Part shown: positions 1-64,000 of the stretch, in pieces
Layout: the number at the start of each line of letters is the position of its first letter
Numbering within the stretch: the stretch's first letter is position 1
DNA from: Gammaproteobacteria bacterium
Lineage (GTDB): Bacteria; Pseudomonadota; Gammaproteobacteria; Pseudomonadales; Pseudohongiellaceae
Direction: 5' to 3'
Assembly: GCA_030682575.1 (NCBI GenBank)
Contig: JAUXNX010000026.1
Coordinates: 62,001-126,000, forward strand
DNA: 64,000 nucleotides
Program-made: the position numbers and the translations under genes
Notes under the pieces: generated by a model
The model's input: only the letters and a program-made list of their open reading frames with translations
What the model was told of the DNA's origin: nothing
Databases searched by the model: none

Positions 1-2
1 CC

Positions 3-869
3 AATACCGTCCAGAAGGACATCATCGACATCAGGAACCTGCTGCGGGCCAACGCTGCGCGTCAGGTGATAAGCGACAATGAGGGTGAGACCGGGCCAAT
101 GCTCATGCAACCCACCGGCGGCATGGATCGCATTCCGGCTGGCTTTGCCCGCCAACTCGAATCGAAGATCAAGTACAAGGCTCTCGTACTCAGTCTTGAT
201 ATTCGGGACGATGGCGTCACCGTGGAATTCCAGCAGGATGGCCAGCGTCAGGTTATCGACGCCGACTACTGCTTCAACTGTATCCCCAGCCATTTCATGA
301 ATGGCATTACCAACAACCTGCCTGCCGATTACACCCAGGCCATGAAGTACATCCGTCGTGGGGTCGCTTACAAGGCAGCGTTCCAGGCCAAGGAACGCTT
401 CTGGGAGAAGCAGGGTATTTACGGGGGCATCAGTTGGACCAACCAGCCAATTCGTCAGATCTGGTATCCACCGCATGGCATCCACAAGGCCAAGGGTGTG
501 GTGCTGGCTGCCTACGATTACGGCAACGGTATGCCCTTCACTCGCATGACCCAGGCAGAGCGCCTGGAGGCACATGTAGCACAGGGTGAAAAAGTACATC
601 CGGACTATCGTCAACAGGTCGAGAAAGGCATCACCATTGCGTGGCATCGCATGAATTACATGCTGGGCTGTTCGGCGCGCTGGAATGTGGATACACCTGA
701 AGAGCAGGCGATCTTTGACAAGTTGCAGGCATCGGTGAACGGTCGTCACTGGTTTATCGGCGACCAGATCAGCAAGCACACAGCCTGGATGGAGAGTGCC
801 ATCCAGTCTGCACACGTCGCTTTGGCCGATCTCGATCGGCGAGTACGCGCAGAAGCGGCGAGTGCCTGA
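3..869 (+). CDS. Flavin monoamine oxidase family protein, C-terminal part (5' end outside window)
   Basis: The frame is open from the first bases of the window, so this is the last 288 or so residues of a longer protein. The run around NEGETGPMLMQPTGG and the C-terminal block HWFIGDQISKHTAWMESAIQ resemble the FAD-binding end of the amine oxidase family (L-amino-acid oxidase or tryptophan 2-monooxygenase type), in which a G-D/E-x(n)-W-M-E-G/S-A-I block contacts the flavin. Such enzymes oxidatively deaminate amines or amino acids. The N-terminal Rossmann dinucleotide-binding motif would lie upstream and cannot be checked. The substrate cannot be inferred. No downstream partner is on the same strand; the next gene is convergent. 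Confidence 0.75.
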   Translation, partial: NTVQKDIIDIRNLLRANAARQVISDNEGETGPMLMQPTGGMDRIPAGFARQLESKIKYKALVLSLDIRDDGVTVEFQQDGQRQVIDADYCFNCIPSHFMNGITNNLPADYTQAMKYIRRGVAYKAAFQAKERFWEKQGIYGGISWTNQPIRQIWYPPHGIHKAKGVVLAAYDYGNGMPFTRMTQAERLEAHVAQGEKVHPDYRQQVEKGITIAWHRMNYMLGCSARWNVDTPEEQAIFDKLQASVNGRHWFIGDQISKHTAWMESAIQSAHVALADLDRRVRAEAASA

Positions 870-1005
870 TGGTTTGCACCGTGATCGGGGCACTGCAGCC
901 TCACCGATTCCGGCTACGGTGACGCAAATTCCATTGTGATCAGAAATGGTCAGATCGAGGCAACATCGGATCCTCGCAGCGTGGGCGGGGCTTCGGCTTA
1001 CTGAA

Positions 1006-1054
1006 GGGGCCGGAACAAACTCTTTTCTCTCCTTGCAGAGTTTGTTTCGGTCCC
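1006..1054. repeat. Long hairpin, 18-bp stem
   Basis: Bases 1006-1023 pair with 1037-1054 over 18 positions. Two of these are G-U wobble in the plus-strand RNA. The loop is 13 nt. There is no T-run directly after either arm, so it is not a classical terminator. It could be an RNA processing or stability element, or part of a small RNA. Confidence 0.5.
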
Positions 1055-1076
1055 GTCAGTTCCTTGCAATAAAAAG

Positions 1077-1100
1077 GGAGGAACCCGTAAAGGTTCCTCC
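1077..1100 (-). terminator. Rho-independent terminator of the minus-strand TonB receptor gene
   Basis: The arms GGAGGAACC (1077-1085) and GGTTCCTCC (1092-1100) form a perfect 9-bp stem with a 6-nt loop. On the minus strand the stem is followed by CTTTTTATT. It lies 80 bases beyond the receptor stop codon, as expected for that gene's terminator. Confidence 0.75.
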
Positions 1101-1124
1101 ACTTCTTTTCCTTCCAGTTTGTTT

Positions 1125-1162
1125 CTCCCCCCACTACCGCGAGGCAGTGGGGGGAGTTTTTT
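1125..1162 (+). terminator. Rho-independent terminator reading plus strand
   Basis: The arms CTCCCCCCACT (1125-1135) and AGTGGGGGGAG (1146-1156) form a perfect 11-bp, very GC-rich stem. Six T residues follow on the plus strand. It would end transcripts arriving from the amine oxidase side and protect the convergent receptor gene from read-through. Confidence 0.8.
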
Positions 1163-1179
1163 ACTGCAATCTTCCGAGC

Positions 1180-4005
1180 TTACAGATTCCAGTCTGCTGA
1201 CAACCAGAAACCACGGTTCCATGGAGTATGCAAACGTGACTCGAATCCGCCTTCTACTGGCAGACGCTGAGCTTTCTGGTCGAACAGGTTGCTGATACCA
1301 CCGCTCAGAGTCAGCTCGCTACCCATGAAATCATCGAACACATAGGCGTACTGTGCATTGACGATGACCTGTGAGTCGATCTGACGATCCATCTTGTAAC
1401 CGTCGAAAATGGACACTGCCACTTTGTCGATTACCACGTGGTGCTGGTAGTTGGCGCTGATTGATGCGCTGTGATTGCCCATGAACCAGTTGGTACGCAG
1501 GTTGCTCTTGATCTTCGGAAGAGGCGGTGCGATACCGGTGTTGGCATTCTGGAAGCCACGACCATCCCGAACAATTTTTGTGGAATCTGCGTACTCGTAG
1601 TTCGAGTAGTAGGTTGCACTCAATGTTGTCTGGAAGGTGCCCAGGTCACTGGTCTCGTACGTGTAACGTGCGCGGGCATCATACAACTCAACCCACAGGC
1701 TGCTCACGTTGTCAGTGAAGGCCAGAGTACGAACGACGCGGTAGTTGTTGGCCGGGTCGCGTTGCACGTAAGGGTTGGGATTTGCTGCCAGGAAAGCAAC
1801 ACCTTGAGCCAGGTGAGCGGGGTTGGCGGCACTGTAGTTGCTGATGCCAGTAGCCAGCTTCATGCGCTCAAACTCCTGATTGGTCACGTCCTGTGGCAAC
1901 AGTGCAGCGAAGCGGTCGGTGTACTCGATGTCCTGGTAATCCAGGCTCAGTTCGAGCGAGTCGATCGGCTGCCAGGTGAAACCAATATTCTTGATTTCAG
2001 ATTTTTCGGGCTTCAGGTTTGGATTGCCGGTGCTGCAACGGGCAGAGCCGTTGAGCTGAGTGCCGGTGATCAGATCGTTACCGCTGAAAGACTCGGCGCA
2101 AGGCTCGTTCGGGTCGAATGGACGTGAAGCCAAAGGTGTTGGTGCCAGGAAGCTTTCGCCCCATGACGCACGAATGGCCAGGTTTGGTAACGCTTCCCAG
2201 CGCAAGGCCACTTTTGGTGTTGTTGCTTCCAGGCCCTGGTCACCGAAACGCTCGGTACGACCGGCAAGCTGCATGCTCAATGTTTCCAGAATCGGTACTT
2301 CCAATTCCAGGAATATTGCCTTCACGCCTTGATCCAGATCTCTGTCCACCGGCAATGCCGCAGCAGGAGTGGCATCTGTACCATAGTCCTGACGCAGTTT
2401 TGCGTAGGTGCCGGCATAGGTCTTGTCATTACGATCACGCCACTGGAAACCAAATGCGGTCTGCAGCGCGCCCGCAGGCAGTTGCAGCACTTCGCCGGTC
2501 AACGTGGTTTCGAAGATCTCATAGAACACTTCGGCAGTAGTGCGCGAGTTCACGTGCTCCCACATCCAGTCTACAAGCTCCTGGCTGTTGCTGGTCACGC
2601 CGGCAACGTAGAACGGCGAACGCGGGTCTTGAGAGCCGAAGGGGTTCCACCACTCATTACCATTGACGCCACCTCGGCCATTGAGAGCGGCCTGCATTCT
2701 TGGCAGCAACAGCACTGGGTCGTCGGCATTGGTGCGGTTCTTCTGTCTGGAGTAGTAGGAATAGCCTGTCCAGGTATCGGAAACGTCGTAGCGTGCCGAG
2801 AGTTTGTGGCTCCAGGTGTAGTTGGCGCCGCGTACGCCCAGCGAGCCGTTGCTCTGATGCAGATGGCTTGGCAGGGTGCCATAGTCACTGAAAGGACGCC
2901 AGTTGGTGGGGCGTACTGCCACGCCAAAAGGGTTGGCCGGGTGATTTGCCGGAATTGGCAGCAATGTGTGGTTGGTGGTGACCGCAGTGGTCGCACTGGT
3001 ACGTGTTGTGCTCTCACTGTAGTTGAGGTTGGATTGCAGCTCGAACTGCAGCCAATCCTGTGCATCCCAGGTCAGGTTGTTGAACATCCCCATCTGCTGG
3101 CTTTCACGAGCGTAGTCATGCTGGGTGCCGTAGTTGAATCGGCAGACAGTGCCTTGGCGAACGCCGCTCGGCTGACCGTTCTTGTCCGTTTGCACGCCAT
3201 TGTTGAAGGTGCCGCACGAAGGATCAACCAAAGCTGTTGTGGCGCCGGTCAATCGTACAAACGAACCGGGGTTGCCGGTTGCAGACTCCTGGTTGTCATA
3301 ATCGAACTCGCGTGGTCGTTCGGTACGCATCAGTGGGGTCTTCTTGCTGTACTCCAGCGAGTTCACCCAGTTGATGTCGTTGTCGAAGCTCTTGCCGAAC
3401 AGATAGGAAACGCGTGGTTCTTCCATGCCACCGTCAAACGGCGTGCTGTAATAGGCACGCACACGGAAGCCATCGTATTGCTTGATGGGGATCAGGTTGA
3501 CCACACCAGCAACGGCGTCTGAACCGTACAGAGCCGAGCCGCCATCCAGAACGACTTCCAGGCGCTGTGTCGCGATATCCGGCAACAGGCTGGCGATGGC
3601 TGTATCGCGAATCACACGAGTGCCGTCCATCAGAGTCAGGGTGCTGTTGTCGCCCAGGCCGCGCAGGTTGAAGCCGGTGGTGACAGAGTCTTGTCCGCCA
3701 GTGTTGGTGGAACCGAGTACGTTGGCCACTGTGTCAGTGTTCTGAGTGTAGGTCAGGTCGCGGATGTATTGACCCAGACCTGGAGATCCGGACTGCAACA
3801 GATCGTCCTGGCTGATGGAGTCGATTGGAGATGCGCCAGTGAATTTGCTGTTGCGGATATAGGAGCCTGTTACGACGACTTCTTCGATCTCGTCTTCGGC
3901 AGCCTGTGCGTTGACTACCACGGGTACTGCCAGAGAAGAAACAAGGCAGCTGTGGATAAGGTGACGCAGATAAGCGTGCTTACGTGCTTTCGGGTTATGT
4001 GACAT
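1180..4005 (-). CDS. TonB-dependent outer-membrane receptor
   Basis: This 941-residue outer-membrane receptor would take up a scarce ligand using TonB/ExbB/ExbD energy. The N terminus has a signal peptide (about 1-35, ending VVVNAQA), followed by a TonB-box-like EIEEVVVTG near residues 40-48. The plug domain follows, with RGLGDNSTLTLMDGTRV and DGGSALYGSDAVAGVVNLI as its conserved signatures. The rest is beta-barrel sequence with the usual NPNLKPEKS-type block (NLKPEKSEIKNIGF). The protein is clearly a paralogue of the receptor at 29901-32732: plug signatures, an ANHPANPFG loop and C-terminal blocks are shared. No ferrichrome- or B12-specific motif is visible, so the ligand is unknown. The gene appears monocistronic, with a terminator 80 bases downstream. 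Confidence 0.93.
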   Translation of the reverse strand: MSHNPKARKHAYLRHLIHSCLVSSLAVPVVVNAQAAEDEIEEVVVTGSYIRNSKFTGASPIDSISQDDLLQSGSPGLGQYIRDLTYTQNTDTVANVLGSTNTGGQDSVTTGFNLRGLGDNSTLTLMDGTRVIRDTAIASLLPDIATQRLEVVLDGGSALYGSDAVAGVVNLIPIKQYDGFRVRAYYSTPFDGGMEEPRVSYLFGKSFDNDINWVNSLEYSKKTPLMRTERPREFDYDNQESATGNPGSFVRLTGATTALVDPSCGTFNNGVQTDKNGQPSGVRQGTVCRFNYGTQHDYARESQQMGMFNNLTWDAQDWLQFELQSNLNYSESTTRTSATTAVTTNHTLLPIPANHPANPFGVAVRPTNWRPFSDYGTLPSHLHQSNGSLGVRGANYTWSHKLSARYDVSDTWTGYSYYSRQKNRTNADDPVLLLPRMQAALNGRGGVNGNEWWNPFGSQDPRSPFYVAGVTSNSQELVDWMWEHVNSRTTAEVFYEIFETTLTGEVLQLPAGALQTAFGFQWRDRNDKTYAGTYAKLRQDYGTDATPAAALPVDRDLDQGVKAIFLELEVPILETLSMQLAGRTERFGDQGLEATTPKVALRWEALPNLAIRASWGESFLAPTPLASRPFDPNEPCAESFSGNDLITGTQLNGSARCSTGNPNLKPEKSEIKNIGFTWQPIDSLELSLDYQDIEYTDRFAALLPQDVTNQEFERMKLATGISNYSAANPAHLAQGVAFLAANPNPYVQRDPANNYRVVRTLAFTDNVSSLWVELYDARARYTYETSDLGTFQTTLSATYYSNYEYADSTKIVRDGRGFQNANTGIAPPLPKIKSNLRTNWFMGNHSASISANYQHHVVIDKVAVSIFDGYKMDRQIDSQVIVNAQYAYVFDDFMGSELTLSGGISNLFDQKAQRLPVEGGFESRLHTPWNRGFWLSADWNL

Positions 4006-4128
4006 AAAATCTCTCCGATGATTACTTTACTTGTAGTTGCTTGCGCCAGCACAGAAATGAAAAATCCGGCTGCGTCCCTGGGGACAAACCGGTGCATTAA
4101 TATGCTGGCGGCGTAACTTCAGGCGAAT

Positions 4129-4160
4129 GGTTCCTGAACCACTTGCTTTTCCGGTTCAGG
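4129..4160. promoter_or_regulatory. Possible operator: repeated GGTTC/GAACC half-sites
   Basis: GGTTCCTGAACC at 4129-4140 is an inverted repeat with a 2-nt centre. A third half-site, GGTTCAGG, follows at 4153-4160. The cluster lies 124-155 bases upstream of the TonB receptor start, where a regulator could bind. No known factor is matched. Confidence 0.25.
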
Positions 4161-4323
4161 GCTACAAACCTTTCGTCTATTACACTCTGTGACGATCATG
4201 CGCTATACCGTTGTGGGCGGAAAATACAGCGATAAATCATCACGAAGTGTTGAGCGGCGAGCTTATAGTTTTTGGGTGCAAAACCCCATACGGCACGGCT
4301 GTTATTCCCATTACCCCACCCTG

Positions 4324-4377
4324 TTTTTCGTTCCTGTCATCGCAGTTGTTGAAAAAATGACCGCCAGGAACGAAAAA
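4324..4377. repeat. Hairpin upstream of sixA
   Basis: TTTTTCGTTCCTG (4324-4336) and CAGGAACGAAAAA (4365-4377) are perfect 13-base inverted repeats. An inner GTCAT/ATGAC pair can form if CGCC is bulged. It ends 89 bases before sixA and may be a leader hairpin or a terminator-like element. The runs of T and A on its flanks fit either strand. Confidence 0.45.
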
Positions 4378-4466
4378 ACACCGCCAGCGTTTCTTGCTTG
4401 AAGTTATTGACGTAAAATGTCGACACGCTGCCATTTCGGTGTCGAAAAAAGGACAACGCACACCAC

Positions 4467-4961
4467 ATGAAGACTCTTTACTTGCTGCGCCACGCCAAAT
4501 CAAGCTGGGCCAGCCCCGATGTGAAGGATTTTGATCGGCCCCTCAATCAGCGTGGTTTCGATGATGCGCCGGATATGGCGATGAGGTTGAAAGAGCGCGG
4601 TGTCACAATTGATCTTATGGTGAGCAGTCCTGCGTTGCGGGCCTACACCACAGCGACAATTTTCTGCGAAGTTCTCGGAATGGAGGTTGAGAAAATTGTG
4701 CAGGATCGGCAGATATATCTGGCAGGAAGTGCGAAGTTGTTGCAGTTGATCACACTCTTCGACGAGAGTGCCAGCAGTGCCATGTTGGTGGCTCATAATC
4801 CTGCACTCACCGATCTGGCCAATGATCTTGCACATGCTGGAATCGACAATATTCCCACCACCGGTCTGGTCACATTGCAACTACCTGTTGAGCATTGGTT
4901 CGACACACATTTCGGTCAGGCACAGTTGTTCAGCTTCGATTTCCCTAAAAATCCGGATTGA
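4467..4961 (+). CDS. sixA: SixA-type histidine phosphatase
   Basis: This 164-residue protein belongs to the histidine phosphatase (phosphoglycerate-mutase-like) superfamily, SixA branch. Its N terminus, LYLLRHAKSSW, contains the catalytic R-H pair that takes up the phosphate, and the second histidine is in AHNPALTDLA. SixA removes phosphate from phosphohistidine proteins in E. coli (ArcB HPt domain, the nitrogen phosphotransferase protein NPr). The length is close to the E. coli enzyme. The gene is followed after 6 bases by the chaN-like lipoprotein gene, so the two are probably cotranscribed. The ribosome-binding sequence AAGGA is rather far from the ATG. Confidence 0.85.
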   Translation: MKTLYLLRHAKSSWASPDVKDFDRPLNQRGFDDAPDMAMRLKERGVTIDLMVSSPALRAYTTATIFCEVLGMEVEKIVQDRQIYLAGSAKLLQLITLFDESASSAMLVAHNPALTDLANDLAHAGIDNIPTTGLVTLQLPVEHWFDTHFGQAQLFSFDFPKNPD

Positions 4962-4967
4962 TTCCTC

Positions 4968-5918
4968 ATGAAGTTTCACCAATTCTTGTTGTGCGCGTTT
5001 GTCGCCGGGACTTTGCAGGCTTGCATGGGTGCTGTTTCAGAACGTGACTCCGAGTGGCTTGCGCCGCTGCATCAGGATCATGCTTTGGTTGGCAATATCT
5101 GGCGCAGCAGCGATCAGCGCTTCATTTCGCTGGAAGAATTGTTTCAGGATTTCACACGGCATCGTTTCATCCTGCTCGGAGAAAAACATGACAATCCCGA
5201 TCATCACCGACTGCAGCGATTCATTCTGCAGGAGCTTCAGCAGAACGCGAGTCTCGGTGCCGCAGTGTTCGAGATGTTGAACAGCGATCAGCAGGACGCG
5301 GTAGACACACTCGGTTCCGTAAATCTGGCGTCAGAACCAAGTGTGCGTGAACATTTGCAGTGGGATGATGCAGGCTGGGAATGGCCGTTTTACGGACCGA
5401 TGCTGATGGATGTGGTCAGTGCTGGTGTGCCGGTGAAGGCCGGCAACATCAGTCGTGATGAAATGATGGAGATCTATCAGGGCGAGCCTGATCCTCGTAT
5501 TGCCGATGTGCTGGATGCCGGGCAAGTGGAGCAACTCTATCGCGATATCGATGAAAGTCATTGCGGCATGTTGCCCGCCAGCCAGTTTCCGGCGATGGTA
5601 CGGGTGCAACAGGCGCGGGATGCCCGCATGGCTGAAGGCTTGCTTGTCGCCGCCGAGGGAGCAGTTCGACAGCATGCGTTGATTGCCGGAAATTTTCATG
5701 TGCGTCGTGATCTTGGCGTACCAAATTATCTGCCCACAAGCGAAGGCAGTGTTGCGGCTCTTGCCTTCATGGAAGTCAATCCCGAGTCACAGAATCCCGC
5801 TGATTATCTGCAGGGTTTTTCGGAGAGAATTTCATACGACTATTTGTGGTTTACACCGGCAGTCACGACAGAGGATTACTGCGCGTCCATGCGTGGTGAC
5901 ACCAGCGTTGATCAGTGA
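4968..5918 (+). CDS. ChaN-family (haem-binding, DUF399/Tiki fold) lipoprotein
   Basis: This 316-residue protein has a lipoprotein signal peptide with lipobox LQAC (Cys19), so it should be anchored in an envelope membrane. FILLGEKHDNPDHHRLQ matches the conserved N-terminal motif of the ChaN/PF04187 family (a GE-H-x(n)-H pattern), which is related to erythromycin esterase/Tiki folds. GNFHVRRDLGVP near the C terminus is the matching second motif. Campylobacter ChaN binds haem and is linked to iron uptake; that role is inferred here from the family only. The gene lies 6 bases after sixA. Its 3' end overlaps the convergent DUF4159 gene by 7 bases. Confidence 0.8.
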   Translation: MKFHQFLLCAFVAGTLQACMGAVSERDSEWLAPLHQDHALVGNIWRSSDQRFISLEELFQDFTRHRFILLGEKHDNPDHHRLQRFILQELQQNASLGAAVFEMLNSDQQDAVDTLGSVNLASEPSVREHLQWDDAGWEWPFYGPMLMDVVSAGVPVKAGNISRDEMMEIYQGEPDPRIADVLDAGQVEQLYRDIDESHCGMLPASQFPAMVRVQQARDARMAEGLLVAAEGAVRQHALIAGNFHVRRDLGVPNYLPTSEGSVAALAFMEVNPESQNPADYLQGFSERISYDYLWFTPAVTTEDYCASMRGDTSVDQ

Positions 5919-6748
5919 GTCAATGAGTAGATCAGATAGTTGATGCCGAGTTGATATGCCAGGTTCGCATAGCGTGTCGGATAACGTGGATCATAGGTGT
6001 GTTCCCAGCCGTCCCCCATATCCGAATTCCAGTTGATCAGGACCATCACGCGACCTGCATCATCAAGAATTGCATGGTTGCTTGCGCGATCCACATCCTG
6101 TTCGGGATAGTTTTCAGGATTGCCTATGACAGGGATCATCTGCGGACCGTCAATGTCGTAGTAACTGCGGAAAATTTCGTGGTCGGGTTGTAGCTCAATA
6201 ATTTCTCGATCAGGGAAGACATCGGTGAAAGCGCGATAAAAACTGTCCCATTGCCGTGTTCCCCAGAAGTCATCAATCAACAGAAAACCACCACGCAGCA
6301 GATACTCCCGCATATTCTCTTTTTCCTTCGGGCTGAAGTCCGGGCCGCCGCTGCGCCCCATTTCCAACGCATACAGGAAGGGGTAATCGAAGATCCTTTG
6401 GTCGTCAAAACGAAGCACAATGGGGTCGCTCATCACACGCACGTTGGTCAGGCGTGAGACGCCGCGCAGAAAATTGGAGTCGGCGCTGGGAAAGTCGGTG
6501 CGCCAGGTGCCGTAGCCAAAACCATCGTTGTAGTAGTTGTCATACTGCAGGCGCACAAAGGCGAACTCGCCCGCGATATCCTGGGGGCCGATATTGCTTT
6601 GCGGATCGATACCCTGAGAAAAAAGATCGCTCGGTAGCGAGAATGGCTGCGCCGCAACCGGCAGTGAAACCAATACACAGACTGTTGCCAGCGTCAGTGC
6701 TGCGAGTCCTCTGTTTTTCAAGGATGTCGGGGAGAATGCGGGTTTCAT
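5912..6748 (-). CDS. DUF4159 domain secreted protein
   Basis: The 278-residue product starts at the ATG at 6748, which gives an immediate signal peptide (MKPAFSPTSLKNRG, then a hydrophobic stretch ending PVAAQ). Longer upstream starts would add a non-signal-like extension. The mature part matches the DUF4159 pattern: FVRLQYDN near the start, PFLYALEMGR, then MREYLLRGGFLLIDDFWG, and YAFQ-like ANLAYQLGINYLIYSLTH at the C terminus. DUF4159 has a glutamine-amidotransferase-like fold and often accompanies MoxR/BatA gene sets, but no such genes are adjacent here. Its function is unknown. It converges with, and slightly overlaps, the chaN-like gene. Confidence 0.8.
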   Translation of the reverse strand: MKPAFSPTSLKNRGLAALTLATVCVLVSLPVAAQPFSLPSDLFSQGIDPQSNIGPQDIAGEFAFVRLQYDNYYNDGFGYGTWRTDFPSADSNFLRGVSRLTNVRVMSDPIVLRFDDQRIFDYPFLYALEMGRSGGPDFSPKEKENMREYLLRGGFLLIDDFWGTRQWDSFYRAFTDVFPDREIIELQPDHEIFRSYYDIDGPQMIPVIGNPENYPEQDVDRASNHAILDDAGRVMVLINWNSDMGDGWEHTYDPRYPTRYANLAYQLGINYLIYSLTH

Positions 6749-6942
6749 CTTCTGGGTGGGCCTGTACGGAAAACCTGAGTACAAACTACCCTGCCATCCT
6801 GCCATTTGCAAGGCGGGCAGTCCGCGGTGACGTTTAATGAAGAGGGGCTGCGTCATACGGAGGTGGCGGCAATATTGCTCAGTTCTGGTCAAAGGAGGTA
6901 CAGTCTGCACAGATCCGTTCTTCAATAATAATAACGAGAGCA

Positions 6943-9174
6943 ATGATGAGTCACTCAACGCCAAAACACTGTCAATATGCCCGCCCGCTCTGCTTGTTCG
7001 GCGCCATTGTCCTGTTGGCAGCTTGCACCCCCGATGTGTCTGAGGTTCCCGTCCAGATCAGCATGGAAGTAGTGTCCAATCAGCCGCATCTGATCAGCGG
7101 CGGCAATGCTCTGATCGAGATCACCTCTACTGTAGCTGCAGCCAATGAGCTGTCTTTTAAGATCAATGAGTTACCTGTGAAATTTGATATTCACAGCACA
7201 GGATATGCTGATGGACTCTACACTTACAAGGCACTTGTCACTGGCTTGGCTGATGGCACGAATACGCTCCAGGTAACGGCTGGCAGTGGTGCTGCCATGA
7301 TGTCACTGATGAACTATCCGATTACAGGACCGATTATTTCCGGGGAGCATCAAACCCCTTACTTCTGTCTGGCCGAACTGAGCCCTGAGGCAGATGGCAG
7401 CAAGCGCCGATTCGCCATTGGTAATGGCGAGTTTCTGGATGATGCAGCAACGGACCAGTTCTGTTCCCTGCCCACGCGGGTGGATTATGTATATCGTAGC
7501 AATGCCGAGGGGGAGACATTCAAGCCTTTGAGTGACGTTTCAGTCCGGCCGGCTGATCTGGCAGTGACGACAACCCTTGAAGGTGTGGAAACCCCTTACA
7601 TCGTGCGTCTGGAAACCGGGACCATCAATCGCGCCATCTATCAGATTGCAATGCTGCATGATCCGGCAACACCGGCGCCAACAGCTCATGCGCCGTCAGT
7701 CGCCTGGAATGACAGGGTTGTCTATACCTTTGGTGGTGGTTGTCAGCCCGGTTTTTTCCAGGCTACCAGCACGGGGGGAGTGCTGCGGGACAGCATGCTT
7801 GCCGAAGGCTATGCCGTCGTCTCGTCCACACTCAACGTCAACAACACAGGTGGCTGTAACGACGTGATTTCTGCCGAGACAGCAATGATGGTGAAGGAGC
7901 ACTTCATTGAGAACTATGGTGAGCCCGTGTACACCATTGGCAATGGTGGATCTGGTGGTGCGATGCAGCAGTTGCTGATCGCCGGAGCGTACCCTGGCAT
8001 TCTTGATGGCATCATTCCGAGCATGACCTTTCCGGATGCGGTGAGTTACATGACGGACTCGGAAGAGTGCGCCATGCCGTTTCGCAATTTCGTCAATGAC
8101 CCCGCGCTTGGCTTGAGCGAGGAAACCAAGGCCATCATTGGTGGATGGCCGAACTGGTATTTGTGTGATGTGTCGCTGGGCGAGCGTCCGGATCGCATTG
8201 CACCGGATGATTGCTCAGAAGAAATTCCTGTTGCAGAGCGTTATGACCCAGTGACAAATCCTAATGGGGTCAGATGTTCCATCTATGATGGCATGCGTAA
8301 TGTCTTCGGTGAAAAACTGTACCCGGAGATCAATACTGCGCGGGAGTTTGCCAGAAGTCCCCACGACAATGTTGGCGTGCAATACGGTCTGGTGGCGCTG
8401 AACGAAGGGCATATCGACAAGACCTTGTTTCTGGACCTCAACGAGAAGATCGGTGGCTGGAGCATTGACTTCATGCCGACAGCGGAGCGCGTTGCGGGCG
8501 ACGACGATGCAATTCGCATAGCCTATGAGACTGGGCGCATTACCAGCGGTGCAGCCGGATTGTCGATGGTGCCCATCATTGATGACAGGACCTATCTGGA
8601 TTTCGAAGGAAATTTCCATGCCAGCATCTACTCTTTCGTCACACGGGCTCGATTGGAGCGTGACAATGGTCATGCGGACAACTATGTGATCAGAAGGCAT
8701 TTCTCGGGGTTGTCACTGGCAGACGAGAATCTGGCGCTCATGGATCAGTGGCTGGCGGCCCTCAAGTCGGATACTTCGGACCTGCCGTTGCTGGACAAGA
8801 TTGTGAGGACGAAACCTGCTGACCTGCAGGATGACTGTTTCGCCGAGAACGGCGAGCGCATTGTCGAGAAGGCCGTATTTGATCCAGATCGTCTGTTCGA
8901 CAATACCGGTAGCCGCTGCAACAGTATCTTCCCTCCACACGCGGGCTTGCGTCTGGTGGCAGGTGGACCTCTGAGCAACGATGTACTCAAGTGTCAGCTC
9001 AAACCTATTGACTACAGCGACTACAACATCGCGTTTACTGATGAAGAGAAGGTGAGGCTGGAGGCGACATTCCCTGAGGGCGTCTGTGACTGGAGCAAGC
9101 CAGGCGTACACCAGGAAGTCAATGAGATCTGGCTTTCCTATGGTCCGTCCCCCGTCAATCGATATCAGCAATGA
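6943..9174 (+). CDS. DUF6351 family lipoprotein, alpha/beta-hydrolase-like
   Basis: This 743-residue envelope lipoprotein has lipobox LLAAC with the lipidated Cys at 28. An Ig-like N-terminal region (SNQPHLISGGNALIEI) is characteristic of the DUF6351 proteins as I remember them. A hydrolase-like core follows, with GNGGSGGAMQQ around Ser337 as the probable nucleophile elbow. Many cysteines (for example in GGGCQPGFF, NNTGGC, EECAMPF) suggest disulfides in the periplasm or at the cell surface. The overall pattern resembles tannase/feruloyl-esterase-like enzymes, so an esterase role is plausible but unproven. A MarR regulator gene follows 86 bases downstream and may control it. Confidence 0.75.
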   Translation: MMSHSTPKHCQYARPLCLFGAIVLLAACTPDVSEVPVQISMEVVSNQPHLISGGNALIEITSTVAAANELSFKINELPVKFDIHSTGYADGLYTYKALVTGLADGTNTLQVTAGSGAAMMSLMNYPITGPIISGEHQTPYFCLAELSPEADGSKRRFAIGNGEFLDDAATDQFCSLPTRVDYVYRSNAEGETFKPLSDVSVRPADLAVTTTLEGVETPYIVRLETGTINRAIYQIAMLHDPATPAPTAHAPSVAWNDRVVYTFGGGCQPGFFQATSTGGVLRDSMLAEGYAVVSSTLNVNNTGGCNDVISAETAMMVKEHFIENYGEPVYTIGNGGSGGAMQQLLIAGAYPGILDGIIPSMTFPDAVSYMTDSEECAMPFRNFVNDPALGLSEETKAIIGGWPNWYLCDVSLGERPDRIAPDDCSEEIPVAERYDPVTNPNGVRCSIYDGMRNVFGEKLYPEINTAREFARSPHDNVGVQYGLVALNEGHIDKTLFLDLNEKIGGWSIDFMPTAERVAGDDDAIRIAYETGRITSGAAGLSMVPIIDDRTYLDFEGNFHASIYSFVTRARLERDNGHADNYVIRRHFSGLSLADENLALMDQWLAALKSDTSDLPLLDKIVRTKPADLQDDCFAENGERIVEKAVFDPDRLFDNTGSRCNSIFPPHAGLRLVAGGPLSNDVLKCQLKPIDYSDYNIAFTDEEKVRLEATFPEGVCDWSKPGVHQEVNEIWLSYGPSPVNRYQQ

Positions 9175-9181
9175 TGCTGAG

Positions 9182-9224
9182 CGTGACCAATTACCACTTG
9201 ATTGGTTGACAGTAACGGGTCACG
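9182..9224. promoter_or_regulatory. Possible promoter/operator of the marR-like gene
   Basis: The stretch contains nested inverted repeats: CGTGACC (9182-9188) with GGTCACG (9218-9224), and CCAAT (9187-9191) with ATTGG (9201-9205). A perfect -35 hexamer, TTGACA, lies at 9206-9211; the best -10 at 17 bases (CAACAT) is weak. MarR proteins usually bind palindromes at their own promoters, so autoregulation is possible. Confidence 0.35.
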
Positions 9225-9260
9225 ATGACAACATGCTGCCCATAACCATTGGAGGCAGTC

Positions 9261-9704
9261 ATGGCTCATTCCCCCAAGCGTAAGCTTTTCCTTGATCTGG
9301 TGTTGTCGCTGTTTCGTCTCAACGGCCTTCTGGTTGCCGAGGGTGACCGGATGGCGGAGTCCCTTGGCTTGACCAGCGCCCGCTGGAAAGTGATCGGTGT
9401 CATCGCACTGGCCCACTCAGGCGTGACCGTACCGGGCATTGCTCGTGTGCTGGGACAGTCCAGACAGGCGGTGCAGCGTATCACTGATGTCATGGAGGCC
9501 GATGGCCTGTTGCGCTATCAGAAGAACCCCGACCATAAGCGCTCCGTGCTGGTTTGCCTCACTGATAGTGGTCAGGAGGTCTATAGTGCTCTGCGTGCAG
9601 TGCAGGATCCCTGGGCTATCGAGAACACGGAAACCGTGCCTGTCGAGGAGCTGGAGATCGCGCTCCAGCTGGTGCGCCGACTTATCAATCAGTTCGACCG
9701 CTGA
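9261..9704 (+). CDS. MarR-family transcriptional regulator
   Basis: This 147-residue winged-helix regulator starts at the ATG at 9261, which has GGAGG five bases upstream; an in-frame TTG at 9249 lacks such a site. The recognition region reads VPGIARVLGQSRQAVQRIT, and the wing reads LLRYQKNPDHKRSVLVCLT with the D-x-R-S element typical of MarR. Dimerisation helices occupy both ends. MarR proteins generally repress and release DNA on binding small phenolic or oxidised ligands. Its position between the DUF6351 gene and nnrD makes the former a likely target, which is an inference. Confidence 0.85.
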   Translation: MAHSPKRKLFLDLVLSLFRLNGLLVAEGDRMAESLGLTSARWKVIGVIALAHSGVTVPGIARVLGQSRQAVQRITDVMEADGLLRYQKNPDHKRSVLVCLTDSGQEVYSALRAVQDPWAIENTETVPVEELEIALQLVRRLINQFDR

Positions 9705-9757
9705 GCAGTCTCTCGCCCCTGTGGTCATCGCAGCATTGCCTGCCAGGAGTCACCCCC

Positions 9758-11356
9758 TTGAACAGATCCGCCAACATGACTCGTTTGCCGCGTACTCTCT
9801 ATACCGCTGCACAGGTGCGCGAACTGGATCGATTCGCCATTGAACAGGGTGGCATTCCTGGCGCCGAACTCATGGAGAGGGCGGCCAGCGTGGTGTTGAA
9901 TGTCATTCTGCAACGATGGCCCCAGGTAAGGCGCCTGATTGTTGTGGCTGGTACTGGCAACAACGGTGGCGATGGCTATCTTGTAGCTGCTCTCGCTGCC
10001 GCCCAGGGTTTGAGTGCTCAGGTGTTTGAGGTGGGAGAATCGGCACGCTTGCAGGGTGACGCACTGGCTGCACGAGAGCGGGCGCTGGCCGAGTCGGTTG
10101 CGTGTAGCCCCATGCAATCCATCAATGGGTACGCCTCCGACACGGTGGTGGTGGATGCGCTCCTTGGCACGGGTTTCAACGGAGAGTTACGACCTCAATA
10201 TAGCGCCGCGATTACCGTTATTAATGACAGTTCATTGCCGGTGGTGGCAGTTGATGTGCCTTCCGGGCTCCACAGCGATACTGGTGTTGCAGCGAGCGTT
10301 GCGGTTTGTGCCAGCGTTACTGTTTGTTTCATCGGCTTGAAACAAGGACTGTTCACTGCTGATGGGCCGAACCTGGCCGGTGAGATCGTCTTTCACGATC
10401 TTGGTCTTGCTGAGTGGGTTTTGCAATGCGAGATCGCTGGCTCACCTTTTACATCACGGATCGATATCAACTCGGTCACCGCGCTAATGCAGCCACGACG
10501 CGCTGGAACACACAAGGGTGAGTGTGGTCATGTGCTTGTCGTTGGTGGGGATGTTGGCTATGGTGGCGCCGCTTTGATGGCGGCGGAAGCTGCAACCAGG
10601 GCTGGTGCAGGCACAGTCAGTCTGTTGACCCGTGCGGCACATGTCACGGCTGCTCTCGCCAGACGTCCTGAAGTCATGGTGCGAGGCATTGAAGATCCTG
10701 ACGGTGCGGACGCTGAATTGCTGTCCGGTCTTGTAAAGCGTGCAGATGTGGTTGTAATCGGTCCAGGTCTTGGGCGTACGTCGTGGTCACGCTCTTTGCT
10801 GCGGTTGGTTCTCCAGTATTCGGCGGATCGAGTACCGCTTGTTGTTGATGCTGATGCCCTGAACCTGTTGGCAGAGGCAGCAGCAGAGCGTCGGGAGACG
10901 GCAGCGGCTGATGAACAGTCTGCGACGGTACGCAGACAACACTGGGTGCTGACACCGCACCCTGGCGAAGCTGGCCGGTTATTGGGGTGCAGTACTGCCC
11001 AAGTGCAGGCTGATCGTTTTGCAGCAGTGCGTCGCCTGCAAAGTACATGGGGAGGAGTCTGTCTGCTCAAGGGCGCGGGCAGTCTGATCAGCTACGAAAG
11101 TAATGCTGATGTTGTGCGCTGCGATCTGTGTACCGAGGGTAATCCTGGTATGGCGACCGGTGGTATGGGAGATGTACTAAGTGGTCTGACAGGTGCATTC
11201 ATCGCACAAGGGCTCTCTCTTGCGGATAGTGTGCGTTGTGCCGTGTGCGTCCATGGTGAAAGCGCAGATTTGGCGGCGTCTGTAGATGGCGAGCGAGGCT
11301 TGCTTGCAAGTGATCTGTTCGTCCATATTCAGCAGTTGGTAAATAATGTCCGATAG
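9758..11356 (+). CDS. nnrD: Bifunctional NAD(P)H-hydrate epimerase / ADP-dependent NAD(P)H-hydrate dehydratase
   Basis: This 532-residue fusion repairs damaged NAD(P)H. The N-terminal YjeF_N epimerase domain (about 1-225) has VVAGTGNNGGDGYLVA and VVDALLGTGFNG. The C-terminal ribokinase-like dehydratase domain (about 240-525) has LTPHPGEAGRLLG and GNPGMATGGMGDVLSG, the latter carrying the catalytic Asp. I prefer the TTG at 9758 because AGGAG ends 8 bases upstream; the ATG at 9776 (MTRLPRTLY) has no such site and remains an alternative. The gene starts the conserved nnrD-tsaE-amiB-mutL-miaA-hfq series. The usual upstream queG is absent. Confidence 0.93.
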   Translation: MNRSANMTRLPRTLYTAAQVRELDRFAIEQGGIPGAELMERAASVVLNVILQRWPQVRRLIVVAGTGNNGGDGYLVAALAAAQGLSAQVFEVGESARLQGDALAARERALAESVACSPMQSINGYASDTVVVDALLGTGFNGELRPQYSAAITVINDSSLPVVAVDVPSGLHSDTGVAASVAVCASVTVCFIGLKQGLFTADGPNLAGEIVFHDLGLAEWVLQCEIAGSPFTSRIDINSVTALMQPRRAGTHKGECGHVLVVGGDVGYGGAALMAAEAATRAGAGTVSLLTRAAHVTAALARRPEVMVRGIEDPDGADAELLSGLVKRADVVVIGPGLGRTSWSRSLLRLVLQYSADRVPLVVDADALNLLAEAAAERRETAAADEQSATVRRQHWVLTPHPGEAGRLLGCSTAQVQADRFAAVRRLQSTWGGVCLLKGAGSLISYESNADVVRCDLCTEGNPGMATGGMGDVLSGLTGAFIAQGLSLADSVRCAVCVHGESADLAASVDGERGLLASDLFVHIQQLVNNVR

Positions 11357-11406
11357 GCTCTTGAGAGCAGCCAAACAGGAATAGAAAGATATCAGGAAGA
11401 GAGGCT

Positions 11407-11943
11407 ATGACGGTACACACGCGATATCTGGAAGATGAGACTACAACCGAGGCTCTTGGCCGTCTGCTGGCAACGGCTACGCAGCCCGATGGCTCGGGAG
11501 CGAATGCTGTCAAGGCGGGGCATGATACACTCGGCGGCAGAATTTTCCTCTCCGGTGATCTGGGTGCGGGCAAGACCACGCTTACACGTGGATTGATGCG
11601 CGGCTATGGTGTTCAAGGAGCGGTAAAAAGCCCTACCTATACTCTGGTGGAACCCTACGAATTGGATGACTGCAAGCTTTACCATTTCGATCTTTACCGG
11701 CTTGCTGATCCGGAAGAGGTTGAATTTCTTGGGGTTTCAGAATATTTTGACGAGGCCAACCTGTGCGTCATTGAGTGGGCCGAGAAAGGAAAGGGCTATC
11801 TGCCCTGTCCTGATCTGGAGATTGCGCTCAGTGTTGAGGGTGAGGGGCGACGCATCACCTGGGTAGATCGCACGGCCAAAGGTGAAACCATTGGTCATAG
11901 ATTATCTGTGTTGTCTGAGCACTTTACGGGTCGGAATTTATAA
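11407..11943 (+). CDS. tsaE: tRNA threonylcarbamoyladenosine biosynthesis ATPase TsaE
   Basis: This 178-residue P-loop ATPase has Walker A GDLGAGKTT and the conserved VKSPTYTLVEPY and IEWAEKGKGYLP blocks. With TsaB, TsaC and TsaD it makes t6A at position 37 of ANN-decoding tRNAs, where TsaE drives turnover of the TsaBD complex. GAGAGG precedes the ATG. The product is slightly longer than the E. coli protein because of an insert around residues 25-40 (QPDGSGANAVKAG). The amiB frame begins a few bases downstream, so the two are coupled. Confidence 0.95.
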   Translation: MTVHTRYLEDETTTEALGRLLATATQPDGSGANAVKAGHDTLGGRIFLSGDLGAGKTTLTRGLMRGYGVQGAVKSPTYTLVEPYELDDCKLYHFDLYRLADPEEVEFLGVSEYFDEANLCVIEWAEKGKGYLPCPDLEIALSVEGEGRRITWVDRTAKGETIGHRLSVLSEHFTGRNL

Positions 11944-11997
11944 GCCATGAATTTTACTGATGAGCTTTACCGCTCGGATATTGAAAAGGAATCACGA

Positions 11998-13554
11998 GTG
12001 CCCGTCTGTGGCCGTGCGAGCGGTTTAGTGCGCGCTCTGATATTTTTTCTCTCACTTTCGTTGCAAGTGTTCTCTGATCTGCATGCCGCCGAGGTTCAAG
12101 AGGTGCGTCTGTGGCGCGCACCTGATTACACCCGGGTGGTTTTCGATCTGGATGAGCAGGTACAGTACAGCGTATTTGCGCTTGAAAATCCTAATCGTAT
12201 CGTCATTGATCTGACAAATTCGGTGGTCAGAGCCGATCTAACTCGCCTGGACTACAAGGACAGTCCCGTGACAGGCATGCGCAGCGCTGCACGCAATAGC
12301 AACGATGTACGTGTGGTTCTCGATTTGGCTAATGCGGTCAACCCCAGCAGCTTCACTCTCACTGAAAACGGTGAACTCAAGAACCGACTGGTGGTAGATC
12401 TTTATGACGTGGGACGTGTGCCCGCTGTGCAGGAAGAAGAAGTTGTGCCGCCGCCCGTGAACAATTCTGCTGCACAGCAGCGTGACATTGTTGTGGCTAT
12501 TGATGCCGGTCACGGAGGTGAAGATCCGGGTGCGATCGGTTATGACAACCGTATCCGTGAGAAGGACGTTGCACTGGCAATTTCTCGCGCTATATATGAC
12601 CGTCTGTTGTCCACGCCAGGATATCGCCCGGTCATGGTTAGGGATGGAGACTATTCGGTACAAATCCAACGCAGGCCACAGATTGCCAGGCAAAACCGCG
12701 CGGATATCTTTCTGTCGATTCATGCAGACTCTTACAGCACCACGCGCGCCGAGGGAGTCACAATCTATGCTCTATCAGAACGCATCGCAGAAGATGAAAA
12801 TGCCCGGCGCGTAGCTGAAAAAGAGAATAGTGCGGATCTGTTGGGTGGTGTGGCCGGTGATACCAGTCTGCGCAATATCGAGGACGATCTCGCACGCACA
12901 CTGTTGGATCTCTCAATGGCGTGGAGCATTGAGCAGAGCATCACGGCCGGGTCTTATATATTGAACTCCCTTAGCGATGTCGCAACGCTGCGCAGAGACA
13001 AGGCGCAACAAGGTAATCTGTGGGTGTTGCGCTCGCCGGATATTCCCTCGCTGTTGATCGAGACCGGTTATCTCTCGAATCCGGATGAGGCGCGTAAACT
13101 CAATACGGCGGCATATCAGCGTCGGTTGGCTGATGGAATTGTGAAAGGCGTCATGGCTTACTTCTATGACAGGCCGCCCGAAGACACGCTGGTCGCATGG
13201 CAGAAAGAAAACAATATTGCTCCCAGTCTTGGTATTGCCTCCGGAGGTCGATATGAGGTCAAGAGAGGAGACAGTATTTCTGTGATCGCGCAGCGTTACG
13301 GTGTAAGCACCAGTGAACTTCGTTCGTTCAATAATCTTCGTAACGATGTGATTCACGTAGGCCAGGAGCTATTGATTCCCGGACTGGCGACAGCTCCCGT
13401 TACGCGGATCGTGGAGCACAGGACTGTGCGAGGAGAGACTCTGTCGGGAATCGCTGAACGCTATCGGATCAGCCTTTCCAGTCTGCGTGCAGCCAATAGT
13501 CTGCGCAACGATGTCATTCACGTCGGGCAGGTGTTAAAGATACCTGCCCCTTGA
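11998..13554 (+). CDS. amiB: N-acetylmuramoyl-L-alanine amidase AmiB/AmiC type, with LysM repeats
   Basis: This periplasmic zinc amidase cuts the peptide stem from peptidoglycan to separate daughter cells and normally needs an EnvC/NlpD-type activator. In order it has a signal peptide (hydrophobic [16 protein letters not shown]), an AMIN domain ([20 protein letters not shown]), an Amidase_3 domain with zinc ligands in [13 protein letters not shown] and SIHADS, the catalytic Glu in LIETGYLSN, and two LysM domains at the C terminus ([19 protein letters not shown] and [19 protein letters not shown]). I chose the GTG at 11998 because AAGGA lies 7 bases upstream and the signal peptide then starts properly (518 aa). 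An ATG at 11947 in the same frame gives 535 aa. Confidence 0.93.
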
Positions 13555-13603
13555 AAATTTTGAAATCGACTCCCAAGGTCTGGCCGACGGCCACGAAAAT
13601 ACC

Positions 13604-15475
13604 ATGACACGTATTGCCCTTCTAAGCCAACGTCTGGCGAATCAGATTGCCGCCGGAGAGGTCGTTGAGCGCCCCGCTTCCGTTGTAAAGGAGTTGCTCG
13701 AGAACAGTCTTGATGCCGGTGCTGATCGCATTGAGATTGATATCGAACAGGGGGGCGGCAAGCTTATCCGCATCCGTGACAATGGTGCAGGTATCGTCAA
13801 GGAGGATCTTGGGCTGGCACTCAGTCGTCACGCCACAAGCAAGATTGCGAACCTTGATGATCTTGAGAATATTGCGAGTCTTGGTTTTCGCGGTGAGGCG
13901 CTGGCAAGTATCTGTTCTGTATCCCGTCTGGAGTTGATCTCACGAGCAAGATCCTCCTCCGATGAGACCGCATGGCGTGTGGAAGCAGAAGGACAGGAGA
14001 TGACCACAGCCATTTCTCCTGCGGCACATCCTCAGGGGACAACGGTCGAAGTGCGCGACCTGTTTTTCAATACGCCAGCGCGCAAGAAGTTCCTGCGTAC
14101 CGAAAAGACTGAATTCGACAGGCTCGAAGAAGTCGTCAAGCGCCTGGCTCTCAGCCGTTTCGATGTCGCATTCAGTCTTCGCCACAATCAACGCGCGATC
14201 CATCACTTGCACGCTGCCATTAGTAGTCAGGAGCAACAGCGTCGCGTCGCACTCGTGTGTGGTCCTGCGTTTGTAGAGAATGCCATCCAGATTGACATCG
14301 AAGCTTCCGGACTGCGTTTGTGGGGTTGGGTTAGTCTGCCAACCTTCTCTCGCAGTCAGGCAGACCTGCAGTATTTTTACGTTAATGGGCGCATCATAAG
14401 AGACAAACTGGTCAGTCATGCCGTCAAGCAAGCGTATCAGGACGTACTCTTTCACGGTCGCCATCCAGCCTTTGTGCTTTACTTGGAGCTGCAGCCAGCG
14501 CTGGTGGATGTCAACGTGCATCCGACCAAGCACGAGGTCCGTTTCCGTGACGGTCGCTTGGTGCACGATTTCCTGTTTCGCGCTCTACACAAGGCGCTGG
14601 CCGGAGTGCGTCCGCAGGACCGCTTGGCTCACGATGTGCAAGCTTCCGGACAGGTTTCCGCCCAAGGACGAGAACTGCCCGGAGCATCGGAGTATCAGGA
14701 AGTAGAGCGCGGCGCTTCCACGACGGGAGATTTTTCCGGACAGGGTAGAATCAGCTTTGCACCCGGCTACGGCGCGAGTCAGGGATATGCCTTTACACCT
14801 CAGTCTTCTACTCTGTACTCCGGCACTTCAACTCAACAACTGGTATCCGAGCAAATGGCAACCTATGCCAGGCTGCACAATGAGAACGACGTGCCCCCTT
14901 TGGGTTTTGCCATCGCGCAGTTGCACGGCGTGTACATCCTTTCTCAGAATGTACAGGGCCTGATCATCGTAGACATGCACGCAGCCCATGAGCGCATCAC
15001 CTACGAACATATGAAGAGCGCTGCTCAGAATGAAGGCATCAAGGCGCAGCCTTTGCTGGTGCCATTGTCCATTGCCGTCAGTCAGGCTGAAGCTGATTGT
15101 GCCGAACAGCAGGCAGAGGCGTTGCTGGCGCTGGGTGTTGGCATTGAGCGTGTCGCGACAGAATCGATTGTGGTCAGGCAGGTGCCTGTCATTCTTGCGG
15201 GCGCCGACATCGAGCAACTGGTCAGGGATGTGTTGTCTGATGTGTTGGAACACGGTAGCAGTGAGCGCATCCGCAACTATCAGGACGAGCTTCTCGGAAC
15301 CATGGCCTGCCATGGCTCTGTAAGGGCCAACCGACAACTCAGCATTCCCGAGATGAACGCACTGTTGCGTGACATGGAAAGAACAGAGAGAAGTGGACAG
15401 TGCAATCATGGCAGGCCGACATGGGTGCTGCAGAGTCTGGATCAGCTCGACAAACTGTTTCTGCGTGGCCAGTGA
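13604..15475 (+). CDS. mutL: DNA mismatch repair protein MutL
   Basis: This 623-residue MutL couples mismatch recognition by MutS to strand removal. The N-terminal GHKL ATPase has [19 protein letters not shown] and [11 protein letters not shown] variable linker occupies roughly 345-430, and the C-terminal dimerisation domain carries ACHGSVRA and CNHGRPTW. Residues 457-468 read [12 protein letters not shown], which fits the D-(Q/M)-H-A-x2-E-x4-E endonuclease motif seen in MutL of species without MutH (including Pseudomonas) and missing from the E. coli enzyme. Its TGA overlaps the ATG of miaA as ATGA-type coupling (TGATG). Confidence 0.96.
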
Positions 15476-16440
15476 TGCCACACGTTCCATTGTCAGTTTC
15501 AAAGACTCCCGCGATCTGCCTGCTGGGACCAACTGCCTCTGGTAAAACCAGTCTTGCCATAGATGTTGTGCAGCGATTACCGTGCGAAATCATCAATGTG
15601 GACTCCGTTCAGGTGTTCCGGGAGATGAATATTGGTACTGGCAAGCCGGATACACAAACCCTTCTGCAAGCACCCCATCGGCTGATAGATATACTCGACC
15701 CTGCACAGGCGTACTCGGTGTCACAGTTTCGCGATGATGCATTGCGGGAGATGGCAAACATTCGCGACAGTGGCAAAGTGCCGTTGCTGGTCGGGGGTAC
15801 CATGTTGTATTTCAAGGCGTTGCGTGATGGATTGGCAAACATGCCGGCTGCGGACGAGAGTGTGCGAGCAAAGATTCTGCAGTTGGCTGAAGTTCAGGGT
15901 TGGGCTGCGGTGCATGAGAGGTTGAGTCAGGTTGATCCCGAGTCAGCCTTGCGAATTCACCCTAACGATCCACAACGACTACAGCGCGCACTTGAGGTGT
16001 TCATGATCTCTGGCAAGAGCATGACAGCGTTTCATCGCGACGAGGCTGAGGGACTGAATAACACCGATATTCCCTTTGAACTGCACTTTTTTTCGATCCA
16101 ACCGGGTCTACGCAGCGTACTGCATGAGAAGATTGCAAGGCGTTTCCACCAAATGATCAAAGATGGATTTGTCGAAGAAGTAGAAAGGTTGTTTCGGCGC
16201 GGTGATCTTGATCTGACCATGCCCTCTATGCGTGCTGTAGGATATCGACAGGTATGGCAGTATATCGCGGGTGAATTGAGCTTTGATGCAATGCTGGAAA
16301 GGGGTATTATTGCGACGAGGCAACTGGCGAAACGGCAGGTAACCTGGATGCGCGGCTGGGATGAATTGTGCGACTTTGACAGTGAAAACCCGGAAACTCT
16401 TGATCTGGTCTTGAAATCAATAGAACGGATCGCAATATAG
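15475..16440 (+). CDS. miaA: tRNA dimethylallyltransferase MiaA
   Basis: This 321-residue enzyme adds the isopentenyl group to A37 of tRNAs that read UNN codons. The P-loop GPTASGKTSLAID sits near residue 17, followed by the conserved INVDSVQVFREMNIGTGKP and DILDP blocks, GGTMLYFKAL, and the RQLAKRQVTWMRG block near the C terminus. The start at 15475 overlaps the mutL stop; the frame is open further upstream but only inside mutL. hfq follows after 66 bases. Confidence 0.95.
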   Translation: MPHVPLSVSKTPAICLLGPTASGKTSLAIDVVQRLPCEIINVDSVQVFREMNIGTGKPDTQTLLQAPHRLIDILDPAQAYSVSQFRDDALREMANIRDSGKVPLLVGGTMLYFKALRDGLANMPAADESVRAKILQLAEVQGWAAVHERLSQVDPESALRIHPNDPQRLQRALEVFMISGKSMTAFHRDEAEGLNNTDIPFELHFFSIQPGLRSVLHEKIARRFHQMIKDGFVEEVERLFRRGDLDLTMPSMRAVGYRQVWQYIAGELSFDAMLERGIIATRQLAKRQVTWMRGWDELCDFDSENPETLDLVLKSIERIAI

Positions 16441-16506
16441 AGCCTGAATTGGATGCAACCCGCTGGGCTTTTCCAGCTTACACTTTAATGCTTAAGGAGA
16501 AAGTAA

Positions 16507-16782
16507 ATGTCAAAAGGGCATTCTTTACAAGACCCTTTCTTGAATGTGCTTCGCAAGGAGCGTATCCCCGTTTCAATATACCTGGTAAGTGGTATCAAGC
16601 TTCAGGGGCAGATTGAGTCGTTCGACCAGTTTGTGATTCTGCTCAAGAATGCAGTCAATCAAATGGTCTACAAGCACGCCATATCCACCGTCGTCCCCGC
16701 CCGGTCGGTCAAGATTCCGATGCAGAATTCGGGAGAATTCCAACTGGACGATGAAGACACAACACCAGGTAATGCTGCCTGA
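16507..16782 (+). CDS. hfq: RNA chaperone Hfq
   Basis: This 91-residue Sm-like protein forms a hexameric ring that pairs small RNAs with mRNAs. The start [19 protein letters not shown], the Sm1 segment [21 protein letters not shown], and the Sm2 segment [16 protein letters not shown] are near-invariant in the family. AAGGAG lies 5-8 bases upstream of the ATG. The C-terminal tail is short compared with E. coli (102 aa) and rather acidic. hflX follows after 14 bases. Confidence 0.97.
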
Positions 16783-16796
16783 GTTGAGGTTGTTTT

Positions 16797-18089
16797 TTGT
16801 TCTTTGAAAGACCCGATCGTGGAGAAACCGCAGTCCTCGTGCATATTGTTCTGGAAGCAGAACAGGAACAGGAGGATCCCGCCGAATTTGAAGAACTGGT
16901 GCTTTCCGCAGGCGCCGTTCCCGTCAGCTACATAAAAGGCACTCGGAAGCGCCCTGATGCCGGACATTTTGTCGGCTCAGGGAAGTTGGATGAAATTGCT
17001 GCCGCCGTGAAGGAGCACGGAGCCGAACTGGTGTTATTCAATCATTCTCTGACCCCCAGCCAGGAGCGCAATCTCGAGAAACGTCTCCAGTGTCGCGTGC
17101 TTGATCGCACGGGTCTGATTTTGGATATCTTCGCCCAGCGCGCCCGCAGTTATGAAGGCAAGCTGCAGGTGGAGCTCGCACAGTTGGAGCATACAGTCAC
17201 CCGGTTAAAACGGGGTTGGACTCACTTGGATCGACAGAAAGGGGGTATCGGCTTGAAGGGGGCGGGTGAGACCCAGTTGGAACTCGACCAGCGGATGATC
17301 AGGCAGCGTATCAAGAACATCAACAAGAGCCTGGTGAAGGTGCGTAGTCAGCGAGAGCAGGGAAGACGCTCGCGGAAGCGCGCCGACATTCCCACCATTT
17401 CCCTCGTGGGTTACACGAATGCGGGTAAATCTTCCCTGTTCAATGCCATGGCCGGGGCTCAGGCATATGCCGCGGATCAGTTGTTTGCAACTCTGGATTC
17501 CACCCTGCGGCGCATAGAACTACCGAACTACGGAGGCGCGATTCTCGCTGATACAGTGGGCTTCATAAGTCATCTACCTCACAAACTGGTGGAAGCGTTC
17601 CGCGCCACGCTGGAAGAGACGGTTCAGGCCTCGCTGCTCCTGCATGTGATTGATGCAGCCAATGAACAGCATGAATACTTTACTGAGCAAGTGAATGAAG
17701 TCTTGACAGAAATCGGCGCAGATCAGGTCCCTTGTCTGCGTGTCTACAACAAGATCGATCTGTTGCACGACAGAGAGCCCATGCTGGAGCGTGATCAGGA
17801 TGGCTCGCCGATCAAGATTTGGCTTTCTGCCCGCACAGGGGCAGGTGTGGATGTGTTGCTGGCGGCCATTAGCGAATTACTTGGCGAGGACGTTGTCCAG
17901 CGCCGCGTAACGCTGCTGCCAGAGCATGGCCGGTTGCGTGCCAGACTATATGCAAGGGGTGCCGTGCGCAGCGAGACTGTTGACGCTGCCGGAACGGTGA
18001 GTCTGGAGATCAGGCTGCCCCGAAATGATCTGGATAGATTGCTGGTGGACGAAGGGATCACCCCAGCCAGTTTTGGTCTGAGCCTCTGA
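16797..18089 (+). CDS. hflX: Ribosome-associated GTPase HflX
   Basis: This 430-residue GTPase splits stalled ribosomes under stress. The N-terminal HflX domain (VLVHIVLEAEQEQEDP, then GTRKRPDAGHFVGSGKLDEI) is followed by a coiled-coil linker (QRIKNINKSLVKVRSQREQG) and the G domain with G1 GYTNAGKSSLFN, G3 DTVGFISHLP and G4 NKID. The start is a TTG at 16797 with GAGG about 7 bases upstream. The resulting N terminus MFFERPDRGE aligns in length with the E. coli protein (MFDRYDAGE). There is no nearby ATG. Confidence 0.95.
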   Translation: MFFERPDRGETAVLVHIVLEAEQEQEDPAEFEELVLSAGAVPVSYIKGTRKRPDAGHFVGSGKLDEIAAAVKEHGAELVLFNHSLTPSQERNLEKRLQCRVLDRTGLILDIFAQRARSYEGKLQVELAQLEHTVTRLKRGWTHLDRQKGGIGLKGAGETQLELDQRMIRQRIKNINKSLVKVRSQREQGRRSRKRADIPTISLVGYTNAGKSSLFNAMAGAQAYAADQLFATLDSTLRRIELPNYGGAILADTVGFISHLPHKLVEAFRATLEETVQASLLLHVIDAANEQHEYFTEQVNEVLTEIGADQVPCLRVYNKIDLLHDREPMLERDQDGSPIKIWLSARTGAGVDVLLAAISELLGEDVVQRRVTLLPEHGRLRARLYARGAVRSETVDAAGTVSLEIRLPRNDLDRLLVDEGITPASFGLSL

Positions 18090-18234
18090 TTGTGCCCGTG
18101 CCGCGATCCGGCGCCCCATCTGCGTCAGCAGTCTTCAAGTCCGCAGAAGTGAGCGGCTGGGTAAAAAGCTGGGTTAATCATCAATAATTCGTTAAAATCA
18201 CCCCCCGTATTTTCGTTGGGGTATGGAGAAGCCG

Positions 18235-19440
18235 ATGGCTTGGAATGAACCTGGAAACAAAGGCAATGGTAATGATCCCTGGGGTGGGGGAGGACGCGGC
18301 AATGGTGATCAACGCCCTCCTGATATCGATGAAGTCATAAAGACCATTACCCGCAAGGTCAACAGCCTCTTTGGTGGTGGCAACAAATCTGCTGGATCTA
18401 CTGGTGGCAGTGCTGGTGGTGGAACAGGAGGTGGGGTTTCCTCCGGTCTGTTCGGTGGAGTCATCGTGATGCTGGTGGTGATCTGGGCTGCCATGGGTTT
18501 CTATACTGTCGATGAATCTGAACGTGGAGTTGTCATGCGCTTCGGGGCCCTGCGCGATGAGACGGTTATGCCGGGGCTGCGCTGGAACCCCCCCATTATT
18601 GACTCAGTGCAGAAAGTTAATATCTCCAGGGTAAACACCCGCTCCTATGCCCGAGATATGCTGACGACTGATGAAAACATCGTGAATGTTTCCATCGATG
18701 TGCAGTATGTGATTCAGGATCCCATTAAATTTGTCGTGGTCGTACGTGATCCGGAAATGAGCCTGGATCATGCCGCCGAGTCTGCCATTCGTCATGTAGC
18801 CGGTGGCACGACGATGGATCGTGTACTGACGCAAGGACGTGCCGGGGTGGCCGCCGAGGTGCGCGAGAGATTGCAGCGCTACATGGACACTTACGATTCC
18901 GGAATTCTGATTTCCCAGGTCACGGTGCGCAACGCCCAGCCTCCTGATGCTGTGCAAGGCGCCTTTGACGATGTGATCAAAGCACGTGAGGACGAGCAGC
19001 GCGTTCAGAATGAAGCGCTCGCATATGCCAATCGTGTTATTCCGGTAGCCCGTGGTGAGGCTCAGCGTATCATTGAGCAGGCCAATGCATATCGGGATCA
19101 GGTTATTGCTCGTGCTGCGGGTGAGGCCTCCCGATTCGAACAATTGTTGACAGAGTATGAAAAGGCGCCAGCAGTCACTCGTGAGCGTTTGTATATTGAT
19201 GCCATGCAGGCGGTAATGACCAACAGCAGCAAAGTGCTTATCGATGTAGAGGGAGGAAACAGTATGTTCTACTTGCCTCTGGATCAGATAATCCAGCAGA
19301 ACAATACGCGCAGTGCCGGTGCAACGCAATTGACGCAGCAACAGATGCGGGAGCAGTCGGATCAGTTGGCGAGAGAGGCGGCAATCACTGCCGCTGACCG
19401 CGCTCGTGCTCAGACCGCACCTGTGCGAGGAGGCCGATAA
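18235..19440 (+). CDS. hflK: FtsH protease modulator HflK (SPFH family)
   Basis: This 401-residue inner-membrane protein forms the periplasmic HflKC cage around FtsH. The ATG at 18235 is preferred over the one at 18223: GGAGAA lies just upstream, and MAWNEPGNKGNGNDPWG aligns with the E. coli start. A Gly-rich cytoplasmic N terminus precedes one membrane segment (VIVMLVVIWAAMGFYTV) near residue 90. The SPFH/prohibitin domain and a long helix follow. The C terminus is Gln/Arg-rich. Its TAA shares a base with the ATG of hflC. Confidence 0.95.
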   Translation: MAWNEPGNKGNGNDPWGGGGRGNGDQRPPDIDEVIKTITRKVNSLFGGGNKSAGSTGGSAGGGTGGGVSSGLFGGVIVMLVVIWAAMGFYTVDESERGVVMRFGALRDETVMPGLRWNPPIIDSVQKVNISRVNTRSYARDMLTTDENIVNVSIDVQYVIQDPIKFVVVVRDPEMSLDHAAESAIRHVAGGTTMDRVLTQGRAGVAAEVRERLQRYMDTYDSGILISQVTVRNAQPPDAVQGAFDDVIKAREDEQRVQNEALAYANRVIPVARGEAQRIIEQANAYRDQVIARAAGEASRFEQLLTEYEKAPAVTRERLYIDAMQAVMTNSSKVLIDVEGGNSMFYLPLDQIIQQNNTRSAGATQLTQQQMREQSDQLAREAAITAADRARAQTAPVRGGR

Positions 19441-20306
19441 TGAAGAACATGTTTGCAGGTATAGTTCTGTTTCTGGTGGTAGTTCTGGGGTCCGATGCGC
19501 TGTTTGTCGTGAAGGAAACCGAACGTGCGATTCTTCTGCGCTTTGGCGACGTTGTGGATGCAGATATTGCACCTGGATTACATTTCAAACTGCCGTTTGT
19601 CAACACAGTCAGAAAGTTTGATGCCCGTGTATTGACTGTTACGGCGGATGCTCAGCGTTATCTGACGCTGGAGCAGAAGGCGCTGGTAGTGGACTCCTTC
19701 GCCAAGTGGCGTATTGTTGATGTGCAGAAGTTCTACACCGCCACTTCCGGCGAAGAAGCGCGCGCGAGCAACCTGCTTGCGCAGCGCATCAACGATGGTC
19801 TTCGTAACAAATTTGGTGAGCGCGATTTGCAAGAAGTCGTTTCCGGCCAGCGCGACCGTCTGATGGAAGAACTGACTCGTGAGCTCAATCTATCTACGGC
19901 CGATGAATATGGTATCGAAGTGATTGATGTCAGAGTCAAGCAGATCGAGCTGCCGTTGGATGTACGCTCATCAGTGTATGAGCGCATGACTTCTGAACGT
20001 CAGCGCGAAGCGCAGCAGTTGCGTTCACGCGGCAATGAGCTGGCAATTGGTATCGAAGCGGATGCTGATCGTCAGGAAGCCGTGCTGTTGGTTGAAGCGT
20101 ATCGTGACGCCGAACGGATTCGTGGTGAGGGGGATGCGCAGGCAGCCGCTACCTATGCTGCGGCTTACACCAGGAACGAAGAGTTCTATGCGTTCACACG
20201 TAGCCTGAATTCCTACCAGGAGAGCTTCTCGAATAAAGGAGATATCCTGTTGGTTGATCCGGATAGCGACTACTTCAAGTATCTGCGCGGCAGCGGCATC
20301 CAGTAA
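19440..20306 (+). CDS. hflC: FtsH protease modulator HflC (SPFH family)
   Basis: This 288-residue partner of HflK has one N-terminal membrane segment (FAGIVLFLVVVLGSDALFVV), then the SPFH domain (KETERAILLRFGD, IAPGLHFKLPFVNTV). The helical segment contains YERMTSERQREAQQLRSRG and EGDAQAAATYAAAY, both highly conserved in HflC. The start overlaps the hflK stop. A strong hairpin 16 bases after the stop (20322-20357) probably ends the main operon transcript or attenuates it before hisZ. Confidence 0.96.
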   Translation: MKNMFAGIVLFLVVVLGSDALFVVKETERAILLRFGDVVDADIAPGLHFKLPFVNTVRKFDARVLTVTADAQRYLTLEQKALVVDSFAKWRIVDVQKFYTATSGEEARASNLLAQRINDGLRNKFGERDLQEVVSGQRDRLMEELTRELNLSTADEYGIEVIDVRVKQIELPLDVRSSVYERMTSERQREAQQLRSRGNELAIGIEADADRQEAVLLVEAYRDAERIRGEGDAQAAATYAAAYTRNEEFYAFTRSLNSYQESFSNKGDILLVDPDSDYFKYLRGSGIQ

Positions 20307-20321
20307 TAAAGCACGACCACG

Positions 20322-20357
20322 AAAGACCAGCCGTAAGAGTTCTTACCGCTGGTCTTT
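20322..20357 (+). terminator. Strong hairpin terminator after hflC
   Basis: AAAGACCAGC (20322-20331) pairs perfectly with GCTGGTCTTT (20348-20357). After a C-C mismatch, GTAAG pairs with CTTAC over an AGTT tetraloop. The tail TTTGTTCG is only moderately T-rich, so termination may be partial. It lies between hflC and hisZ. Confidence 0.65.
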
Positions 20358-20388
20358 GTTCGTCACGGGAATGAGTTCAGGATATAAA

Positions 20389-21600
20389 ATGACAGCGAGT
20401 GATCGTTGGTTACTGCCTGAGGGCGTAGAGGAAATTCTGCCGGCTGAGGCGTTTCGACTGGAGTCTTTGCGCCGCCAATTATTGGACTTGTATGCGGCCT
20501 GGGGTTATGAGCTGGTTATCACTCCGCTGATTGAATATCTCGATTCGCTGTTGGTAGGCTCCTCTCATGATCTGGATTTGCATACCTTCAAGATTACCGA
20601 TCAATTAACCGGACGCATGATGGGTGTGCGTGCTGATATCACACCCCAGGTGGCACGCATTGATGCACATTGCCTCGGTAGACAAGGCGGTGTGGAACAG
20701 AATGCTCCGGTGCGTCTATGTTATGCTGACAACGTGTTGCATACGAAGCCGCGAGGTCTTTTGGCTTCGCGCGTTCCAATACGTATAGGCGCTGAATTGT
20801 TCGGCCATGCCGGAGTAGGTGCTGATATCGAACTGATCTGTTTGATGCACGAGACACTGGAGACGGCGGAAATAAGTGATGTCTTCATCGTACTTGGGCA
20901 CGTGGGCATTTTCCGAAGTTTGGTGAAAGCGGCTCAATTATCGGAGTCCAGCGAGAGCGAGTTGTTTGATGCCTTGCAACGCAAGGCTTACGAAGATATC
21001 GATGGGCTGCTGGACACTCATGTTGATGACGATAACATCCGTACCATGCTGCGTGATTTGTCGCGCTTGAGTGGTGATGAGTCAGTGCTCGTTGAGGCGT
21101 TGGCTACCTTCAATAATGCTCCCAGCAGCGTTCGCAAAGAGCTTTCCGAACTGGCGGAGATCGCGGCAGGTGTGAAGAAACGTTTGCCATCGATTGAGCT
21201 CGGTTTCGATTTGTGCGAATTGCGTGGGTATGAATACCACACGGGAATTGTGTTTGCTGCGTACACACCTGGTTACGGTCGTGCGGTGGCGCAGGGCGGT
21301 CGATACGATGATATTGGTCAGGTATTCGGGCGAGCGCGTCCAGCCTCCGGTTTTGATTCCGATTTGAAGGTAATCGCCAGACTTTCCAACAAGGAGTTCA
21401 AACGAAGCAAGGCGGTATCTGCTCCTTGCGAAGAAGATGCCGAACTCGCGCAAATGATCGCGCAATTACGCGCAAGTGGCGAACGGGTCATTGTTGATCT
21501 TGACAATGAGGCGTTGCCCGTAAAGACACTACAGTCCCTCGGCTGTGACAGGCGGATCATCAGGCAACAAGATGGGTGGCAGATAGAAATTTTGCGGTAG
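20389..21600 (+). CDS. hisZ: ATP phosphoribosyltransferase regulatory subunit HisZ
   Basis: This 403-residue HisRS-like protein pairs with the short-form HisG to make the first histidine enzyme and give it feedback control. Start: the ATG at 20389 has AGGA 7 bases upstream and begins MTASDRWLLPEGVEEILP, typical of HisZ. Class II synthetase-like motifs are visible (LYAAWGYELVITPLIEYLDSLL; MGVRADITPQVARIDAH; GFDLCELRGYEYHTGIVF). It lacks a tRNA anticodon-binding domain, as expected. Its place before purA is the usual one in Pseudomonas-like genomes. Confidence 0.95.
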   Translation: MTASDRWLLPEGVEEILPAEAFRLESLRRQLLDLYAAWGYELVITPLIEYLDSLLVGSSHDLDLHTFKITDQLTGRMMGVRADITPQVARIDAHCLGRQGGVEQNAPVRLCYADNVLHTKPRGLLASRVPIRIGAELFGHAGVGADIELICLMHETLETAEISDVFIVLGHVGIFRSLVKAAQLSESSESELFDALQRKAYEDIDGLLDTHVDDDNIRTMLRDLSRLSGDESVLVEALATFNNAPSSVRKELSELAEIAAGVKKRLPSIELGFDLCELRGYEYHTGIVFAAYTPGYGRAVAQGGRYDDIGQVFGRARPASGFDSDLKVIARLSNKEFKRSKAVSAPCEEDAELAQMIAQLRASGERVIVDLDNEALPVKTLQSLGCDRRIIRQQDGWQIEILR

Positions 21601-21696
21601 CCAATGGCAATATCAGGTTGGGAATTTCGAGATAAACTCTGCAGAGGTCAAAGCAGGGATCATGATTTAATCAGGCGATTTTTCAAGAAGAGATGA

Positions 21697-22998
<1,302 letters not shown>

Positions 22999-23035
22999 GT
23001 TCTCTGTCCTTAGTTCCATAACAGTTGCTTCGAGA

Positions 23036-23053
23036 CTGTAGTAACCACTACAG
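23036..23053. repeat. Small hairpin downstream of purA
   Basis: CTGTAGT (23036-23042) and ACTACAG (23047-23053) form a perfect 7-bp stem with an AACC loop, 38 bases after the purA stop. There is no T-run, so it is at most a weak terminator or 3'-end stabiliser. Confidence 0.35.
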
Positions 23054-23160
23054 CTGGATATTGATTGTGCTAGTTTCCGTTAATGATTTTCTTCAAAAAT
23101 GGTTGTTCAAAGTTCGAACAGCCAATTGTAATCTTCCTCGATTCTTTCCTGTAATCATGA

Positions 23161-23189
23161 TTGACATCACATATCCGCGCCTGTAGCTT
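23161..23189 (+). promoter_or_regulatory. Possible sigma-70 promoter of the small ORF at 23228
   Basis: TTGACA (23161-23166), a 17-base spacer and TAGCTT (23184-23189). The -35 is perfect and the -10 matches at three of six positions. Transcription would start about 32 bases before the ATG at 23228. Confidence 0.4.
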
Positions 23190-23227
23190 TGACTTCGATG
23201 AATTGACAGACGGGGAATTTACCGGAA

Positions 23228-23404
23228 ATGAGTGAGACCAAGATGGCAGGAATCGCAGAACTCAATGCTGCGGCTAGTGTCGGGGTGCAAAGCCTGGAAG
23301 CCGGATCCTGGCAACAGGAGAACGTAGAAGAAAAAGTGAGAGGCAAGCTGGTCGAATTTGCTGCGGAGCTGCAACGAATCAAGAGGTTGCGTGAATCCAA
23401 TTAA
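23228..23404 (+). CDS. Small hypothetical protein, 58 aa
   Basis: An ATG-started frame of 58 codons reads MSETKMAGIAELNAAASVGV and continues to a Lys/Arg-rich helix ending IKRLRESN. The composition (Ala, Glu, Leu, Gln, frequent GCG/CTG/GAA codons) looks like a soluble, mostly helical protein rather than random sequence. A plausible promoter lies upstream. The ribosome-binding site is unclear: GGGGA is 11 bases away and GGAA is adjacent. I recognise no family. The opposite-strand frame across the same bases is Ser/Cys-rich and looks like a shadow. Confidence 0.45.
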   Translation: MSETKMAGIAELNAAASVGVQSLEAGSWQQENVEEKVRGKLVEFAAELQRIKRLRESN

Positions 23405-23662
23405 GTCGGACCGACGGTTTGTTCTCCGGTACTGCCCGCAGTGGTGGAAGTCGAGTGTTTGTGCATTCCCTTCTGTTACTATCTCATAAGATTAAACCAA
23501 TCCTGCCCCGCAACAGTCACATGGTGATATTCTCCCCGGAAAGTCCGGATGTTATTGATAACAGGCGTGCAGTTCTTTACTTGACAGCCTTGTAACTATC
23601 GCCTGCGGCCTCATATATCCAAGCCAGGATGACTCCAACCAATTAGATATAGCGGATACAGC

Positions 23663-24049
23663 GTGAAGGCAGAAAGGTACAGCACTATCGATTCTTGCGC
23701 GCGAACAATCCGGCAATTCCTGCTGCTAACCCTTCTTTTATCCAGCGTTGTATTTGGCGTTAACGTCGACTACGCTCCGCTCTCTGGCAAGCTGCTCAAT
23801 CTTCCGTCTCAGCTCAATTTGATCAGTTCTGATCATGTGGCTCTGATCGGTCAGCAGGAAGCGCTGAGGACTATCAAGCGGCTGAATTACGACGACTCTG
23901 CAGACTTGCCGTGGTTGCTTTCCCCTTCAGTCACTGATATCAATCTGCCATCGCATGTCGTGCGACTGCGTGTCAGCTCCTTTGAATCCACAGCTACAGC
24001 CGTCTCGGCAAATCCCCAGTCTCCTCGCGCTCCTCCTGTTTTCTCTTAG
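23663..24049 (+). CDS. Hypothetical exported protein, 128 aa
   Basis: A GTG-started frame of 128 codons has an N-terminal hydrophobic segment (IRQFLLLTLLLSSVVFGVNV) that could be a signal peptide or anchor. An unrecognised soluble part rich in Ser and Leu follows, ending SPRAPPVFS. A GGA lies 6 bases before the start. It sits 72 bases upstream of secDF on the same strand and may be cotranscribed with it. No family is recognised. Coding status is likely but not certain; the segment shows no better frame. Confidence 0.5.
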   Translation: MKAERYSTIDSCARTIRQFLLLTLLLSSVVFGVNVDYAPLSGKLLNLPSQLNLISSDHVALIGQQEALRTIKRLNYDDSADLPWLLSPSVTDINLPSHVVRLRVSSFESTATAVSANPQSPRAPPVFS

Positions 24050-24121
24050 TTCACGGCTTTCCCGTCAACCAAGAGTGCGACACCGTTGCCATGCAGATGG
24101 TTCGGTTGTCCTGGAGAATTT

Positions 24122-26662
24122 ATGCGTTATCTGTCCTCTCGTGCCGTGACATACGGCCTGATTGTTTTGCTTGGCCTGCTCAGTGCTTTACCTAATGTTC
24201 TACCATCTTCCTGGCGTGACCCCCTGCCGGATTGGTATGCCTCGAATACCCTCACTTTGGGATTGGACCTGCGTGGTGGATCCCATCTCCTGATGGCAAT
24301 AGATTCCGTTGGATTGATTCGGGATCAGAATCAGCAACTGGCGGACGAAGTGGTAGAAAGATTGCGTGAGGCAGGGGTTCGCTACCTACGTCCACACGTG
24401 TCCGAAACTACGGTTGCGTTGACCGCGCGGGATCCGACAGATGCCGATGCGCTTGCCCGCATTGCTCGGACATTGATTACGGAGAAGGCGCAGGGTGGTC
24501 CTGTTCCGCTCTACACCAGTGAGACTGGCGAGGCAGGTATCAGTCTGCATATCACTCCGAACCATGTGAAGAATGTAGTAGCAGAAGCGCTCGAGCAAAG
24601 TCTTGAGGTTGTGCGCAGACGTCTGGATGAGAGTGGGATGGTCGACCCGACCATTGCCAGTCAGGGCAGCGACAGCATTTCCGTGCAACTGCCAGGTGTG
24701 ACGGAGCCTCAGCGCATCCGTGAGTTGCTCGGTACTACAGCAAAGATGACATTCCACTGGCTCGCACGTTCTGGTGCCGGCGATACGATGACGCTGGAAG
24801 GGGCGACACCTGGAGAGCAGTACGAAGTGGAGCGTCGGGTTGCCATGGAAGGGCGTCATGTACGCGGGGCGGTTATGTCCTTCAGTCCGGACACTGGAGC
24901 ACCCGTGGTGAACTTTACTCTTGACCAGGAAGGGGCACGGCTGTTCGGTGACATGACCACGGAAAATATCGGACGCCCTCTGGCTGTTGTGCTGGATAAT
25001 CTGGTAATCACTGCTCCGGTGATTCGCAGCGCAATCACCGGTGGCAGTGGTGAAATTAGTGGCGGTTTCACGCCGACAGATGCGGCAGATCTTGCGGTAA
25101 TGCTGAGAGCCGGTGCGCTGCCAGCGGAACTCAATGTTATCGAGGAGCGCACGGTCGGCCCGAATTTGGGCAGTGATGCCATCGCGATGGGAATCACCAC
25201 CGGCATCATCGGAGGGTTGCTGGTGCTGGTGTTCATGATTGCCGTGTATGGCAGTTGGGGACTCATCGCCTGGTTCGCTCTCAGCATCAACGTGGGACTC
25301 ATCTTTGGTGTGCTGAGTCTGTTAGGCGCCACGCTGACCCTGCCGGGTATCGCAGGCTTGATCCTCAGTATCGGCATGGCTGTGGATGCAAACATCCTCA
25401 TCAACGAACGCATCCGCGAGGAAACCGCGCGGGGCCGTTCAGCCATGCTGGCGCTGGATACCGGATTCAGGAAAGCCTACAGCACCATTCTCGATTCCAA
25501 CGTGACGACGCTGATCGCCATCAGTTTGCTGTTCATGATGGGATCGGGGCCAGTGCGCGGGTTCGCCGTTACCATGGGGATTGGATTGATCACCTCCATG
25601 TTCACGGCCATCTCGGTAACCCGATTGCTAATGGAATGGCGTGTTGCGCGTTTCGGACGGGGCCCCTTGTCTATCTCCGGACTCGGATTCGTCGATCGCA
25701 TGGGGGCACGTTACAACAGTGGTGGCAACGTCATCAATTTCATGCGCGCCAGTCTGGTGGGTATTGTTCTCTCGGCAATTCTCTCCACCGCTTCTGTGGC
25801 TTTATTGATCAAGCCTGGACCAGAGTACGGCATCGACTTCAGCGGAGGTGCCCTTCTGGAGGTGCAGACCTCATCGGCTTCGATAGAGCAGTTGCGTACC
25901 GGCATGGAGAGCGCAGGCTTTACAACAGCATCTATTCAGGAATTTGGCAGTGACTCCGATTATCTGCTGCGTCTGCCCCTGCTTGATATAGAGCCGGGGG
26001 CAGGCAGCACTCTCATAGACGGTCTTCGCGATGCTGTACTCAGTGTTGCACCCGATGCCGACTTCCCTCGTTCGGAAGTTGTGGGGCCACGAGTGAGTGG
26101 TGATTTTGCGGACAAGAGCATTCTGGCCATCCTGCTCGCGGGTTTCGGAATGCTGGGCTATTTGTGGCTGCGTTTCGAAAATCACTTTGCCATTGGCGCA
26201 ATTGTCACAATTGCTCTGGATCTGACCAAGACTCTTGGCTTTTTCGTGCTGGCGGGTGTTGAGTTCAATCTGACTGCAGTGGCCGCGTTGCTGGCGTTGG
26301 TTGGTTACTCGGTAAACGACAAGGTAGTGGTGTTCGACCGCATTCGGGAGAATTTGCGACTGATGCCTGAAATGCCCTTGCCGGAGTTGGTCAATATGAG
26401 CATCACCTCCACATTGACCAGAACCGTTTTCACCTCTGCAAGTACGTTCCTGGCGATTCTGCCGATGGCAGTTGCGGGGGGCGCGGCAGTTGCGAGTTTT
26501 GCACTGCCCATGCTGTTTGGCATTGTGATCAGCACCAGTTCTTCGATTTTGATTGCGGCACCCATCGTGCTTTATCTGGGTAATCGCCGTGCACAAAAGG
26601 GACTTGCCCAGTTGCATGTCGAGTCTGAGGAGGAGCGCAGGCGGGAGGCCTTGCGACCATAG
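24122..26662 (+). CDS. secDF: Fused protein translocase subunit SecDF
   Basis: This 846-residue single-chain SecD-SecF uses the proton gradient to help proteins leave the Sec channel. The start ATG at 24122 has GGAG upstream. The SecD half (about 1-515) has GLDLRGGSHLL, a periplasmic P1 region, and the transmembrane D-containing block GMAVDANILINERIREE. The SecF half (about 541-846) has the GIDFSGGALLEVQ motif and GYSVNDKVVVFDRIREN. Gammaproteobacteria normally have separate secD and secF next to yajC and tgt. Here there is one gene, no yajC, and an unrelated neighbourhood, so this is probably a second or transferred copy. Confidence 0.93.
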   Translation: MRYLSSRAVTYGLIVLLGLLSALPNVLPSSWRDPLPDWYASNTLTLGLDLRGGSHLLMAIDSVGLIRDQNQQLADEVVERLREAGVRYLRPHVSETTVALTARDPTDADALARIARTLITEKAQGGPVPLYTSETGEAGISLHITPNHVKNVVAEALEQSLEVVRRRLDESGMVDPTIASQGSDSISVQLPGVTEPQRIRELLGTTAKMTFHWLARSGAGDTMTLEGATPGEQYEVERRVAMEGRHVRGAVMSFSPDTGAPVVNFTLDQEGARLFGDMTTENIGRPLAVVLDNLVITAPVIRSAITGGSGEISGGFTPTDAADLAVMLRAGALPAELNVIEERTVGPNLGSDAIAMGITTGIIGGLLVLVFMIAVYGSWGLIAWFALSINVGLIFGVLSLLGATLTLPGIAGLILSIGMAVDANILINERIREETARGRSAMLALDTGFRKAYSTILDSNVTTLIAISLLFMMGSGPVRGFAVTMGIGLITSMFTAISVTRLLMEWRVARFGRGPLSISGLGFVDRMGARYNSGGNVINFMRASLVGIVLSAILSTASVALLIKPGPEYGIDFSGGALLEVQTSSASIEQLRTGMESAGFTTASIQEFGSDSDYLLRLPLLDIEPGAGSTLIDGLRDAVLSVAPDADFPRSEVVGPRVSGDFADKSILAILLAGFGMLGYLWLRFENHFAIGAIVTIALDLTKTLGFFVLAGVEFNLTAVAALLALVGYSVNDKVVVFDRIRENLRLMPEMPLPELVNMSITSTLTRTVFTSASTFLAILPMAVAGGAAVASFALPMLFGIVISTSSSILIAAPIVLYLGNRRAQKGLAQLHVESEEERRREALRP

Positions 26663-26734
26663 ATCAATTAGCCGAGCTTGGTGAAAGGGAGAGCCTGGGG
26701 CAAAATGCCTGCTTAACCAATTTCGGAGTAGTAG

Positions 26735-28459
26735 ATGGACGCAGTTACGATTAACAGCCTGTTTCTCATTGGCGCCATGCTGGTGGGCTTCAGTGTACTG
26801 GTGAGTGCTGTGTCATCGCGCCTTGGCGTACCGATCCTGTTGATATTTCTCGGTGTTGGCATGCTCGCTGGAGAGGATGGTATTGGGGGCATCCAGTTCG
26901 ACGACTACTCCCTTGCCTATCTCGCCAGCAACCTTGCGCTGGCCATTATTCTTCTCGATGGTGGTATGCGAACCCGAGTGGCAACGTTCACCGTTGCTCT
27001 GGGGCCTGCACTCTCCCTGGCGACGTTCGGGGTGCTGCTGACAACGGCGTTGACAGGCATGGTTGCTGCCTGGCTCTTTGACCTCAATCTGCTCCAAGGG
27101 CTTCTGATCGGAGCGATTGTGGGTTCCACCGACGCAGCAGCAGTGTTCTCGCTGCTGGGTCAGCGCAGTCTGAACGAGCGGGTTGGCGCCACACTGGAGA
27201 TCGAGTCGGGCAGCAACGACCCGATGGCGATATTCCTGACGGTAACCCTGATTGAGATGTTGTCCACCGGGCAGCAGGATTTAGGTTGGTTCTTCCTGAT
27301 CAATCTGATCCAGCAGTTCGGTCTGGGCGTGTTGTTCGGATTCTGTGGCGGCTGGTTGTTATTGCAATTGATCAATCGCATTACGCTTGCCAATGGGCTA
27401 TATCCGTTACTGGCCGTCAGTGGTGGTCTGTTGATCTTTGCTGTCACCAACATGCTCGGCGGCAGCGGTATCCTCGCGATTTACTTGTGTGGCCTGCTGC
27501 TTGGCAATCAGCCCATACGCAGCCGTACTTCCATCCTCAGCATCTTCGACGGGTTGGCCTGGTTGAGCCAGATCAGTATGTTCCTCATTCTCGGTCTATT
27601 GCTGACGCCCAGCGATCTGTGGCCTATTGCGTTACCAGGACTGTTGCTGGCGCTGTGGATGATTCTGGTGGCGCGGCCGATTGCCGTATGGATCAGTCTC
27701 GCACCGTTCAGCCGATTCAAGCATCGCGAGCGCTGGTTTATTTCCTGGGTGGGTTTGCGCGGAGCCGTGCCAATCATTCTGGCCGTGTACCCGATCATGG
27801 CAGGATTGCCGGATGCCCAACTGTTCTTCAATCTCGCATTCTTCGTTGTGCTGGTGTCGCTGTTGCTGCAAGGCAGCTCGTTACCCTTGGCAACCCGTCT
27901 TGCCCGGGTGGAAGTGCCCGCACAACCTTCACCTATTTCCAGATCCGGACTGGAGATCCATCCTACCAGCGAGTGGGAATTGTTCGTCTATCGCCTCGGC
28001 CAGGAGAAGTGGTGCATCAATACGGAACTGCGCAGACTCAATATGCCTGAGGGTACCCGTATTGCTGCTCTGTTCAGAGGAAAGGAGCTCCTGCACCCCA
28101 GTGGCAGCACTCGACTGATGGCAGACGATATTCTTTGTATCGTGGGGCATGAATTCAACTTGCCCGCCCTTGGCAAACTGTTCAGTCAGGCGCCAGCCTC
28201 CGGCACCGACACATGGTTCTTCGGTGACTTTATTCTGGATGCCAATGCCCGACTCATGGATCTGGCTCCAGTCTATGGTTTGTCGCTGCAGGACTGTAGC
28301 GGAGAGCTGCCAATAGGAGAATTCTTCAGCAAGCGAATGGGTGGCAAGCCGGTGGTTGGTGATCAGTTGCAATGGCAGGGGTTTGTGTGGACCGTTGCTG
28401 CGATGGATCACGGCAAAATCCTGAAGATGGGCCTCAAAGTGGCGCACAAGGCAGAGTGA
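26735..28459 (+). CDS. cvrA: K+/H+ antiporter of the CPA1 family (CvrA/NhaP2)
   Basis: This 574-residue inner-membrane antiporter aligns by eye along its whole length with E. coli CvrA (NhaP2), which is about the same size. It starts [18 protein letters not shown] and has [19 protein letters not shown] and [17 protein letters not shown], which carry the ion-binding Asp residues, and [17 protein letters not shown]. About 12-13 membrane spans are followed by a cytoplasmic tail with a TrkA-C-like and CorC/HlyC-like module ([32 protein letters not shown]). It likely exports K+ or Na+ in exchange for H+. Confidence 0.93.
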
Positions 28460-28587
28460 GAAGGCTGCTTGCGGCAGGGTGCTGGAATACCTTGTTGTGT
28501 ACTCGGTAGATGCGTATTGCAGCTCGTGGCTAGGATGCTATGCTCCGCTCTCGTTTTACTATTCACGTTCTATTGAAGGAGGACACC

Positions 28588-29601
28588 ATGTCCACGAACA
28601 GCACACTCTGGCGATGTGCCGGATTTCTGGTCGCCAGCCTGTTGATGACAGGCAGCGGTCATGTGTTTGCCCAAGGCTCGACTCCGCCGAGCGAACCTCC
28701 TGCTGATTGGGGGCCACTTTCCTCTACGTTGGAAGAAATCCCGTATCCGCATCCTGTGCAGTACTTGGATGTGACCCATTTTGGCAAAGACGGACGCATG
28801 GCCTATATGGATGTGGCTCCTGTGGGTGCCGCCAATGGGCAAACGGCAATGCTCTTTCACGGCATGAATTTCGCCGGCAAAGGTTTTGAAGTCACTATCA
28901 CGGCATTGACCGAAGCGGGCTTCCGGGTGCTGGTGCCGGATCGCATTGGCTACGGACGTTCCTCCAAGCTGGACATCCCCTACAACCTGCATATTTTTGC
29001 ACTGGATTCCAAACGTCTGCTGGACCACCTCGGCATTGAGAGGGCGGCAATTGTAGGACACTCCATGGGAGGTATGGTAGCCAGCCGTTTTGCGATGACT
29101 TATCCGGAAGTCACTACTCATGTGGCACTGGTGAATCAGATAGGCCTGACTGATCAACGTCCTGGTCGCCCTTGGCGCGATATTGAGGCGCTTTATGAAG
29201 GCACCCTCAACAATACGACCTACCAGTCCATTCTGCGCAACCACATGAGCTACTATCCGGAGTGGAAGCCGGAGTATCTGGAGTGGGTTCGTTTCCAGTA
29301 TGGCCAGACTTTAACAGCGGAATGGCCATTGCTGGCGCGTATCCGCGCCTGGCAGCAGCATATCTTGTACTTCGACCCCGTGGTCTACGACTGGCAGTAC
29401 ATTCAGGCAAGATCTCTGGTGATCGGGGGCGCGGATGATGGCCTTACGGCCAACTATGCAGAGTTGGCCCGCAACGTGTCCGAGACTATTCCCAATGCGG
29501 AGCTGATTCTTTATCCCGGTATTGGACACAATCCGCATTTTGAAATTCCCGATCAATACCACGGCGATCTCATTCGTTTCCTGAGAACTGCACCGCTCTG
29601 A
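28588..29601 (+). CDS. Secreted alpha/beta hydrolase
   Basis: The 337-residue product has a signal peptide (CAGFLVASLLMTGSGHVFAQ). The ATG at 28588 follows AAGGAGG, a strong ribosome-binding site. The alpha/beta-hydrolase fold is shown by the oxyanion-hole region MLFHGMNF, VPDRIGYGRSSK, the nucleophile elbow VGHSMGGM (Ser159), an Asp candidate in VIGGADDGLT, and the His in GIGHNPHFE. It would act in the periplasm on an unknown ester, lactone or halide-type substrate. A stem-loop 15 bases downstream probably ends its transcript. No close partner gene is visible. Confidence 0.87.
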   Translation: MSTNSTLWRCAGFLVASLLMTGSGHVFAQGSTPPSEPPADWGPLSSTLEEIPYPHPVQYLDVTHFGKDGRMAYMDVAPVGAANGQTAMLFHGMNFAGKGFEVTITALTEAGFRVLVPDRIGYGRSSKLDIPYNLHIFALDSKRLLDHLGIERAAIVGHSMGGMVASRFAMTYPEVTTHVALVNQIGLTDQRPGRPWRDIEALYEGTLNNTTYQSILRNHMSYYPEWKPEYLEWVRFQYGQTLTAEWPLLARIRAWQQHILYFDPVVYDWQYIQARSLVIGGADDGLTANYAELARNVSETIPNAELILYPGIGHNPHFEIPDQYHGDLIRFLRTAPL

Positions 29602-29615
29602 GTGAGCGAATTCTT

Positions 29616-29639
29616 CGGAGGAGGTTGCTCCCTCCTCCG
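29616..29639 (+). terminator. Stem-loop after alpha/beta hydrolase gene
   Basis: CGGAGGAGG (29616-29624) and CCTCCTCCG (29631-29639) form a perfect 9-bp stem with a 6-base loop, followed by GTTCCTTC. The tail is only partly T-rich. The rest of the gap up to 29900 shows no other structure, apart from A/T-rich bases just before the receptor start. Confidence 0.55.
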
Positions 29640-29900
29640 GTTCCTTCAAGATGCTTCTATCTCTGATACATCTATCCCCATGTACGTTATTCGACCAAGT
29701 CGGCGACTCTTGCGGCAAGTGGTTGACAGGTATGTTCTCAGTGCCCGTCATATGCGCGACAGTTAGCGCACCACGAAAATGTAATCAGCAGCTTCAATCT
29801 GATTGAGCTCTGATTCACCTTTTGATGTGGTGTAAGTCGGTACCACGGAGGGTAGTAGTTCATCCGCCTACAACTAAAATAATATTCAGTGGAGAATTCT

Positions 29901-32732
29901 ATGAAGTGTCGCTCTCGAAAGGGCAGTCGCCCGTTCGCCCATGATTACCTGTTAGGTGCTTTTGCTCTTTTTCTCATTCCTGTCACAGCACTCGGTCAGC
30001 AGAATGCGCAAGACACCGATATTGAAGAAGTTGTTGTCACCGGCTCCTTCATCCGCAACAGCCAATTCACCAACGCATCACCCGTTGAAACAATTACGCA
30101 GGAAGACATACGAAATTCAGGGGCAGCGAATCTTGGTGAATACCTGCGCGATCTTCCCTACATGGAGAACATCGACACTGTCGCCTCCGTTCTGGCCACC
30201 CAGGATGGCCAGCAGGACTCCAACTCTGCCCGCTTCAACCTGCGCGGACTTGGTACCGAAAGTACGTTGACTCTGATGGATGGTCGTCGGCAGATAAACG
30301 ATAGCGCTGTGTCAGCCTTGTTACCGGGCATCGCTCAGCGCTCTGTTGAAATCGTCACCGACGGTGGTGCCGCGCTGTACGGTTCTGACGCCGTTGCCGG
30401 TGTGGCCAACATCATTCCCTACAAGGAATACGATGGTATGACCGGTCGGGTTTACTACAAGACCGACCAGGAGAACAGCTCAGAGCAGTACACTGCCGAG
30501 TTCATGATGGGGCGGAGCTTCGATGTGGGTAATGGTCTGGACTGGGTCGGCGCCATAGAAATCGCCAAGCGCACCGCGTTCCTGGTTTCTGAGCGTCCCA
30601 AGTATCAGGAGTACTATGATCAGGACAGTGCCTACAATAATCCGGGACGCTGGACGGGTTCACCCACCGGTGCTGCCGCGAATGACCCGAGTTGTGGCAC
30701 CTTCAACGGCACCCAGACGGACATCAGCCAGTTCGGCTCATACCCCAGCGGTCAACCGTATGCCACCGGATGTCGTCTCTACTTCGGTGAGTGGCAGGAT
30801 TTTGGCCGCCCTTCACAAGGCATAACCTTCTACAGCAATCTGCGTTACCAGGCGACCGACTGGCTGACACTGGAATTCCAAGTGAATGTCAATGACCGGA
30901 CTTCTACGCTGGCCAGCTCCCCCAGTACCGCTGTTACATCGAATCTGACCACGCTGGTAGTGCCGGCCAACCACCCTGCCAACCCCTTCGGCAGGGCGAT
31001 GCGGCCATTGACATGGAGGCCAATCACCAAGGCTGGCACACGGCCCAGCGTACTCTCCGGCAATGGCATGGCGCTGACCGACTACAATTACTACGCCGAC
31101 GCCTACAAGTTCGGTGGCGAGTTCGAGATATCCAGTACTACCTGGCAAGGAGAGGCATGGATTGGCTATCAGGATTCCATGCGTGAATACGATGGTCGCG
31201 CCTGGCCATTGTCCCGCATGCGGGCAGCACTGAGAGGACAGGGCGGACCCAGTGGGAATCAATGGTTCAACCCCTTCGGATCGGCCGATCCGCGTTCCCC
31301 TTTCTACAATGCGGCGACTACCGCAAACAGTCAGGAGATGATGGACTGGCTGGTAGTCCCGAACAAGTACCGTGATACACAGGATCGGCAGACGTATTTC
31401 GACTTTGTATTCAACGGTGAAGTAATGGACGTGCCTAACGGCACAATACTTGCGGCAGTAGGTGGTCAGTGGCGCGAGCATACGGAATTTGAATTCGATA
31501 ACCCCGTCACTGCTCAGTACGACAACCTTTATGCCAACGCATTGTTGCCTTTGGTCCCGCCACAAGATCGTCCGTCCGCCGTACGTGCCGTCTTTGCCGA
31601 AGTCGAAATTCCGATTCTTGAAAATCTCGGGATCAAGGCTGCTGTCAGGAGCGAGGATTTCTACACCATTGGCTTCAGTGCGACCAAGCCCAAGATTTCC
31701 GTTCTGTGGGAGCCTTTGGAAACTTTGGCACTGCGTGCCAGTTTCGGGGAAAGCTTCTTGGCGCCAACTGCCAGACAGTTGCGTCCGTTGGGCAAGGATT
31801 CCTGCACCATCGTCACCACTGGCACCGATCCGCTGACTGGCATCTCCCTCGACGGCGTCGATAGCTGTACTTCCGGTAATCCTGTGCTGGGCGCCGAAGA
31901 GTCAGAGCTCGTCAATTTCGGTCTGAGCTGGAGACCCATCGAGGGGCTGAGCCTTGATCTGGATTATCAGGAGATCGAGTACATCGGGCGTATTTCCACC
32001 TTGGTCACCGCAGACGTGACTCGACGTGAGCTTAATGCGTTCCTGGCAGCCACTGGGCAGACTGCCGCGCAGCACACTCCGGCGACTGACGCGGCGGACA
32101 GAGCAGCGGGGATCGCCTGGGCGAATGCCAGCAACAACATTCTGATCACGCGAGCAGCTGACGGATCGGGTCGGGTGACGGACGTGTACAGGGCCCCCAT
32201 CAATCTGTCATCACAGTTTGTGGAAGGCATCGACTTCCGCCTGCGTTACAGCTTCGATGTGGGTGATCTAGGCAGTTTCACCGCCAGTCTGGGTGGGAAC
32301 TACTACACCCGTTGGGAGTATCTGCCAGACGAATTCTCAGCCATGACCAGCGGCGTCGCAAGGCAGAATGCGGATACCAACCTGGCGCCACCGCTGCCTC
32401 GCTACAAGGGCAACCTTGGATTATCCTGGTTCCGTCAAAATCACAGTGCCAGCGTGACGTTACGTCACCTCGGCAAGATGAAGTTCGACGATACTGCGTT
32501 CTCTCTGGGCTATGAAGCATTCGTGCCAGACTACATCGAGCCGATCACGAAAGTTGACGCCCGATACTCTTATCGCTTCAATGCGTTCAATGCTGACTCG
32601 AACCTGACGGTGGGTATCAACAATCTGTTCGATCGTGATGCACAGCGGCTGCCGATAGAGGGTGGTCTGGAAACCCGGATTGATGATCCGTTCGGACGTC
32701 AGTTCTACATGTCGATCGACTTCGATCTTTGA
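29901..32732 (+). CDS. TonB-dependent outer-membrane receptor
   Basis: This 943-residue receptor is paralogous to the one at 1180-4005. The ATG at 29901 has GGAG upstream and directly begins a signal peptide (about 1-32, ending VTALGQQ); the in-frame GTG at 29889 overlaps that ribosome-binding site. A TonB-box-like DIEEVVVTG precedes the plug (LRGLGTESTLTLMDGRR; TDGGAALYGSDAVAGVANII). The barrel keeps the ANHPANPFG loop, the FGESFLAPT block and a final aromatic-rich strand, FYMSIDFDL. It heads the unusual locus with copper-monooxygenase-like proteins, so its ligand may be their substrate or cofactor. That link is an inference. Confidence 0.93.
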   Translation: MKCRSRKGSRPFAHDYLLGAFALFLIPVTALGQQNAQDTDIEEVVVTGSFIRNSQFTNASPVETITQEDIRNSGAANLGEYLRDLPYMENIDTVASVLATQDGQQDSNSARFNLRGLGTESTLTLMDGRRQINDSAVSALLPGIAQRSVEIVTDGGAALYGSDAVAGVANIIPYKEYDGMTGRVYYKTDQENSSEQYTAEFMMGRSFDVGNGLDWVGAIEIAKRTAFLVSERPKYQEYYDQDSAYNNPGRWTGSPTGAAANDPSCGTFNGTQTDISQFGSYPSGQPYATGCRLYFGEWQDFGRPSQGITFYSNLRYQATDWLTLEFQVNVNDRTSTLASSPSTAVTSNLTTLVVPANHPANPFGRAMRPLTWRPITKAGTRPSVLSGNGMALTDYNYYADAYKFGGEFEISSTTWQGEAWIGYQDSMREYDGRAWPLSRMRAALRGQGGPSGNQWFNPFGSADPRSPFYNAATTANSQEMMDWLVVPNKYRDTQDRQTYFDFVFNGEVMDVPNGTILAAVGGQWREHTEFEFDNPVTAQYDNLYANALLPLVPPQDRPSAVRAVFAEVEIPILENLGIKAAVRSEDFYTIGFSATKPKISVLWEPLETLALRASFGESFLAPTARQLRPLGKDSCTIVTTGTDPLTGISLDGVDSCTSGNPVLGAEESELVNFGLSWRPIEGLSLDLDYQEIEYIGRISTLVTADVTRRELNAFLAATGQTAAQHTPATDAADRAAGIAWANASNNILITRAADGSGRVTDVYRAPINLSSQFVEGIDFRLRYSFDVGDLGSFTASLGGNYYTRWEYLPDEFSAMTSGVARQNADTNLAPPLPRYKGNLGLSWFRQNHSASVTLRHLGKMKFDDTAFSLGYEAFVPDYIEPITKVDARYSYRFNAFNADSNLTVGINNLFDRDAQRLPIEGGLETRIDDPFGRQFYMSIDFDL

Positions 32733-32760
32733 AGTTGGCTTGATGATTTGAAAGGAGATG

Positions 32761-32779
32761 GGGAGGCATGAGGCCTCCC
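32761..32779 (+). terminator. Short hairpin after TonB receptor gene
   Basis: GGGAGGC (32761-32767) pairs with GCCTCCC (32773-32779) around a 5-base loop, followed by TTTCTCTATCT. It is a weak terminator that could allow partial read-through into the next gene at 32926. Confidence 0.5.
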
Positions 32780-32925
32780 TTTCTCTATCTCACTCTTTTT
32801 CTGTAACACATTGCCAAACCTTTACCCCCCTTTTGGATGGACTTCCGGAAGCAGTGCTTCTATCCTTCGCAGTAATGTTGCGGAGGCCTGATCTCCGCAT
32901 TTTCAGAGACTTTGCGGGGGTTAGA

Positions 32926-34059
32926 ATGCTTAAGAGAGCGCTTCAAAACGTACTTATTGGAATGACCTTTGTCGGACTGGCAGCGCCAGGTGTACTGCAT
33001 GCCCAAGAGGCCGGAGGCATGCTGCAGGCTCGATTTCCCGAACTCGCCAACTATCTCAATGCATCAGAAGTGCTGCAAGCGACTGTTTTTGAAGAAATAG
33101 CGCTGACCAATGAGTCGCCCGATTCCGCTATAGGCAAGACTCTGCTGCGAGAATCTCTCGTGGAACTCAGCAAAGCCAGCTACTCCCACTACCACACTTC
33201 CGCCAACCATTTGGCTATGCTCGGGCCACACCGCTTGGCCGAGAGCCGAGCAACACCCGGGATCCAGGCCATGGTGCGTGAGGAATACAGTGCTGCCGAG
33301 ATCGAGAGAGCACTGCTGGCCAATGGCAGTATTCCACCCAGAGCAATGGGTGTGCTCAAGCGGGGACGTGAATTTGCTGAACAGTTGCTGGACATCTACC
33401 TCAACGATGCCATTTACGATAAGCATGGTGCTATTGATGAGGCGCTTGCCAATTACCTCAGCAATAACGAACTTTCGGTTGCCGCGCTGCCCAAGTCCTC
33501 CGATCTGCTGTCCAAGCACCAGTATGCTTACGCCTTTCGTGTTGGATTCCCGCAGTTGAGCGGCATGACTTGGGCTTCCCAGTGGTTGCAGCTTGCGACA
33601 TTGGAAATCACTATGATGGCTAGCTCACAGGCTTCCCTTGAAGCTGGTATTGCCAACGTCGCGGATCTTTACGTACAGAAGATCGCCCGCGCCCACGGCA
33701 GTATGATGTCGTTGCCAACAGACATTCCCACCATGCCGGTAATTGCTCCCAACGTATACAGCTTCCATCCTGGTGCGGCCTATGTGATTGACAATATTGC
33801 TGCATTGAAGGTAGTCATTGGCGATATTCTGGCGCACCCTGACGTGCCAGATCGTGGCGCTGCCATTGAAAACATGGTCGCGCAGTTCACAGCGAAGGAA
33901 GAATATTTGGATCAGGAAATGAATTATCTAACCTTTGTATTGCGTGGTGGCATATTCAATCAGGGTGGTCCTGCCCTTGGTGGCATGGAGCAATCCGAAC
34001 GTAACCGCTCCAGGGTAGCAACAGAAAGTCAGCACATCAGCAATTACCCCATGCGTTAG
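32926..34059 (+). CDS. Secreted protein of unrecognised family, 377 aa
   Basis: The ATG at 32926 gives an immediate signal peptide (MLKRALQNVLIGMTFVGLAA, ending VLHAQ), so the protein is exported. An upstream ATG-less extension would add non-signal sequence. The mature part is largely helical, with no cysteine I can see, many Met, Ala and Leu residues, and repeated helix-like segments such as IEEALANYLSNNELSVAALP-type stretches. I recognise no domain. A G-rich segment (GGIFNQGGPALGGM) lies near the C terminus. It follows the TonB receptor and precedes the redoxin/cytochrome gene, so it is probably part of the same system. Confidence 0.75.
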   Translation: MLKRALQNVLIGMTFVGLAAPGVLHAQEAGGMLQARFPELANYLNASEVLQATVFEEIALTNESPDSAIGKTLLRESLVELSKASYSHYHTSANHLAMLGPHRLAESRATPGIQAMVREEYSAAEIERALLANGSIPPRAMGVLKRGREFAEQLLDIYLNDAIYDKHGAIDEALANYLSNNELSVAALPKSSDLLSKHQYAYAFRVGFPQLSGMTWASQWLQLATLEITMMASSQASLEAGIANVADLYVQKIARAHGSMMSLPTDIPTMPVIAPNVYSFHPGAAYVIDNIAALKVVIGDILAHPDVPDRGAAIENMVAQFTAKEEYLDQEMNYLTFVLRGGIFNQGGPALGGMEQSERNRSRVATESQHISNYPMR

Positions 34060-34130
34060 AACAGGCGGGAGTTGAGTGGCATAGTCTGAAGTGGTTTCCT
34101 TTCATCATATGAGGCAGTCGATTAATCGCT

Positions 34131-35825
34131 ATGAACAAAGTTCACGTATCCTGTATCAGCGCCGCTATTCTGGGGCTTGGATCCACTGGTGCTACAGCCG
34201 CCCTTGACCGCACAGGAGACTTTGCGCTGCTCGACAACAGCGGCGAGTTCCATCAATTGAGTCGTTACCAACACCGCAAAGCTGTGGTGTTGATGTCTTA
34301 TGCGCAGAACTGCCATGGCATGGAAGACATGCTTTCGGAGTATCGTGCCCTCCAGAGTCGTTACGGGGGGCAGGGAATCGAGTTTCTGCTTCTGGATTCT
34401 CATGATCTCGGCAGAGCGGCTCTTGCGGATCTGAATGCCGGTCTGCCAATCCTGCAGGACAGTGGACAGCTCGTTTCCGAAGCGCTTGGTATTCGAAGTG
34501 CGGGTGAGGTCAGAGTCCTGAATCCTGACCGCATGTCATTATTCTACAGCGGGATGGTCAGCACGGAGCTTGATCAAACTCTCTCAGGATTGCTGCAAGG
34601 CCCCATCAGAGACACGGTCAAGGTCGAGGGAAGCAATAGCTGTGAGATCGCTTATCCAGTCAGGGATGCACATCTCGCCAGCGTCCCCGACTACGCTACT
34701 GAAGTGGCGCCTGTCATTATCGAAAATTGTGTCCAATGTCATCGGCAGTTCGGTGCAGGCCCGTTCCCCATGGACCGATATATTTCCCTTTTGGGTTGGT
34801 CACCCATGATCAAGGAAGTGTTGCTTAACAAGCGTATGCCCCCTGCCCAGATTGATCCTGAAAGAGGACATTCTCCTACTGCCCGCTATCTTGCCACTGA
34901 GGATATTCAGACTATCGTTCACTGGATCAACGCCGGAGGCCCGAGGGGTGAAGGAGCTGATCCGCTTGCAGAGCTGAGGTTTGAAGCAGATCAGGCTTGG
35001 ATTCTTGGCGAGCCGGACTATGTGTTGACCACTCCCGTGCATGCTGTGCCAGCAAGCGGCATCCTTGACGAAATATATGTCGACATGGAATTACCCTTCG
35101 AAGAAGACAAGTGGTTGCGAGCTGTACAGTTTCAACCAACAGCCAATGGCACGCTTCACCATTTGATTGCTGTCGTCACCGAGCCTGACGAAGATTTCTG
35201 GGGCGATGAGCGTAGCAGTACGACCGCTACCCGCCGCTTTGTTGAAGGGTATCAGCCAGGCAAGGCAATCGTCTCCGAGTTCTCGGAAGGTACTGGAGTC
35301 TTTATTCCCAAGGGACACAAGTTGTCCATGCAATTCCAGTATGTGGGGATGGGGGTGGCGGTCAGCAACGTCAACAAGATTGGGTTCTACTTTGCGGAAG
35401 AAAGCAGCTCTGAGTTAACTGAGAGGCTTGTGCAGGCTGTCTCCACACCTTTTGTGTTGCCACCCAACCAGCACGACATTCCGGTAGAGGCAGAGTATGT
35501 CTTTACAGAAGACGTGGTAATAACCGGGGTTAGAGCGCGTATGAATGAGCGTGGCAAGAAAATGAGTTTCTCTGTCACCCACCCCGACGGTACGACTCAC
35601 GATATTCTCAGTATTCCGGCCTACAACTATGCTTGGCAGCCTCATTATGTGCTTGCCAACCCTGTGCGCGTCCCGGCGGGCAGCATTGTTCATGTTATTG
35701 GTGCTTTTGATAATTCCGTTTCCAATCCTTTCAATCCTGATCCGGGCGCGGAAGTCAGATCCGGTTTGGGTAATGATGAGGAAATGTTCACAGGTTACTT
35801 TACCTTTCACCGTGCGAGTGAATAA
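34131..35825 (+). CDS. Redoxin-like / cytochrome c / copper type II monooxygenase-like fusion
   Basis: This 564-residue exported protein (signal peptide about 1-24) joins three modules. Residues 25-165 look like a thioredoxin/peroxiredoxin fold with a single Cys in SYAQNCHGME instead of CxxC. A c-type haem site, C200-V-Q-C203-H204, follows in a short cytochrome domain. The C-terminal half resembles the PHM/DBM-type copper type II ascorbate-dependent monooxygenase fold: H343-H344 (NGTLHHLIAVV) fits the CuH site, and NPFNPDPG and DEEMF fit the end of the second domain. Where relatives have P-H-x-H-L-R-G, this protein has A-R-M-N-E-R-G (from residue 469), so the CuM histidines appear lost. It is convergent with the related gene at 36019. 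Confidence 0.75.
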   Translation: MNKVHVSCISAAILGLGSTGATAALDRTGDFALLDNSGEFHQLSRYQHRKAVVLMSYAQNCHGMEDMLSEYRALQSRYGGQGIEFLLLDSHDLGRAALADLNAGLPILQDSGQLVSEALGIRSAGEVRVLNPDRMSLFYSGMVSTELDQTLSGLLQGPIRDTVKVEGSNSCEIAYPVRDAHLASVPDYATEVAPVIIENCVQCHRQFGAGPFPMDRYISLLGWSPMIKEVLLNKRMPPAQIDPERGHSPTARYLATEDIQTIVHWINAGGPRGEGADPLAELRFEADQAWILGEPDYVLTTPVHAVPASGILDEIYVDMELPFEEDKWLRAVQFQPTANGTLHHLIAVVTEPDEDFWGDERSSTTATRRFVEGYQPGKAIVSEFSEGTGVFIPKGHKLSMQFQYVGMGVAVSNVNKIGFYFAEESSSELTERLVQAVSTPFVLPPNQHDIPVEAEYVFTEDVVITGVRARMNERGKKMSFSVTHPDGTTHDILSIPAYNYAWQPHYVLANPVRVPAGSIVHVIGAFDNSVSNPFNPDPGAEVRSGLGNDEEMFTGYFTFHRASE

Positions 35826-35920
35826 CACTCAGTGGGGTTCGTCCTTAATCAGGCTCGATTGAATCTCAAATCACCTGCCGGGCGGGCACCCACAAACAAT
35901 CGACTTAATACACAGAAAAC

Positions 35921-35956
35921 AAAAAGGGGCAAAGATATTAATCTTTGCCCCTTTTT
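35921..35956. terminator. Bidirectional rho-independent terminator
   Basis: AAAAAGGGGCAAAGAT (35921-35936) and ATCTTTGCCCCTTTTT (35941-35956) form a perfect 16-bp stem with an ATTA loop. With A-run and T-run on opposite sides it can work from both directions, ending the convergent genes at 34131-35825 and 36019-37407. Confidence 0.9.
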
Positions 35957-36018
35957 GTTTCTTGCTTCTTCAAGTTCAGTCACCGGACCGGGATCCGGCG
36001 ACCTGCTTTCAAGAGTAT

Positions 36019-37407
36019 TTACTCAGCTGCAACTGAACGCTGTTTAGCTGCTTCACGCTGTGCAACGATCTCTGCATAACCCTCGTCATCGAGGTGAGTG
36101 ATCGCGATCCAGGCATGAGACATCTCGTCAGCAGTACGGCTACCACCTACAACCCACATATCTGGATCTGGGTTGTTCGGGTTGTTAGCTGTGTTGTCGT
36201 ACCACTGCTTGATCACCAGAACTGCGCCTGTTGGAAGCAGCGGAGCGACATCCGGCTCATACAGGTGGCTGTGGTGCCAAGTGGCGCTCCAGTTGGAGAT
36301 CTGGCTGATCTGCTCTGTACGACCAGTCGCTGGGTAGAATATCTCCAGTGACGCAGCGCGCAGACGCAGGTGGCCGTGAGGCTGGAAGCTGTCAACACGT
36401 ACTGGGTGGTCGAATGAGTGGAAGCCCTGAGTCATGGCAGTGCCATGCGGAGGAACAATCAGCTCGCCGTGACGCAGACCGTACAGCTTCAGATCCTGCT
36501 TGAAGCGTGCTTTCTCTGCGTAGTCTTCCGGGTGCAGCCAAATGCCGATTTCAACCACGTTGTCTTCGATCATCGCGCCAGGTGCAGTTGCACCTACTCC
36601 GCCTGGGAACAGGTGAATGTCCCAACGTACGCGTGAGTTTGCAGGGATGGTGCGGCACACGCCATCAGGCATGATCTCGCCCCACTTGCCCATTGCGTAC
36701 TCAGTCAGTTGACCGTAGTCCTCGTACTCGCCAGTCTCTGGGTTCATGATTTCCAGATCAGAGTTGGCGTGGTGAACCACAGTCTTGGCATTGGCGCGCG
36801 GCTTTACCTGTATTGCCTTGATGCAGCGGTCCTGAGTCAGGCCGGTCATCACGTACGGGCGGTGCCACATGTCGTTACCAATAGCGGGAACGTCAATAGA
36901 CTCGGAGTCCAGAATCAGGTTAGGTTGGCCGAACTGGGCTGCAAAGTTCCACTCGTCCAGGCTTGGGATATCCGGTACGGGAGGAGTACGATCACCCCAA
37001 TCGCCTTCCGGAGCACCTTGCTGTACCCAGGCAGTGATCGTATCGATCTCTGACTGATCCAGACGCCAGTCGCCTTGCAGCTGCTGGATGCCAATACCGT
37101 GGTCGTACGAATAGGGAGGCATTTCACGCGTCTCTACTTTGTACTGAATGAGCGGAGCCCAAGGACGGATCTGCTCATAGTTAGTGAACTGCATTGGGCC
37201 GATACCGCCTTCGCGGTGGCAGACTACACAGTTCTCATTGATGATCTCTGCAACGTGGTCTGCATAAGTCACTTGACCTGCGTCAATTGACAGACCTGTT
37301 GATTGTGCTTGAGCCTGGGCGTTAAGCCCCAACACTGCAAGTACTGCAAAGCCCAAAACGGCCTTTCCTGCATGTTGTTTCTTCGTAAAACACTGCTTTA
37401 TTCTCAT
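36019..37407 (-). CDS. Cytochrome c / copper type II ascorbate-dependent monooxygenase-like protein
   Basis: This 462-residue exported protein has a signal peptide (about 1-35, ending AQAQAQ). A haem c site, C60-V-V-C63-H64, lies in a planctomycete-type cytochrome-like domain (NENCVVCHREGGIGPMQFTN). The C-terminal part matches the PHM-type copper monooxygenase fold: H212-H213 (TVVHHAN) and H265 (DIHLF) as likely CuH ligands, H344-x-H346 (QPHGHLR) as the CuM pair, and M429 (TADEMSHAW) as the CuM methionine. All ligand positions are by-eye assignments. Compared with the redoxin fusion next door, this one keeps the full set and so could be catalytically active. The gene at 37581 lies upstream on the same strand. 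Confidence 0.78.
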   Translation of the reverse strand: MRIKQCFTKKQHAGKAVLGFAVLAVLGLNAQAQAQSTGLSIDAGQVTYADHVAEIINENCVVCHREGGIGPMQFTNYEQIRPWAPLIQYKVETREMPPYSYDHGIGIQQLQGDWRLDQSEIDTITAWVQQGAPEGDWGDRTPPVPDIPSLDEWNFAAQFGQPNLILDSESIDVPAIGNDMWHRPYVMTGLTQDRCIKAIQVKPRANAKTVVHHANSDLEIMNPETGEYEDYGQLTEYAMGKWGEIMPDGVCRTIPANSRVRWDIHLFPGGVGATAPGAMIEDNVVEIGIWLHPEDYAEKARFKQDLKLYGLRHGELIVPPHGTAMTQGFHSFDHPVRVDSFQPHGHLRLRAASLEIFYPATGRTEQISQISNWSATWHHSHLYEPDVAPLLPTGAVLVIKQWYDNTANNPNNPDPDMWVVGGSRTADEMSHAWIAITHLDDEGYAEIVAQREAAKQRSVAAE

Positions 37408-37580
37408 GATCCTCTCCTCGTTTGGGTGAGCAGTGCCAGCAATGTAAATCTACCGCCAGTACTTGTCCACCATTTCATTATTGTATCTGCAACGATTTGT
37501 GACGACCTGACAACCATGCCTTCAGAAGAAGAGTGTTTGCCAGGTTTTCCTGCTGATCAATCATTAAAACAACTTTCTTA

Positions 37581-38525
37581 TCAAGGTGTTACGGTCACCT
37601 TATGGTAGGCGTTTGTCCAGCAGCACTGGTCGCCATAACTGCTGTCCGCTGCATCGTGGTTGGTCACCGCTGCGCGAATAATGTATTCACCTGGTACAGA
37701 GAACGTAGCTACTACGCTTGCGACACCGTGGCCCAGTGGTAGACGAACCTGATTGGGGTCGTTTGCCTGCGCTCCACGAGGACGTCGTGCGCCTTCCACT
37801 GGTGTTGTGGGGGCTGGTGTAGATTCGTGCCTTGTGAAGGTCACATTGGCTGCTGCACCTTGATGAGCCTGCCACGTCACCATGACTGGCACTGGCTCTA
37901 CGTAACGTGGATCAGTAGTGTCGCGCACAGAAATATCTTCTGCATGTACTGTCAACGTCAATGGGCTTCCTGCTGCCACGGTCAGCGGTGCATCCGCAAT
38001 GATACCCATCGGATCCTGGCCGCGGGGGCCATTCGCAGTAAATCCCACCAGTGGAGCAACGGTACCTGCAGGACGTGGCTTCTTGTCGAGCGTGTAACCA
38101 AGTCTGCCAATACGGCCTGGGACCCGCAACATTTCGCCATTTCCGGTCTTGATGTTCCACCAGATTGACTGATCGCGCATGGACGCCGGAACGGTCACTG
38201 TGAATACGCCAACGGATCGGCCTGTTGCGAAGTGCGTGGGCTGCATGCCGTTGAACTGCTCAGGCTCAAGGAAGTTGTTCGGACCGATTGGAATGTCCAG
38301 TGTCTGGTCTGTGTTTCTGTTGTGATAGCCGAACGATACGGTGAAAGACCCGTCTTCGTTGTCATACGAGCCTTCCATGATTGGAAGCACCGGCAAGCCG
38401 GTAGGCGTATTCAGGCTCAAAGGCCGCGGCGGGGGGGTTGGTTGGGCTTGGGCAGGCATCATACTGGCCGCTACCAGGGTCATGCCCAGCAGAAGACCAA
38501 CAACTGTCCGAATGTTCATTTTCAT
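37581..38525 (-). CDS. Secreted protein of unknown function, 314 aa
   Basis: The signal peptide is about 1-27 (VVGLLLGMTLVAASMMPAQA, then QPTPPPRP). The mature protein appears to be all-beta: DGSFTVSFGYHNRNTDQTLD, VFTVTVPASMRD and a C-terminal Ig-like strand set (VASVVATFSVPGEYIIRAAV). Two cysteines occur together in DQCCWTN near the end. I recognise no named family. It is upstream of, and on the same strand as, the cytochrome/copper protein gene at 36019, with 173 bases between. Shared transcription is plausible, and a partner role as an assembly or substrate-binding protein is inferred from position only. Confidence 0.75.
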   Translation of the reverse strand: MKMNIRTVVGLLLGMTLVAASMMPAQAQPTPPPRPLSLNTPTGLPVLPIMEGSYDNEDGSFTVSFGYHNRNTDQTLDIPIGPNNFLEPEQFNGMQPTHFATGRSVGVFTVTVPASMRDQSIWWNIKTGNGEMLRVPGRIGRLGYTLDKKPRPAGTVAPLVGFTANGPRGQDPMGIIADAPLTVAAGSPLTLTVHAEDISVRDTTDPRYVEPVPVMVTWQAHQGAAANVTFTRHESTPAPTTPVEGARRPRGAQANDPNQVRLPLGHGVASVVATFSVPGEYIIRAAVTNHDAADSSYGDQCCWTNAYHKVTVTP

Positions 38526-38853
38526 CGACTTTCTCTCCCAGAAATACCATTGTGTTTTTTTTAAGAACGAGCGTCACGGGCGTAATTGAAGCAGGAGTCT
38601 CCCTCTGCCGCAAGCACCAAGCGTGATTACTACACTGAGATAGCATACCTCAGCCCTGTCAGCATGACTGAAACGATCTGTAACTTTCAAGTTCTGCGAG
38701 ACTCGGGGCGGGACTGCACTGACCTTAATGCCCTGTCTACCTGTGGATCGTGAGGTGCTTATTCAACAAAGACAACAATGGGTTCAACACAGCAGGAGCA
38801 TTATTGATGTAGATCAAGGTGCAGGCGGGGCCCTGTTCAGCATTCGTGGTGGT
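38526..38853. other. Intergenic region upstream of the 37581 gene
   Basis: This 328-base gap lies between two minus-strand genes (fadI stop at 38854, secreted-protein start at 38525). It should hold the promoter of the secreted-protein gene and the end of the fad operon. A GAGAGAAAG-type ribosome-binding site precedes the start at 38525. I see no clear terminator or -35/-10 pair. A plus-strand open frame beginning at 38728 runs into fadI antisense and is rejected. Confidence 0.5.
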
Positions 38854-40131
38854 TCAATCTCTTTCCAGAATCGCCGCAGCGCCCATGCCGCCTGCGGTAC
38901 AGATGGATATCAAACCTTTGCCTGCCCCTTTTTCCGAGAGCAGTTTTGCCAGGGTGGCAATGATGCGGGAGCCGGTGGCGGCGAACGGATGCCCAACTGC
39001 CAGGGAACTGCCCTTGACGTTCAGGCGTGCCCGATCAATGGGGCCAAGTGCGCCCTGAAGCCCCAGAGTGTTGCGGCAGAAGTCTTCACTCTCCCATGCC
39101 CGGAGCGTACACAGCACTTGAGCGGCGAATGCCTCATGAATTTCGTAGAAATCAAAATCCTGCAGATGCATACCCGTCGCCGTGAGAAGTTCGCTGACGG
39201 CGACTGTCGGTGCCATGAGCAGCCCTTCGCCGCCAACGAAATCGACAGCAGCCGTGCGGGCGTGGGTCATCCAGGCCAGCACAGGCAGGTTGTGTGTGTG
39301 AGCATATTCTTCGCTGGTGAGCAGAACTGCAGAGGCACCATCAGTCAGTGGTGTGCTGTTGCCCGCAGTCAACGTGCCGCCAGGACCACGGTCGAAGGAT
39401 GGTTTCAACGCCGCAAGTTTCTCCAGACTGCTGTCTGCCCGCAAATTGTTGTCGCGAGCCACGCCTTGATACGGGCTGACGAGGTCGTCAAAGAAACCCT
39501 CAGCGTAGGCTGCCGCCGCATTCAGGTGACTGGCAAGGGCCAACTGATCCTGTTCAACTCGTGAGATACCCCACTCCTTGGCCATGCGCTCGCAGTGCTC
39601 ACCCATCGACAGCCTGGTGCGTGGCTCGGCATTGGCGGGTGCCTGCGGAGCGAGTTCCGAAGGGCGGAAGCGCTTGAATGCCCGCAACTTGCTCCCGAAG
39701 TCTCGCGCCTGGTTGAACTTGATCAGGCGTTTCGCAAAGCGCTTTTGAAATACTAGTGGAACGTCGCTGGTGGTGTCCGAGCCTGCCGCAATGGCACAGT
39801 CGATCTGTCCGCTGGCAATGCGACCTGCCGCCAGCATTGCCGCCTGAAGCGATGTACCGCACGCCATCTGCAGCGTGGTTCCGGGTGTAGCAGGTGAAAG
39901 CTTGGTGCTGAGGACCGCCTCGCGCGCCAGGTTCCAGTCCCGGGAATGAGTAGTGACTGCACCGGCGATCACTTCGTCGATCTTACGGCCGCCAAGTTGA
40001 TATCTATCCACGAGCTTCTGCAGTGTGTCAGCGAGCATGTCCAGATTGCTCAGTTCCGAATACACCGTATTCGAGCGACAGAACGGGGTACGGGTACCAC
40101 CGATGATCGCGACGCGCTTGAGCACCTTCAT
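38854..40131 (-). CDS. fadI: Acetyl-CoA C-acyltransferase (3-ketoacyl-CoA thiolase, FadI-like)
   Basis: This 425-residue thiolase ends each beta-oxidation cycle by cutting 3-ketoacyl-CoA with CoA. Catalytic residues are visible: the nucleophilic Cys91 in LQMACGTSLQAA, the His in DFYEIHEAFAAQV, the His in VGHPFAATGSR, and the second Cys in SICTAGGMGAA. The N terminus, RVAIIGGTRTPFCRS, is typical. The gene starts 1 base after the fadJ stop, so the two are one operon and probably one trifunctional complex. The length and sequence fit FadI-type thiolases better than FadA (about 387 aa). Confidence 0.92.
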   Translation of the reverse strand: MKVLKRVAIIGGTRTPFCRSNTVYSELSNLDMLADTLQKLVDRYQLGGRKIDEVIAGAVTTHSRDWNLAREAVLSTKLSPATPGTTLQMACGTSLQAAMLAAGRIASGQIDCAIAAGSDTTSDVPLVFQKRFAKRLIKFNQARDFGSKLRAFKRFRPSELAPQAPANAEPRTRLSMGEHCERMAKEWGISRVEQDQLALASHLNAAAAYAEGFFDDLVSPYQGVARDNNLRADSSLEKLAALKPSFDRGPGGTLTAGNSTPLTDGASAVLLTSEEYAHTHNLPVLAWMTHARTAAVDFVGGEGLLMAPTVAVSELLTATGMHLQDFDFYEIHEAFAAQVLCTLRAWESEDFCRNTLGLQGALGPIDRARLNVKGSSLAVGHPFAATGSRIIATLAKLLSEKGAGKGLISICTAGGMGAAAILERD

Positions 40132-40132
40132 C

Positions 40133-42175
40133 TCAATTCTCCCTCGCTATGGTGTTCGGATCTTCAACAGAGGGTTGGTTGCTCGGTACCTCACTCTTCA
40201 AGGTTTGAGTCTTCAGGTAATGCAATGGTCCTCCACGGAAGGGAGCAAATCCGGTGCCAAACACCATGCCAGCATCAAGCAGGTCTGCGTCAGCCACAAT
40301 GCCATCGGCGAGAGCAGCCTGACATTCGTCGGTATAGGTTTTGATCAGCCTTGCGCCGATCGCGGCGAGATCATGCCCTGCAATCTTTTCTTTATTCTTG
40401 CTCGGCTTGTCCTTCTCCCAGCGATAGAAGCCCTGACCGGATTTGCGCCCCAGGTGTCCCTGCTCAGTCAAATGTTTGAGCTGTGCTGTGGCTTTGTCCA
40501 TCGCCGGATTTGCCGAAGACTCCGCACGGTGTGCAAGAGTTTTCGTCACCATCAGGCAAACATCCAAGCCTACCGTGTCGGCCAACTCCACCGGTCCCAT
40601 CGGCATGCCAAAGGCCTCGGCGGCAGCATCAATGGCCTCGATGGGCACTCCCTCCTGATGGATGATCATTGCCTCCATCATATAAGGAGCAAGAACCCGA
40701 TTGACGAGAAAACCCGGACTGCTCTTGACCGGCAGCGGGTAACGATTGATTTGTCCACAGAAGGCCGCACCACGGCGCAGCATCTCCGGGTCGCTCTGCG
40801 CGCCTTGCACGACCTCCACCAACGGCATTTTGGCAACGGGATTGAAGAAGTGAAGACCAATGAGTCGGCCAGGCTCCTTAAGCGCAGTGGCCAACTCTTC
40901 AAGCGGGATGGATGAAGTGTTGGTGGCCAGAACAGCGCCGGGTTTCAGGCGCGGCTCAAGACTGCCAAGTAACGCCTGCTTGGCATCCAGTCTCTCGATG
41001 ATGATTTCGATCACGACATCTGCCTGGGGCACCAGATCACCGTCGACATCCGGTCGCAGTCTGTCCATGGCGGCCTTCACGGCGGCCGGTTCCAGCCGTT
41101 TTTTCTTGAACAGCGCTTCCGCCCGTTTCATCGCCGATTCGATGAATTTCATTTCGCGATCCTGCAGGCTTACCTCCAGTCCCTGCAGGACACACCAGGC
41201 AGCAATGTCGCCTCCCATGACGCCGGCACCTATCACGTGCACCCGACGGGCACGAAAGTCGCTCTGCTTGCCTTCCTTCTTGAGACGTTCCATCAACCCG
41301 AAGACACGGCGCAACCCCGCCGCCTGTGGCGTTACCATCAGGCGACCAACGGCCAGTGCCTCGGCCTTCATCATCGCATTGCGATCACCTCCGTACTGCT
41401 CCCAAGTATCGATCAGCCAATAAGGTGCAGGATAATGTTCCTCGCGAGCACGCAGTGCAGTCTGTTTGCGCATCTGTTTTGCCAGCAGATGTCTGGCCGG
41501 GTTGGTATTGGTCAGTCTCGCAAGAAAGCTGGGGGAGCGACTCTTTCTGCGGCCTGTAATCGCGCGGCGTGCAGCCCAGAACAGCTCCTCATGCCTGCCA
41601 ATCACCTCGTCGACCAGTCCCAGCGCTTGAGCCTGCCGGGCATTGATCTGACGTGCGGAGAGCATCAGTTCCATCGCTTTCAGTCCACCGATGCGGGTGA
41701 TGGATCGCGCTGAACCGCCAAAACCAGGAAAGATACCGAGTTGAATTTCGGGGAAACCAATCTTCGTTGCCGGCAGATCGCGCACGATCCGATAGTTGCA
41801 GCTCAGGGCCAGCTCCAGGCCACCGCCGAGGCAATAGCCTTCGAACGCGGCGACTGTTGGGCAGGGCAGTTTTTCGAGTCGCGAGAAGATGTCGTGAACC
41901 TGTTGTATGGATCGCGTCACAGCCTCTGCTTCTGTAAAGGTGCCAAACTGCCGAATGTCAGCGCCGAGAATAAATCCAGTGGTTTTGTCTGACAGGATGG
42001 CCAAGCCACTCGGAGTCCTTCTTTCTGCGTGACCGATCAGCGCATCAAGTTCCAGCAGCACTTCCGCCGACAGGGAATTCACGGCCTCGCCCTTGCGATT
42101 CAGAAAGAGCCAAAGGATGTCGTCGCTGTCGCGTTCAACACGCCAATGTTCGCAGGAAGGAATGGTCTCGTTCAT
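40133..42175 (-). CDS. fadJ: Multifunctional fatty-acid oxidation protein: enoyl-CoA hydratase / 3-hydroxyacyl-CoA dehydrogenase (FadJ-like)
   Basis: This 680-residue alpha subunit hydrates enoyl-CoA and oxidises the product. The crotonase domain (about 1-230) has FILGADIRQFG and YCLGGGLELALSCNYRI. The NAD-binding domain has HVIGAGVMGGDIAAWCVLQG, and the 3HCDH C-terminal domains have LIGLHFFNPVAKMPLVEVV and SPGFLVNRVLAPYM. It is first in the fadJ-fadI operon. A divergent sensor kinase reads away from its upstream side after 176 bases. The start MNETIPSCEHW at 42175 has no strong competing start. Confidence 0.94.
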   Translation of the reverse strand: MNETIPSCEHWRVERDSDDILWLFLNRKGEAVNSLSAEVLLELDALIGHAERRTPSGLAILSDKTTGFILGADIRQFGTFTEAEAVTRSIQQVHDIFSRLEKLPCPTVAAFEGYCLGGGLELALSCNYRIVRDLPATKIGFPEIQLGIFPGFGGSARSITRIGGLKAMELMLSARQINARQAQALGLVDEVIGRHEELFWAARRAITGRRKSRSPSFLARLTNTNPARHLLAKQMRKQTALRAREEHYPAPYWLIDTWEQYGGDRNAMMKAEALAVGRLMVTPQAAGLRRVFGLMERLKKEGKQSDFRARRVHVIGAGVMGGDIAAWCVLQGLEVSLQDREMKFIESAMKRAEALFKKKRLEPAAVKAAMDRLRPDVDGDLVPQADVVIEIIIERLDAKQALLGSLEPRLKPGAVLATNTSSIPLEELATALKEPGRLIGLHFFNPVAKMPLVEVVQGAQSDPEMLRRGAAFCGQINRYPLPVKSSPGFLVNRVLAPYMMEAMIIHQEGVPIEAIDAAAEAFGMPMGPVELADTVGLDVCLMVTKTLAHRAESSANPAMDKATAQLKHLTEQGHLGRKSGQGFYRWEKDKPSKNKEKIAGHDLAAIGARLIKTYTDECQAALADGIVADADLLDAGMVFGTGFAPFRGGPLHYLKTQTLKSEVPSNQPSVEDPNTIAREN

Positions 42176-42351
42176 GATGGTAGTTCGATCCTTTCCGGCG
42201 GGTAACCGACTGGAACCAGCACTGGGCGAATGGTCGTGGACTGTGGTATCAAACAGGATTCAAACACCTTTCAGGAAACAAGACAACACGCCTGCAGCGG
42301 ACGTTGTGGCAGCAGAGCTCGCACCCGCAATGTTGAACCGTGAGGGTCGCG

Positions 42352-44322
42352 TCAGACAGATACTGCGCACGCAAACTCAACTCCACGTGCAGGCAGCGAT
42401 GTGCGAATAGTTGTTCCGTTGCCAAACTCCGAGTGCCAGTAAACCTTTGCTCCGATTTCAGTAGCTCGCGACTTTATATTGTTGATGCCATTTCCCATGA
42501 CGCCGTGTCGATCAAAGCCTCTGCCATTGTCGGCAATGGTGAATTCCCAACAGAGAGATTCAAGCGCTATTGTCACTACCACCTGGTCCGCGTTGGCATG
42601 TCGGATGATGTTGCTGACCACTTCTTTCAGTATTCTGTTCAGATTGAAAGCGATGGCGGAGGGAATGATGACGTTTGGAATATCTTCGCTCTGACGCCAG
42701 ATCACTTCATGCCCAGAACCACCCAGGCGCAGTTCCGTTTCCTCTCTGATGTCTGTCAGAAAAGTGCGGAGAGGCTGATCAGGGTTGTTCGCTTTTGATA
42801 CTGCCTGGCGCAGACTTTCCAGCGCAGAACGCGCCATATTACCCAGTTTGCTGCTTTGATCTGCGTGAATGATCGACAGGAGCTTGGAGCCAACGTCGTC
42901 GTGAAGATCCCGATAGATTTTCGTGCGCTCCTGCTCTGCGGCCTGATTGATTTCAAGGAGACGGCGCTCTGCAAAATTCTTTTCGATGACCTGGCGGCTC
43001 AGCTCCACCTTGGTTTCCAATTCCCGATTGAGATTCTCCGCTTCGGCGAGCGCACTTGTGAATCGTTTGAGCAGTGTCCCCACAAACACCATGAACAGTA
43101 ATGGGATGCCGAAGTGCGCGTAGAAGATCGAGCCTTCCCAGCGCTCGCTTGGCGCAAGGAACATCAGGTAGACATTGTGCACAAACAGGCCAATTTGAAT
43201 CAGCATGGCGATGGAAATTATCACTGCCTGACTCCTGTGTTCGCGCAGCGCTATCCTGGTAACTCTCAACACGATGGCGGCGAGAGCGACAGTGCCAACA
43301 AGGTGGAAGGCATAAGCCGCAATCCAGAAATAGTCCGGCGGAATCAGGAAATGTGTGACGGAGGCGAGCAGCGTCCACGCGAGGAAAAATTGTTCCCTGC
43401 GCGGTTTCTTGACGCTACCGATCAGGCGGCCGATGAACCCGTACATGCAAAAGATTGAACCATCGATGCCTACATGCACAAGGGGAAGCCAGTAGTCGTA
43501 AGGAATTGGATTGTGATAGATCACCATGTGGGCGGTTACCGTGCTCCAGCACAGGCACATGCCACTGAACCACAGATAGACCGTGTCGTTGCGGCGTACC
43601 GCCCAAAGAGTGAAGCTGATCAGAGAGAGCCCCAAGCCGAAAGCCAGGAGAATTTCGTTGATCTCTACTTGACGAAACATCCGCTCTGCCCACAGTTGCT
43701 GCATGGTAGAAGTATCGCCGAACAGGATAGGTGCAAAATTGCCACCCCAGGCGCTGCGATACAGGCGCATCAGCACTTCGTTGGAACCATCACGCCAACT
43801 TGGTTGCTGGATTTCGACGAGCAGTGGATGATTCCAGGACATCGTGTCCCGACCCTCACGATAGGTGCTGCCCCCGATCTCCGTGCCGTTGAGAAATACA
43901 TTCAGCGCCAGGTTGTAGCGCCAGAAGTAGAGACTGTAGCGCCCTTCTTCTGTCGGTTTCTGCAGGTTGAAGCGAAACCAGATGTAGGGAGAGTCAGGAT
44001 TCGGGATCGCGGATGTTGCCACATCCTCGCGTGTGTTGAAGGGCAGGGTCATGGCGCGCCACTGAACTTCTGCCGGAGGAGGATCGAGAGAATTCCAGTA
44101 CACGAATTCCATGTCTTCGATAACTTGTGGCTGGATATTGACTGGTTGCTGGGGGTAGGCAGAATTCTGCCAGAACAACATCGCCAGCATGATGGACACG
44201 GCTACAGAAGCAGCGCAGTGGAAGTGCGTTCGCTGTGCAGGATTGCTGGCGTGATCGAGGTTCATAAATGCAAGTGTTCCCGCCGCGATTGCTCTTGCGG
44301 CTGAATGACTACAACGACTCAT
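42352..44322 (-). CDS. NarL-type sensor histidine kinase with 7TM sensor
   Basis: This 656-residue membrane kinase has an N-terminal signal or anchor (about 38-50). A periplasmic beta-sandwich domain (about 65-195; ALNVFLNGTEIGG, jelly-roll-like) is followed by seven membrane helices (about 222-420) in the style of 7TMR-DISM receptors. Next come a coiled coil (AEAENLNRELETKVE), a HisKA_3-type dimerisation helix with the phospho-accepting H474 (IYRDLHDDVGSKLLS), and an ATPase domain with ILKEVVSNIIRHA and IADNGRGFD. The start at 44322 has GAGGT 5 bases upstream; an ATG at 44265 is weaker. It is divergent from a matching response regulator gene. Confidence 0.88.
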   Translation of the reverse strand: MSRCSHSAARAIAAGTLAFMNLDHASNPAQRTHFHCAASVAVSIMLAMLFWQNSAYPQQPVNIQPQVIEDMEFVYWNSLDPPPAEVQWRAMTLPFNTREDVATSAIPNPDSPYIWFRFNLQKPTEEGRYSLYFWRYNLALNVFLNGTEIGGSTYREGRDTMSWNHPLLVEIQQPSWRDGSNEVLMRLYRSAWGGNFAPILFGDTSTMQQLWAERMFRQVEINEILLAFGLGLSLISFTLWAVRRNDTVYLWFSGMCLCWSTVTAHMVIYHNPIPYDYWLPLVHVGIDGSIFCMYGFIGRLIGSVKKPRREQFFLAWTLLASVTHFLIPPDYFWIAAYAFHLVGTVALAAIVLRVTRIALREHRSQAVIISIAMLIQIGLFVHNVYLMFLAPSERWEGSIFYAHFGIPLLFMVFVGTLLKRFTSALAEAENLNRELETKVELSRQVIEKNFAERRLLEINQAAEQERTKIYRDLHDDVGSKLLSIIHADQSSKLGNMARSALESLRQAVSKANNPDQPLRTFLTDIREETELRLGGSGHEVIWRQSEDIPNVIIPSAIAFNLNRILKEVVSNIIRHANADQVVVTIALESLCWEFTIADNGRGFDRHGVMGNGINNIKSRATEIGAKVYWHSEFGNGTTIRTSLPARGVEFACAVSV

Positions 44323-44462
44323 GCTACCTCACACAGCGCAGTTTTCGGAAGCTGCGCCAACGCCCCCCTTTCGGGTGTATACAATGGAGTGGCCGTTCTC
44401 TAAAGTCGACTTCGCTCCGATTCGGGGCAACGAACTTGCGTCAAGGCAGAAACGGATCAGCC

Positions 44463-45116
44463 ATGTTGCCTCTTGAAAATGGACAAGCCCTGATTGTAGA
44501 AGACAACCCGGAGACCCGGGAGTGGCTCATTTCATGTGTGCAGACGGCGTTTCCAATGCTCAGGGTCAGCACGGCTGACGACCTCGCAAGCGCGCGCCAG
44601 GTTATTGCGGCAGGTCGTTTCGATTTGGCACTGGTGGATCTGGGACTGCCCGATGGCAGTGGGTTGGATCTGATCAGAATACTGTCATCACAAACCCATC
44701 CTTGCTACATCGTGGTAGCAACGATCTATGACGATGATCGCAATCTTTTTACCGCACTGAAGTCTGGAGCCCGGGGTTATATTCTGAAGGATCAGGACAG
44801 GGAACGTATCGTGAGCTATCTGCAGGGCATCAAGAAGAACCGCCCCGCTCTTTCCGCAGCTTCGTCTCAGCGATTGATCGAGCACTTCAACAATAAGGGC
44901 AGTGCGCTGGAGCAGACCGGCCTCACACCTCGTGAGACCGACGTCATCTGCCTGATAGGTAAGGGTTATAGTGTTGAGGATGTGGCTGGAATGCTCAATC
45001 TTTCGCCAGACACCATCAAGGGATACGTCAAAAGTATCTATGCCAAGCTGGGAGTCTCCAATCGCTCGGAGGTAACACTGGAGGCGATCCGTCTTGGAAT
45101 AATCGACTCGGTATAG
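44463..45116 (+). CDS. NarL/FixJ-family response regulator
   Basis: This 217-residue regulator has a receiver domain (ALIVEDNPETREWL; phospho-acceptor D59 in FDLALVDLGLPDGSGLDL; the conserved Lys in GYILKDQDRE). A LuxR-type HTH follows: LTPRETDVICLIGKGYSVED, then NLSPDTIKGYVKSIYAKLGV. The open frame extends upstream to 44268, but that part overlaps the divergent kinase promoter and lacks receiver sequence, so the ATG at 44463 is preferred. It pairs with the divergent kinase; the 140-base gap between the starts holds both promoters. Targets are unknown; the adjacent fadJI operon is one possibility. Confidence 0.9.
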   Translation: MLPLENGQALIVEDNPETREWLISCVQTAFPMLRVSTADDLASARQVIAAGRFDLALVDLGLPDGSGLDLIRILSSQTHPCYIVVATIYDDDRNLFTALKSGARGYILKDQDRERIVSYLQGIKKNRPALSAASSQRLIEHFNNKGSALEQTGLTPRETDVICLIGKGYSVEDVAGMLNLSPDTIKGYVKSIYAKLGVSNRSEVTLEAIRLGIIDSV

Positions 45117-45132
45117 CGCCTTGCTGGTAATC

Positions 45133-45615
45133 TCATTGGATCCATGACCCCGTTCCCGGCAAGCCATGCACTGCGAACTGTCTGAGCAGCGCGATGGCGT
45201 CGCGATCATTCTGGACGTACGCAGCCTTGAGGTACTCGTCCACATCCAATCCACCCGGCTCATTCCCGGAGTCCCGACGATACATGAAGCGCACAAAAAG
45301 GTGCCCGGGTAGTGGCTCCTCTATCCTTGTGATGCTCTCTGCGAACATTTGCTGCGCGGATCCTGCCGTACTGGTGCGGATTTCCTGTCCTTCAGTCAGC
45401 ATGACCTCATCCCGCAGTTCCCCGGAGCCAAACCGCAGATAGCGAACGAAACCCGCATGGGTGACATTTTCCAGTCGCGCACTTAGCGTGGCGTTGAAGT
45501 GCCCCGGATACTTGGTTCGAAAGACCAGCCCCTCCCAAAGCTGTTCCCGGTGGAGGCGGGGGATGACTGGTTCGTCGGGGGTGTTGATCTGAATAATGTG
45601 CTGAAATTCGAGCAA
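45133..45615 (-). CDS. AtaL-like SRPBCC protein (DUF1857)
   Basis: This 160-residue protein starts at a TTG (45615) with GAGGAG about 7 bases upstream. The N terminus LEFQHIIQINTPDEP, then LHREQLWEGLVFRTKYPGHF, matches the DUF1857/AtaL family of START-like ligand-binding folds as I remember it, and VTHAGFVRYLRFGSGELRDEV fits the central strand pair. These proteins bind or process hydrophobic ligands; no specific reaction is known here. It is convergent with the response regulator gene, 16 bases from its stop. Confidence 0.75.
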   Translation of the reverse strand: MLEFQHIIQINTPDEPVIPRLHREQLWEGLVFRTKYPGHFNATLSARLENVTHAGFVRYLRFGSGELRDEVMLTEGQEIRTSTAGSAQQMFAESITRIEEPLPGHLFVRFMYRRDSGNEPGGLDVDEYLKAAYVQNDRDAIALLRQFAVHGLPGTGSWIQ

Positions 45616-45762
45616 CGAGTTCTCCTCACTGGTTATTTCAGGGGCTTGGCAAGTAATCCAGAACTCTTCCGGTCACCCTTGGCACGGACTGTCCAGCCGC
45701 CTTGAGGCCTCTATTTTCAATGCTAATGACCTTTTGTCACAACTGTGGCGAAAAAGTTATTT

Positions 45763-45789
45763 TATAATTCACAAATGATAATGAATTGC
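45763..45789 (+). promoter_or_regulatory. -10 element and Fur-box-like site upstream of a TonB receptor gene
   Basis: A perfect -10 hexamer, TATAAT, lies at 45763-45768; a good -35 at the right distance is not obvious. Immediately downstream, ACAAATGATAATGAATTGC (45771-45789) matches the 19-bp Fur consensus at 12 of 19 positions, including the contiguous AATGATAAT core. Iron-dependent repression of the receptor gene at 45851 would fit. Confidence 0.5.
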
Positions 45790-45850
45790 ATCTCGAAGGG
45801 TTTTTGACTAGCGTACGCACTTATTTTTTTTCAGCATAGGCACTTTCAGA

Positions 45851-48028
45851 ATGATATTGACCGTCCGAAGATCGATCCTGTCAGCCTCAATCATGCTTGC
45901 AGCAGTCAGCTTCAGCACCTCCTCGCAAGCTCAGGAAACAGGCACCGACTCTACAGTCCGTTACCCATCCGAGTACTTTCAGGAATGGGCCCCCACGACA
46001 GCCCAGGACATGCTTAACCGTATTCCCGGTGTCAATGTTGGCGGCGGTGGTGGCCCAGGTGGCCCAGGTGGGCCAGGTGGCGGAGGCAGAGGCGGTGGTG
46101 GCGGTGGTCGAGGACTCGGTGGTGGTGGTGGCGATCAGATACTGATTGATGGCAAGCGCATGGCGGGTAAGGACAATCAAGCCAGCAGCACGCTGGGCCG
46201 GATCAGTGCTTCCCAGGTGAATTACATCGAAATTATCCGGGGTACCTCAGGTGCCTTGGATGTGCGTGGCAGCAGTCAGGTCATCAATGTGGTGCTGTTC
46301 GAAGCATTGGATACGACTTCAATTTCCTACCAACTTACTGTTGATCGTTACCTGGATAGTCAAGTGGAGCCAGGTGGTTCTCTTTCCTACAGCGGGCAGT
46401 CAGGAGCGCTCACATATCTCTTCAGCGCACAAGCGCAGCCGCGTTACGACCACTATGTCAGCAAGGAGACCAGTCGTTTGGGTGACTGGTCCTTCAACGA
46501 TAAAGTGCGAGAAGAGCGCATCCGCGATCAGACTGCCTACACCTATTCCACCAACCTTGGCTACAGCATCAGTGAGAACAGCAGTGTGCGTCTCAATGGC
46601 ATGTACAGCCAGGAGGATGCCTCTACAGACCTCATGCGCTGGACCACTAATCTGCGTACAACTCCGAACACATTGAGTATCGAGCGCGAGGATACCCCTA
46701 TCAAGGAGGATGGCTGGGAAATTGGGGGGGACTACGAGTACAACTTCAATAATGGCCACCGCTTCAAGATTCTCCTCATCACCAACGAAGACAACGAATC
46801 AAGTGTGCGTGAACGCTACGCAGTATTGAACGGCGGCGCAGAGGACAAGAACAGGTTCCTGGCAACTGACAGTATCACGACCGAGGACATTGTTCGCAGT
46901 TCCTACACCATGGACCTGGTAGATGGTCAGGATCTGGAGTTCGGTGTCGAGCGCGCCAAGACGGTTCTGGATTCTTCACTGCGACTCGGTCTGAAATCGA
47001 TCAACGGTGTGCCATCCGCAGACTTTGGCGGGCTGGTGCCACAGAGCGTCTCCAATGCCAATTCGACTGTGCAGGAAATCCGCTACGAACCCTTCGCGGT
47101 GCACAACTGGCAGATCAGCTCCAGAATGTCACTTGAGACCTCGGTGATCTACGAGATGTCCGAGATCACCCAGTCCGGCGACGTGAGCAACCAGCGTGAC
47201 TTCTCGTTCGTCAAGCCGAAGGTGGACTGGCGCTTTGACGTAACGCCAAGCTTTCAGATCAACTGGACGGCTGACAAATCTGTGCGCCAGCTCAGTTTCA
47301 GTGACTTCGTGGCGGCCAGTGACAATCAGGACAATGATCGGAACACCCAGGCCGGTAACGCCAACTTGAAGCAGGAACAGGTCATGAGGACCGAGTTGGG
47401 CTTCGAGTATCGCCTGCCCGATGACATCGGCGTCGTGGACGGGGATGTGTTCTGGGCAAAGCACACTGATGTGATTGATCGTCTGGACGTTTCACCTTCA
47501 CCCACGAATCTGGTATCCGTGAATGGCAACATTGGTGATGGCATAAACTATGGCATGACTCTGAATGCCAGCATCCGCATGCGCATGATAAACATGCCGA
47601 ATTTGCTGGTCACAACTAATTTTACGGTGCAGGATTCCAAGATCGAAGACCCTTTCCTTGGCATCGATCGACGCTTTGCAAACTCCGACCGTGGTCGTTT
47701 CACGTTGGGCTTCCGTCACGATATCCCGAGCCTGCGCGTGAATTATGGTCTGACCTGGAACAATCGCTTCGACGGCAACAGAAAGACCTATGATATTGAC
47801 GATATCGAGATGACTGCGGGCGACCCGAATGTGCAGGCGTTCGTGGAGTTTTCTGCGTTCAACGGGATTACGTTCCGTCTGGACGCGCGAAATGCTACAA
47901 ACAATCTGCAATGCCGTGAGCGCCATCGCTACCTCGGCCCGATTACCAGTGGCATCATCCAGGAATACGAGGATCAGTGCGGTGGTTCCGGCCGAACGGT
48001 GTCGTTCAGAGTCAACGGTACGTTCTAG
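45851..48028 (+). CDS. TonB-dependent receptor with glycine-rich insert in the plug
   Basis: This 725-residue receptor has a signal peptide (about 1-28, ending SSQAQ) and then a plug domain starting QDMLNRIPGVNV. Residues 64-94 are a glycine-rich run, with Pro and Arg spaced in it, encoded by repeated GGTGGCCCA-type units. The plug continues with DQILIDGKRMAGKDNQ and VNYIEIIRGTSGALDVRGSSQVINVVL, normal for siderophore-type receptors. The barrel ends in a terminal Phe (VSFRVNGTF), as the BAM machinery expects. It differs from the other two receptors in the window in size and sequence. A Fur-box-like sequence lies 62-80 bases upstream, suggesting iron uptake. Confidence 0.92.
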   Translation: MILTVRRSILSASIMLAAVSFSTSSQAQETGTDSTVRYPSEYFQEWAPTTAQDMLNRIPGVNVGGGGGPGGPGGPGGGGRGGGGGGRGLGGGGGDQILIDGKRMAGKDNQASSTLGRISASQVNYIEIIRGTSGALDVRGSSQVINVVLFEALDTTSISYQLTVDRYLDSQVEPGGSLSYSGQSGALTYLFSAQAQPRYDHYVSKETSRLGDWSFNDKVREERIRDQTAYTYSTNLGYSISENSSVRLNGMYSQEDASTDLMRWTTNLRTTPNTLSIEREDTPIKEDGWEIGGDYEYNFNNGHRFKILLITNEDNESSVRERYAVLNGGAEDKNRFLATDSITTEDIVRSSYTMDLVDGQDLEFGVERAKTVLDSSLRLGLKSINGVPSADFGGLVPQSVSNANSTVQEIRYEPFAVHNWQISSRMSLETSVIYEMSEITQSGDVSNQRDFSFVKPKVDWRFDVTPSFQINWTADKSVRQLSFSDFVAASDNQDNDRNTQAGNANLKQEQVMRTELGFEYRLPDDIGVVDGDVFWAKHTDVIDRLDVSPSPTNLVSVNGNIGDGINYGMTLNASIRMRMINMPNLLVTTNFTVQDSKIEDPFLGIDRRFANSDRGRFTLGFRHDIPSLRVNYGLTWNNRFDGNRKTYDIDDIEMTAGDPNVQAFVEFSAFNGITFRLDARNATNNLQCRERHRYLGPITSGIIQEYEDQCGGSGRTVSFRVNGTF

Positions 48029-48037
48029 GTTCACGAC

Positions 48038-48069
48038 GTGAGAGAGTGGTGCAAGCACCGCTCTCTCAC
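48038..48069 (+). terminator. Stem-loop between receptor and channel genes
   Basis: GTGAGAGAG (48038-48046) pairs perfectly with CTCTCTCAC (48061-48069), and inside it GGTGC pairs with GCACC around an AA turn. There is no T-run, so it may act with Rho or as an RNA-stability hairpin. Confidence 0.5.
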
Positions 48070-48116
48070 TCGAAGTTCCCACTTGATTTACCCAATTGAT
48101 GTACCCCGGGAGCAGG

Positions 48117-49418
48117 ATGCAAGCGCAATACGAAGCCGCCCTGGAGTGGCTGGAAAAATATCCTGAGCTCTACACGGTGCTGAGTGTCAGCGTGCTGTTA
48201 CTCGCGGCGTGGATCGCCAACTGGATTGTCAAGCGCATTCTGGTGCGTGGTATCTACCGCGCGCTGCGCGCCACAGCGATGGGCGAGGACAGAGCCCTCT
48301 ACGACTCTCATATCATTTCCCGCCTGGCCAATGTCGTGCCCGCCCTGATCATCTCCATCGGCACCGGCTTGATTCCGGATCTACAGCCGGAAGTTGTCAC
48401 CGTGGTACGCAATGTCTGCAACGGGGTAATAATCCTGGTGGTCGCGCTCGCCATCAGTGGTGTGTTTACCCTGATTGAAACTCTCTATCAGCGCAGACCC
48501 GATGCACACATGAAGCCCATCAAGGGTTATGTGCAGGTGGTCAAGATTGCCATCTTCGCGCTTTCCTTCATTCTGGTGATTGCCGCGCTGATCGATCGCT
48601 CTCCACTGATTCTGCTCTCCGGCCTTGGTGCGATGGCTGCTGTGCTGATTCTGATTTTCCAGGATACGCTGTTGTCGCTGGTGGCCAGTGTGCAGATTTC
48701 CTCAAACGATATCGTGCGTGTCGGTGACTGGGTGGAGATGCCTCAGCTCAATGCCGATGGTGACGTGATCGACATTGCACTACACACGATCAAGATCCAG
48801 AATTTCGACAAGACCATTACCACGATACCGACCAAGCGTTTCATCTCCGATCCGTTCAAGAACTGGCGAGGGATGCAGGAGGCCGGAGGGCGCCGCATCA
48901 AGCGCCCTGTGTTGCTGGATCAGAACAGTGTGCACTTCCTGTCGCTTGATGAAATACGCCATCTGCATCGCTTCAATCTGCTGGATGACTATCTGACGAA
49001 AAAAGAGCAGGAAATTACCGATTGGAATCAGAAACTTGCCGAGGCAGGCAAGGAACCGGTGAACACGCGTCGCATCACCAACATCGGCTCTTTCAGAGCC
49101 TATGTCGAACGCTACTTGCGTAACCACTCCGGTATCAATCAAGACCTGACTTTGATCGTGCGCCAAATGGCACCTACAGCCGATGGCTTGCCGTTGGAAG
49201 TTTACTGTTTTACCAATACAGTTATCTGGGTGGAGTACGAAGGGATTCAGTCTGATATTTTCGATCACCTGCTGGCGATCTTGCCCGAGTTCGAGCTGCG
49301 AGTATTCCAGCATCCAAGTGGTACGGACATGCGCGAGATGGGAGTCAGTCTTGGCAGGAGCACTCACGCAGAGCAGATACCGACTAGTGAATATAAAGGG
49401 AGCGAAGATGTCGAGTAG
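48117..49418 (+). CDS. ybdG: Mechanosensitive ion channel, YbdG (MscM) type
   Basis: This 433-residue inner-membrane channel opens on membrane tension. Several N-terminal helices lead to the MscS core: LSGLGAMAAVLILIFQDTLLSLVAS is the pore helix plus the start of the beta domain, and VRVGDWVEMPQLNADGDVIDI is the beta domain. The C-terminal region with GRRIKRPVLLDQNSVHFLS, RRITNIGSFRAYVERYLRN and LPLEVYCFTNTVIWVEYEGIQ aligns well by eye with E. coli YbdG. I chose the ATG at 48117 (GGGAG upstream); earlier TTG/ATG starts at 48096 and 48099 lack one. Its end overlaps the start of the transaldolase gene by 11 bases. Confidence 0.9.
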   Translation: MQAQYEAALEWLEKYPELYTVLSVSVLLLAAWIANWIVKRILVRGIYRALRATAMGEDRALYDSHIISRLANVVPALIISIGTGLIPDLQPEVVTVVRNVCNGVIILVVALAISGVFTLIETLYQRRPDAHMKPIKGYVQVVKIAIFALSFILVIAALIDRSPLILLSGLGAMAAVLILIFQDTLLSLVASVQISSNDIVRVGDWVEMPQLNADGDVIDIALHTIKIQNFDKTITTIPTKRFISDPFKNWRGMQEAGGRRIKRPVLLDQNSVHFLSLDEIRHLHRFNLLDDYLTKKEQEITDWNQKLAEAGKEPVNTRRITNIGSFRAYVERYLRNHSGINQDLTLIVRQMAPTADGLPLEVYCFTNTVIWVEYEGIQSDIFDHLLAILPEFELRVFQHPSGTDMREMGVSLGRSTHAEQIPTSEYKGSEDVE

Positions 49419-50502
49419 TCAAACAGCACCACAGAAGGCCCATGATCGCGGGCAAAGTCTGTGGCTGGACAACATCACCCGCGAACTTCTCGACGATGGC
49501 ACACTGGCTCGTTATATCGCTGAGTTGTCAGTCACAGGGCTGACTTCCAACCCCAGCATCTTTGATGCAGCCATCGGCAATGGCAATGCCTACGACGAGA
49601 GCATTCGCAGGAAGGCGAAGGACGGCATGTTCGGCGAAGACCTGTTCATCGAACTGGCACTGGAAGACTTGCGCCGCGCTGCTGATTTGTTCATGCCGAT
49701 TTTCGATTCCACTCAACAGAAGGACGGCTGGGTTTCCATGGAAATTTCCCCACTGCTGGCCACCGACACCCAGGGCAGTCTTGCCGCCGCGCAGCACATT
49801 CATCGCAAGAGTGCGAGGCCGAATCTGTTCGTGAAGATTCCCGGTACCCCAGAAAGTATTCCTGCTATTGAAGAGGCGATCTTTGCGGGGATACCTGTCA
49901 ATGTGACGCTGTTGTTTTCATGCAGTCAGTACATGGCGGCAGCGGAGGCTTATCTGCGCGGAATTGAAAGGCGGGTTCAGGCTGGTTTGAATCCGCAGGT
50001 CGCCAGCGTTGCATCGCTGTTCGTCAGTCGCTGGGATGTGGCGGTTAGTGGCAAGGTGCCACGTGACCTTGAAAACACATTGGGGCTGGCCGTTTGCGGA
50101 CAGACCCTCGCAGCGTGGCATGACCTGTTGAAGTCTGCGCGCTGGCAACGATTGGCTGCAGCAGGCGCGGTTCCGCAACGCCTGCTATGGGCGAGCACAG
50201 GCACGAAGGATCCAACGGCATCGGACACCTTGTATGTGGACGCGCTTGTCGCGCCGGATACCATCAACACATTGCCTGAGAAAACACTGCTGGCATTTGC
50301 CGATCATGGTGCTGTCGATAACGTGATGGCAGTGGATGGCAGCGCAGCGCAGCGCACGCTCGACAGATTCAAGGCAGAGGGTATTGATCTGAATGCTTTG
50401 GCAAAGCAGTTGCAGTTGGATGGAGCCCAGGCGTTTGTCAAATCCTGGCGTCAGTTGTTGCAGCGTATAGCGGACAAGGGATCTGCACTCTCAGATAAGT
50501 AG
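49408..50502 (+). CDS. tal: Transaldolase
   Basis: This 364-residue enzyme of the non-oxidative pentose phosphate pathway moves a dihydroxyacetone unit between sugar phosphates. The ATG at 49408 follows AAAGGGAGCGAAG and overlaps the end of the channel gene, so translation is coupled. The N-terminal block SLWLDNITRELLDDGTLARY, SVTGLTSNPSIFDAAIG, and the Schiff-base Lys in NLFVKIPGTPESIPAIEEA match the long bacterial/actinobacterial transaldolase type (about 360-380 aa) rather than E. coli TalB (317 aa). WASTGTKDPTASDTLYVDAL is also typical. The gene converges with pcp after 25 bases. Confidence 0.92.
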   Translation: MSSSQTAPQKAHDRGQSLWLDNITRELLDDGTLARYIAELSVTGLTSNPSIFDAAIGNGNAYDESIRRKAKDGMFGEDLFIELALEDLRRAADLFMPIFDSTQQKDGWVSMEISPLLATDTQGSLAAAQHIHRKSARPNLFVKIPGTPESIPAIEEAIFAGIPVNVTLLFSCSQYMAAAEAYLRGIERRVQAGLNPQVASVASLFVSRWDVAVSGKVPRDLENTLGLAVCGQTLAAWHDLLKSARWQRLAAAGAVPQRLLWASTGTKDPTASDTLYVDALVAPDTINTLPEKTLLAFADHGAVDNVMAVDGSAAQRTLDRFKAEGIDLNALAKQLQLDGAQAFVKSWRQLLQRIADKGSALSDK

Positions 50503-50527
50503 GCAAGGTCTGGCAAACGATTGCCAA

Positions 50528-51139
50528 TCAGATGTCCGTTGTAACCAGACGCTGCAACAGACGCTGACCGAAATCCACGAGCAATGGTTCGTCACAGATC
50601 CGCGGCTGGTTTCTGTAATGCAATTCGGTCCCATACGGTGGCAGATGCACGAACAGTACCGTGTGCAGAAACTCATTCCTGACACGCAAACCTTCCAGTG
50701 TGTAGAGCAATTCCTCGCAGAGAAAGGCCCCTGCATCAGCAGACAATTTCACGGGGATTCCCTGTGCTGCGAGTGCGCGCTCCATACCTGCACAGTCTGC
50801 GCTCGCAGTGCGGGATTCCGGTCCGTTCGTTTCGATGCGTTCACCCTCAGGGCAGAGACCATCGTTATCGGGTCGTTCCCGGCGGGTATTGCGAGCAACG
50901 GTCTCCAGACGAAAGACGCCTGCTTCTCCTTCTCCCATGCTGATGATGCCGTCGGGTTGCCACTCCGCCAAAGTAGAATCCAGAATTCGTCCTGGCGCTC
51001 CCCAGCACACCGGGATAAGTACTGCTCGCAACTCCAGTCCGGGAAAAGACGTGGCGGCGAGTGCTCTGGCAGCGATCCAAGAGGCATTCTGTTCGCGACC
51101 ATCGAAGGGGGTGAAGCCGGTGAGAAGGATTTTTTTCAT
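50528..51139 (-). CDS. pcp: Pyroglutamyl-peptidase I (peptidase C15)
   Basis: This 203-residue cysteine peptidase removes N-terminal pyroglutamate. It has the N-terminal signature KKILLTGFTPFDGREQNAS and a Glu79/Cys141/His165 triad in RLETVARN, DAGAFLCEELLYT and VLFVHLPPYG. The Cys segment has E instead of the usual N after Cys, and the GQAGGR segment is replaced by GEGEAGVF, so substrate details may differ. It is slightly shorter than the usual 210-215 aa. It is convergent with tal. Confidence 0.85.
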   Translation of the reverse strand: MKKILLTGFTPFDGREQNASWIAARALAATSFPGLELRAVLIPVCWGAPGRILDSTLAEWQPDGIISMGEGEAGVFRLETVARNTRRERPDNDGLCPEGERIETNGPESRTASADCAGMERALAAQGIPVKLSADAGAFLCEELLYTLEGLRVRNEFLHTVLFVHLPPYGTELHYRNQPRICDEPLLVDFGQRLLQRLVTTDI

Positions 51140-51194
51140 GAGGTTACCATAGAAACTTTGTAATGGCTGTTCATCGCACCAGTCATTGCACTAC

Positions 51195-52316
51195 TCATTG
51201 AACTGCACCAGTCTCCACTTCAAACAGTTGACGCAGCAGCTCGCGCCACTGTGCGTATTGTTCCTCCACTGGCCCCGTCAGGCCGTTGACATTACGGCTC
51301 AGTTCCAGAATCGCCGGCGCAGTCTCGCTGACGAAGCCCGATGCCAGTGCCACGAATTCCTGTTCGAAAATCTTGGCCCACTTGTAGCGATTGTAGTTTT
51401 GGCTGAGTGCCTCGAAGCTGCCGCCGCCACCGCGACGAGCCATTTCCCGGCTCTCCTGTTCTTCGATGACCTGATCGTGGGAGTACTGGCGCCACACGTC
51501 ATAGACTGGTTTCACGTCCTGATACAGCGCCTCGTAATACTCGTCGATGGTGTCGATGAAGACATTGTGTCGGGCACGGATCTCGGCCACGCGCCCCAGC
51601 ATCGGATCGTTTTGAGCAGGCAGGCGATTGAGTGTGACAAGCCCTTGTTCGTCGCGCTGCAATGTCCCCGCAAAGGCGTCGGGTGACAGGTCGCTCGCGT
51701 ATGTCATCTGCGTGACCTGCATCAGATGGTCGATGCTCTCCGCGCTCAATGAGTCGCGAACGGCCAGCAGATCATTGGCGATCTGCTCGTGGATGTCCTG
51801 GAAGGGATCTTCCATGTAGCGGGTAGTGGCTCTGTCACGCAGAGAAGGCACGAATTCGGGATAGTCGCCGCTGTTGGCAACATCGGTGTAGGTTCGGTTG
51901 AGCCATTCCCTTCCCGTGCTGTCGACGGCCTGAATCACCAGCGTGAGTGTGACCCCATCGGAATGCGTGATCGTGCCATTGATCTGCAGATCGACAGAAG
52001 GGTCGTCCTGAGGCAGCACGCGCACAACTCCCCACTGATTCGAGGCCACCAGTGTGCTGCGCAGCACCACGGGGAGGTAGTGTGTCTCGGTGCGGCGGAT
52101 CTCGGCAAAAATGGCAGCACCAGCCTGCGAGATGGCGTTGGCATCGGCGGCGGTATCAAACACCCGGACACCGATATTCAACAGACTGCTTTCATCGGGC
52201 GTGACTGGCGCTGTCATGAGAGACACGGCGCCTACCGGCAGTGGACCGGCTACCTGCGGAGAAGGCGTCTGTGCGCAGGAGACCAGCAACACACACACAA
52301 GGCAGTGCCACTTCAT
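51195..52316 (-). CDS. Hypothetical lipoprotein, coupled to upstream gene
   Basis: The ATG at 52316 overlaps the stop of the upstream gene (ATGA), which decides the start over an ATG 24 bases earlier. The product (373 aa) has a lipoprotein signal MKWHCLVCVLLVSCAQ with lipobox LLVSC (Cys14). The N-terminal half may carry a small beta domain (LLNIGVRVFDTAADANAISQ; INGTITHSDGVTLTLVIQAV), then a long helical region with charged residues (YDVWRQYSHDQVIEEQESRE). I do not recognise the family. It would sit in the outer or inner membrane facing the periplasm. Confidence 0.75.
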   Translation of the reverse strand: MKWHCLVCVLLVSCAQTPSPQVAGPLPVGAVSLMTAPVTPDESSLLNIGVRVFDTAADANAISQAGAAIFAEIRRTETHYLPVVLRSTLVASNQWGVVRVLPQDDPSVDLQINGTITHSDGVTLTLVIQAVDSTGREWLNRTYTDVANSGDYPEFVPSLRDRATTRYMEDPFQDIHEQIANDLLAVRDSLSAESIDHLMQVTQMTYASDLSPDAFAGTLQRDEQGLVTLNRLPAQNDPMLGRVAEIRARHNVFIDTIDEYYEALYQDVKPVYDVWRQYSHDQVIEEQESREMARRGGGGSFEALSQNYNRYKWAKIFEQEFVALASGFVSETAPAILELSRNVNGLTGPVEEQYAQWRELLRQLFEVETGAVQ

Positions 52317-53038
52317 TCCGGCACCCGTACGGGGCTGCACACCAACCCGCGACTGAGGGTCTGCACGCAGTCGTAGTTGTCGTCCGGTGCATCGTAGCGA
52401 TTGAAGAACTGGATCAGGTTGAAAGGCACGGAGTTCCTGTCCGTCACCGTGGTCAGCATGCTCAGTGTCTGTCCATCGGTATCCACGCTGAAGCGATGCG
52501 TGATGAGCACGCCTGCCGATAGTACGATTTCGAACACGAGTTGCGTGCGATCCCAGCCGCAGTATTCAGTGCCATGTGCGCTGCTGAAGGTATCCTCGGC
52601 ATTGTTGGCCGTGCTGCAGATCAGTGCTGCATCGCCCTGACGCTCTATACGCACCTCGCTGGCAGTCTGCGTGATGCGCATCGTGTTCTGACGGCTGATC
52701 AACTCTGCCAGGCGCGCGTTGGCGATCACGTTGCCTGCACTGCGTCGGGGATTGCTCATGCCGATGGCACTGCCATCGCTGCGCCGCTGCTGTATCTGCG
52801 CCTCGCGGTTCAACTGGTCGATGGTGCGCTGTATTTCTTCTTCCCAGCGGTCGCTGCGCGCGAAGTCTTTTTCCCAACTGCCGGAGAAGTCCGGTCTGAG
52901 CGGACTGCTGCGCCCCAGAGGTCCTTCCGCCGCTATGGCAATCAAGGAGCAGCAGAAAACCCCGAGCAATAACACACCCAGCCGAAGCGCGTTCTGCGGA
53001 AGTGGGGCGCGCAAATAGTGATGATGACTGAGCTTCAT
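52313..53038 (-). CDS. Hypothetical exported protein, 241 aa
   Basis: I start it at the ATG at 53038, giving MKLSHHHYLRAPLPQNALRL and a signal peptide through LLLGVFCCSLIAIAAEG. The frame is open to 53167 but that extension is not signal-like. The mature part begins LRPDFSGSWEKDFARSDRWE, resembling the lipocalin-like start of many small periplasmic proteins. It later has IERQGDAALIC and WDRTQLVFEIVLSAGVLITH. No named family is recognised. It is translationally coupled to the lipoprotein gene downstream, so the two products probably act together in the envelope. Confidence 0.75.
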   Translation of the reverse strand: MKLSHHHYLRAPLPQNALRLGVLLLGVFCCSLIAIAAEGPLGRSSPLRPDFSGSWEKDFARSDRWEEEIQRTIDQLNREAQIQQRRSDGSAIGMSNPRRSAGNVIANARLAELISRQNTMRITQTASEVRIERQGDAALICSTANNAEDTFSSAHGTEYCGWDRTQLVFEIVLSAGVLITHRFSVDTDGQTLSMLTTVTDRNSVPFNLIQFFNRYDAPDDNYDCVQTLSRGLVCSPVRVPE

Positions 53039-53222
53039 GGCCTCGGCAGACTTGGTATTTGCATGGGGTGTGACAGAAGACGCCTGTGATTCTATCTGAT
53101 CGATGTTACGGGTTATAGCGAATAAACCGTCTGACGCGTACTGCTCCATGTTTGTGCGCCACCGCACTTCTTGTTGTGATGCAAGCTGCCATCATGAAAT
53201 CTCAACAAATTGGAGGGAAACC

Positions 53223-53822
53223 ATGAATATTCAATCGACTACCGGTAACACCATCAAAATCACCCCTGTTGTGCAGCTACTGAAGGCAGTAGTTCTGACG
53301 CTGGCCACCGGGTTCGCACTGTTGGCTCTGAGCAGCGGCACCTATGCCGCGACAGCAGAGGATCTCAATCAGGATTCCAGACAGGCGCTGGAGCGCTTGT
53401 ACAGCTCCGACCCCGTTGCGCCCACGCTTGCCAGTCGAGCCAAGGCGATACTGGTGTTTCCCAACATCGTCAAGGCTGGTCTGGTCTTTGGTGGCAGCTA
53501 CGGCGAAGGTGTGCTTATCAAGGGTAATCAGATCACTGACTACTACAATTCCGTTACAGCTTCATGGGGACTGCAGGTAGGTGCTCAGTCGTACGGCTAT
53601 GCATTGTTTCTGATGACGGACGAAGCGGTGTCCTATCTTGAAGACACCGACGGATGGGAACTGGGTGTAGGCCCAACCGTCGTGGTGGTAACTGAGGGCA
53701 TTGCTGCGAATCTGTCGACATCGACCATTCAGAACGATGCATATGCGTTCATCTTTGATCAGCAGGGACTGATGGCGGGTGTCAGTATTGAGGGTACGAA
53801 AATTTCGCACATTCAGCGTTGA
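53223..53822 (+). CDS. SYLF/Ysc84-domain lipid-binding periplasmic protein
   Basis: This 199-residue exported protein starts at the ATG at 53223 behind TTGGAGGG. The signal peptide runs to about residue 43 (TLATGFALLALSSGTYAAT). The SYLF (Ysc84) domain fills the rest: AKAILVFPNIVKAGLVFGGSYGEGVL, YYNSVTASWGLQVGAQSYGY, and AFIFDQQGLMAGVSIEGTKIS. The domain binds phosphoinositides in eukaryotes; bacterial members are exported proteins of unclear role. It stands alone, followed at 38 bases by the end of tRNA-Leu on the other strand. Confidence 0.88.
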   Translation: MNIQSTTGNTIKITPVVQLLKAVVLTLATGFALLALSSGTYAATAEDLNQDSRQALERLYSSDPVAPTLASRAKAILVFPNIVKAGLVFGGSYGEGVLIKGNQITDYYNSVTASWGLQVGAQSYGYALFLMTDEAVSYLEDTDGWELGVGPTVVVVTEGIAANLSTSTIQNDAYAFIFDQQGLMAGVSIEGTKISHIQR

Positions 53823-53859
53823 GCCGGAGCTTGATTCTTGGGAAGGATATAGGGAAATC

Positions 53860-53946
53860 TGGTGCCCAGGAGAGGACTTGAACCTCCACGACCTTTCGAT
53901 CACCAGCACCTGAAGCTGGCGTGTCTACCAATTCCACCACCTGGGC
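53860..53946 (-). tRNA. tRNA-Leu (CAG anticodon)
   Basis: On the minus strand the 87 bases fold into a class II tRNA. The acceptor stem GCCCAGG pairs with CCTGGGC and the CCA end is encoded. The anticodon stem CCAGC/GCTGG carries the loop TTCAGGT, giving anticodon CAG for CUG leucine codons. A long variable arm (TGATCGAAAGGTCGT region) and a GTTCAAGTC T-loop are present. It is divergent from rnr. In Pseudomonas a tRNA-Leu lies next to rnr as well, supporting conserved order. Confidence 0.93.
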
Positions 53947-53969
53947 AGGAGGGGATAATGCAGGCGCGC

Positions 53970-53998
53970 ACTTTAGCCCTCAGCGTGGCGCCTGTCAA
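53970..53998 (-). promoter_or_regulatory. Promoter of tRNA-Leu
   Basis: Read on the minus strand: -35 TTGACA (53993-53998), a 17-base spacer, -10 TAAAGT (53970-53975), then a GC-rich discriminator (GCGCGCC). The GC-rich discriminator is typical of stable-RNA promoters under stringent control. Transcription would begin about 17 bases before the tRNA. Confidence 0.7.
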
Positions 53999-54042
53999 TT
54001 CCCGGATTGGCATTTCTTTGGGTAAAACCCCGCCTTCCTGTG

Positions 54043-54048
54043 TATACT
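54043..54048 (+). promoter_or_regulatory. -10 element of rnr promoter
   Basis: TATACT at 54043-54048 lies 34 bases before the rnr ATG, in the short divergent spacer shared with tRNA-Leu. The -35 is weak (TTGGGT at 54018-54023, 19-base spacer), so this is a tentative call. Confidence 0.45.
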
Positions 54049-54081
54049 GGCCGCACAAATTTCTATCAATTCTGGCAGGTT

Positions 54082-56721
54082 ATGACTAAGAAGAAGCAAG
54101 ACCCCACATCCATCGCAGACCCCTTCGCAGGCCGGGAAGCGGAGAACTACGAGAACCCCATCCCCAGTCGCGAGTACATTCTCGAATACATGGAAAAGAC
54201 CGGCGAGCCGGTCAGCTACCCGATGCTCTGCGAGCACCTCAAGCTTGAATCCTATGAACAGACCGAGGCACTGCGCCGTCGTCTGATCGCCATGGCCCGT
54301 GATGGACAGCTGATCAGCAATCGCCGAGGTGTGTACGGTCTGGTCAATCGCATGGAGCTGACCAAGGGGCGCGTGCAGGGCAACAAGGATGGCTATGGCT
54401 TCTTCATTCCCGTGGACGGTTCCGGGGACCTGGTGCTGCCTTCAACTGAAATGCAGAAGGTCTTCGATGGCGACATCGTGCTGGCGCGGGTGTCGGGCGT
54501 GGATCGCCGTGGTCGCAAGGAAGGCATGATCGTCGAGGTGCTCGAGCGTCGCTGCAAGCAGATAGTGGGGCGTTATTACTGGGAGCAGGGCTTTGGCGTG
54601 GTGGTGCCGGACAACAAGCGCATCAGCCAGGAGATCATGATTCCCGAGAAGGAGAATCGTGGTGCGCAGGACGGCCAGTTCGTGGTGGCCGAGATCAGCG
54701 CTTATCCGACTCAGCGCCGCAAGGCCGTGGGATCAGTGGTCGAGATTCTGGGCGATCACATGAAGCCCGGCATGGAGATCGACGTAGCGGTGCGCAGCCA
54801 CGACATTCCTTACAAGTGGCCACGAGAGGTGCTGGACGAGGTCAAGCGCTTCAGTCCCGACGTGCCGGAATCCGAATCAGCTCAGCGTATTGATCTGCGT
54901 CATCTACCCTTCGTCACCATCGATGGAGAGGACGCCAAGGACTTCGACGATGCCGTGTACTGCGAGCAGGAAGCGGGCGGCGCGTGTCGTCTGTATGTGG
55001 CGATTGCCGATGTCTCTCACTATGTAGCGGTGAAATCCGCGCTGGATCAGGAGGCTCAGAACCGGGGCAACTCGGTGTACTTCCCCGGCCACGTGATTCC
55101 GATGCTGCCCGAGATGCTGTCCAACGGACTGTGTTCGCTGAAACCAGATGTAGACAGATTGGTAATGGTCTGCGAGATGCAGATGAGCAAGGCGGGGCAG
55201 GTGGTTGACTACACCTTCTATGAAGGGGTCATCCACTCTCACGCCCGCATGACCTATACCGAAGTGTCCGACATTCTCGAAGAGCCGCAGACGGCGATTC
55301 AGGAGAAGTCCAGGGCCAGACTGCGCAAGAAGTACGACGCGATCCTGCCTGCGCTGGAATCCCTGTATGTCATCTACAAGAAACTCGCGAAGCTGCGTCA
55401 GCAGGCCGGGGCGCTGGATTTCATCAGCACCGAGACTCGCATCGTGTTCGGCGAGACGCGCAAGATTGCCGAGATCGTGCCCGTGGCGCGCAACGAAGCC
55501 CACCGCCTGATCGAGGAATGCATGCTGGCGGCCAACGTCTGCACGGCGCAGTTCCTCGCCAAGTCATCGTTGCCCGTGCTGTACCGTGTGCACGACGGTC
55601 CCAATATGGACAGGTTGGAGAACCTGAAAGCCTTCCTGAAGGAAATGGGCATTGTGCTGACGCGCTCTGCCAAGCCGGAGCCCAAGGACTACCAGCGTGT
55701 GCTGCTCAAGATAGCCGATCGTCCCGATGCACATCTTATCCAGACAGTGCTGATCCGGTCGCTGCTGCAGGCCGTCTATCAGCCGGAAAACCTCGGCCAC
55801 TTTGGTCTTGGGTTTGCGGCCTACACGCACTTCACTTCGCCGATTCGTCGCTATCCTGATCTGCTGGTGCATCGTGCGCTGCGCTTCCTGATTCGCAGCA
55901 AGGACCAGGCAGCACACGTACGCAAAGTCACAGGCGTGAAATCGCTCACGCGCAAGGAAATCTATCCCTACGAGCTGAATCACATGCAGAGCTTCGGCGA
56001 AGCCTGTTCGATGATGGAGCGGCGTGCCGATGCCGCAAGCTACGACGTGATTGATTGGCTCAAGTGCGAGTACATCAAGGATCGCGTGGGCGATGAGTTC
56101 CCCGGTACGGTCAGCAGCGTGACGGCCTTCGGTCTGTTCGTGGAATTGCGGGATATATATGTAGAAGGATTGGTGCACATCACTGCACTGAAGAACGACT
56201 ACTATCAGTTCGACCCGGTGCGGCATTTGCTGCGCGGCGAGCGCAGTGGCGTCACCTATCACCTTGGCGACCCGGTGCGCGTGAAAGTTGTACGGGTAGA
56301 CCTTGATGACCGCAAGATCGATCTGGTGATGATGGATGGTTCTGCAGACAAACCTGAGGGAGGACGTGGGCAACCCGAAGGGCGCAATCAGAAAGGGTCG
56401 TATAAGAAAGACTCTGGCAAAAAGAATTCTGGTAAAAAAGGCCATGGTTCGAAGACATCTGACAAGCCTGCCAATGCTGCCGACAAAGGTCGCAAAGGAC
56501 AGGGGCAGTCAAAGTCCACGTCAGGACTGGGCAAACCCGCTGCTGCGAAGGTGGCAGGCAAGAGCAAGGGCAAGCGCTCCGCTGTGGCCAAACCTGCCGA
56601 AGGCATGAGCCTGCGCCAGCAGGTAGCCTCGGGACTGGTGACGGCGCCGACAGCGGGCAGTGCGCCAAAGGAAGTCCGTGTTTCTGGAAGACGCCGCACG
56701 GCGAAGAAGCCGAAGCCGTAA
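54082..56721 (+). CDS. rnr: Ribonuclease R
   Basis: This 879-residue processive 3'-5' exoribonuclease degrades structured RNA and works on stalled ribosomes with tmRNA. Start at the ATG 54082 (MTKKKQDPTSIADPFAGRE). In order it has an N-terminal helix-turn-helix (SREYILEYMEKTGEPVSYPM), cold-shock OB folds, an RNB catalytic domain with FVTIDGEDAKDFDDAVYCE near residues 277-295, the HFTSPIRRYPDLLVHRAL block, an S1 domain (GTVSSVTAFGLFVELRDIYV), and a long Lys/Ser/Gly-rich basic tail from about residue 750. The tail is longer than in E. coli (813 aa total there). rlmB follows closely. Confidence 0.97.
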   Translation: MTKKKQDPTSIADPFAGREAENYENPIPSREYILEYMEKTGEPVSYPMLCEHLKLESYEQTEALRRRLIAMARDGQLISNRRGVYGLVNRMELTKGRVQGNKDGYGFFIPVDGSGDLVLPSTEMQKVFDGDIVLARVSGVDRRGRKEGMIVEVLERRCKQIVGRYYWEQGFGVVVPDNKRISQEIMIPEKENRGAQDGQFVVAEISAYPTQRRKAVGSVVEILGDHMKPGMEIDVAVRSHDIPYKWPREVLDEVKRFSPDVPESESAQRIDLRHLPFVTIDGEDAKDFDDAVYCEQEAGGACRLYVAIADVSHYVAVKSALDQEAQNRGNSVYFPGHVIPMLPEMLSNGLCSLKPDVDRLVMVCEMQMSKAGQVVDYTFYEGVIHSHARMTYTEVSDILEEPQTAIQEKSRARLRKKYDAILPALESLYVIYKKLAKLRQQAGALDFISTETRIVFGETRKIAEIVPVARNEAHRLIEECMLAANVCTAQFLAKSSLPVLYRVHDGPNMDRLENLKAFLKEMGIVLTRSAKPEPKDYQRVLLKIADRPDAHLIQTVLIRSLLQAVYQPENLGHFGLGFAAYTHFTSPIRRYPDLLVHRALRFLIRSKDQAAHVRKVTGVKSLTRKEIYPYELNHMQSFGEACSMMERRADAASYDVIDWLKCEYIKDRVGDEFPGTVSSVTAFGLFVELRDIYVEGLVHITALKNDYYQFDPVRHLLRGERSGVTYHLGDPVRVKVVRVDLDDRKIDLVMMDGSADKPEGGRGQPEGRNQKGSYKKDSGKKNSGKKGHGSKTSDKPANAADKGRKGQGQSKSTSGLGKPAAAKVAGKSKGKRSAVAKPAEGMSLRQQVASGLVTAPTAGSAPKEVRVSGRRRTAKKPKP

Positions 56722-56773
56722 TTTGCACAACCAAACCGCTCCCACAGGGTTGCAACAGAATCAGGATCACGAA

Positions 56774-57532
56774 TTGAGCAACAAAGAGTGGGTATACGGC
56801 ATTCACACCGTCGGCGAGCTGCTGCGGCAGCATCCAGAGGATGTGCTTGAGTTGTTTCTACAGCAGGATCGCGAAGACAAGCGTATCAATGAATTGAAGG
56901 CACTGGCGTCTGCCGCCGGGGTGACCTGGCAGGGTCTTGATCGCAAGGATCTGGACAAGCGTCTGCGTAACCTGCAACAGGGTGCGGTGCATCAGGGCGT
57001 GATCGCGTTGTGTCGGCTTGGCGGTTCGGTGCTGGATGAGCGTGGCCTGGAGTCATTGCTGGATACCCTTGCACATCCTCCGCTGCTGCTGATCCTGGAC
57101 GAAGTCACTGATCCCCATAACCTGGGTGCCTGCCTGCGCACGGCCGATGCTGCAGGCGTGGATGCCGTGATTGTCCCCAAGGATCGGTCAGCCCCGCTGA
57201 ACATGACTGCCCGCAAGGTTGCCTGTGGCGCTGCCGACACCATCGCGTTTGCCGAGGTGACCAACCTCAGCCGTACGCTCAAGGAGTTGAAGCAGCGCGG
57301 CATCTGGATTGCCGGAGCGGCGGGAGAGGCGCAGGACAGCCTTTACAGTATCGATTTCAAGGTGCCCATCGCGATTGTCATGGGCTCGGAAGGCAAAGGG
57401 CTGCGGCGCCTGACCCGTGAGCACTGCGATTACCTCATGTCCATTCCCATGGCGGGAGCGCTCAGCAGCCTGAATGTCTCCGTTGCCACCGGTCTGTGTC
57501 TGTTCGAAGCGGTGCGCCAAAGACAGAGCTGA
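56774..57532 (+). CDS. rlmB: 23S rRNA (guanosine-2'-O-)-methyltransferase RlmB
   Basis: This 252-residue SpoU-type (SPOUT) enzyme methylates the 2'-O of G2251 in the 23S peptidyl-transferase centre. Motifs: substrate-binding N domain (VYGIHTVGELLRQHPEDVLE), GAVHQGVIAL, LDEVTDPHNLGACLRTADAAG, VMGSEGKGLRRLTREHCD, and SIPMAGALSSLNVSVATGLC with the trefoil-knot SAM site. The start is a TTG at 56774 with AGGA 7 bases upstream. Its N terminus SNKEWVYGIHTV then lines up with E. coli (MSEMIYGIHAV). Longer in-frame extensions lie inside rnr. Confidence 0.96.
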   Translation: MSNKEWVYGIHTVGELLRQHPEDVLELFLQQDREDKRINELKALASAAGVTWQGLDRKDLDKRLRNLQQGAVHQGVIALCRLGGSVLDERGLESLLDTLAHPPLLLILDEVTDPHNLGACLRTADAAGVDAVIVPKDRSAPLNMTARKVACGAADTIAFAEVTNLSRTLKELKQRGIWIAGAAGEAQDSLYSIDFKVPIAIVMGSEGKGLRRLTREHCDYLMSIPMAGALSSLNVSVATGLCLFEAVRQRQS

Positions 57533-57551
57533 TCCCCCCTGAATTTGCGAG

Positions 57552-57747
57552 TTGGCACTTCTTTTTACTTCGAACGGTGGCGGGAGGCAGGGTCCGGTTC
57601 TGCGGCTGACCTGCGCCGCTCCGCCGTGCCCTCCCTCCGCAAAAAGCCGGGCGCGCCTCTGAGGCGCCCATGTCTTTTTGCTGCGTTCGGCTTGGTCTTT
57701 ATGCCGCTGAACCGGACCCTGCCTCCCGCCACCTTGGAGTGTGCCAA
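57552..57747. repeat. Large palindromic element between rlmB and rpsF
   Basis: Arms GGTGGCGGGAGGCAGGGTCC-GGTTC at 57576-57600 and their exact reverse complement at 57709-57733 make a perfect 25-bp inverted repeat. A T-T mismatch and a GCGGC/GCCGC pair extend it inward; TTGGCAC (57552-57558) and GTGCCAA (57741-57747) bracket it outside. Inside, GCAAAAAG pairs with CTTTTTGC around a GGGCGCGCCTC/GAGGCGCCC hairpin. Both strands read as arginine-rich open frames without ribosome-binding sites, a sign of palindrome rather than gene. It resembles a miniature mobile or REP-like element, or a bidirectional terminator embedded in one; the family is not recognised. Confidence 0.75.
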
Positions 57748-58111
57748 GTGGAGGGCTTGCAGATTCGGTAGAAGTATTTGGACTCAAGATGCCGTGCATC
57801 AGTACAAGTCTTGATTAAATCCATTGGCACAAAGAAGGAAACGTTACACTTCCCGTCCGCCAAGGGTAGTCGCCAGCAGGCACAGGCTGCACCCCGGGAT
57901 GCTCAGAAGAATCCACGGCTTGAACAAAGCCCGTGAGACCAGGGACTGCAACGCCAAAAACAGTTTGCATGTTCACCGGCGGTTCTCTAGAATGCCCGCT
58001 CTTTAATTTCGGGGAGCTGTCTTCAGGCAAAACCCCTTAACTCCTTGCCTTACCGCCCATCGGTCTCTCAAACCGGTGCCCGTCGGAAGGCTTCATCCGA
58101 GAGGAGTCTCT
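57748..58111 (+). other. Intergenic/leader region before rpsF
   Basis: Between the palindromic element and rpsF lie 364 bases. They hold the rpsF promoter at 57965-57993 and a leader of about 110 bases. Many bacteria carry an S6:S18-binding leader RNA here for feedback control; this leader has candidate pairings (for example CCGGT runs near 58071), but I could not confirm the motif. The open frames through this segment look non-coding. Confidence 0.4.
57965..57993 (+). promoter_or_regulatory. Promoter of the rpsF-rpsR-DUF2232-rplI operon
   Basis: TTGCAT (-35, 57965-57970), a 17-base spacer, TAGAAT (-10, 57988-57993). Transcription would start near 58000, giving a leader of about 110 bases ahead of rpsF. 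Confidence 0.7.
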
Positions 58112-58600
58112 ATGAGACACTACGAAGTAGTATTTTTGGTACATCCAGACCAAACAGACCAAGTGCCTGTCATGGTTGAGCGTTACACTCAGATGATCAA
58201 GGACAGCGGCGGAGCGATCCACCGTCTTGAAGACTGGGGCCGCCGTCAACTCGCCTACCCGATCAACAAGATCCACAAAGCTCACTACATCCTCATGAAC
58301 ATCGAGTGTGGCAGTGCTGTGCTGGAAGAGATCGTGACCCTGTTCCGTTACAACGATGCGATCCTGCGCAACCTGGTCATGAAGACCAGCGGCCCCGTCA
58401 CTGAAGAATCACTGATTCTGAAGGGCGAGCGTGAGAGCCGTGAGCGTCGTCAGCGCGCCGAACAGAAGCGCAAACTTGAAGAAGACGCAGCAGCCCGTGA
58501 AGCGGAAACTGCTGATGGCGACGAAGAAGTCGCAGAAGAGTTTGAAGGCTTCGATGATGCGGACGATCTGGATGCGGATGCAGACGATTCCAAGGATTGA
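58112..58600 (+). CDS. rpsF: 30S ribosomal protein S6
   Basis: This 162-residue ribosomal protein starts at the ATG at 58112 behind [28 protein letters not shown], the [20 protein letters not shown] segment and [11 protein letters not shown] are conserved in S6. The C-terminal tail after about residue 112 is long, with a charged run ([20 protein letters not shown]) followed by an acidic, Asp-rich end ([18 protein letters not shown]). E. coli S6 has a shorter tail that RimK glutamylates; the extended tail here is a visible difference. The gene is cotranscribed with rpsR. Confidence 0.96.
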
Positions 58601-58680
58601 TATCCGGAAGTCGTTTTGCTCCGCTTCATGAATGGTCGTAATAAACAGTCACAGCAAAATTAGTTGAAAGGATAGTTACC

Positions 58681-58911
58681 ATGGCTCGATTTTTCAGAAG
58701 GCGTAAATTCTGCAAATTTACTGCTGAAGGCACCATTGAGATCGATTACAAAGATATCGAAACTTTGAAGGCCTATGTGTCAGAAACCGGCAAGATTGTG
58801 CCAAGCCGCATCACAGGAACCAAGGCGCGTTACCAGCGTCAGTTGGCCACTGCCGTGAAGCGTGCGCGTCACCTGGCGCTGATTCCGTACACAGACAGCC
58901 ACACCGCCTGA
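58681..58911 (+). CDS. rpsR: 30S ribosomal protein S18
   Basis: This 76-residue ribosomal protein starts [20 protein letters not shown] and continues with [20 protein letters not shown] and [20 protein letters not shown], an almost invariant S18 sequence. It pairs with S6 on the platform of the small subunit. GAAAGGA lies upstream of the ATG. It is 80 bases after rpsF. Confidence 0.97.
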
Positions 58912-58967
58912 TTCCGTCACGTTCTGGCTGAGCGCTTTGAGTGCCGGCCGCAGTACGGAGATTATTT

Positions 58968-59846
58968 ATGAGAGCTCTGGCTGAGTTCGCAATGGCAGGA
59001 CGCCGTCAGGCAGTCCAGGCAGCGATGCTTCTCGGAGTTCTGCCGTTGGTCAATTTTCTCAGCGCGCCTGTGGTGGCGCTGGTCTTCCTGCGTTACGGCA
59101 GGAATGAAGGATTGATCGTACTGGCCTGGGCTGTGCTGCCAGCGTTGGGATGGGCCGTGGCGGGGGACATGATTCCCTTGTTGCTGCTGATGGGAATCTC
59201 TGTGCTCGCCATGGTGCTTCGCACCAGCGGTTCCTGGGAAGTGACTGTGTTGTCCGGGATCGGCGTTGGCATGGGTGCCCAGTTGGGCATGCTGCTGCAG
59301 CCCGAGTTGCTGCAGGTTCTGCAGCAGCAGATTGAGCTGATGCTGAACACTCCGGAGATGCAGGTGCAGATGGCGCCACTGGAGCCGGAGCAGTTGCAGC
59401 AGATGTTGCGCATTTTCTTCGGCACCATGCTGATGTTCCTGTCGCTGGTGTTGTTGATGATGGCCAGAAACTGGCAGGCAAAATTGTATAACCCCGGGGG
59501 GTTCCGGGATGAGTTCCACCAGTTGCGGTTGAGCTGGAAGAGCTCGGCGGCATTGTTGTTGATGTTCGTGCTGGCAGGGTTGGGCGTTCCGCTGTTACAG
59601 CAGCTCTCACTGTTCTTCGTGATGCCGCTGTTGTTTGCCGGTGTGGCATTGGTCCACGGCATGGTGGGGCTGAAGAAGTGGCCTGGCGCAGTGCTGGTGG
59701 TTTTCTACGCGTCATTGCTGAGCCCGGTGGTGACACAGATTGTGGTGTTTGCTGCGATCGCCGACAGTTGGTACGACTTCAGGTCGCGGCTGAGACCGAA
59801 GCAAGGATCTCAAGGCGGGTCAGATGGATCGCAGGACGGATTGTAG
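58968..59846 (+). CDS. DUF2232 membrane protein
   Basis: This 292-residue inner-membrane protein starts at the ATG at 58968 behind GGAG; the earlier frame at 58941 is shorter on evidence. It has about 7-8 hydrophobic spans, for example [20 protein letters not shown] and [20 protein letters not shown]-type segments. A Gln/Leu-rich cytoplasmic or periplasmic loop ([20 protein letters not shown]) lies in the middle. Similar DUF2232 membrane proteins sit between rpsR and rplI in Pseudomonas-type genomes, as I recall (PA4933 position). Function unknown. Confidence 0.8.
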
Positions 59847-59911
59847 GACTGAGCGAGTGGCCCGAAACAACAGGGCAGAGAATTCAAGCAAGATTTGATG
59901 AGGAAACAAAA

Positions 59912-60361
59912 ATGAACGTAATTCTGTTGGAAAAAGTAGGCAAACTGGGCGCTGTGGGTGACACGGCTGCAGTGAAGGCAGGTTACGCACGTAACTTCCT
60001 GTTCCCCACTGGCAAGGCGATCCCTGCCACCAGAACCAATCTGGAGAACTTCGAAGTGCGTCGCGCCGAATTGCTGGCCGCACACAATCAGAAAGTTGCT
60101 GCTGCTCAGGGCCGTGCAGCCAAGCTGAAGGAACTGCGCGTTGCCATCGCTGTGAATGCCGGCGAAGAAGGCAAGCTGTTTGGTTCCATCGGTACGCGTG
60201 ACATCGCTGATGCGATCAACACGGCTGTCGGTTCCGATTTGAACAAATCCGAAGTGCGTCTGCCCAACGGTGCGCTGCGCGAAGTGGGTGAGTATGTGAT
60301 CACCATCGACCTCGGATACGAAGTTGAGGAAGTGATTACTCTGGCGATTGTTCCAGCTTAA
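59912..60361 (+). CDS. rplI: 50S ribosomal protein L9
   Basis: This 149-residue ribosomal protein starts [20 protein letters not shown], followed by [20 protein letters not shown]. The long connecting helix ([20 protein letters not shown]) and the C-terminal rRNA-binding domain ([16 protein letters not shown]) are normal for L9. GAGGAAAC lies upstream of the ATG at 59912; longer frame extensions into DUF2232 are not used. A terminator at 60433-60467 follows. Confidence 0.97.
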
Positions 60362-60432
60362 GTCAGTTCATCGACCGGCTCCTGCGGGACTGTTCCTGGT
60401 GTTGTTCGGGGCGGGTCAATAGTAGACAATGA

Positions 60433-60467
60433 GGCGCTGTCACTCACTGGAGTGGCGGCGCCTTTTT
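60433..60467 (+). terminator. Terminator after rplI
   Basis: GGCGC (60433-60437) pairs with GCGCC (60458-60462), and inside it CACTC pairs with GAGTG around a 4-base loop. TTTTT follows at 60463-60467. It ends the rpsF operon before dnaB. Confidence 0.75.
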
Positions 60468-60548
60468 CATCTGCGGGAGCTGCCTTGCAAGCGATGATTT
60501 TCAGAGGATTCACTTGCAGGGCAGGCTCCCTCAGGGCCAGAGCTTAAT

Positions 60549-61958
60549 ATGTCCGAGATTTTCGAAAAGAACAGAAGACCTGTCGATGCGGGCAATCTCA
60601 CTTCCCTGAAGGTCCCACCGCACTCGGTGGAAGCCGAGCAGGCCGTGCTGGGCGGGCTAATGCTCGACAACACCGTCTGGGACAACGTCGCTGAAAAACT
60701 CATCGAAGAAGATTTCTACCGACACGAACATCAACTGATCTTCCGTGTCATGTTCACGCAGACCGAGTCCAACAAGCCGCTTGATGTCGTGACACTTGTG
60801 GAGGCACTCGACAGCCTCGGCGAACTCGACAGCGCCGGTGGCCTCGATTATCTCAGCGACCTCGCCAGCAACGCGCGGGGATCCGCCAACATCTCTGCCT
60901 ATGCCGACATCATTGCCGAGCGTGCCAAGCTGCGCAAACTGATCCGCGTCGCCTACGAGATTGCCGACAGTGGTTACAACCCTGCCGGGCAGCGCGCCGA
61001 TGACGTGCTGGATGTTGCCGAACAGAAAGTCTTCCAGATTGCCGATGATCGGCCTAAGGATGGTGGCCCCCAGGCCATCAACCCACTATTGCAGGCGGCG
61101 GTGGGACGTATTGATGAGTTGTTCCGTTCCGATGGCGCACTGACCGGTCTGCCGACCGGCTACAAGGATCTCGACGAGAAAACCTCCGGCTTGCAGAAAT
61201 CCGATCTGATCATCGTGGCGGGCCGTCCCTCGATGGGGAAAACTTCGTTCGCGATGAATCTTGCGGAGAACGCCCTGTTGCTCAGCAACAAACCCGTCCT
61301 GGTGTTCAGTCTGGAAATGCCGGCGGAGAGTCTCATATTTCGTATGCTCAGCTCCATTGGACGAATCGACCAGAAGCGTCTGCGTACCGGCAAGCTGGAA
61401 GAGGAGGACTGGCCGAAGCTGACTGCTGCAGTGAGCAAGCTCAAGGACAAGCCGTTGTTGATCGATGACAGCGTGGGCCTCAGCCCAATGGAGATGCGTT
61501 CGCGCGCGCGTCGCGTGGTGCGCGAATATGGGCAGCTTGGTCTGGTGGTCGTCGACTATCTGCAGTTGATGCAGATAAAAGGCTATGGCGACAATCGTGT
61601 CGGTGAGATCTCCGAGATCTCACGCTCGCTTAAAACCATGGCGCGGGAATTCGAATGTCCGGTCATTGCCCTGTCACAGCTTAACCGTAGTCTTGAGCAG
61701 CGTCCCAACAAGCGACCCGTGATGTCGGATCTTCGTGAATCTGGCGCGATAGAACAGGATGCAGACATTATCGCTTTCGTGTACCGCGACGAAGTCTACA
61801 ACGAAGACACGCCCGACAAGGGCGTTGCCGAGATCATTATCGGCAAACAGCGAAACGGGCCAATTGGCACAGTAAGGCTGAGCTTTATGGGTCAGTACAC
61901 ACGCTTCGAAAATCTCGCACGACAGGACTACGATGACAGCTATACGCACGGCAGCTGA
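60549..61958 (+). CDS. dnaB: Replicative DNA helicase DnaB
   Basis: This 469-residue hexameric helicase unwinds DNA ahead of the replisome. The N-terminal primase-interacting domain (VPPHSVEAEQAVLGGLMLDN) leads through a linker to the RecA-like motor with Walker A GRPSMGKTSFAMNLA, LVVVDYLQLM (Walker B), and the Arg finger region near FECPVIALSQLNRSLEQRP. ALRESGAIEQDADIIAF-type DLRESGAIEQDADIIAFVYR is present. The alr start overlaps its last 26 bases, so the two are coupled. Confidence 0.97.
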   Translation: MSEIFEKNRRPVDAGNLTSLKVPPHSVEAEQAVLGGLMLDNTVWDNVAEKLIEEDFYRHEHQLIFRVMFTQTESNKPLDVVTLVEALDSLGELDSAGGLDYLSDLASNARGSANISAYADIIAERAKLRKLIRVAYEIADSGYNPAGQRADDVLDVAEQKVFQIADDRPKDGGPQAINPLLQAAVGRIDELFRSDGALTGLPTGYKDLDEKTSGLQKSDLIIVAGRPSMGKTSFAMNLAENALLLSNKPVLVFSLEMPAESLIFRMLSSIGRIDQKRLRTGKLEEEDWPKLTAAVSKLKDKPLLIDDSVGLSPMEMRSRARRVVREYGQLGLVVVDYLQLMQIKGYGDNRVGEISEISRSLKTMAREFECPVIALSQLNRSLEQRPNKRPVMSDLRESGAIEQDADIIAFVYRDEVYNEDTPDKGVAEIIIGKQRNGPIGTVRLSFMGQYTRFENLARQDYDDSYTHGS

Positions 61959-63090
61959 GTTTCGTGCCTGGGCCACTATCGATCTGCAGGCGTTGAACTC
62001 CAATCTCGCACTTGCCCGCAGCAAGAACCCCGATTGTTCCGTGGTTGCCGTCGTCAAGGCCAACGGTTATGGGCATGGCGCGGTTCCGGTCTCCAAATCT
62101 CTACGCTCGCAATTGCGTGACGGCGACTGCTTCGGTGTTGCCACGATAGAGGAAGCATTGGAACTGCGGCGCGCTGGAATCACGGAACAGATTTTGTTGC
62201 TGGAGGGGTTCGTGACTGCCGATGAGTTGGAGGTGGTTGCGGCTCATGGATTTCAGTGCGTGCTGCATTCGCTGTATCAGTTGGAATCCTTGCTTAAGAT
62301 CTGCTCCGGAGGAGTGTCGCCAGAACCGCTCGTCATATGGTTGAAAGTGGATACGGGTATGCATCGGCTGGGGCTGGGCCCGGAAGAGTTCGCCATAGCC
62401 TGGAGCGCATTGCATGGCCACGCTGCTATTCGCAAGCTCGTGGTCATGTCGCATTTTGCCTGTGCTGATGATGCGACAAGTCCTGCAACAGGGCGTCAGG
62501 TCGCTGTTCTCCAGAAGACTCTTCATGACACGAACATCGATATTGCAAAAATGGAAATAAGTCTTGCCGCGTCTGCCGCCATTCTGATCTGGCCGCAGAC
62601 TCATTATCAGTGGCTGCGTCCCGGCATCATGCTCTATGGTGGCGCGGCAGTCATTGGTGAGAATGGAGTTGATCGCGGATTGCGCCCGGTGATGACGCTG
62701 CGTTCGCGCCTGATTGCGGTCAAGACAGTTGCTGCCGGCGAAGCGGTTGGGTATGGCGCAAGCTATATCTGTGACAAGGAGCTGCGCATCGGAATTGTGT
62801 CAATCGGCTACGGTGACGGTTATCCACGTCGCGCCCCCGCTGGCACGCCGGTGCTGATCAACTCTCGTCGCGATGGGAACATCATTCAACAACGCGCTGG
62901 CCTTGCCGGCCGAGTCTCCATGGACATGATCATCGTTGATCTTGCCGGATGCGAGCACGCGGCCATAGGTGACGAAGTAATCCTGTGGGGCCAGGGATTG
63001 CCTGCAGACGAAATCGCGAGACACTGTGATACGATTTCCTACGAACTCTTCTGTCAGGTCACGCCGCGTGTACACTATCTGTATGAGTGA
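61933..63090 (+). CDS. alr: Alanine racemase
   Basis: This 385-residue PLP enzyme interconverts L- and D-alanine for peptidoglycan. PLP-binding Lys42 sits in VVAVVKANGYGHGA; the catalytic Tyr is in IGIVSIGYGDGYPRRAP. MDMIIVDLAG and WGQGLPADEIA near the C terminus are also family features. The ATG at 61933 overlaps dnaB by 26 bases; no later start gives the conserved N terminus RAWATIDLQALNSN more closely. Confidence 0.96.
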   Translation: MTAIRTAAEFRAWATIDLQALNSNLALARSKNPDCSVVAVVKANGYGHGAVPVSKSLRSQLRDGDCFGVATIEEALELRRAGITEQILLLEGFVTADELEVVAAHGFQCVLHSLYQLESLLKICSGGVSPEPLVIWLKVDTGMHRLGLGPEEFAIAWSALHGHAAIRKLVVMSHFACADDATSPATGRQVAVLQKTLHDTNIDIAKMEISLAASAAILIWPQTHYQWLRPGIMLYGGAAVIGENGVDRGLRPVMTLRSRLIAVKTVAAGEAVGYGASYICDKELRIGIVSIGYGDGYPRRAPAGTPVLINSRRDGNIIQQRAGLAGRVSMDMIIVDLAGCEHAAIGDEVILWGQGLPADEIARHCDTISYELFCQVTPRVHYLYE

Positions 63091-63144
63091 ACTGTATGCG
63101 TGTGATTGTATGTCTGTCGATTCCAGGGAGAGAGGAATAGCCCC

Positions 63145-64000
63145 ATGGCAAAAGTGAAGTCCGCCTACGTCTGCACGCAGTGCGGTGCCGAGCATGGCCA
63201 GTGGCAAGGGCAATGCGTTGCCTGCAAAGAATGGAACACTCTGTCCAAAATCAGCCTTGGCAGTGCAGCGTCGCCTGCAGCAAAGCCCGATTTTCGCAAG
63301 CAGGGGTATGCAGGCACAACTTCCGGTGTGCAGGATCTATCCGAAGTTGATCTGGAGTCAGTGCCACGTGTCTCCACCAGTATCGGTGAACTCGATCGCG
63401 TGCTTGGTGGTGGGCTGGTGCCTGGCTCGGCGATTCTGATTGGCGGTAATCCCGGTGCGGGGAAGAGTACGTTGCTGCTGCAGGTGATGTGTCTGCTCGC
63501 GCAATCCATGAGTGCTTTGTACGTGACCGGTGAGGAATCCATTCAGCAGGTTGGCATGCGCGCCCGCCGTCTGGGATTGCCGGAAAAGAACCTGAAGCTG
63601 CTCGCCGAAACCAATGTCGAGAAGATCTGTCAGATCTCCCAGCAGAACCTGCCTCAGGTGCTGGTGGTCGACTCCATCCAGGTCATGCACAGCAGTGACA
63701 TCCCTTCGGCGCCGGGCAGTGTTTCCCAGGTGCGTGAATGTGCCGCTTATCTTATTCAATACGCGAAGCAGACCAATACCATTCTGTTTCTGGTAGGGCA
63801 CGTGACGAAGGACGGCAATCTCGCCGGACCCAAAGTGCTTGAGCACATGATTGACTGCTTCCTCATGCTGGACGGTGGCAACGACAGCAAATTCCGCACA
63901 TTGCGCGGGCAGAAGAACCGCTTCGGCGCCGTTAACGAGCTGGGCGTATTCGCGATGACCGAGAAAGGTTTGAAGGAAGTGAAGAATCCCTCGGCGATAT
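63145..64000 (+). CDS. radA: DNA repair protein RadA (Sms), N-terminal part, continues beyond window
   Basis: The first 285 codons of RadA are inside the window with no stop, so the gene runs off the end. The N-terminal zinc finger is CxxC-type (YVCTQCGAEHGQWQGQCVAC), followed by the RecA-like ATPase with Walker A GGNPGAGKSTLLLQ, Walker B VLVVDSIQVM, and the RadA-specific KNRFG motif (RGQKNRFGAVNELGVF). RadA helps branch migration in recombinational repair. ATG at 63145, with GAGAGGA about 9 bases upstream. Confidence 0.95.
   Translation, partial: MAKVKSAYVCTQCGAEHGQWQGQCVACKEWNTLSKISLGSAASPAAKPDFRKQGYAGTTSGVQDLSEVDLESVPRVSTSIGELDRVLGGGLVPGSAILIGGNPGAGKSTLLLQVMCLLAQSMSALYVTGEESIQQVGMRARRLGLPEKNLKLLAETNVEKICQISQQNLPQVLVVDSIQVMHSSDIPSAPGSVSQVRECAAYLIQYAKQTNTILFLVGHVTKDGNLAGPKVLEHMIDCFLMLDGGNDSKFRTLRGQKNRFGAVNELGVFAMTEKGLKEVKNPSAI

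Follow-up and report, generated by a model that had tools for sequence, protein, structure and literature searches.

Five consecutive genes for exported proteins raise the question of whether they form one system and what such a system would do in the periplasm. They lie in a stretch of 64,000 nucleotides, here called the window, which corresponds to C28:62001-126000 in a 3.73 Mb genome. An earlier note had grouped all five as an envelope redox/copper system that imports and oxidises a substrate. The closest named relatives, among the best 80 of the 105 loci found in a scan with ORPH, are Gammaproteobacteria/Pseudomonadales records, mainly MAGs, including Pseudohongiella and OM182.

Organization of the locus

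All five open reading frames described earlier as consecutive, large and exported are present (Table 1), and each protein begins with a Sec-type signal peptide, as judged by eye. The listed ORPH frame spans 32758-34059; read from the ATG at 32926 it opens with a signal peptide and aligns to relatives. The strong bidirectional terminator, around which the genes were said to converge, is found on both strands, and the top three rows of the terminator scan are this same palindrome. Terminator-like sites across the scanned region occur at about the chance level, 12 versus 9.0 +/- 3.1 in shuffles.

Table 1. Features of the five-gene locus, in window coordinates
Feature	Position	Strand	Description
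TonB	29901..32732	+	ATG at 29901; TonB-dependent receptor; most likely a lineage-specific arrival beside the module, outside the conserved core
Terminator-like hairpin	32760..32780	+	Weaker; in the TonB-ORPH gap; possibly due to chance
ORPH	32926..34059	+	Exported, predicted all-alpha, with His-containing loop; candidate copper-binding accessory protein
RedPHM	34131..35825	+	Signal peptide, redoxin, haem c (CxxCH, Met-Pro-Pro) and predicted PHM-like domain; CuM His pair replaced by R-M-N
Two-way intrinsic terminator	35917..35960	.	20-pair stem; between the convergent gene pairs
cytPHM	36019..37407	-	Signal peptide, haem c and predicted PHM/DBH-fold domain; six putative copper ligands all present
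BETA	37581..38525	-	Beta-rich, exported; its gene is the partner of the cytPHM gene

cytPHM

Pfam and NCBIfam searches failed to detect PHM in cytPHM, and a sequence profile of the protein compared with the PDB found no PHM either. None of 45 aligned cytPHM proteins matches the Pfam copper-monooxygenase models (Cu2_monoox) at E <= 1, which is a feature of detection and not of chemistry. Because detection by sequence failed, structure comparison was used, and the link to PHM is therefore based on fold and motifs. In the predicted structure 244-248 residues align with the PHM core at about 12% identity, and the model has the two-domain PHM/DBH fold. Its overall pLDDT is 77, with values below 50 for residues 419-428, which adjoin Met429.

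Type II copper monooxygenases coordinate CuH through three His and CuM through an HxH pair and a Met. By this PHM/DBH pattern, His212, His213 and His265 are presumably the CuH ligands and His344, His346 and Met429 those of CuM. These six residues are invariant in 45/45 cytPHM sequences, as are the CxxCH motif and a Met-Pro-Pro motif; the Met of the latter is the probable axial haem ligand here and in RedPHM. The alignment contains the window protein and 44 of the 46 open reading frames from named loci, some near-duplicates having been dropped. This and the other alignments drew on named-locus frames inside a length range, so that broken or cut genes are missing; cytPHM of L023 and L025, each split over two reading frames, is absent from the 45. 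Judged by its modelled fold and conserved residues, cytPHM is a candidate copper monooxygenase of the PHM/DBH type, and would be loaded with copper and haem and catalytically active.

RedPHM

RedPHM and cytPHM are homologues that share about 25% identity (E about 1e-24), and on this ground RedPHM is expected to have a PHM-like fold. PF03712 matches 8 of 21 RedPHM relatives weakly (E up to 1, best 1e-05), and the window protein gives no match at E up to 1. The redoxin domain noticed earlier is recognized as PF00578 (E = 3e-07). The c-type haem sites attributed to both proteins are likewise borne out: CxxCH and Met-Pro-Pro are invariant in 21/21 RedPHM sequences, which all keep one Cys in the redoxin domain and a second Cys ahead of the haem domain. 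These 21 are the window protein and 20 of 22 frames from named loci, less some near-duplicates.

The proposal of two PHM-type folds thus stands for cytPHM by structure comparison and for RedPHM by homology, but the copper site of RedPHM is degenerate. The CuM HxH pair is replaced by (R/K)MN in 18 of the 21 sequences, including that of the window, so the pair is lost. Further changes affect the second CuH His (altered in 3/21), the third (Gln in 4/21) and the Met (Val or Ile in 6/21). The view of two equivalent monooxygenases is not supported.

Fifteen of the 18 (R/K)MN proteins are encoded directly behind ORPH and the remaining three (L087, L098, L099) elsewhere in an ORPH locus; none of the three that retain HxH (L057, L058, L061) is directly beside ORPH. 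In the genome of the window, six alignable redoxin-type paralogues away from ORPH have HxH (five) or QxH (one), and the RedPHM behind ORPH in L020 has RMN, as in the window.

ORPH

Although called an orphan, ORPH has 105 relatives in a scan of GTDB contigs with the ORPH alignment, of which the best 80 were kept. Its predicted structure is all-alpha (pLDDT 82). No PDB sequence matches it, the fold search returned helical matches at chance level only, and neither Pfam nor NCBIfam gives a useful match.

The characteristic element of the family is a loop at about residues 78-99, with a mean His plus Met fraction of 0.31 versus 0.056 in the rest of the protein; the loop exceeds twice the rest in 78/78 sequences (77 of 78 frames from named loci and the window). 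The loop boundaries were picked after viewing the alignment; a control free of that choice ranks ORPH first for local His/Met density among the 49 protein clusters that have at least five members at these loci. At least 8 His or Met in 24 residues occur in 56/84 ORPH members versus 5/641 other proteins. The window ORPH is below this value, like 28/84 members, its loop holding three His and one Met. In the clade of the window the loop reads SHYHT....H, while it is Met/His-rich in most other relatives. All 18 ORPH genes directly 5' of RedPHM encode the SHYHT....H form, and 0/65 of the Met/His type precede RedPHM; the 18 cases are not independent events, since the SHYH form is probably one clade.

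cytPHM is absent from the fetched flank of 40/80 ORPH loci (best 80 of 105), which rules out ORPH as a protein specific to the PHM enzyme. Of these 40 loci, 28 carry a gene for a Mo-oxidoreductase, a small cytochrome c or a DUF5916 protein, so that ORPH occurs in more than one redox setting.

BETA

BETA has no Pfam or NCBIfam match, and the single match to PDB sequences (E 0.066) is not useful. Its alignment comprises the window protein and 27 of 33 frames from named loci, some near-duplicates having been dropped. A cytPHM gene lies within 500 bp on the same strand at 87/117 BETA places; 65 of these pairs are cytPHM-first and the remainder, with the window among them, BETA-first. No partner lies within 500 bp at 30/117 BETA and 36/123 cytPHM places, some of which are at contig ends. 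All six cytPHM-type genes of the window's genome adjoin BETA, which has eight copies there, two of them on contig C9 without a recognisable cytPHM alongside.

Recurrence and distribution

A recurring neighbourhood, which the earlier note had named as a test, is found in other genomes for four of the five genes, in several arrangements. The window order, ORPH-RedPHM convergent with cytPHM-BETA, is found in 12/12 loci L023-L034, which share longer synteny comprising an antiporter, a thiolase and, where the contig extends far enough, FadJ. Other orders are cytPHM-BETA-ORPH-RedPHM (L035-L037; L035 is in strain LSUCC0112, reported as cultured, PMC6606908), ORPH-cytPHM-BETA-ORPH (L040-L042), cytPHM-BETA-ORPH-ORPH-RedPHM (L043) and cytPHM-BETA-ORPH (L047, L051, L059), with L049 and L055 showing BETA-ORPH up to a contig end. 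ORPH also occurs with a GMC dehydrogenase, gluconate-dehydrogenase subunit 3 and cytPHM, for example in L067, L080, L081 and L087, several of these in tandem.

Among the best 80 of 105 loci, many cut by contig ends, 45 have cytPHM, BETA or RedPHM in the fetched flank; cytPHM is found in 40, 31 of which have BETA too. A GMC dehydrogenase accompanies 12/40 cytPHM loci versus 2/40 other ORPH loci, many of them related, and L038 has a PQQ alcohol dehydrogenase gene. Many loci are closely related, and their counts are therefore not independent events; Fisher tests on gene content ignore this kinship and are not counted as evidence.

In the window's own genome cytPHM matches 17 places, which we read as 15 genes, six of the cytPHM type and nine of the redoxin type, one of the latter in pieces; the total of at least 15 homologous genes is our reading of the matches. 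There are four ORPH copies: two in the order cytPHM-BETA-ORPH (L011, L012), that of the window, and one ahead of RedPHM and then a TonB gene (L020). Of 57 relatives, 24 have BETA (E <= 1e-8), the same 24 have cytPHM (E <= 1e-60) and 21 have ORPH; BETA or cytPHM lies within 5 kb of 36/46 ORPH places (48 rows, less two short fragments). At the same thresholds none of the three was found in 21 genomes of other families of the order. In samples of the class, BETA occurs in 1/274 genomes, that of the window, and cytPHM (E <= 1e-15) in 4/185, the same genome included. The module is narrow in taxonomic range and strongly expanded within it. Its carriers belong to a little-studied aquatic group.

The TonB-dependent receptor

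The receptor has plug and barrel domains (PF07715 and PF00593, both above cut-off). A profile search of the fetched flanks found no receptor of this kind in the 12/12 syntenic named loci. In four genomes its orthologues (77-93% identity) are located on other contigs, and the three inspected have no PHM gene nearby. In L023/L166, one of the closest relatives (ORPH 85% identical to that of the window overall and 93% in the best segment), an alpha/beta-hydrolase gene lies directly 5' of ORPH. The receptor is rejected as a core member on its absence from the syntenic loci and the location of its orthologues, and for the same reasons the gene most likely moved in beside the module. The claim that five genes form one system is supported for ORPH, RedPHM, cytPHM and BETA and not for the receptor.

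At 13/71 places of its subfamily (72 rows, less half of one split gene) the receptor gene is 234-457 bp away from BETA or cytPHM and in every case shares the strand; a generous estimate puts the number expected by chance at 1.8. A link between receptor and monooxygenase may therefore exist at sister loci, and probably does.

Proposed function and alternatives

The earlier general reading, that a haem/copper redox module with an enzyme of the PHM type works in the envelope, is supported. In the mechanism proposed here, which we give about an even chance, the four core genes would make a PHM/DBH-like copper monooxygenase that works in the periplasm and is driven by haem c. cytPHM would hold two coppers at its six putative ligands and hydroxylate a periplasmic substrate with O2 activated at CuM. 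The electrons would come from the covalent haem c of the same chain (Cys60, Cys63 and His64, with Met96 as the probable axial ligand), instead of or besides ascorbate, and would be handed on from respiration to the coppers. BETA may be a structural or substrate-presenting partner of cytPHM, and ORPH may bind copper through its His/Met loop and load or protect the enzyme. RedPHM, with its haem c and broken CuM site, would not be a second oxygenase but would carry electrons or copper. Some sister loci have alcohol dehydrogenase genes next to them, a hint that an alcohol is formed and then oxidised further. A fuller version, with a respiration-driven site fused to haem c, loaded by ORPH as a new family of helical copper-binding proteins, assisted by a haem c partner with a decayed site and multiplied in one family of marine and freshwater bacteria into paralogues for several periplasmic substrates, is offered tentatively, at somewhat less than an even chance.

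Alternatively, the module could buffer, oxidise or detoxify periplasmic copper, with the PHM-like domains as carriers and haem c as an electron sink. The ORPH loop, the degenerate site of RedPHM and a CopC gene beside one sister pair would agree with this, but the full two-copper oxygenase site, invariant throughout cytPHM, and the recurring GMC dehydrogenase speak against it and make it unlikely. Distinctly unlikely is a PAM-like function, where cytPHM would hydroxylate a C-terminal glycine of peptides and a separate NHL beta-propeller would finish the alpha-amidation. NHL propellers adjoin two sister PHM loci, and a search with one of them recovers the PAL domain of PAM (3fvz, E 1.2e-15), with other NHL proteins scoring higher (best E 2.5e-37); however, the genome has ten NHL places, of which two have a PHM gene at a distance of up to about 1.1 kb and a third belongs to one of these clusters, and none was seen at the window locus.

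An import-and-oxidise system of five genes, receptor included, is very improbable. The receptor adjoins the module in the window, a receptor comes after ORPH-RedPHM in L020 and after cytPHM-BETA in L014, and receptors of the subfamily lie near BETA or cytPHM at the sister loci counted above; against this stand the syntenic loci, whose fetched flanks have no match to it, the orthologues on other contigs and the terminator-like hairpin that separates TonB from ORPH. The least probable of the readings is that the chromosome region is simply inherited in common and its genes are functionally unlinked. The longer synteny of the 12 closest loci is what this would predict, but the genes are found together in several different contexts and in both cytPHM-first and BETA-first orders, and their presence patterns agree.

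Relation to known systems

Judged by title and the opening of the abstract, none of the open-licence papers listed on bacterial PHM and periplasmic copper proteins describes the four-gene module or the ORPH loop family. If the proposed mechanism is true, a bacterial PHM/DBH enzyme wired to haem c would reveal how such enzymes use respiratory electrons. The ORPH family, which has no clear structural match, is a testable candidate for metal supply to periplasmic copper enzymes, and the copy number in one genome suggests a chemistry important to a poorly known aquatic group.

PHM and DBH are known mainly as animal enzymes and are usually ascorbate-driven. cytPHM shares with PHM most of the core fold and the order of the six ligand-like residues; it differs in its N-terminal haem c domain, in being bacterial and exported, and in its low identity and lack of a Pfam match. 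DBH has a DOMON domain, and cytPHM carries haem c in its place; we know of no DBH counterpart of BETA or ORPH. The cytPHM enzyme is thus a variant of the known PHM/DBH kind. Proteins of family PF03712 that carry haem domains are known from bacteria at the level of annotation. The RedPHM class resembles them in its weak matches, whereas the window RedPHM has none and the RedPHM proteins adjacent to ORPH have lost the CuM His pair.

For ORPH the closest comparison is with CopI and other periplasmic proteins that carry His/Met-rich copper motifs (PMC13308877); like the loop of the ORPH family, these form a His/Met-rich stretch inside the protein. CopI is described there as cupredoxin-like and is implicated in copper tolerance (PMC13308877), whereas ORPH is predicted to be all-alpha and is tied to genes of redox enzymes.

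Gene settings of ORPH

The exported all-alpha protein ORPH, which carries a His/Met loop, has a second conserved setting, in which its gene is adjoined by genes for a SorA-like Mo-oxidoreductase, a small cytochrome c and a DUF5916 protein (loci L044, L046, L053, L064, L066, L072 and similar ones), sometimes together with a multicopper oxidase or a TPR protein. At L067, L080, L087, L094 and L095, a GMC oxidoreductase lies close to ORPH and cytPHM (the exported haem c protein with a PHM-type fold), accompanied, where mapped, by genes for a cupin and for subunit 3 of gluconate 2-dehydrogenase. These loci possibly encode a hydroxylate-then-dehydrogenate pathway.

The gene context differs around the ORPH-like region of L056, whose presence in a Gemmatimonadetes-labelled MAG may reflect binning or transfer. 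A window-type locus (L028) lies on a contig titled Klebsiella pneumoniae, a label that is probably wrong for this MAG.

Additional copies and neighbors of PHM-type genes

At L014, a TonB receptor follows the sister pair of cytPHM and its beta-rich partner BETA, which has a CopC-domain gene as its divergent neighbor.

Features at the window, sister and related loci
Feature	Position	Source	Remark
NHL beta-propeller	L016:5606-6724	own genome	adjoins sister PHM locus
NHL beta-propeller	L018:7416-8459	own genome	adjoins sister PHM locus
ORPH-like region in 678-aa ORF	L056:9047-11083	MAG labelled Gemmatimonadetes	
Redoxin-type PHM gene	L021:8759-10776	own genome	in pieces
BETA gene	L148:9032-9955		no recognisable cytPHM neighbor
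BETA gene	L149:9065-10054		no recognisable cytPHM neighbor
CopC-domain protein (PF04234)	L014:8274-8783		divergent from sister cytPHM-BETA pair
Second TonB receptor	1180-4005	window	same subfamily as module-adjacent receptor, 43% identical

NHL propellers are found at 10 places in the own genome. In a PDB search, the L016 propeller scored higher with other NHL proteins than with the PAL domain of the alpha-amidating enzyme PAM, to which it is similar (3fvz, E 1.2e-15).
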